The translations under genes were made by a program, and so were the position numbers. The notes beneath the pieces are model-generated. The model had not been told where the DNA came from and searched no databases. It saw only the letters and a program-made list of their open reading frames with translations. 30,874 bases of DNA from a virus: positions 1 to 30,874 of IMG/VR virus record IMGVR_UViG_3300043775_000475; one strand, written 5' to 3'. Positions 1 to 30,874 of the stretch are shown here, one piece after another. Positions within the stretch are counted from its first letter, which is position 1. The number at the start of each line of letters is the position of its first letter.

Positions 1-19
1 TGCAGAAAACATTAGGACA

Positions 20-511
20 ATGACCAAAAGACCGTACACGGGAAACAAAGACGGACAGGCAAAAGGTCTTCGTCCGGGAATGAAAGTATTTATTGAGGAA
101 ACAATAAAGTTGAGCAATGGTGCGCTTTGGAATAACGGAGATTTTGGAGTAAGAAACATGCGCTCGAAAAATTCGCTCAGCGTCCACGCAACGGGGCGAG
201 CAGTTGATTTATCATACCGTCACATGCCACCAAAGAAGGGCAAGAAGAACGGTCGCATAGAAGCACTACGTGTGATGAAGATACTTGTTGCCAACGCTGA
301 TGCGTTGGGCATTGAGGCAATATTTGATTATCTAGTTAAGCCACATGGTCGTTCGTGGATGTGCACACGTAACGCTTGGGAAAACTACAAGAAGGAAACT
401 ATTCATGGCGGTGGTTCGGGCGACTGGATACATCTTGAAATCTCGCCGGATATGGCGGATAATCCTCAGCAAGTGAGACAGGCTTTTGCAAACTTGGTGA
501 TTCCTGCGTAG
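20..511 (+). CDS. M15-type peptidase endolysin
   Basis: Predicted peptidoglycan peptidase (D-Ala-D-Ala carboxypeptidase or L-Ala-D-Glu endopeptidase fold) that would cleave the host wall at lysis. The 163-residue protein carries the M15 zinc-site pattern S-x-H-x-x-G-x-A-x-D (His56, Asp63) and a late D-W-I-H-L-E segment (His138, Glu140), in the expected order for a single-domain VanY or phage L-peptidase. No signal peptide is visible, so it would need a holin. The ATG is preceded by AGGA about four bases upstream. It is the only plus-strand gene at this end, so it probably belongs to late transcription that enters from outside the window. Its last 113 bases are overlapped by a gene on the other strand. 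The fold is fairly sure; the exact bond cut is not. Confidence 0.8.
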   Translation: MTKRPYTGNKDGQAKGLRPGMKVFIEETIKLSNGALWNNGDFGVRNMRSKNSLSVHATGRAVDLSYRHMPPKKGKKNGRIEALRVMKILVANADALGIEAIFDYLVKPHGRSWMCTRNAWENYKKETIHGGGSGDWIHLEISPDMADNPQQVRQAFANLVIPA

Positions 512-815
512 AGTCTGACAAGTCAGTAATAGAAACAGTTGGCTGATGTAGCGTGACTGTTTTGATTACCATTCCTGTCGGAATGTGAATAGGCATACCA
601 ACTGTCTTTGGGTCATCAACTTCATCAGGGAAGTATGAGTTCACAACAGTCACGTATCCAGCAAGTACGTCTGGCACAAGCCAGCCGACAGTAACAACTG
701 TCGTATCTTCTGGCGTGTATTTCTCTAAGTCTGTCCAACCGTTCTCACCATCAAAAGCATCACGCCAATGGATAACAACTAGTGCCCACTCTGATTTAAC
801 TTCTTTAGTTTTCAT
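399..815 (-). CDS. hypothetical protein, convergent with the endolysin gene
   Basis: Unrecognised 138-residue protein at the downstream end of the minus-strand operon. I chose the ATG at 815 because AAGGA lies about nine bases upstream; an in-frame start at 860 would overlap the preceding gene more. Residues 1-95 look like an ordinary soluble beta-rich domain. The last 35-40 residues are polar and rich in Ser, Pro and Arg, and are encoded antisense to the endolysin 3' end. That tail may be a read-through extension with no strong constraint. The start overlaps the upstream gene's stop by 11 bases, suggesting translational coupling. Function unknown. Confidence 0.65.
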   Translation of the reverse strand: MKTKEVKSEWALVVIHWRDAFDGENGWTDLEKYTPEDTTVVTVGWLVPDVLAGYVTVVNSYFPDEVDDPKTVGMPIHIPTGMVIKTVTLHQPTVSITDLSDSTQESPSLQKPVSLAEDYPPYPARFQDVSSRPNHRHE

Positions 816-1083
816 ATGGATTGATTCCTTCTTCAGATAGATGTGTTTCAATTGTTTCAATTATTCCAGCCATAAAAGATGCTACTCGCAACCACGAAAT
901 GGAGTCTCCCTGTAAAGCATCTCTCCAATAGTTGCATAGTTCAATTGCTGATTCGTTGTCTGAAGAAAGAACAAGTGTAACCCCACCTTCCATGTTTTTT
1001 TGAATTCTTTTAGCATTAGTATTCATTGATTCAACTTGTGCCTTTGGCACAATGTCATAAATCCAATCTTCTTCTTCAGCCAT
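805..1083 (-). CDS. hypothetical small protein
   Basis: Unrecognised 92-residue acidic protein with a short central segment around residues 60-75 (SWLRVASFMAGII) that is amphipathic or weakly membrane-seeking. The ATG at 1083 was preferred over an in-frame start at 1224 because AAAGGAAG sits just upstream and the longer version would read across the preceding gene. It overlaps that gene's 3' end by eight bases and the next gene's start by 11 bases, so it is part of one polycistronic unit. No catalytic motif seen. Confidence 0.65.
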   Translation of the reverse strand: MAEEEDWIYDIVPKAQVESMNTNAKRIQKNMEGGVTLVLSSDNESAIELCNYWRDALQGDSISWLRVASFMAGIIETIETHLSEEGINPYEN

Positions 1084-1252
1084 TTTTTTTCTTCCTTTTC
1101 TTATTAGCAACATATATGCTCCCGAATGGCAAACCGTTCTTCGGTATTCCTTCACCCACAATAGCGTTGCCATAAGTCTGTGCAAGTAGGAGAGCAATCT
1201 CTTGCGGATTAACTTCAACATCAAAACCCACCGTTATCTGTCGTGTCTTCAA
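1076..1252 (-). CDS. hypothetical small protein, probable TTG start
   Basis: Unrecognised protein of about 58 residues with a strongly basic C-terminus (KKRKKK). The start is uncertain. The frame is open back to 1354, but that part lies on top of the sigma-like gene. A TTG at 1252 follows GAGAAAGG with a seven-base spacer, which is the best-placed ribosome site. The product would begin M-K-T-R-Q-I-T-V-G-F, which reads like a normal protein N-terminus. It overlaps the upstream gene's stop by 32 bases and the downstream gene by eight. Confidence 0.55.
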   Translation of the reverse strand: MKTRQITVGFDVEVNPQEIALLLAQTYGNAIVGEGIPKNGLPFGSIYVANKKRKKKNG

Positions 1253-1583
1253 GTCCGAGCCTTTCTCTAATAATCTGATTCTCCAAGAGATGCAATCGTA
1301 ACCGCTCGTAAGCGGCGTTGCGCAACCTCCATGCATGTGGCTTTGACACGCCAAGCCGACCGCCTAATTCTTCTAACGAAATCATTTCTGAATTTATTGC
1401 ATCAATAATAAATCTGTCTTGGTCTCCAAGTTTTTCAATGCACTCCGCTATTGCTTCACGCAATGGTTGAAGTTCCACAACAGACTCAACTGTGTTCTCA
1501 CCGGAAGCAGCCATCATCAACGCCTCAATAGGCGTTTCTGGTCTCCTGTTGCCACGAAGGTTTGCTTCGTGGTATGGAGTCAT
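1221..1583 (-). CDS. sigma-70 region 4-like helix-turn-helix protein
   Basis: A 120-residue protein whose C-terminal half (about residues 50-100) reads as a sigma-70 region 4 helix-turn-helix: KLGDQDRFII, then ISLEELGGRLGVS, then a basic recognition helix (KPHAWRLRNAAYERLR). Region 4 normally contacts the promoter -35 element. No region 2 is present, so this is not a complete sigma factor. It could be an anti-sigma-like appropriator, a co-activator of host RNA polymerase, or a small DNA-binding regulator. The ATG at 1583 follows AGAGAAG and starts 10 bases after the upstream stop. A TTG at 1604 is possible but has a poorer ribosome site. It is a candidate reader of the repeated promoter-like boxes found elsewhere in the window. 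Confidence 0.7.
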   Translation of the reverse strand: MTPYHEANLRGNRRPETPIEALMMAASGENTVESVVELQPLREAIAECIEKLGDQDRFIIDAINSEMISLEELGGRLGVSKPHAWRLRNAAYERLRLHLLENQIIRERLGLEDTTDNGGF

Positions 1584-1593
1584 GGCAACTTCT

Positions 1594-2019
1594 CTATTCT
1601 TCAAGACTAATTAGTTCCGTGTTCTCAATTGATATTTCGTAGAACGTTTCATCGCTTGTGTATTTGGTTTCTTTGGTAACTATTTTTGTGAACTCTTTAG
1701 CATCAACAACAATCATGTGTGTCTTGTTGTGATTGAATGTCACAAACTTTACTTGTTTGTTTCCATCAAGAAATTTGAACTTACGAGCAGCGTAATGAAT
1801 AGTTTTGAAAGGAAACTCTGTGCCGTTCCAGTTGTGTTTTACTTCAACTTCAATACCTGTGTCGTCGCCAAACCAATTAGAAAGCACATCAATCCCGTAC
1901 TTATCGGGATTGACATGCGCTCTAAAACCTTTTGCTTTCAACCAATCAACCAGTATGTCCTTTGCAGGGTCATCCTGATTGTATTGATTTACGTCGAATG
2001 GTTTGGATATTGGTTTCAT
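1594..2019 (-). CDS. PD-(D/E)XK-like nuclease, putative
   Basis: A 141-residue protein with a plausible restriction-endonuclease-like core. Asp44 lies in KYGIDVL, followed after a short loop by E-V-E-V-K (Glu57 or Glu59, Lys61), matching the D-Xn-(D/E)-X-K metal site. A helix before Asp44 (AKDILVDWLKAKGF) and alternating strands after it fit the fold. It may be a small phage endonuclease or a Holliday-junction- or exonuclease-type enzyme. The ATG at 2019 overlaps the stop of the tiny upstream reading frame as ATGA; no separate Shine-Dalgarno is evident, so translation is probably coupled. It lies directly downstream of RusA, consistent with a recombination role. The family call is moderate because it rests on motif spacing only. 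Confidence 0.55.
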   Translation of the reverse strand: MKPISKPFDVNQYNQDDPAKDILVDWLKAKGFRAHVNPDKYGIDVLSNWFGDDTGIEVEVKHNWNGTEFPFKTIHYAARKFKFLDGNKQVKFVTFNHNKTHMIVVDAKEFTKIVTKETKYTSDETFYEISIENTELISLEE

Positions 2020-2078
2020 GAAAGCAAAATGACTGCTAGCACAGCCACCCCCATTAAAAACATTCCGTAGGTAATCAT
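2016..2078 (-). CDS. 20-residue single-pass membrane peptide
   Basis: A 20-codon reading frame coding for an almost wholly hydrophobic peptide (starts MITYGMFLM, ends AVILLS). GGAGAAAGC sits directly upstream. Its ATG overlaps the RusA stop codon as ATGA, and its own stop overlaps the next gene's ATG as ATGA. This double four-base coupling is the same arrangement used by the real genes around it, and it fills what would otherwise be a 55-base gap. The peptide would span the membrane once. It could be a lysis-related or regulatory microprotein, or only a translational relay that carries ribosomes to the nuclease gene. Confidence 0.5.
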   Translation of the reverse strand: MITYGMFLMGVAVLAVILLS

Positions 2079-2437
2079 GCTTTCTCCAAGTACAGACACA
2101 CAATCTGTTTGTCGTCGGTGTATGCCACACCGTTGAGTGCATCCAATATTGACTTGGCATAGTTGTCAATATCTCCAGTAAGTTTCCCCTTTGGCAAAGG
2201 AAAGTTTGGGTCTGGTTCAACTCGCTCAATCATCATCTCTGTACCTTCAACGGTAAAGCGAAGTTTCATTGAGAGCATACCCTCTTCAAAGAGTGGACCT
2301 TTGTATGCTTCCGCAATCTTCTTCTCATACTCAACCGTTTCTTTTGGCGTGAATGCGTGACCTGTTTTTGTAACACGTGGTCTCCCTTTTGATTTTGGTC
2401 TTGTTGAAAACATTTGATGGTATTGAAGTTTCTTCAT
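2075..2437 (-). CDS. rusA: RusA-family Holliday junction resolvase
   Basis: RusA-type endonuclease that cuts four-way DNA junctions during recombination and DNA maturation. The 120-residue length matches the family. The diagnostic block is present: G-D-I-D-N-Y-A-K (Asp89, Asp91, Lys95), then ILDALNGV and T-D-D-K-Q-I (Asp108, Asp109), which supply the Mg-binding acidic residues and the conserved lysine. An N-terminal segment with K-x-R-P-R is typical of the family's DNA-binding start. The ATG overlaps the upstream primase stop as ATGA. It sits with a primase, a helicase and two nuclease-like genes, as expected for a phage replication-recombination operon. Confidence 0.93.
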   Translation of the reverse strand: MKKLQYHQMFSTRPKSKGRPRVTKTGHAFTPKETVEYEKKIAEAYKGPLFEEGMLSMKLRFTVEGTEMMIERVEPDPNFPLPKGKLTGDIDNYAKSILDALNGVAYTDDKQIVCLYLEKA

Positions 2438-3333
2438 GGGTTGAAACCCTCCTGATTGTCAGTTCCGTATGCTCCTTCAACAATCTTAACCAACTCCTCA
2501 ACACCGTTACTGCGTAGATGGAACTTGCCCCATCGTCTGTCAGCATCAACAAGAATTATGTAAGCCTTGCCGATTGGCATTCCACACTCATACGCCTTGT
2601 GTGCAAGACGCACAAGTGTGTTTGAACGGTCATGACTTTCATCTGGACCATGTTTCCAAATCCAGTACACCAAACCATCTGCATGGTCTAATGCTTCACG
2701 AACAGACATTGAGGTAGGCATTTCGAGCACGGCTCTTTGCTTGGGGCGATGACGTTCAGCCAAAGGCTGAAGCAGGTTGATGCTTACACGATTGGCAATC
2801 GCTTCATCAATGAACTGTTTCAGTGTCATAGGTGAGTCTTCACGCTCAAACATCACATACCTATTCTCAGGTATTTCGTTGTACCCATTTGGATACGGAA
2901 GTCTGACATAGTTGCCTAGCCCGGTACATTCTTCCTGTTTGGGGTTTACCTCTTTGGGTGGCAAGCCAATAACTTCATGTGCTACGAGGAAAGCCCTACG
3001 CATGATTGGCGCAGGAACCCAGTCGTTAGCAAAGACCCACACGTGATAACCCTTGCGTGTCTTTTCTACAAATGAAGGTATTGACTTTATCTTGAGTGCT
3101 GTCTGTAGGTTTCGTGCAGAGTCAATGTCATCAACATCAATATCTGAACAACCCCAACGAACAGAGTTGCCGTCGGTCAGAGGGTAGATACCGACCAGTT
3201 CATCTCCGTACAGGTGTCGTGCAAAAGTTGAGTAAGTGACTTCTTTCTTTACTGAGCCACCTTCCCAACTTCCATACGCATCTGTGCGACCACCAAACAG
3301 TTTCATAAAGTTTTCCACTGCATCAATCTGCAT
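2434..3333 (-). CDS. archaeo-eukaryotic-type primase (TOTE-like)
   Basis: Predicted DNA primase or primase-polymerase of the archaeo-eukaryotic superfamily, which makes primers for replication. In the 299-residue protein, R-W-G-C-S-D-I-D-V-D-D (Asp64, Asp66) supplies the metal-binding D-x-D and K-G-Y-H-V-W-V-F (His97) supplies the nucleotide-binding s-x-H motif. A third conserved patch follows at about 125-147 (P-K-E-V-N-P-K-Q and G-L-G-N-Y-V-R-L-P), resembling the primase domain of TOTE conflict systems. The region after about 190 is helical and unassigned. The ATG at 3333 overlaps the helicase stop by 11 bases and has GATGGGG upstream; longer starts at 3375 or 3387 would sit deeper in the helicase gene. 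The pairing with a DnaB-like helicase supports the call. Confidence 0.8.
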   Translation of the reverse strand: MQIDAVENFMKLFGGRTDAYGSWEGGSVKKEVTYSTFARHLYGDELVGIYPLTDGNSVRWGCSDIDVDDIDSARNLQTALKIKSIPSFVEKTRKGYHVWVFANDWVPAPIMRRAFLVAHEVIGLPPKEVNPKQEECTGLGNYVRLPYPNGYNEIPENRYVMFEREDSPMTLKQFIDEAIANRVSINLLQPLAERHRPKQRAVLEMPTSMSVREALDHADGLVYWIWKHGPDESHDRSNTLVRLAHKAYECGMPIGKAYIILVDADRRWGKFHLRSNGVEELVKIVEGAYGTDNQEGFNP

Positions 3334-4357
3334 AAGGAAGCCCCATCTGTTTGTATTGGTCTGGTAGTTCACCATCGTTGAGGTCACGGAGTCTGCCAGT
3401 TGCTTGGTCTAACTCAAAGTCAATGTCATCAACCAACTGTCCAGCGGGTCGCTTGTTCTTTAACAGCGACACGGTGACTGTGTGTTCGTGAATCCTTTGC
3501 TCAAGTCTGAGGTAGTCAAGTCTGTCCTGTGCACGTTCGCTGTGCGAGCGGTCAAGTTTCTCAATGAGTTCATTTATCTCCGCAGCAATTTGATATTTCT
3601 TGCGACGAACACCAATGATTGATGTTGCTTGTTGCTCACCACCGTACGAGCCAGATGACATGGTTAGTTTCGCACCATCAGCACCTGCGGTGCGTGATGT
3701 TTGGTGCAACACTAACATTGGAATGTCGTGACGACGACCGAACCCCTTGAGGAAGGTCGCTTTGTCTGGCACAGTTTCTCCTGCTTCTACCAAATCCAAG
3801 TAATCAACGACTACTAGGTCAGGTGCTTGCCCCCACACGTCGCAAACCTCTCCATAGGCTCGCTCCATGTCGGAGGAAGTAAGTGGCTGGTCAAACACAG
3901 CGAGGTTTGGAAAGTGTTCCTCTGCTGTACTGCGTAACAGGTTGATGGCATCTTGGTCATCTTCTGCTACTCGTCGTTCCAGTTCTCGTGCATCAATGTT
4001 GTGATGAATACAGGTGAGTTTGGTCAATACGAGTTGGCGAGGCTCGTCAGGTATAAACATTGCAATGTGCTTGTCACGATTGTTTCGGAGTGCGTGAAGT
4101 AGTAAGAGCGTCTTACCACCGTGTGCAAACCCAAGCATCATACAAACTTCGCCCGGTGCAATGCCTCGTAGTTCTTGGTCTATGCGGGAGATACCAAGAT
4201 GTACACGCTCTTGGGGAGACTGTGCCCATCTGACGAAAGAGTCAGCGGCTTCAGCAAGAGGCGTGTACATCCTGTAATCGGAATGTGAGGAGACCGTCGG
4301 ATTCGGTCTCCCCACTGATTCCCATCCCGCAGATATTTCTTCTGCGGAAAGTCTCAT
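3323..4357 (-). CDS. DnaB-like replicative helicase (RecA-fold ATPase)
   Basis: Predicted hexameric helicase or RecA-fold ATPase of phage replication. The 344-residue protein has Walker A G-F-A-H-G-G-K-T (residues 76-83), an acidic P-D-E-P after the next strand (about 107-110, where DnaB keeps its catalytic Glu), and Walker B D-L-V-V-V-D-Y (Asp189). A glutamine-histidine sensor-like segment follows (L-V-L-H-Q-T-S, about 219-225). The C-terminal part has basic K-N-K-R-P-A-G. It lacks the DnaB N-terminal primase-binding domain, as many phage helicases do. A RadA/Sak4-type recombinase ATPase is the main alternative. TGATG overlaps the upstream gene, and GAGG sits six to seven bases before the ATG. 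Confidence 0.82.
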   Translation of the reverse strand: MRLSAEEISAGWESVGRPNPTVSSHSDYRMYTPLAEAADSFVRWAQSPQERVHLGISRIDQELRGIAPGEVCMMLGFAHGGKTLLLLHALRNNRDKHIAMFIPDEPRQLVLTKLTCIHHNIDARELERRVAEDDQDAINLLRSTAEEHFPNLAVFDQPLTSSDMERAYGEVCDVWGQAPDLVVVDYLDLVEAGETVPDKATFLKGFGRRHDIPMLVLHQTSRTAGADGAKLTMSSGSYGGEQQATSIIGVRRKKYQIAAEINELIEKLDRSHSERAQDRLDYLRLEQRIHEHTVTVSLLKNKRPAGQLVDDIDFELDQATGRLRDLNDGELPDQYKQMGLPYAD

Positions 4358-4788
4358 CACTTACCTCGTGGTGGCCAGTAAGCCTTTTCCTTGTCATCAA
4401 CTGCTTTGAACCAAGGACGCTTTGGATTCTGCGCCAGTCCATCACGGTTGTCGTACACCTTGGTTACACCATCACGCTTGCACGCTTTGATGAGCCAGTC
4501 TGGAATCTCACCATGTTGCTGACCAGCAATCTGTACACCACCTGTGCTCGTAGCAGTTGGCTTAGTTACTTCTTCAGCGTTGAATGTTTCCTTCACCATT
4601 GAAACGATTCGAGCATTGTTCTCTTGAAGTGTGCTCTGTCCATAAATCTGTTCCATCAACATGTCGTTGATACTTGAGAACAGAGTTGCGAACTCGCCAA
4701 TGCGCTCGTCTACTCCGATGGTCTTGTCTGTTAGGTCTGCTGCAATTTTTGCACAGACTTGTGTGATGATTGCCTTGTCTTTATCCAT
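4357..4788 (-). CDS. conserved hypothetical protein of the replication operon
   Basis: A 143-residue protein without a recognised domain. Residues 1-75 are helical and acidic. Residues 76-95 are a Thr/Ser/Gly linker. The C-terminal 50 residues are compact and aromatic (I-P-D-W-L-I-K-A-C-K-R, then N-P-K-R-P-W-F-K-A and Y-W-P-P-R-G-K), and look like a small conserved module. The ATG at 4788 has a perfect GGAGG six to seven bases upstream and overlaps the nuclease stop as TAATG. The position between nuclease and helicase suggests a DNA-binding or helicase-loading accessory, which is inference only. Confidence 0.7.
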   Translation of the reverse strand: MDKDKAIITQVCAKIAADLTDKTIGVDERIGEFATLFSSINDMLMEQIYGQSTLQENNARIVSMVKETFNAEEVTKPTATSTGGVQIAGQQHGEIPDWLIKACKRDGVTKVYDNRDGLAQNPKRPWFKAVDDKEKAYWPPRGK

Positions 4789-5657
4789 TAGTTTGCCTCC
4801 TCGGCGTTGTTGTTGTCGCTCGGTATGTACGAGCCTTTGCAATGTTCCCAAACTGGACACCATCTCTGCGAACAGAGAAAGTGCTGGTCGTTCACAAGCC
4901 ATCGTGTTGATGGCATGTGTAGTTTAACAGTAAGAAGATTGTTTACCAGAGCAATGGTTTGCTCTGTAATCCACTCACCGTGTTTTGCTGTTCTTACGAC
5001 TGGCACAATTTGACCAGTACTTGATGCATTGCGAATCATAACGCCGAAGTTGAATTCAACGTCATAATCAAGCAACCCCAGTTTGGTTGCCGCTTCTGCA
5101 TAAACAGCAGACTGTATGTTTTGTGTTTGCTTTTCTGCTTGATAATACTTACGAGCCGCAGTTTTCCAGTCCCAAATACCTTGGGGATGGAAGTAATCCA
5201 TCGTGCCTTCAAACCACAGTTCGTACTCAAACAATTCGTTTTCTACATGTGCAATCTTGGATTCAAACTTCCATTCACAATCACCACCCTCTGGAACGTG
5301 AGGCATAATGTCTCGTGCCCACGCTTCAGCCATTGAGGCAATGTGCTTGTCCCAATTCTTTGGGTCTGTGTTTGTGATGTTGATTTGTTTACCTTCCGAC
5401 TGTAACTCTTTCTGCTTTGTTCGGAAAGCGTTCACCGAATGGTCTGCAATGTTTGCTGGCACAATCTCGCCACGAAGTACCGCTTCGATACCAGCGTGAA
5501 CTGCTGTACCCATCATTGCTGAGTCATTCTCTTTACGTGTCTCAGGGTGTAGGGCAATAAGCCTTGCACGTTCTGGGCACATCAACGCATCACCAAGCCA
5601 AGACTGTCTTATGTAAATCTTGGTAACGTCGTATCCACCATTGTTTTCTATTCTCAC
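4788..5657 (-). CDS. Cas4/AddB-like PD-(D/E)XK nuclease with Fe-S cluster
   Basis: Predicted RecB-family exonuclease that would resect DNA for recombination. In the 289-residue protein the order of motifs fits Cas4/AddB: Cys27 near the start (A-L-M-C-P-E-R), His54 (G-T-A-V-H-A-G), Asp154 (F-E-G-T-M-D), Asp163-x-Lys165 (I-W-D-W-K-T), a Q-x2-Q-x2-A-V-Y-A motif (residues 179-187), and a terminal cysteine group Cys262, Cys267, Cys273. The four cysteines, one early and three late, are the layout of a 4Fe-4S cluster that pins the nuclease fold. The start is GTG with GGGAGAAG upstream; no better ATG is near. It is the first gene behind the promoter at 5745-5772. Confidence 0.85.
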   Translation of the reverse strand: MRIENNGGYDVTKIYIRQSWLGDALMCPERARLIALHPETRKENDSAMMGTAVHAGIEAVLRGEIVPANIADHSVNAFRTKQKELQSEGKQINITNTDPKNWDKHIASMAEAWARDIMPHVPEGGDCEWKFESKIAHVENELFEYELWFEGTMDYFHPQGIWDWKTAARKYYQAEKQTQNIQSAVYAEAATKLGLLDYDVEFNFGVMIRNASSTGQIVPVVRTAKHGEWITEQTIALVNNLLTVKLHMPSTRWLVNDQHFLCSQRWCPVWEHCKGSYIPSDNNNAEEAN

Positions 5658-5669
5658 TGCTTCTCCCTT

Positions 5670-5679
5670 TTGTGCTAGT
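5670..5679 (-). promoter_or_regulatory. ACTAGCACAA leader box, copy 1
   Basis: Ten-base sequence, read on the minus strand, lying 12 bases before the nuclease start and directly in front of its Shine-Dalgarno. The same decamer recurs in three other minus-strand leaders (9831, 12160, 13017), each time just downstream of a palindrome. Here the palindrome is the hairpin at 5689-5713. Confidence 0.5.
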
Positions 5680-5688
5680 GATTACTTG

Positions 5689-5713
5689 GCGCCGAACCGA
5701 AAGGTTCGGGCGC
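5689..5713 (-). promoter_or_regulatory. leader hairpin upstream of the nuclease gene
   Basis: GCGCC-GAACC / GGTTC-G-GGCGC inverted repeat with a four-base loop (GAAA on the plus strand) and one bulged base. It lies in the predicted 5' leader of the nuclease transcript, after the promoter at 5745-5772. There is no T-run after it on either strand, so it is not a standard intrinsic terminator. It may stabilise or regulate the leader. Confidence 0.6.
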
Positions 5714-5725
5714 AACGGGTAAGTG

Positions 5726-5744
5726 CCCCCCCCTTTCCCCCCCC
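5726..5744 (-). other. double G8 tract (C8-TTT-C8 on the plus strand)
   Basis: Two runs of eight G separated by AAA on the minus strand. They begin where transcription from the promoter at 5745-5772 should start, so the mRNA would open with a long G-run. They could fold as a G-quadruplex. Alternatively they could pair with the C-runs at 5756-5768 in any read-through transcript, forming a 10-12 bp GC stem after the transglycosylase stop. Confidence 0.5.
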
Positions 5745-5772
5745 ATTGTACACGAGGGGGGAATGGGGTCAA
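5745..5772 (-). promoter_or_regulatory. sigma-70-type promoter for the replication operon
   Basis: On the minus strand, TTGACC (5772-5767) and TACAAT (5750-5745) are separated by 16 bases, five of six matches in each box. Nothing else in the window fits the housekeeping consensus as well. It points at the nuclease gene 88 bases further on and would drive the gene series down to 399. The predicted start falls in the G-tract next to it. Confidence 0.6.
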
Positions 5773-5777
5773 GGGTA

Positions 5778-6197
5778 CTACAAGCCCCAAGGACCGAACC
5801 CGTTACCATACCTATCATCTGCGTAGTTGTAGATGGCTAAAGCCGACCTGAGGTTGCGCTGGGGGTTGAATAGCCCCTCAGAACGCCTCACAATGCCCTT
5901 GGAGACCAGCCACGGTGTCCAGAACCCGTTCACCTGCGTCAAGCCCCTAGAACCACCTACTGGGTCGTCTGTGTTGTGCTGGTCAGGTAGACACCTGCTC
6001 TCACGCCACATCAGATAGTCCAGCGTTGGTAGTAGCGACTGTCGCCACCCTACATCAACGGCTAATTGCCACCATTGAGGGCAACGTGCTGTAGCAGGTA
6101 CATCAACCGGCTTAGGCAAGTCGTGTTTGCTTATGGAAGTGGGGGGCACGAAGCCCCCCACGAATAATGAAAGTGAAAGTATTGCTTTTGCTATCAA
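5778..6197 (-). CDS. lytic-transglycosylase-like (SLT) protein with signal sequence
   Basis: A 139-residue protein with a hydrophobic N-terminus (AKAILSLSLFVGGF, residues 3-16) resembling a signal peptide or anchor, followed by a short lysozyme-fold domain. W-R-E-S (Glu66, Ser67) matches SLT motif I with the catalytic Glu, and S-R-G-L-T-Q-V-N (83-90) matches the G-L-x-Q motif II. It would cut the glycan strand of peptidoglycan, but exported and cell-associated rather than holin-dependent. The start is TTG at 6197, with AAGGAG eight bases upstream and TTGA overlap with the preceding stop. A GC-rich inverted repeat lies inside the coding region at 6139-6161. Finding a wall hydrolase in the non-structural block, away from the endolysin, is unusual. 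Confidence 0.7.
   Translation of the reverse strand: MIAKAILSLSLFVGGFVPPTSISKHDLPKPVDVPATARCPQWWQLAVDVGWRQSLLPTLDYLMWRESRCLPDQHNTDDPVGGSRGLTQVNGFWTPWLVSKGIVRRSEGLFNPQRNLRSALAIYNYADDRYGNGFGPWGL
6139..6161 (-). repeat. GC-rich 9-bp hairpin inside a coding sequence
   Basis: GTGGGGGGC-ACGAA-GCCCCCCAC, a perfect nine-base inverted repeat with a five-base loop. It lies in codons 13-20 of the transglycosylase-like gene, just after the hydrophobic segment. The fold would be very stable in mRNA and could slow ribosomes during export or mark a former intergenic hairpin. Confidence 0.7.
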
Positions 6198-6418
6198 GAA
6201 TCATCTCCTTGTAATGCTAGGGATAGGACTGTTTCCATTTCCTGTTTTGCAGAAAGCAGTTCAACAAACTCTGTGTGAGTTGAATCTGCTCGCTTACCAT
6301 CGCCAAGTCGCTGTATCTTCTTTGCTAATTGGTCAATGCCAATGCTCAAAGACTTTACGACCGCCCGCAATTCAGACAGGGTTAGTGATACCTCCAATGT
6401 TGGTTCTTGTTTCCTCAC
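6194..6418 (-). CDS. hypothetical small helical protein
   Basis: Unrecognised 74-residue protein, mostly helical with heptad-like spacing of Leu and Ile (L-T-L-S-E-L-R-A-V-V-K-S-L and later segments), suggesting a coiled coil. GTG start overlapping the upstream stop as GTGA. Its stop overlaps the TTG start of the transglycosylase-like gene as TTGA. The coupling to both neighbours supports it as a real gene. Confidence 0.65.
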   Translation of the reverse strand: MRKQEPTLEVSLTLSELRAVVKSLSIGIDQLAKKIQRLGDGKRADSTHTEFVELLSAKQEMETVLSLALQGDDS

Positions 6419-6930
6419 GGCAATTGCCTTTCTGTTTCTGTTGTGGATGAGACTTTTAGTGCACGAACAATATCGTACATATCTCGCATGGCATTTGCTA
6501 ATGAGCCTCTTGCGTTACCTTGGTCGTATGTAACGTCTTTCTCACCCTTGAATCGGATGGATGAACCCATCTGACCTCTGTGGCAAAGAGTTGTAAGACG
6601 AACACGCTTACGCTCAGGATGTTTGCTAGGTGCAATTTCATCATCGTCACTGTTGTTGATTGGTGCAGCCCAACCAACAGTACTGACTGCGAAACCGCTG
6701 TAACCAGTATCAAACAACATAACTGCGTTGAATGTGTCGTCAAGCATTTCATAAACATCTGCGTCTTCTGCGATTTGCTTGATGACTGGAACTTCACCAC
6801 GAATGTAATCAACAGCAAATAATATCGCTGGTGATTGCTCGAATGAGTTTTCTAGTTTGTCTGCTATTGCTTGGTCAATCTCACGAAGAGTTTGGTCAAA
6901 CTTTTCTGAATATGTAATTGCATTTTTCAT
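6415..6930 (-). CDS. hypothetical protein
   Basis: Unrecognised 171-residue protein. The first half is acidic and helical. The middle has a hydrophobic stretch (N-A-V-M-L-F-D-T-G-Y-S-G-F-A-V-S) and an acidic loop. The C-terminal third contains R-K-R-V-R-L-T-T-L-C-H-R-G and a helical end. ATG start overlaps the WhiB stop as ATGA. No enzyme motif recognised. Confidence 0.7.
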   Translation of the reverse strand: MKNAITYSEKFDQTLREIDQAIADKLENSFEQSPAILFAVDYIRGEVPVIKQIAEDADVYEMLDDTFNAVMLFDTGYSGFAVSTVGWAAPINNSDDDEIAPSKHPERKRVRLTTLCHRGQMGSSIRFKGEKDVTYDQGNARGSLANAMRDMYDIVRALKVSSTTETERQLP

Positions 6931-7178
6931 TTTCTTCTATTCTTTCTGTAGTCGGCTTTGCCGTTGGTTAGTGTGATACCGCCCCAAATGCCCCATGAGT
7001 TTGTTGCTTTGCCATAAGCAAGGCATTCATCTTTCATGACGCATTCAGAACAGATTGCTTTTGCTTGCTTCCATTCTTTCATTTTTTGTTTAGTTGGTGG
7101 CCATTCTGGAAACCACCAAATGGTTGGTTGGTCTTTGCAATTTGCTTTTGCAAAGTCTATTGCTATCGGCTCAAACAT
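6927..7178 (-). CDS. whiB: WhiB-family transcription factor
   Basis: WhiB-like iron-sulphur regulator. The 83-residue protein has the four cluster-binding cysteines Cys14, Cys43, Cys46 and Cys52 in the C-Xn-C-x2-C-x5-C pattern, and the G-I-W-G-G turn (63-67) that defines the family. A basic tail (R-K-N-R-R-K) is expected for DNA contact. WhiB proteins bind region 4 of the housekeeping sigma factor and change promoter choice, and phage copies can alter host transcription. The ATG at 7178 overlaps the upstream gene by eight bases; a TTG at 7202 would add eight residues but has no better ribosome site. Its presence is the best clue that the host is an actinobacterium. Confidence 0.9.
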   Translation of the reverse strand: MFEPIAIDFAKANCKDQPTIWWFPEWPPTKQKMKEWKQAKAICSECVMKDECLAYGKATNSWGIWGGITLTNGKADYRKNRRK

Positions 7179-7695
7179 CGGTGCTGAGTCGCAGTCTGGC
7201 AATCAATGTTTCTAGCACTCTCTCTGCCACATTGTTAGCCATGTTGATTGATAGTTGTTCAATCTTTTCATTGACTATTTCTTGCAGGTTCATTGATTCT
7301 ATAGACACACCGACTTGAGTGGTAATCATTGAACGGAAACGTGAGTTGTTGAGTATTGCACGTTGCAAGTTTTCATTTACGTTATCGTCATTGATTAGTT
7401 CACCAGCAATCTCTGAGTAATCCATGTCATCAAGAACGTTACGTTTGATGTCGTAGTAGTCAATTGACTCCATAACCCAGTCACGAATCTTGCGACTGAA
7501 ATCACGATTGTCAGTTACCTCTTCGGCAACCCGACTAGCAACATCTTCTGTTGTTGGTATGCGACCGGCAACTTGACGTTCAACTTGCTCAATGATTGTT
7601 GTCTCTAATGATTGGCTGAATAGTGAGGGCATTGATGCGCTGTCAAGCGATACATCAAATTCCATAACGGATGGGATAAGTTTGATTGTTGTCAT
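7171..7695 (-). CDS. hypothetical coiled-coil-like protein
   Basis: Unrecognised 174-residue, strongly acidic and helical protein, with many I/L/V-spaced segments (from about residue 28 to the end) that suggest an extended coiled coil or oligomeric structural role. ATG at 7695 with GGAGA seven bases upstream. It starts 27 bases after the amidotransferase stop and overlaps WhiB by eight bases. Function unknown. Confidence 0.7.
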   Translation of the reverse strand: MTTIKLIPSVMEFDVSLDSASMPSLFSQSLETTIIEQVERQVAGRIPTTEDVASRVAEEVTDNRDFSRKIRDWVMESIDYYDIKRNVLDDMDYSEIAGELINDDNVNENLQRAILNNSRFRSMITTQVGVSIESMNLQEIVNEKIEQLSINMANNVAERVLETLIARLRLSTDV

Positions 7696-7722
7696 TTTGT
7701 TTCTCCTGTTTCTGTTTGTGTA

Positions 7723-8694
7723 TTAGTAGTAACTTGGGTGTGTGTTTGTGCCAGACGGAATTTCGAATCCGTAGTTAGTGGTTGGCATTTCAGGTTCTTC
7801 CCATAATGCGTCCCAACAATTGCAAGTGTCATACTGGCAGAACAAGCACGCACTGCAAATACCGCAGTGTGTGCGAATCTCATCAGCCGGGACTATCTCT
7901 TGTGTCTCGCACAAATAACACGTGACTTTGTTGTGTGTTGTACTAAATGTGTCGGTGTACAACTCTGCAATCTCAAGGCACTCGCTAAATGTTGGCGAGT
8001 GACCAAGTAGTGAAGCCTCGTCGTCATAATCATTGACAACAGATGAGCCAGACCAACTTGATGAATACCTAGTTGATTCGTAACCGTAATCCCAACCAGA
8101 ACCATACATGCCTGAGTAACTGGCATAACGAATTGGTGCTTGTTTGTACGATGAGTTTGACCACCAGATATCTGAATCCCAATGACCATCTTTCTCATTG
8201 ACGATATACCAGTCATACTTTGCATCGTCATTGACAGTTAGGAATGCGAGTTTAGAACCCTTAGCCCAATCCGCCATCTGCTGAAAGTATTCGCTGTCAT
8301 CAAGAGAACTGATACCACCGATTGCAGGCATAATATCTTCTGCAAACACTCTGGTATCTGAACGCTTCTCGTTCTTCTCCATCTTGACTGGCAGTATGCC
8401 GTTGTGACCCATAACAGTTTGACTGTCTTGACCTAACAAGAATGGGTGACAGTTATCAACGGTGTTAGTGCCGTGAGTTGTCCAACGGAAATGGAAGATT
8501 GCTGGGCCTTGCATTGTCTTGCGTGCATCAACAAACTTGTTAGCAACTTCTTCAAAGTCCATACTGCGAACAATGTGAAGTTTCTTGCCTGTTGATATTG
8601 CGAAACCAAAGCCATCAGGATTTGATTGAGCAGCAATCTTGAACCTGTCCATGTCTGGTGAGACATAATCAGGAATAAGTGTAAGTAGACACAT
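7723..8694 (-). CDS. class II (Ntn) glutamine amidotransferase
   Basis: Predicted glutaminase domain of the class II type, which releases ammonia from glutamine using an N-terminal cysteine. The 323-residue protein begins Met-Cys, so Cys2 becomes the nucleophile after Met removal. Family motifs follow in order: N-P-D-G-F-G-F-A (25-32), F-R-W-T-T-H-G-T (69-76, substrate-binding Arg70), N-C-H-P-F (81-85) and G-H-N-G (96-99, oxyanion Asn98). No synthetase domain is fused. Residues about 190-235 are Ser/Tyr/Gly-rich and disordered, and the C-terminal third has eight or more cysteines in C-x2-C pairs, a probable zinc ribbon. The separate ligase for its ammonia is probably the amidoligase just upstream. 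Shine-Dalgarno AAAGGA. Confidence 0.85.
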   Translation of the reverse strand: MCLLTLIPDYVSPDMDRFKIAAQSNPDGFGFAISTGKKLHIVRSMDFEEVANKFVDARKTMQGPAIFHFRWTTHGTNTVDNCHPFLLGQDSQTVMGHNGILPVKMEKNEKRSDTRVFAEDIMPAIGGISSLDDSEYFQQMADWAKGSKLAFLTVNDDAKYDWYIVNEKDGHWDSDIWWSNSSYKQAPIRYASYSGMYGSGWDYGYESTRYSSSWSGSSVVNDYDDEASLLGHSPTFSECLEIAELYTDTFSTTHNKVTCYLCETQEIVPADEIRTHCGICSACLFCQYDTCNCWDALWEEPEMPTTNYGFEIPSGTNTHPSYY

Positions 8695-8708
8695 GTGGTG
8701 TCCTTTCT

Positions 8709-8728
8709 GTGGGGGCTTGCGCCCCCAC
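8709..8728 (-). promoter_or_regulatory. leader hairpin next to the amidotransferase ribosome site
   Basis: GTGGGGGC-TTGC-GCCCCCAC, a perfect eight-base GC-rich inverted repeat. In the minus-strand mRNA it ends about three bases before the AAAGGA ribosome site of the gene starting at 8694. No T-run follows, so a leader role (mRNA protection or translation control) is likelier than termination. Confidence 0.65.
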
Positions 8729-8753
8729 GGTTGTGTGTGTATTTGTTTGTATG

Positions 8754-8772
8754 TAGTAAGACGGTCTTACTA
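8754..8772 (-). repeat. 17-bp palindrome, copy 1 of 6
   Basis: TAGTAAGACGGTCTTACTA. It overlaps the amidoligase stop codon and lies 60 bases before the amidotransferase start. This copy matches the 17-bp core exactly. The other copies are at 9916, 11339, 11685, 12171 and 12223. Confidence 0.8.
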
Positions 8773-9792
8773 AATTACTTTCTCTGCAATACGATGACGA
8801 AGAATCTCAAAGCGTGGTGAGTTGATTGCAGTCAGCCACGAACTAAATGCAGGGAACAACAAGCCACCTTGCACAGCCTGTCGTGTCTCAACATCTTTCG
8901 TGTACTCAAACGATGCTTGAGCAAACTGCAAAGCAGCCTGAACAGTCACAGGATTGAGTGATGGACGGAAAAAACGCAACTCGATAGTTGCTGAGTTCTG
9001 CAAATTGACAGCAAGGTAACGGCGATTGTTATGCACGTAACCTTTAGCCATTGACAGAAGCGTTGTTCCCTTGACCATATCAGGACTATCCCAATCGCTG
9101 TAACTGTTGAGGAACTGGTTCATGTCAAATGCAGCGAACTGTCGTGACTCACGACCAGCGAACTTGACAAGTGGCTCACGATTCTTGAAGATGAAGTAGA
9201 TGAACTTCATCAAGTGTGCTTCGTTGATGAACGAGTTGCGTGACAGATGCAAATGCAAACCGCACGAACTTGCTTTCCACGAATGGAAACCCATTGTCTT
9301 GAGACCAGACAATGCTTCCCACTTGAAGTCATTCATATAGAACTCCAATGTGCCCGGCTGAGTAACAATCTCGAATCCGTAACCAAGTGACGCATCAGTC
9401 TTGAGATGAAGAACATCTACATCACCGATACGAGAAGTGTTGATTACATGACGAGCACCAGCGTGCAAATCACCATTGACACACTCTGTCTCAATCTCTG
9501 CACCAATGTACAACTCTGGTGTCAGAGTATTGGTCTTAGATGTTGAGTAAGTATCAACGAGACGATACGCACTACCGAAGTCGTTACCCTTGTGACAGAA
9601 CACGAGACGGAACTTGTCGGAGTAACCGTGAATCAATCTGCCCTCTTCTGGCTCGTAATCATCGAGACATGAATTGGAACAGAAGTGATGACCATCATCA
9701 CTCTCGTACGAATCACTTTCGTGAATTGTGTCCTCGCAAACGAAACAGTTGTAGTATCCGTCTTCGTCTGCTTCTTGACGTTGTCTTGGCAT
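8770..9792 (-). CDS. Amidoligase_2-family ligase with N-terminal zinc-binding segment
   Basis: Predicted ATP-dependent carboxylate-amine/ammonia ligase of the glutamine-synthetase-like fold (Amidoligase_2). The 340-residue protein has Y-I-G-A-E-I-E-T-E (Glu99, Glu101) for metal and ATP, K-T-D-A-S-L-G-Y-G-F-E-I-V (Asp133, Glu141), G-L-H-L-H-L-S (His180, His182) and A-T-I-E-L-R-F-F-R (Glu271, Arg273). These are the motifs and order expected for the family. An N-terminal segment with Cys16, Cys19, Cys38 and Cys42 looks like a zinc ribbon. The ATG at 9792 has AGAGG five bases upstream; an in-frame start at 9849 would sit in the leader palindromes. Next to a class II glutaminase it may amidate an unknown acid, peptide or protein. 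Confidence 0.8.
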   Translation of the reverse strand: MPRQRQEADEDGYYNCFVCEDTIHESDSYESDDGHHFCSNSCLDDYEPEEGRLIHGYSDKFRLVFCHKGNDFGSAYRLVDTYSTSKTNTLTPELYIGAEIETECVNGDLHAGARHVINTSRIGDVDVLHLKTDASLGYGFEIVTQPGTLEFYMNDFKWEALSGLKTMGFHSWKASSCGLHLHLSRNSFINEAHLMKFIYFIFKNREPLVKFAGRESRQFAAFDMNQFLNSYSDWDSPDMVKGTTLLSMAKGYVHNNRRYLAVNLQNSATIELRFFRPSLNPVTVQAALQFAQASFEYTKDVETRQAVQGGLLFPAFSSWLTAINSPRFEILRHRIAEKVI

Positions 9793-9820
9793 AAATACCT
9801 CTATCTTTCTTTGTATGTGT

Positions 9821-9840
9821 ACTAGCACGGTTGTGCTAGT
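9821..9840 (-). repeat. leader palindrome carrying the ACTAGCACAA box, copy 2
   Basis: ACTAGCAC-GGTT-GTGCTAGT, an eight-base perfect inverted repeat. Its upstream arm on the minus strand begins the ACTAGCACAA box (9840-9831). It is followed by AGAGG and the amidoligase start 38 bases after the box. Confidence 0.65.
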
Positions 9841-9842
9841 TC

Positions 9843-9861
9843 TGTTCATTGCCGATGAACA
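9843..9861 (-). repeat. leader palindrome overlapping a predicted -10 box
   Basis: TGTTCAT-TGCCG-ATGAACA, seven-base perfect arms. It covers most of the TATGTT -10 box of the promoter proposed at 9858-9887, so a protein bound here could block transcription of the amidoligase gene. Confidence 0.55.
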
Positions 9862-9887
9862 TAGTTGATGACACTTACCAAAGTCAA
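9858..9887 (-). promoter_or_regulatory. candidate promoter of the amidoligase gene
   Basis: Minus-strand TTGACT (9887-9882), 18-base spacer, TATGTT (9863-9858). The -35 is good; the -10 fits the loose actinobacterial TANNNT. It lies 66 bases before the amidoligase start and is embedded among inverted repeats. Confidence 0.4.
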
Positions 9888-9908
9888 ATTGATAAGTGCC
9901 ATCTCAAC
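9864..9908 (-). repeat. long imperfect hairpin in the amidoligase leader
   Basis: Inverted arms of about 18 bases around a seven-base loop. The outer arm GTTG/CAAC, a two-base bulge, AUG/CAU, then CACUUA/UAAGUG and CAA/UUG are paired. The two non-Watson-Crick positions are G-U pairs when read as minus-strand RNA. It spans the spacer and -35 of the promoter at 9858-9887. Confidence 0.5.
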
Positions 9909-9914
9909 GCTCAC

Positions 9915-9933
9915 CAGTAAGATGGTCTTACTG
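9915..9933 (-). repeat. 17-bp palindrome, copy 2 of 6
   Basis: CAGTAAGATGGTCTTACTG, eight-base arms around a three-base centre. It differs from the other copies at the centre base (T for C). A TTGACA (minus strand, ending inside the palindrome) overlaps its upstream edge. Confidence 0.75.
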
Positions 9934-9959
9934 TCAAATACCCAATATCTATTGGGGAT

Positions 9960-10124
9960 TTACGCTGTTTGCTCTGCGTGGATATCGCCAGACTTCTGCA
10001 ACATGAATTGAAGCATCTCTGTCAGTCTGTCATTTTCTTCACGCAACAATTCAATTTCAATTTTGGCGTTCTTGAGTGTCGCCTCAATAATCTTGAACTG
10101 CTTGTTTATGTATGGGTCAGTCAT
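9960..10124 (-). CDS. small coiled-coil protein
   Basis: A 54-residue protein, too short for many gene finders. The ATG at 10124 overlaps the upstream stop as ATGA, and TTGGAGAA sits nine bases before it. Residues 10-43 form a leucine-zipper-like helix (I-I-E-A-T-L-K-N-A-K-I-E-I-E-L-L-R, then R-L-T-E-M-L-Q-F-M-L). It may dimerise or pair with a partner. No further function is visible. Confidence 0.7.
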   Translation of the reverse strand: MTDPYINKQFKIIEATLKNAKIEIELLREENDRLTEMLQFMLQKSGDIHAEQTA

Positions 10125-10342
10125 TGCTTTTCTCCAATTTCGTACACTTCTGTTTTTTCATTGCAATCATCTGGCTGAACAACACCAGTGATTTGGTACA
10201 AACTTCCAAACTTGCTTCTTAGGTAGTGGTCGTACTTTTCATCAGTCAAGAGATTGCCCTGAAGCATCATCTTGGTTATGAATAACCAACTGTCTCCCCA
10301 ATTTTTTCCATTTCGGTAATGCTGTTTGATTTTGCTTTTCAC
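10121..10342 (-). CDS. hypothetical small protein
   Basis: Unrecognised 73-residue protein with a basic, aromatic N-terminal half (W-G-D-S-W-L-F-I-T-K-M-M) and a short beta-rich tail. GTG start overlapping the upstream stop as GTGA, with GAGGAA in front. Linked by overlaps on both sides. Confidence 0.65.
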   Translation of the reverse strand: MKSKIKQHYRNGKNWGDSWLFITKMMLQGNLLTDEKYDHYLRSKFGSLYQITGVVQPDDCNEKTEVYEIGEKQ

Positions 10343-10500
10343 TTTTGTTCCTCTGTTTCTTTGTTGAGTTTTACAATAATTTCTTCAGCATAAATACGCT
10401 GTCTCTGTGATTCGTTGTACGCATTGACCATTCCCCAAGCGAACTCAACGAGTTCGTCTTTCCTCATTGCATACAACGATGACTTTGTACTGCTATTCAT
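10339..10500 (-). CDS. hypothetical small protein
   Basis: Unrecognised 53-residue helical protein (L-V-E-F-A-W-G-M-V-N-A-Y-N-E-S-Q-R, then an acidic-basic C-terminal helix). The ATG at 10500 overlaps the phosphatase stop as TAATG; an in-frame start at 10530 would sit inside that gene. Function unknown. Confidence 0.6.
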   Translation of the reverse strand: MNSSTKSSLYAMRKDELVEFAWGMVNAYNESQRQRIYAEEIIVKLNKETEEQK

Positions 10501-10901
10501 TAGAAATCCCCATCTGCTACTTGCAAGCAAGTTAGCCCTAGTTCACGCCACATACTGACAACTTTATTTCTGTCATCAAATACACAAAGAACATCTCTGT
10601 GAGCAATGTGCACCTGATAAATTTCTTTTTTGACAATCTCATCTGGTCTGTCATCATCAGAATCTCGCATGTACAATTCTTTCAAATCGAAGCCCTGCTG
10701 TTTTAGCCACATGACCGTTTGAGGCATACAAACATCTTTGCGACCAGACACAAAAATCAAATCATTCCAATCTTCCAATTGCATTAGCAATTTGATGATT
10801 GGTTTGTTTGGTTTGTCATTGATTACATTGAACCAATCGTAGGGATTGCGTTCCCCACGAAGAGCAATCGTTCCGTCAATATCAACAATGATGCAACTCA
10901 T
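10500..10901 (-). CDS. HAD-superfamily phosphatase (polynucleotide 3'-phosphatase-like)
   Basis: A 133-residue HAD-fold hydrolase. Motif I is V-D-I-D-G-T (Asp7 nucleophile, Asp9), motif II F-V-S-G-R (Ser52), motif III lysine is in V-K-K-E-I-Y (91-92), and motif IV F-D-D-R (Asp109, Asp110) is followed by N-K-V-V-S-M-W-R. The spacing and the S-G-R and D-D-R contexts resemble the 3'-phosphatase domain of T4 polynucleotide kinase (PseT), but without a kinase domain. It could trim 3'-phosphates from cut RNA or DNA, or act on nucleotides. The ATG at 10901 overlaps the upstream stop as ATGA and has GGAG seven to eight bases before it. Confidence 0.82.
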   Translation of the reverse strand: MSCIIVDIDGTIALRGERNPYDWFNVINDKPNKPIIKLLMQLEDWNDLIFVSGRKDVCMPQTVMWLKQQGFDLKELYMRDSDDDRPDEIVKKEIYQVHIAHRDVLCVFDDRNKVVSMWRELGLTCLQVADGDF

Positions 10902-11053
10902 TCCCACTCTCCATTCGCTGGATGATTACGCATAACCCACTGGCGATACATATACGAATCTTTCTCTGCTTGCTCGTAACCCCACTCGTATGCGAAACCC
11001 CACACGAGTAGAACGATAATCATTGCCATCGTAAACAATCCGAACCAGTTCAT
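10898..11053 (-). CDS. 51-residue single-pass membrane protein
   Basis: A small gene filling the apparent gap between two longer ones. Residues 2-22 form one hydrophobic helix (L-F-T-M-A-M-I-I-V-L-L-V-W-G-F); the rest is polar and aromatic (Y-E-W-G-Y-E-Q, later Y-M-Y-R-Q-W). Start overlaps the upstream stop as ATGA, and its own stop overlaps the phosphatase ATG as ATGA. No signal-peptidase site is evident, so it is probably an inner-membrane protein with a cytoplasmic or periplasmic tail. Role unknown. Confidence 0.7.
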   Translation of the reverse strand: MNWFGLFTMAMIIVLLVWGFAYEWGYEQAEKDSYMYRQWVMRNHPANGEWE

Positions 11054-11286
11054 ACAGCCACCATCTTTACAATGTCGTCTTCTGCAAAGATTGTGATGAA
11101 GTTCTTGTCGTTTACATCACGAGCAATCAAATAACCAATAGTCCTGTCTACATCAGCAAGAAGTGAATCCATCTGCCGACGCTCAAAGTTGGTCATTGCT
11201 TCCCACTCTTCCTTGGTCTCAATTGTGTCAAGCAGGATAACTTCTTCTTCGTCAGCCCACTTCCACGTAACTAGTTTTAGTGTCAT
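11050..11286 (-). CDS. hypothetical small acidic protein
   Basis: Unrecognised 78-residue acidic protein with two beta-like ends and a helical middle (E-W-E-A-M-T-N-F-E-R-R-Q-M-D-S-L-L). ATG at 11286 preceded by AGAGAAAG. It is the first gene after a leader holding two palindromes (11308-11324 and 11330-11364), and the gene series down to 9960 is coupled to it by overlaps. Confidence 0.7.
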   Translation of the reverse strand: MTLKLVTWKWADEEEVILLDTIETKEEWEAMTNFERRQMDSLLADVDRTIGYLIARDVNDKNFITIFAEDDIVKMVAV

Positions 11287-11307
11287 TGCTTTCTCTTTTC
11301 TGTATCT

Positions 11308-11324
11308 CGTAGTTCCGAACTACG
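11308..11324 (-). repeat. second-type 17-bp palindrome
   Basis: CGTAGTTCCGAACTACG, eight-base perfect arms around one base. It has the same 8-1-8 architecture as the six-copy palindrome but a different sequence. It lies 22 bases before the gene starting at 11286. Confidence 0.6.
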
Positions 11325-11329
11325 GAATT

Positions 11330-11364
11330 GAGTTCACCAATAAGATGGTCTTACTGATGAACTC
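11330..11364 (-). repeat. palindrome copy 3 of 6 within a 16-bp RNA hairpin
   Basis: The 17-bp core (11339-11355) is extended to a 35-base inverted repeat. In minus-strand RNA the arms GAGUUCAUCAGUAAGA and UCUUAUUGGUGAACUC pair along all 16 positions, two of them as G-U wobbles, around a CCA loop. On the plus strand these two positions are A-C mismatches, so the fold favours the minus-strand transcript. Confidence 0.75.
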
Positions 11365-11384
11365 TCACCGCATTTCAGTTCTGG

Positions 11385-11573
11385 CTAAGCAGAAACTGCC
11401 ATTGGATTGAACGCACCATCAACGTGTCGTGATGCGTAGACGATTGGCTCTGTGATAGCAGAGACAATTGGCTCGGCAAACCCGAACACCATTTCGAGCA
11501 TTGACTGAAACATCTCATCACTATCAGAGAGTTGGTCAATGCGGTTGATAATTGCTGATTTACTGTTTGACAT
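11385..11573 (-). CDS. hypothetical small protein
   Basis: Unrecognised 62-residue protein. A polar helical start is followed by a hydrophobic middle (F-G-F-A-E-P-I-V-S-A-I-T-E-P-I-V) that is too broken by charges and prolines for a clear membrane span. ATG preceded by AAAGGA. It is monocistronic in layout, with palindrome-rich leaders on both sides. Confidence 0.65.
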   Translation of the reverse strand: MSNSKSAIINRIDQLSDSDEMFQSMLEMVFGFAEPIVSAITEPIVYASRHVDGAFNPMAVSA

Positions 11574-11630
11574 AATTTATTCCTTTGTTTGTGTTTGTAT
11601 ATGTTTTCCATCAGCCATAGCCGTGGAGTT

Positions 11631-11664
11631 GAGAACACCAAGCAGGGGAATACTTGATGTTCTC
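11631..11664 (-). repeat. 12-bp leader hairpin related to the palindrome family
   Basis: In minus-strand RNA, GAGAACAUCAAG pairs with CUUGGUGUUCUC (12 positions, one U-G wobble) around a ten-base loop. It shares the CAUCA...UGGUG part and the wobble position of the hairpins at 11330 and 12215 but has a different outer arm and loop. Confidence 0.65.
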
Positions 11665-11682
11665 TCACCACTTCCGTGGATA

Positions 11683-11703
11683 TCAGTAAGACGGTCTTAC
11701 TGA
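11683..11703 (-). repeat. 17-bp palindrome, copy 4 of 6
   Basis: TCAGTAAGACGGTCTTACTGA, nine-base perfect arms around CGG. It lies two bases downstream of the stop of the gene at 11705-12142 and about 110 bases before the next start at 11573. Confidence 0.8.
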
Positions 11704-11704
11704 A

Positions 11705-12142
11705 TTACTTGCCTGTCTTCTTGCCAGCCTTCTTGAGAATTGCATTTGCTAAACGCACAGCATCTTTCTCGCCCAGACGGTTGATTGTGTTGTCTGCACT
11801 TGCATTTGGGTCAAACTCACTTGCTTCTGTTTCAGTGGTTTGCTTGATGGTTTCTTTCATTGCTTGCGCAACAGTCTTGTGCCTCTTGTAGAAACTAATC
11901 GCTTCGGAGTAGAACATCTTGAGTGCGTCCAATGACTTGCCGAGTTTCTTGTGGTTCGCCTTAGCGAAATCCGAAACGGTCATTGCTTCTGCATCAAGCG
12001 AACGGTTAGTTACCCACTCACGGTTCTTCTTGGTGTAGAACTCCTTGACCAATGCTTCGCCCAACAACCAACGAGCCTTGCGTGCTTCGGCGTTGTTCTT
12101 GTATGACGCTTTGGTCAATTTGATGATGTTTGCTTGTGTCAT
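11705..12142 (-). CDS. hypothetical basic helical protein
   Basis: Unrecognised 145-residue protein with a basic helical N-terminal half (K-N-N-A-E-A-R-K-A-R-W-L-L-G-E-A-L) and a Lys-rich C-terminus (L-K-K-A-G-K-K-T-G-K). The composition suggests nucleic-acid binding, but no known domain was recognised. ATG with AGAGAT-type purine stretch upstream; the leader carries the ACTAGCACAA box and three palindromes. Confidence 0.7.
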   Translation of the reverse strand: MTQANIIKLTKASYKNNAEARKARWLLGEALVKEFYTKKNREWVTNRSLDAEAMTVSDFAKANHKKLGKSLDALKMFYSEAISFYKRHKTVAQAMKETIKQTTETEASEFDPNASADNTINRLGEKDAVRLANAILKKAGKKTGK

Positions 12143-12159
12143 TTCTATCTCTATTTCTC

Positions 12160-12169
12160 TTGTGCTAGT
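12160..12169 (-). promoter_or_regulatory. ACTAGCACAA leader box, copy 3
   Basis: Minus-strand decamer 17 bases before the start at 12142. It directly abuts palindrome copy 5, with one base between the 17-bp core and the box. Confidence 0.55.
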
Positions 12170-12189
12170 TAGTAAGACGGTCTTACTAA
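12169..12189 (-). repeat. 17-bp palindrome, copy 5 of 6
   Basis: TTAGTAAGACGGTCTTACTAA, nine-base perfect arms around CGG. A minus-strand TTGACT at 12211-12206 stands 17 bases before TAGTAA (12188-12183), so the palindrome may overlap a weak -10 box. Confidence 0.8.
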
Positions 12190-12192
12190 GTA

Positions 12193-12209
12193 GTGACTAC
12201 TCGGTAGTC
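12193..12209 (-). repeat. palindrome TGACTAC-TCG-GTAGTCA
   Basis: Seven-base perfect arms around three bases, between palindrome copies 5 and 6. It overlaps the TTGACT sequence at 12206-12211 on the minus strand. Confidence 0.55.
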
Positions 12210-12214
12210 AATGA

Positions 12215-19047: not shown

Positions 19048-20634
19048 ATGGAACTGACAGACCTTCTCAACGAGAAGGAATGGCGTAAATGTAAAGGTGT
19101 AGAAGGTGCAACAACTGAAGAGTTGGTTGAAGCCTTCACTCATTTCTGTGCAAACCATTGGATGATTCGTCACCCTGAACGGGGTCGAATCAAGTTTGAG
19201 TTGCGTGAAGCCCAACAGAAAACTGTTGAAGTTTGGATTGACTCTCGTTACAGCATTGTGCTGAAGGCACGACAGATTGGGTTCTCTACTCTGGCTGCAG
19301 CCTTTACATTTTGGGAATCATTCTTTTGGCCCGACCGTTTTACAGTTATGCTTTCACGTACTGAACGTGAAGCATCAAAGTTGCTACAGAAGACTAAGTA
19401 TGGCTACAAGATGCTTCCTGCGTGGATGCGTGTGCGTGGACCAGATTTGCTTTCAGATAACCAGTTAAAGATGGTATTTGCTAATGACTCGGCAATTGAG
19501 TCTTTGCCATCTGGTAATGACCCTGCTCGTGGTGAATCCGTGTATCGGGTTATCATTGACGAAATGGCGTTCTTGCCCAACGCTGAAGAAGCGTGGGCAT
19601 CTATTGAACCTATTGCTGACGTTGGTGGTCGTGTTATCTGTTTGAGTACTGCTAACGGTGAGGGCAATATCTTTCACCAACTGTGGGTTGGTTCACAGAC
19701 TGGCACAAATAGGTTTACTGGTGTGTTCTTTCCTTGGTCTGCTGGAGACCGTGATGAAAACTGGTATGAGGCTAAGAAGCGTGACCTTCCTGATTGGCAG
19801 TTGGCTCAGGAGTATCCAGATAATCCGGATGAAGCGTTTATTCGTTCTGGTAGACCAGTATTCGATATTGAAGCGTTAAGAAATATTGAACCAATTGAAC
19901 CACATCGTGGTTATCTTAAAAATGAAATTGGTAAAAATCATTACACATTTATTGAAAATGGTGGTGAGTTTTCTATTTGGGAGTTTCCAGATAGTCAGGA
20001 GATATACGTAATTGGAGCAGACGTTGCTGAAGGTCTTGGACATGGTGACTTTAGTTCTGCACATATTATTTCAGCAAATACTGGATTACTGGTCGCACAA
20101 TGGCACGGTCATGTTGACCCAGATATTTTTGGCGAGCAAATACTTAGGGCTTTAGGTTATTACTACAACCATGCTCTGATTGGAGTTGAGTCCAATAACC
20201 ATGGTTTGACAACAATTAAGGGATTACAAAGGATTGGGTATAGGAATATTTACCGTCAAAGAAAAATGAATAGCAGAAATCCTCAGATAAGTGACACAAT
20301 GGGTTGGAGGACAACAGCAGTTTCAAAACCACTTGCTATTGACGAACTAAACGCCGCTGTGCGAGACGAATCCGTCCTCATCTACGATAAAAGCACTATT
20401 GCTGAATTACGCACTTTTGTGCGTGAGTCAAATGGAAAGATGCATGGTTCCCCTCACGACGACCGTGTTATGTCGTTAGCCATTGCCAACCAGATGCTCA
20501 AGTATGTCTGGCTTCCAGAATATAGGCATGACCCATCACCAATCAAAAATACGCTGGGATGGTGGGAAAAATTTATAATCAAGGAAAAAGAGCAAAAGAA
20601 AGCACCTATTGGTGCTTTTAACGTACGAAAGTAA
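19048..20634 (+). CDS. terL: terminase large subunit
   Basis: The DNA-packaging ATPase and nuclease. The 528-residue protein has Walker A-like K-A-R-Q-I-G-F-S-T (73-81), Walker B V-I-I-D-E (168-172, Glu172), and a coupling L-S-T-A-N-G motif around 199-204. The RNase H-like nuclease domain shows G-A-D-V-A-E-G-L-G-H-G-D (first Asp about 325), I-G-V-E-S-N-N-H-G, and H-D-D-R-V-M-S-L-A-I-A (Asp about 468). The N-terminus has the usual R-x-A-Q-Q ATP-adenine motif (E-A-Q-Q-K-T, 54-59). It packages DNA through the portal encoded downstream. Confidence 0.95.
   Translation: MELTDLLNEKEWRKCKGVEGATTEELVEAFTHFCANHWMIRHPERGRIKFELREAQQKTVEVWIDSRYSIVLKARQIGFSTLAAAFTFWESFFWPDRFTVMLSRTEREASKLLQKTKYGYKMLPAWMRVRGPDLLSDNQLKMVFANDSAIESLPSGNDPARGESVYRVIIDEMAFLPNAEEAWASIEPIADVGGRVICLSTANGEGNIFHQLWVGSQTGTNRFTGVFFPWSAGDRDENWYEAKKRDLPDWQLAQEYPDNPDEAFIRSGRPVFDIEALRNIEPIEPHRGYLKNEIGKNHYTFIENGGEFSIWEFPDSQEIYVIGADVAEGLGHGDFSSAHIISANTGLLVAQWHGHVDPDIFGEQILRALGYYYNHALIGVESNNHGLTTIKGLQRIGYRNIYRQRKMNSRNPQISDTMGWRTTAVSKPLAIDELNAAVRDESVLIYDKSTIAELRTFVRESNGKMHGSPHDDRVMSLAIANQMLKYVWLPEYRHDPSPIKNTLGWWEKFIIKEKEQKKAPIGAFNVRK
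20599..20618 (+). terminator. terminator-like hairpin in the terminase 3' end
   Basis: AAAGCACC-TATT-GGTGCTTT, perfect eight-base arms followed by one more T (four T in all). It looks like a weak intrinsic terminator and lies within the last codons of the large terminase, 13 bases before a GTAACGAA box. Confidence 0.5.
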
Positions 20635-20638
20635 CGAA
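20631..20638 (+). promoter_or_regulatory. GTAACGAA box at the terminase stop
   Basis: Overlaps the terminase stop codon and lies 22 bases before the ATG at 20653, followed after seven bases by TATAGTT. It comes right after a terminator-like hairpin. Confidence 0.6.
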
Positions 20639-20652
20639 CTAGGCGTATAGTT

Positions 20653-20880
20653 ATGAAAGAATTCCGCTGTTTAGAGTGTCTGACGACTTTTGTGGTAGAT
20701 GAACTACCACGTCGTGGTTCTGTTTGTTTCAAATGCCATATTAAGTCCATCAGACTTGGATTTACATATGGGCAAGAGGATTTCCATGGTCCGACCGTGA
20801 AGGAGCGTGCTGACGAGCAGGTTCGTGTAGCCAAGGAAGCAGGCATTAAAGCCGAACCAGTTGGGACTCGTTGGGTTTGA
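20653..20880 (+). CDS. zinc-ribbon protein
   Basis: A 75-residue protein with C-L-E-C (Cys6, Cys9) and C-F-K-C (Cys25, Cys28), a compact zinc ribbon at the N-terminus, then a basic helical tail. Such small zinc proteins are frequent between terminase and portal genes. Role unknown. It has no obvious Shine-Dalgarno; the sequence in front is the GTAACGAA/TATAG element. Confidence 0.65.
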   Translation: MKEFRCLECLTTFVVDELPRRGSVCFKCHIKSIRLGFTYGQEDFHGPTVKERADEQVRVAKEAGIKAEPVGTRWV

Positions 20881-20881
20881 T

Positions 20882-21082
20882 ATGGAATCTATTTGGGTTC
20901 CGCTTGCGGTCGCTGTTATTACAGGTCCGGTGGTGGTGGTACTACAGAAACTACGCAAAGAGAACACCGAGCAGCACGCTGAAGGAAGAATACTTCTGAG
21001 AACTATTGGCAACAAGGTTGACAAAATTGGTAGCAAATTAGACCATCACATTGGTTGGCATGAAGGACAAGAGGACAAATAA
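20882..21082 (+). CDS. single-pass membrane protein, second holin candidate
   Basis: A 66-residue protein with one membrane helix at the N-terminus (V-P-L-A-V-A-V-I-T-G-P-V-V-V-V-L, about 6-21) and a basic helical C-terminal half ending in H-H-I-G-W-H-E. It resembles short membrane proteins of unknown function in actinophages (DUF2746-like). It may help lysis with the protein at 18829 or have another membrane role. Start after the preceding stop by one base; TAATG overlap with the portal gene. Confidence 0.55.
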   Translation: MESIWVPLAVAVITGPVVVVLQKLRKENTEQHAEGRILLRTIGNKVDKIGSKLDHHIGWHEGQEDK

Positions 21083-22923
21083 TGGCAAGAATTTCCAACC
21101 GTGAAATAATTGGAAAGTATCGTTCAAAGATTGAACAGTCACGCCGTTGGAGGCGTGAAGAAAACTGCGATTATCTCTGGGAAAGAATGATTGACCTTTA
21201 CCGTGGCAAACATCTTAGAACTGCATCAGAGCAAGACCAGTTGTTGGTAAACATTGCTTTTGCAACAATTAACGTAATTTCACCTAGCGTTTCTGTTAAC
21301 CATCCAAAGATTACCGTTAATGCAAGAGCATACGAAGATGCTGATAAAGCAGTTGTAACTGAAGCGATTGTTAACTACTGGTGGAAACACTACGAATGTC
21401 AAAAAGAGTTTCGCCGTGCTGTAAAAGATATGCTTGTTGTAGGTCATGGTTGGTTAAAGACGGGTTATCGCTTTGTTGAAAAAGACAAAGAAGGTTTTGA
21501 TTCGACAGATGAACTTGCATCATTGACACCAGAGTCAATGAGTGAATCAGAATTGATTATTACTGAAGACAGACCGTTTGTTGAGCGTGTTTCAATGTTT
21601 GATGTGTTTGTTGACCCAGACGGAACAAACATGTCTGACATTAAATGGATTGCACAGCGTATTCGTCGTCCACTTAAAGAGGTTAAAAAAGATAAGCGTT
21701 ATGACTCAAAGGCTCGCCAAGAAGCACAGCCTTCTCACTATTCAAAGTGGAGTATTGATGAACGTGCGCCAAGAAGGTCTGAAGACCCAGAAGATGCATA
21801 TGTTGAGATTTGGGAGTTTTACGACCTAGACCGTCAAACAATGTCAATTTTCTGTGATGGTGGAGACAGATTCTTGGTAAACCCATCAGAAATTCCATTC
21901 GCTTTCGGCCATCCATTCGTAATGCTTCGCAATTACGAAATACCAGAATACTTCTACCCAATGGGTGAACTTGAAGCAATTGAACCATTGCAAATGGAGT
22001 TGAATGAAACTCGCACACAAATGATGAATCATCGCAAGCGATTCTCACGTAAGTGGCTGTATAAAGAATCAGCATTTGACCAAGAAGGTCGTTCTGCTCT
22101 TGAATCAGACGAAGATAACGTAATGGTTCCAGTTGTATCGGAAGAACCATTGGGCAACGTAATTACACCAATGCCTGCAGTTATTAGTCCGCCTGAGTTT
22201 TACAACCAATCAACGCTTATCTCGTCAGATATTGACCGTGTATCTGGAGTTTCAGAATACATGCGTGGAGCATTGCCGGAAATTCGTCGTACAGCAACAG
22301 AAGCAGCAATCGCACAAGATGCTGCAAATGCTCGTGCATCTGACAAATTGGCAATTATTGAGCGTTGTATTGCTGATTGTGCTAGACGACTTGTAATGAT
22401 GGCACAGCAGTACATGGAAGGCGAACAGGTAATTCGCATCGTTGGCAATGAAACCAAGCCTGCTTGGTTGAAGTTTGACAAAGACTATGTAAAGGGTGAG
22501 TTTGACTTTGATGTTGAGGGTGGTTCAACAGCCCCAACCAATGAGTCATTCCGTCGTCAGATGGCTTTGCAGGTGGTTGATGCAATGGCACCATTTGTTG
22601 GTGCTGGAATTATTGACATGCCAAAACTTGCCAACTATGTACTCCAGTACGGATTTGGAATCAAGAACTCGGCGTCTTTCGTAGTTCAGGCAAGTATGCC
22701 AGCACAGCCAGTAACCCCACAGGGATTGCCTCAAATGGCACCGGGTGGAATGCCACCAATGGGTATGACTCCAGATTCTGGTATGCCACCAGAAATGACT
22801 CAAGGTTTAGAGGAAATGCCACCAACGGGTGGAATGCCAATGCCAAGCGGAATACCGCCAGAAATCCTCTCACAACTTTTGGCTAGTGGTGCGCCACTTC
22901 CAAATACCCAACTACCTATGTAG
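21082..22923 (+). CDS. portal protein
   Basis: A 613-residue portal, the dodecameric ring through which DNA enters and leaves the capsid. It has the usual features: an N-terminal E-Q-S-R-R-W-R region, a clip/stem part in the middle (F-Y-P-M-G-E-L-E-A-I-E-P-L-Q, then R-T-Q-M-M-N-H-R-K-R), and a helical wing. The last 75 residues are low-complexity and rich in Met, Pro and Gly, a tail often seen on podovirus portals. It sits between terminase and scaffold as expected. The identity rests on context and overall pattern rather than a single motif. Confidence 0.85.
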   Translation: MARISNREIIGKYRSKIEQSRRWRREENCDYLWERMIDLYRGKHLRTASEQDQLLVNIAFATINVISPSVSVNHPKITVNARAYEDADKAVVTEAIVNYWWKHYECQKEFRRAVKDMLVVGHGWLKTGYRFVEKDKEGFDSTDELASLTPESMSESELIITEDRPFVERVSMFDVFVDPDGTNMSDIKWIAQRIRRPLKEVKKDKRYDSKARQEAQPSHYSKWSIDERAPRRSEDPEDAYVEIWEFYDLDRQTMSIFCDGGDRFLVNPSEIPFAFGHPFVMLRNYEIPEYFYPMGELEAIEPLQMELNETRTQMMNHRKRFSRKWLYKESAFDQEGRSALESDEDNVMVPVVSEEPLGNVITPMPAVISPPEFYNQSTLISSDIDRVSGVSEYMRGALPEIRRTATEAAIAQDAANARASDKLAIIERCIADCARRLVMMAQQYMEGEQVIRIVGNETKPAWLKFDKDYVKGEFDFDVEGGSTAPTNESFRRQMALQVVDAMAPFVGAGIIDMPKLANYVLQYGFGIKNSASFVVQASMPAQPVTPQGLPQMAPGGMPPMGMTPDSGMPPEMTQGLEEMPPTGGMPMPSGIPPEILSQLLASGAPLPNTQLPM

Positions 22924-22925
22924 TT
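22910..22925 (+). repeat. hairpin at the portal stop
   Basis: AACTAC-CTAT-GTAGTT, six-base perfect arms overlapping the portal stop codon, two bases before the GTAACGAA box at 22928. Confidence 0.5.
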
Positions 22926-22927
22926 AT

Positions 22928-22935
22928 GTAACGAA
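22928..22935 (+). promoter_or_regulatory. GTAACGAA box before the scaffold gene
   Basis: Rightward copy followed after six bases by TATCAAT. Unlike the others it is 46 bases from the start codon, and the scaffold gene has its own strong GGAGG. Confidence 0.55.
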
Positions 22936-22973
22936 AAACCCTATCAATAGAGCAACCCATGGAGGACTCTTAA

Positions 22974-23759
22974 ATGAGCGAAATAAATAGCAATGAAATC
23001 TTTGACGAAGTGACCCCAGAGGATTTGGGACAATCACAGGAAGTCTCTGATGTAGTTGATGCCCTTACAGATGAGCAAATTGATTTGCTTCCAGTTGATG
23101 ATTTTGGTGACAAATATGTTTCCGTAACCATTGGTGGAGAGGAAGTCAAGGTACCTCTGAAAGAGGCTCTCTCTGGATACCAGCGTCAAGCGGATTACAC
23201 CCGTAAGACTCAGGAACTTAGTGAGCAAAGGAAGCAAGTCCAGTTTGGTGCCGCTTTGCAAGAAGCCTTGCAAAACGACCCAAGTGGAACTTTGAGCCTA
23301 CTAGCACAACATTACGGAGTTAATCAGACACCTTCTGAAGAAGAAGACCTGTGGCAAGACCCCGTTGAAAAGCAGTACAGGCAACTTGAACAACGCATTC
23401 AGGCTTTTGAACAACAAAAAGCAATGGATGAATTGGACAAGACGGTTCAAAGACTTCAAGCACGATACGGCTCTGACTTTGATACCAATGAAGTTGTGTC
23501 CAAGGCGTTAGCCATTGGTTCATCTGATTTGGAGGCTGTCTATAAGCAAATTGCGTTTGACAAGGTTTATGAGGATGCGAAAGCAATTCGTCAAGTTCGT
23601 GAAAAACAGGCGAATGAAAAAGTCCAAACCACACAAGCCAAGCGTCAAGCGTCTGTTGTTTCAAACAGCGTATCAAGTGCCAGCGCAAACGTATCAGCAA
23701 AACCAATCACATCATTGCGAGACGCTTTTGAAGCCGCCAAACGGCAACTAAGCGTTTAG
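22974..23759 (+). CDS. capsid scaffold protein
   Basis: A 261-residue acidic protein, low in aromatic residues and largely helical or coiled, with an N-terminal acidic region, a helical centre (Q-R-Q-A-D-Y-T-R-K-T-Q-E-L-S-E-Q-R, then E-K-Q-Y-R-Q-L-E-Q-R-I) and a Ser/Ala-rich basic C-terminus that would bind coat protein. Its position between portal and coat is classical for an internal scaffold. GGAGG sits eight bases before the ATG. Confidence 0.82.
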   Translation: MSEINSNEIFDEVTPEDLGQSQEVSDVVDALTDEQIDLLPVDDFGDKYVSVTIGGEEVKVPLKEALSGYQRQADYTRKTQELSEQRKQVQFGAALQEALQNDPSGTLSLLAQHYGVNQTPSEEEDLWQDPVEKQYRQLEQRIQAFEQQKAMDELDKTVQRLQARYGSDFDTNEVVSKALAIGSSDLEAVYKQIAFDKVYEDAKAIRQVREKQANEKVQTTQAKRQASVVSNSVSSASANVSAKPITSLRDAFEAAKRQLSV

Positions 23760-23783
23760 CGTTCTATTTAAGGAGAAATCAAA

Positions 23784-24728
23784 ATGCCAGCAGCAAACAG
23801 CAACTTTGACCAGTTGCTCTCAACCACCCTTGCGAACTACCGTTCGCAACTAACCGACAACGTGTTCACAGCACGTCCTTTGACCTACAAGTTGATGGAC
23901 AACGGTCGCATTCGCATGCTTAACGGCGGTACGAAGATTGTTGAACCACTCATCTACGGCAAGAACTCAACTGTGGCTTCATACAGCGGATACGATTCGC
24001 TGTCCTTGGCACCACAGGAAGGCATCTCGGCTGCAGAGTACGAATGGAAGCAGTACGCTGCATCCATCGCAATCAGCGGTATTGAAGAAGCCAAGAACAA
24101 CGGTGAACAAGAAATCATCAACTTGCTCGAAGCCAAGATTATGCAGGCTGAAGAGTCAATGCGTGAATCGTTCAACCAGATGTTTTTCGCTGACGGTTCA
24201 GGCAACAGCGGAAAAGACTGGAACGGCCTTGGAAACTTGGTTGAGTCTGGCAACAACGTTGGTGGAATCAACTCAGCAACCGCAGGCAACGAGTTCTGGC
24301 GTTCGTATGAGGACAACACCGCAGGTGCTTTGACCCTCGCACAAATGGCAACTGCCTACAACACGGTTTCGGTTGGTAATGACCACCCAGACACCTTGTT
24401 GACAACTCAGACCTTGTTTGAGAAGTACGAAGCATTGTTGCAACCACAGTTGCGTTACACCGACACCAAGACTGCAGATGCTGGATTCCAGAACCTGTTG
24501 TTCAAGGCTGCTCCTGTAATGTACGACGTGCATTGCACCAACGGCGTGTTCTACTTCCTCAACACGAAGTACCTCACCCTCGTAGGTCACAGCAACAAGT
24601 GGTTCGCTCAGACGGACTTCATCAAGCCAGAAGACACCGATGCTCGCTATGCGCTCATCATGTGCTACGGCAACTTGACCTGTCGCAACCGTGCGAAGCA
24701 GGGCAAACTCACGGCAAAGACCGCCTAA
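23784..24728 (+). CDS. major capsid protein
   Basis: A 314-residue coat protein that builds the capsid shell. It shows the pattern of HK97-fold coat proteins of podoviruses: N-terminal helices, an E-loop-like segment (Y-S-G-Y-D-S-L-S-L-A-P-Q, about 67-79), a spine helix (N-L-L-E-A-K-I-M-Q-A-E-E-S-M-R-E) and a C-terminal P/A domain. AAGGAG in front. Codon use differs from neighbours: in two-fold boxes (Asn, Asp, Tyr, Phe) it prefers C endings, a sign of selection for high expression. Confidence 0.85.
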   Translation: MPAANSNFDQLLSTTLANYRSQLTDNVFTARPLTYKLMDNGRIRMLNGGTKIVEPLIYGKNSTVASYSGYDSLSLAPQEGISAAEYEWKQYAASIAISGIEEAKNNGEQEIINLLEAKIMQAEESMRESFNQMFFADGSGNSGKDWNGLGNLVESGNNVGGINSATAGNEFWRSYEDNTAGALTLAQMATAYNTVSVGNDHPDTLLTTQTLFEKYEALLQPQLRYTDTKTADAGFQNLLFKAAPVMYDVHCTNGVFYFLNTKYLTLVGHSNKWFAQTDFIKPEDTDARYALIMCYGNLTCRNRAKQGKLTAKTA

Positions 24729-24756
24729 GACCACTAACTAACAAGGAGAAAATGAA

Positions 24757-25170
24757 ATGCCACTATTAGCAAATGACACAGATGGTGCTCTTACCCGTAA
24801 GCGCATCGAAGCATGGGCAGCAAAAGAAGAGCGAGTAACTGTAGTTGCAGCAACTGATGCTGCAACAACACAGTCAGCAGCAACTCTTGCTGGTGCCGGT
24901 GAAGTTGTTTACACCATGACCCCAACAGCGGGTCGTGCGTTGACAACTCCAACTGGTGCAGAGTTGGGTGCAGCGTTCACGGATGAGGGTGTCGGTACAA
25001 GTTTCCGATTCTCAGTTGTGAACCTTGCTGGCGCAACCCATGCAATCACGTTGACTGCAGGTGCTTCGGGAGTGACCCTTGTGGGTTCAGCAACCGTTGC
25101 AGCAGCATCGTCAGCGTCGTTCGTTGCAGTATTTACTGCAGCAAACGCAGTAAGCATCTACCGCAAGTAA
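24757..25170 (+). CDS. capsid decoration-like protein
   Basis: A 137-residue Ala/Thr/Gly-rich all-beta protein directly downstream of the coat gene, with AAGGAG upstream of its ATG. The strands and small residues (A-G-E-V-V-Y-T-M, then A-I-T-L-T-A-G-A-S-G-V-T-L) fit a capsid surface decoration or cement protein. Position-based assignment. Confidence 0.6.
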   Translation: MPLLANDTDGALTRKRIEAWAAKEERVTVVAATDAATTQSAATLAGAGEVVYTMTPTAGRALTTPTGAELGAAFTDEGVGTSFRFSVVNLAGATHAITLTAGASGVTLVGSATVAAASSASFVAVFTAANAVSIYRK

Positions 25171-25181
25171 GCAATTGAATT

Positions 25182-25207
25182 GGGGGGTGGGCAGAAACCC
25201 ACTCCCC
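25182..25207 (+). repeat. GC-rich hairpin after the decoration gene
   Basis: GGGGGGTGGG-CAGAAA-CCCACTCCCC: ten pairs including one G-U that works only in the plus-strand RNA. No U-run follows. It may set an mRNA end or attenuate expression between the abundant coat products and the genes downstream. Confidence 0.6.
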
Positions 25208-25225
25208 TATTTCAAAGGAGCAATA

Positions 25226-25366
25226 ATGCCAGTTAAATATTCAATTCTTTCTAGCCATGCGGATGCAACTCCTAAGGCTGGCACAAAGACTTCTAACTAC
25301 CCGCCAACTAAGGGTGGCAAGAAGAGTAGCAAATCAAAGTCATCTAAGAAAAAAGGAATGTACTAA
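25226..25366 (+). CDS. small basic protein
   Basis: A 46-residue protein with a Lys/Ser-rich C-terminal half (S-S-K-S-K-S-S-K-K-K). AAAGGAG lies six bases before the ATG. TAATG overlaps the next, also very basic, gene. Probably a DNA-associated or capsid-interior peptide; function unknown. Confidence 0.6.
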   Translation: MPVKYSILSSHADATPKAGTKTSNYPPTKGGKKSSKSKSSKKKGMY

Positions 25367-25608
25367 TGGCAATGAAGAAAGAAGCACCAAAGAAGAAGAA
25401 GAGCGAGTACGGCTCATACGGAACAAATGATGTTTCCGGTATGGGTGTTGCTGGTCGTGGCACTAAGGCTGGCGAAGCACCATACACAAGTTATGGTCGC
25501 AGCACAAAGCGTGGTATGGACCAAGCAAAACGAAAAGCAGCAAAACCTATTAAGGCGCAGTCAGCACGTATGACTGCACTTGCAAAGGCTTCCAAGAAAA
25601 AGAAGTAG
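25366..25608 (+). CDS. small basic protein
   Basis: An 80-residue, strongly basic protein (K-K-E-A-P-K-K-K-K at the start, K-K-K-K at the end) with a Gly/Ser/Tyr middle. It may be a DNA-packaging or internal-head peptide. Pairs with the similar gene just upstream. Confidence 0.6.
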   Translation: MAMKKEAPKKKKSEYGSYGTNDVSGMGVAGRGTKAGEAPYTSYGRSTKRGMDQAKRKAAKPIKAQSARMTALAKASKKKK

Positions 25609-25617
25609 TCCACATTG

Positions 25618-25637
25618 TCCCCACCGAAAGGTGGGGA
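25618..25637 (+). terminator. stable hairpin with GAAA loop
   Basis: TCCCCACC-GAAA-GGTGGGGA, perfect eight-base arms. It follows the small basic gene and precedes GTAACAAA by three bases. No T-run, so factor-dependent termination, RNA processing or stabilisation are equally possible. Confidence 0.55.
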
Positions 25638-25640
25638 TAT

Positions 25641-25648
25641 GTAACAAA
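25641..25648 (+). promoter_or_regulatory. GTAACAAA box
   Basis: Divergent copy (A for G at position 6) lying 23 bases before the ATG at 25664. It follows the hairpin at 25618 by three bases. The downstream gene lacks a well-placed Shine-Dalgarno. Confidence 0.45.
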
Positions 25649-25663
25649 TTGGGGTAGTTGTAT

Positions 25664-25876
25664 ATGAAAAACGCCGTACCTGCCCAATCCTATTACGGAA
25701 CACCAGTATCTGGTATCCGCCTAGCCCCGACAGCGGGAGCAAAGATTGCTGCTCCATCTGCGCCATATGTTGGGCGCAACCGTTGTATAGCCAATGAAGA
25801 TACCTGTGAGGGTCCAAAGGCTAGGGGTACGGACTATTGCATCGGTCATCTGAGGTCACAAGGGCAGGCTAAATGA
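25664..25876 (+). CDS. small zinc-binding-like protein
   Basis: A 70-residue protein with C-I-A-N-E-D-T-C and later Y-C-I-G-H, a C-x5-C-x10-C-x2-H arrangement that could bind zinc. ATGA overlaps the connector gene. The family is a common small companion of phage connector genes, function unknown. Confidence 0.65.
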   Translation: MKNAVPAQSYYGTPVSGIRLAPTAGAKIAAPSAPYVGRNRCIANEDTCEGPKARGTDYCIGHLRSQGQAK

Positions 25877-26568
25877 GCATTACACTCACAACCCTGCGAG
25901 CACAGGTACGCAACATGGCTGACCTTGACGAAGTTGATTTGCCCAATGATGTAATTGACCAATTTGCTCGTGAGGGATTCCAAAGGATTTACTCGCTTGA
26001 GCGCAGGTGGCCGTGGTTGCAAAGCAGTTACACATTTAATACCGCTGTAAATAAGCGTGAATACGAAATATCTTCAATTGGTGATATTCGTGAAATCATT
26101 TCTGTTGTTGATTCGAGCACATCTGGTAATCGTCTAACCCTTATTGATTACAATCAAGCAGAAGATATTTGGCTCGGTAATACCGATGTGCCTTCACGAC
26201 CATATTTTTATTCTTTCTGGAATAAGAAGATTCAGTTGTGGGCTAAGCCAGATGCCGTTTATCCAATAACAATTCGTGCTTACAGAAATCCAGTTTACAC
26301 ATGGCTTGATGATGTATCTGAAGAGATTGACCTTGATGAATGGTTTCATGCGCTGTTGCCATATTTTGTGCTAGCCCGTGTGTACCAACGTCAGGAAGAT
26401 GCACAGTTGTCTCAGATGTATTTGAATTCATTTGAAGAAGGCGTAGCCTTTGCTCGCCGTGACTTGATGAAGGCATCAAGTGCACAGCCTGTAATCATGT
26501 CTGCTGGTCGTCAGTATCCAACTATGCGTCGCTGGTTGCAGACGCTTGGGGCGACACTTGGACAATGA
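25873..26568 (+). CDS. head-tail connector/adaptor protein
   Basis: A 231-residue helical protein placed between capsid and nozzle genes. N-terminal T-L-R-A-Q-V-R-N-M-A-D and a long helical region with aromatic blocks (W-P-W-L-Q-S-S, Y-F-Y-S-F-W-N-K) fit P22 gp4-like or T7 gp11-like adaptors that extend the portal. ATGA overlap with both neighbours. The assignment rests on position and pattern. Confidence 0.72.
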   Translation: MSITLTTLRAQVRNMADLDEVDLPNDVIDQFAREGFQRIYSLERRWPWLQSSYTFNTAVNKREYEISSIGDIREIISVVDSSTSGNRLTLIDYNQAEDIWLGNTDVPSRPYFYSFWNKKIQLWAKPDAVYPITIRAYRNPVYTWLDDVSEEIDLDEWFHALLPYFVLARVYQRQEDAQLSQMYLNSFEEGVAFARRDLMKASSAQPVIMSAGRQYPTMRRWLQTLGATLGQ

Positions 26569-28181
26569 GCAATGTATCTGTTGAACGTTACGACGACTTT
26601 ACTGGTGGCCTGAACCTTCGGGCTGACCAATTCCAGTTGGCTCGTAATGAGTCACCAGACATGTTGAATGTTGAAATTGACCCTCGTGGTGGTTTGTTTA
26701 CTCGTGGTGCTATGCGTGAAATTAACTCAACTGCTGTTACTGGAACTTGGAATCCACACAGACTTCATGCGTTTTATGGTGCATCACCTAGGGTGATGCT
26801 GGCAAATAACACAAGCGTGTTTCATTCGTCTGGAACAAACTTCACGCAGTTGTTGTTTGGTGCTGGGACTCCAGTTGTTGCATCAAACACTCATGGTGCT
26901 TCTTTTGCTAACTGGGGTCAAAGTCTTTATGTTGCTACTGGCACAGCCGGGACTGCCACGTATATTTGGGATACTGGTAGTACTTATGCTACTGCTGTTC
27001 CCGCAATTGCAACAGCGGGAAACTTTAACGATAACTACAACTCACCTTCACGAAATCATTTCCCACAATGTGAGCATGTTGCTGTTCACGCAAACAAGAT
27101 GTTTGCCGCTGGAACAAATGATGCTGGAACTGTTTACAAGAACAGATTGAGATGGTCCCATGAGGCTGAACCAGAAGACTGGGCTACAGAGGATTATATT
27201 GATTTTCTTGGTGGTGGAGATGGCATAACTGCACTTGCTGTGTACGCAGGTCAGTTAATAGTTTTCAAACCAAACTCTGTTTACATTGTTTATGGTTATG
27301 AAAGTGCAGACTTTTCTGTTGTTGAACTCACAGCACGACTTGGTGTTGATTCACCAAATAAAGTTGCTGTTGCGGAGAATGGTATTTACTTCTACTCACA
27401 TCCGAATGGTTTGTTCTTCTACAACGGTTCAAGCATTGTTGATATATCGGATAACTTTAATTCTATTTATCCAAACAACTATGTCAATGACGCTGCCGTA
27501 TCAACGATTTCTGTTTCATATATAAATCGTCGTGTGTGGTTATCTTTACCATATTCAAAAACTAGTGTTGCATCAGTTGCAACAGTATGCTTGGTGTTTG
27601 ACCCAAGCATTGGTCAGCGTGGTTCTTACACAATGTTTTCAACATCAAGTGGGACAGGTTTGATTGGCGGTTGTGACTTCACTTCCTCTACTGGCACAAC
27701 GTATGGGTTGGGTATACATCCATCATTGCCACGTGTATTGAAGGTTGATGCATTTGAATCTGAAACAGATTTGATTGGCGGTGTTGAAAGTAATTTCAAT
27801 TCATACTACAGAACTGGTTGGGTTGATGGTCGTTCATATTCTGCAAAGAAGATGTGGCGTAGACCAGACATTGTTGTTAAACAGGTTGACACAGCAAGAA
27901 CCATTAACGTAAAGGTTTTCCACAACTACGAAGAAGCAAGTGGAAACGAAAGAAAGACATTCAACATTTCTCTTGATTCATCTGCCTCTGGAATGAACTG
28001 GGGAAGTGGTCGTTGGGGCTCTGGATATTGGGGTGTCAATGCTGAAGGTGCACAAGTTGTGCGAGGCTCGAATCTTGGTTTGGCTCGTTCTGTTCAGTTG
28101 TTATTTACTGGACCGACTGGATTGTCATGGGGAATTGACAGTATTTCATACAAGTTTAATACACGAAAGGTGACTGGATAA
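26565..28181 (+). CDS. tail nozzle / P22 gp10-like protein
   Basis: A 538-residue beta-propeller-like protein. The N-terminal D-D-F-T-G-G-L-N, many G-x-x-L-Y-V-A-T and G-G-G-D-G-I-T-A-L-A-V-Y-A-G-Q-L-I-V-F strands, and the W-G-S-G-R-W-G-S-G-Y-W-G region near the end resemble P22 gp10 and T7 gp12 nozzle proteins, which close the podovirus tail. It follows the connector gene by ATGA overlap. Confidence 0.78.
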   Translation: MSNVSVERYDDFTGGLNLRADQFQLARNESPDMLNVEIDPRGGLFTRGAMREINSTAVTGTWNPHRLHAFYGASPRVMLANNTSVFHSSGTNFTQLLFGAGTPVVASNTHGASFANWGQSLYVATGTAGTATYIWDTGSTYATAVPAIATAGNFNDNYNSPSRNHFPQCEHVAVHANKMFAAGTNDAGTVYKNRLRWSHEAEPEDWATEDYIDFLGGGDGITALAVYAGQLIVFKPNSVYIVYGYESADFSVVELTARLGVDSPNKVAVAENGIYFYSHPNGLFFYNGSSIVDISDNFNSIYPNNYVNDAAVSTISVSYINRRVWLSLPYSKTSVASVATVCLVFDPSIGQRGSYTMFSTSSGTGLIGGCDFTSSTGTTYGLGIHPSLPRVLKVDAFESETDLIGGVESNFNSYYRTGWVDGRSYSAKKMWRRPDIVVKQVDTARTINVKVFHNYEEASGNERKTFNISLDSSASGMNWGSGRWGSGYWGVNAEGAQVVRGSNLGLARSVQLLFTGPTGLSWGIDSISYKFNTRKVTG

Positions 28182-28462
28182 TGGCAATTATTATTCCACA
28201 TTCATTTATAAATGGAACTATCGCTGAAGCAACTGAGGTTAACGCAAACTTTACTTCGGTTAAGTTGTTCGTTGATGGACTGGCTGATGGTTCAAACATT
28301 GAAGCATCAGCAATTACCACCTCAAAGATAAACAACTCTGCAATTACAACAGATAAAATAACCAACGGAAACGTTACTTACGCAAAACTTGATTCAGCAA
28401 ACGTTTTAGCAAATTTGGCATTTGATGACCAAATTATTATTGGTGGACAGGTATTTGGCTGA
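28181..28462 (+). CDS. short tail appendage-like protein
   Basis: A 93-residue protein whose start, F-I-N-G-T-I-A-E-A-T-E-V-N-A-N-F, is a pattern seen at the N-terminus of many phage tail appendage proteins. It continues with short beta segments (S-A-I-T-T-S-K-I-N-N-S-A-I-T-T). Possibly a tail needle or spike-attachment piece. TAATG overlap with the nozzle gene. Confidence 0.6.
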   Translation: MAIIIPHSFINGTIAEATEVNANFTSVKLFVDGLADGSNIEASAITTSKINNSAITTDKITNGNVTYAKLDSANVLANLAFDDQIIIGGQVFG

Positions 28463-28644
28463 TGAATTCATTTTCAATTCCAGCACTAACTGCGTTGAAA
28501 TCCACGGATGCCGTTGTCATCCGTCAGATTGTTTCGTCGTTGGTTTCTGAGATTGACAAGTTAAATAAAAGAATAGATGACATGGAAGCCGATAGAAAAA
28601 AGGCTCAAGAGGACAGAAAGGCAGTAAAAAAATATGGCGTATGA
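28462..28644 (+). CDS. small coiled-coil virion protein
   Basis: A 60-residue protein with a C-terminal coiled coil (E-I-D-K-L-N-K-R-I-D-D-M-E-A-D-R-K-K). TGATG overlap upstream and an 11-base overlap downstream. A tail or internal-virion accessory by position. Confidence 0.6.
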   Translation: MNSFSIPALTALKSTDAVVIRQIVSSLVSEIDKLNKRIDDMEADRKKAQEDRKAVKKYGV

Positions 28645-29064
28645 CCCAAGTGTCTACGAATCGCAACGTAGACAGTTAATGCAGAATTATGCAGCAGAAG
28701 GTTCAATGAATGCTTTTGCACGTACGTTATCGAGGCAACGTGGTGAACGCAGTCTGTCTGATATGTCACGTCAGTTTGAACAGGCATTACCACAAATTAG
28801 GTCTGGTTATGCAAAAAGAAATTTAGTTACTCCAAATGTTAAGTCCGGTATTTTTGTTAATGCTTTGCAAAAATTTGCTATGGATAGAATGCGACAAGAA
28901 AACCAAGCAGCACAAGATTTGGCTCTAGAATTTGGTCAACAAGACGTACAGGAAAAAATGCGTCAAGAAAGGTTCAATCAAACTATGAAAGATTTGGAAG
29001 CAGATAAGGCTCGTCAAATTGCACAGGACGCTCAAGCAGTACTTCAATACAGGGCAGGTATGTA

Positions 29065-29065
<1 letters not shown>
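28634..29065 (+). CDS. internal virion-like protein
   Basis: A 143-residue, Gln/Arg-rich helical protein with heptad repeats (M-R-Q-E-N-Q-A-A-Q-D-L-A-L and later). The composition resembles small podovirus internal virion proteins that are ejected with the DNA. Start overlaps the preceding gene by 11 bases; TAATG overlaps the next. Confidence 0.62.
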
Positions 29066-30132
<1,067 letters not shown>

Positions 30133-30140
30133 GTAACGAA
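30133..30140 (+). promoter_or_regulatory. GTAACGAA box, last rightward copy
   Basis: Begins right after the preceding stop codon, 21 bases before the ATG at 30154, followed after five bases by TTATAGGGT. The 3' half resembles the start region of single-subunit phage RNA polymerase promoters, but the other copies do not keep that spacing. Confidence 0.55.
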
Positions 30141-30153
30141 AGACTTATAGGGT

Positions 30154-30874
30154 ATGACCGAAGAAGAACTGTTGGCTCTTGCCGCAACGCTTACTGGCAA
30201 TAAAGCCAATTTGAGTTCCTCTGAACTGTCACGTCTCTTTTCCCCATATCTTGGCGTTCTTTCTGGTACCTACACGTCTCCAACTACTGCCGTAAATGAC
30301 GACATGCTGTTTCAGCAGTATGCCCCAACCGTACTGCAGATTGTTCAGAATGAGACAGACCCTAACTCTTTGCGTGGACGAATCGCTAATGCAATTCTCC
30401 AAGGTCAGGCTGGATATATCGTCAAGCAGATGGTTCAGCAAGCGATTCTAAACCAAGAACCGGGTCTTGAGCCATTGCCTGAGGGCGAGCAGTCAAAGGT
30501 CTACTATGACCTTGTTGACCAACTTGAGAACGAAGTTCAGAAGTACAACACCGCAAAAATGTCTGCAAAGCAACAGGAGACAATCTTTAGTAAGGCTGGT
30601 CTTCCAGACCCAAGTCAACAGTATGCACCTGAACAACTTGACCCCAAGTTGTTTGAGCAAATGTTAAAGATTCAGAAGTCTGCGGTTCCAAAGGCTTCAA
30701 GTGTCAAGCCAGCAGACAATGGTGCAAACAGGCAAATTGAAGACCTTAAAAAAATGTATGCTGAAAAAATACGAATGGGTGAAATTGCTGTACCAAGAAA
30801 AAATATCTTTGGTAAGACCAGTAGCGTACAAGGCTTGCAGGGTGGAAACTGGTTTAATCCTTCTTCTTGGATTG
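30154..30874 (+). CDS. large internal virion-like protein, 3' truncated
   Basis: At least 240 residues, open to the window end, so the product is longer. It is helical, with Gln-rich stretches (A-N-A-I-L-Q-G-Q-A-G-Y-I-V-K-Q-M-V-Q-Q) and a Pro-rich linker near 195-205. It follows two internal-virion-like genes, so it is probably the largest ejected protein of the set. It may include a lysozyme-like domain further on, which cannot be seen here. No visible Shine-Dalgarno. Confidence 0.6.
   Translation, partial: MTEEELLALAATLTGNKANLSSSELSRLFSPYLGVLSGTYTSPTTAVNDDMLFQQYAPTVLQIVQNETDPNSLRGRIANAILQGQAGYIVKQMVQQAILNQEPGLEPLPEGEQSKVYYDLVDQLENEVQKYNTAKMSAKQQETIFSKAGLPDPSQQYAPEQLDPKLFEQMLKIQKSAVPKASSVKPADNGANRQIEDLKKMYAEKIRMGEIAVPRKNIFGKTSSVQGLQGGNWFNPSSWI

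Follow-up and report, generated by a model that had tools for sequence, protein, structure and literature searches.

The window, by which we mean the whole 30,874-nt stretch of viral DNA that was analysed, is a fragment with a GC content of about 44–45%, in which the left arm carries a primase, a DnaB-type helicase and a PD-(D/E)XK exonuclease and the right arm the terminase, portal, capsid and tail genes. On its minus strand lie two adjacent genes, transcribed in the order ligase, then glutaminase, with a gap of 75 nt: an Amidoligase_2 (glutamine-synthetase-like) ligase of 340 aa (8770..9792) and a class II, Ntn-type glutamine amidotransferase or glutaminase of 323 aa (7723..8694). The open frame of the ligase ends with the stop at 8770 and reaches back to an in-frame ATG at 9849. 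We place the start at 9792 instead, because residues M20-P21 are nearly invariant in the family alignment and would form the Met-Pro start, and because AGAGG, which resembles a ribosome-binding site, lies 7 nt upstream of it. The span of 7723-9792 given for the pair in a preliminary description, made from the DNA letters, is correct. The glutaminase opens with Met-Cys, as is expected of an Ntn hydrolase, and its start is preceded by GAAAGGA.

The ligase scores 22.3 bits against Pfam Amidoligase_2 (PF12224; cut-off 22), or 22.7 bits in a whole-genome search, and the glutaminase reaches 19.7 bits against GATase_4, below the cut-off of 23. With the one barely above its threshold and the other beneath it, single-sequence evidence alone is thin; the evidence from the families, however, is strong. 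Amidoligase_2 is matched by 68 of 76 relatives of the ligase, the best at 5.7e-33, and the window protein itself matches phrog_16683 at 1.4e-25. Its AlphaFold model (pLDDT 87.9, pTM 0.81) has a core that overlays with glutamine synthetase at Z 11.9 over 182 residues and 3.2 Å, and with the carboxylate-amine ligase YbdK at Z 11.8 over 215 residues. The catalytic core (8890..9510, minus strand), delimited from conservation and the structural match, contains E118-x-E120, D152, E160, H199-x-H201, R233, N282 and E290-x-R292. Across 99 dereplicated pairs and the window, E290 and R292 are present in 100/100, and E118, E120, D152, E160, H199, R233 and N282 in 98–99/100. Profiles and modelled structure thus place the protein in the Amidoligase_2 family, with a glutamine-synthetase fold and the ExE, HxH and ExR motifs, and it is predicted to be an ATP-dependent former of amide bonds.

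For the glutaminase, GATase_4 is matched at E<=1e-3 by 58 of 69 relatives, a search of the PDB with the family profile reaches GlmS at E = 7e-10, and the window protein matches phrog_25883 at 1.2e-41. The AlphaFold model (pLDDT 83.7) is confident in the catalytic and tail domains and disordered in the linker between them, and its best fold matches are GlmS (Z 14.3), EgtC (Z 14.1) and PurF (Z 13.1); a likeness to ATP-grasp subdomains of solved structures, at Z about 5, was taken as background. The Ntn domain, defined by residue conservation (8143..8691, minus strand), holds the nucleophile Cys2 (codon 8689-8691), R70, N98-G99 and D113. C2, R70, T73, N98 and G99 are kept in 100/100 of the same set of pairs with the window, and D113 in 99/100. 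Residue conservation and the model assign the downstream gene to the class II glutaminases, with an Ntn fold, a Cys2 nucleophile and an Asn-Gly oxyanion hole.

Both proteins also bear cysteine-rich modules. The ligase has a predicted zinc-binding head, similar to a LIM domain or zinc ribbon (9667..9747, minus strand), whose cysteines, numbered in the 359-aa frame, recur throughout the family (C35 in 75/76, C38 in 72/76, C57 in 70/76 and C61 in 69/76); the family profile matches LIM domains with E 1.8e-4. The glutaminase ends in a tail with C259, C262, C277, C280, C283, C286, C291 and C293 (7816..7920, minus strand), which is predicted to form a small zinc-binding domain: its cysteines are conserved, and the pLDDT is about 85–95 for residues 231-290. 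The preliminary description had named both enzyme families, the motifs of the upstream gene, Cys2, Arg70 and Asn98 of the downstream one, the zinc-ribbon-like head and the cysteine-rich tail, and the profile matches, folds and conservation given above bear out each of these assignments. A homology between the head of the ligase and the tail of the glutaminase was considered and rejected, as only a weak match of cysteine patterns was found (hhalign probability 5.5%).

The adjacency of the two genes is near-obligate. Relatives were gathered with each gene separately and the neighbour ignored, the best 80 per gene being taken from IMG/VR. An Amidoligase_2 gene adjoins the glutaminase on the same strand in 80/80 of the best glutaminase relatives, and a glutaminase adjoins the ligase in 79/80 of the best ligase relatives, the one exception being a contig that stops 214 nt past the ligase; the usual spacing in these loci is -1 to 80 nt. 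A survey of bacteria, restricted to one genome per species, found 35 relatives, spread over Bacteroidota, Bacillota, Bifidobacterium, Brachyspira, Victivallis and other taxa; many of them have neighbours of prophage type. The ligase is adjacent in about 31 of the 35; a contig end truncates two loci (L205 and L208), and in one Bifidobacterium genome (L210) the glutaminase truly stands alone. A glutaminase with no detectable ligase is likewise seen in a second Bifidobacterium locus (L013), and the Clostridioides phage AR1086-1 (L016) has a ligase with no glutaminase nearby. Among named phages, the pair occurs in Marvin-type mycobacteriophages, MEP401/402, ctgrD200 and two human-gut contigs. In the Bifidobacterium phage BP677P1 (L179, 1912-2924), the amidoligase that adjoins the glutaminase lies in two separate reading frames, divided near 2682; gene decay, an error in sequencing or a site of frameshifting could account for this.

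Dereplication at 80% left 99 pairs, for which a gap of < 300 nt was demanded. The ligase comes first in 95/99, with a median gap of 11 nt; three viral contigs (L081, L084 and L085) have the reversed order, yet the genes remain adjacent. The distance matrices of the two families correlate at r = 0.842 over the 99 pairs, where the best of 1000 permutations gave 0.157. Such parallel divergence can arise from the common inheritance of neighbours alone, and shared inheritance contributes here. Near-obligate adjacency, near-constant order and parallel divergence together nevertheless lead us to regard the ligase and the glutaminase as a single functional unit.

The make-up of this unit varies within the family. 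The smallest members, found in Bacteroidales prophages, consist of the glutamine-synthetase core and the Ntn domain only, to which most phage versions add zinc heads and cysteine-rich tails; Bifidobacterium pairs have the head and no tail. As the Bacteroidales versions do without them, we take the zinc modules to be accessory, probably serving for docking or substrate binding. A strict co-occurrence of the two modules was considered (Fisher p = 0.003 over the 99 pairs) and set aside, since it is confounded by ancestry and the CxxC rule used miscounts the window's own head. The number of ligases also varies. A second ligase lies upstream in the close relatives L027 (1772-2584), L030 (1624-2430), L031 (1632-2447), L040 (1617-2423) and L048 (1742-2392), the short paralogues of L027 and L030 being missed by Pfam and caught by the family profile. 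A Brachyspira locus (L211, 4065-8387) has three ligases around one glutaminase, and L196 also belongs to the loci with two or three. Several ligases beside a single glutaminase would fit a shared donor of ammonia. The two genes are hence the core, with zinc modules and extra ligases optional.

The pair has been described before, in OM43 phages, Marvin, tf, UFV-P2/LUZ24, phiEco32 and RIO-1-like podoviruses, and the idea of an amide-forming system has previously been put forward for it in these other phages. Among the closest known systems is that of the mycobacteriophage Marvin (Marvinvirus), in which gp105/gp106 are the same two genes in the same order and strand, with cysteine-rich modules in both; identity to the window is 42% for the glutaminase and about 30–35% for the ligase. 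Marvin differs in having a longer ligase with a C-terminal extension, and its 65-kb genome has the pair at the right end; the annotation of both proteins goes no further than 'glutamine amidotransferase domain protein'. The phages MEP401 and MEP402 of OM43 (Methylophilales) also have an adjacent pair with the ligase first, before primase, helicase and polymerase, although their host is Gram-negative, the ligase head is much longer and the glutaminase lacks the full cysteine-rich tail; there, amidoligase and GATase have been treated as auxiliary metabolic genes (PMC10580990). The seven-gene 'peptidoglycan modification cassette' of LUZ24 and phiEco32 likewise has an Amidoligase_2 gene followed directly by a class II GATase (GATase_6), and COOH-NH2 ligase, ATP-grasp and gamma-glutamyl cyclotransferase genes are among its other members. 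The similarity is, however, very distant: our family profiles match phiEco32 gp84/gp83 and LUZ24 gp19, whereas LUZ24 gp18 is not matched by the ligase profile, and the glutaminases are longer. The 30.9-kb record, itself a fragment, has a single Amidoligase_2 gene, and its scanned proteins include no COOH-NH2 ligase, ATP-grasp or gamma-glutamyl cyclotransferase. The window pair is another compact two-gene form, as in Marvin and MEP402, and its relation to the larger cassettes is distant.

It is instructive to consider where the pair stands. It belongs to a leftward operon of early type, alongside the primase, helicase and exonuclease genes, and is followed there by a conserved 174-aa protein, a WhiB-like regulator (6927..7202, minus strand; Pfam Whib 1.5e-9), a further two small proteins and one that is secreted and lysozyme-like. 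A WhiB-type gene lies downstream of the pair in 45 of 68 dereplicated loci, on more than one phage backbone, and its presence in the window points to a host among the Actinomycetota; no isolate close enough to name the host below the phylum was found, and blastn of the pair region against named phages gave no match. The pair stands before the replication genes in MEP402 and LUZ24 as well, and its placement argues for action early in infection. Of the other genes in this region, the one at 5778-6197 (minus strand), about 1.5 kb downstream of the pair, encodes the secreted lysozyme- or transglycosylase-like protein, with a start resembling a signal peptide and a weak SLT_3 match (3.1e-5, below the cut-off); a same-strand relative lies downstream of the pair in 23 of the 68 loci. 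Upstream of the pair, at 10500-10907 (minus strand), is a HAD-type polynucleotide 3'-phosphatase domain (HAD_PNKP, 4.1e-45) with no kinase domain.

We tentatively propose, with confidence only a little above even, that the pair is one two-subunit enzyme, a phage glutamine-dependent amidotransferase expressed together with the early replication genes. In this model the two proteins would form a complex, in which the Ntn subunit would use Cys2 to cleave the side-chain amide of glutamine, and the glutamine-synthetase-fold subunit would, with ATP, activate a carboxylate to an acyl phosphate. The freed ammonia would then displace the phosphate and leave a carboxamide. MurT/GatD and AsnB/LtsA, in which a ligase and a glutaminase amidate a carboxylate of the wall peptide, illustrate a way in which the pair could act, although their ligase folds are unrelated (Mur ligase and AsnB), GatD is a class I glutaminase and neither is homologous to the pair as a system. 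MurT/GatD is a peptidoglycan-amidating enzyme (PMC3267633). As the pair spans very different hosts, in phages and prophages of Actinomycetota, Pseudomonadota, Bacteroidota, Bacillota and Brachyspira, the acceptor would be one common to bacteria. A carboxylate of the peptidoglycan stem peptide or of its precursor appears the most plausible, and protection against superinfecting phages could be the benefit. A role in the cell wall and in superinfection exclusion has been proposed for the pair in Marvin, MEP401/402, LUZ24 and phiEco32, and three later papers (PMC10580990, PMC5498523, PMC11318856) attribute the peptidoglycan proposal for phiEco32 to Iyer et al. 2009. A broader and more speculative version, to which we give rather modest credence, is that the pair represents the minimal and almost universal core of an amidating enzyme that rewrites a widely common bacterial substrate early in infection, most simply the stem-peptide carboxylate, as a general device for superinfection exclusion or for the timing of lysis.

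The preliminary description had likewise interpreted both genes as parts of a single candidate amide-forming system, and had offered a host or virion protein, a wall peptide or a metabolite as its target. Its one-system reading stands, since the genes are linked in almost all relatives and the catalytic residues are invariant or nearly so; neither a lack of a profile match to Amidoligase_2 nor unlinked relatives with variable residues was found. The virion protein, by contrast, is the least likely of these targets, as an early replication operon away from the structural genes argues against such a modification. That no substrate gene is evident also holds more widely: across lineages, no third, substrate-like gene recurs beside the pair, the actinophages showing only WhiB, replication and family-specific short genes there, and the neighbours in bacterial genomes are a repressor or other prophage genes, none of which names a substrate.

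The weakest step of the amidotransferase reading is which amide the Ntn subunit cleaves, because EgtC, a hydrolase whose substrate is a gamma-glutamyl amide different from glutamine, is structurally as near to the glutaminase as GlmS is. The ligase is similarly placed, its nearest matches including YbdK, of the glutamate-cysteine ligase type, at a Z almost equal to that of glutamine synthetase. The pair could then run a gamma-glutamyl cycle rather than amidate a carboxylate: an amine or peptide would receive glutamate, or a different amino acid, from the ligase and later lose a gamma-glutamyl group to the EgtC-like Ntn enzyme, and would thereby be protected, trapped or edited. The related LUZ24/phiEco32 cassettes do hold a gamma-glutamyl cyclotransferase and an ATP-grasp ligase (PMC5498523), yet neither gene was seen beside the pair in the window, Marvin or MEP402, and we consider such a cycle unlikely. 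R70, N98, G99 and D113 are all kept, yet these residues bind the glutamyl part in both types of enzyme and so do not discriminate between them.

A target of another kind, such as a defence protein, a component of transcription or translation, or a nucleic acid of the host, would give the zinc modules a role in recognition, and their presence in most members, the early context of expression and the wide range of hosts are consistent with this. The compact Bacteroidales versions nevertheless do without such modules, and genes for DNA hypermodification were not found in the window, so that we hold this account, too, to be rather improbable. That the two genes act independently and are neighbours only through common phage ancestry seems very improbable indeed: many of the loci do come from related actinophages with a shared gene order, yet adjacency persists in the phages and prophages of unrelated hosts and in the three contigs with reversed order, and its occurrence by chance across 99 dereplicated pairs is negligible. 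On the amidotransferase reading, the substrate should be one common to most bacteria. The pair is among the best-conserved unexplained two-gene units of tailed phages, with members in hundreds of environmental phages, above all actinophages bearing WhiB, and in gut prophages; guesses at its function date back to 2009. Marvin, a phage of Mycobacterium smegmatis, provides a cultured model.

Separate from the genes themselves, the early operon carries a set of short palindromes. A 17-bp palindrome, AGTAAGA-CCG-TCTTACT, overlaps the stop codon of the ligase at its junction with the glutaminase (8755..8771, minus strand), a second copy lies upstream of the ligase gene (9916..9932, minus strand) and further copies are found at 11339-11355, 11685-11701, 12171-12187 and 12223-12239. 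These six, of the form AGTAAGA-CC[AG]-TCTTACT, all lie between genes of the operon in one orientation, two of them with one mismatch in an arm; 14 matches are counted over both strands, against 0.11 expected. Other phages with the pair have arrays that are built alike and internally constant but of another sequence (TGATAGA, TGCCGTA, TGTACGA, TGTATTA, TGTCTGA, TGGTCGG and more), frequently placed precisely where the ligase and glutaminase genes meet; such phages include L042, L129, L144, L166, L167, L170, L171, L174, L175 and others. At least three copies of one palindrome with 7-bp arms occur in 65 of 160 loci (not dereplicated), against 0 of 160 shuffles. The palindromes resemble operators or stoperators particular to each phage, or else hairpins in the RNA where genes meet, and these arrays may be more novel than the gene pair. 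Just upstream of the glutaminase ribosome-binding site, a GC-rich hairpin of 10 pairs (8707-8730; CTGTGGGGGC-TTGC-GCCCCCACGG on the plus strand) is kept in the relative L003 and is possibly an element of translation or RNA processing.
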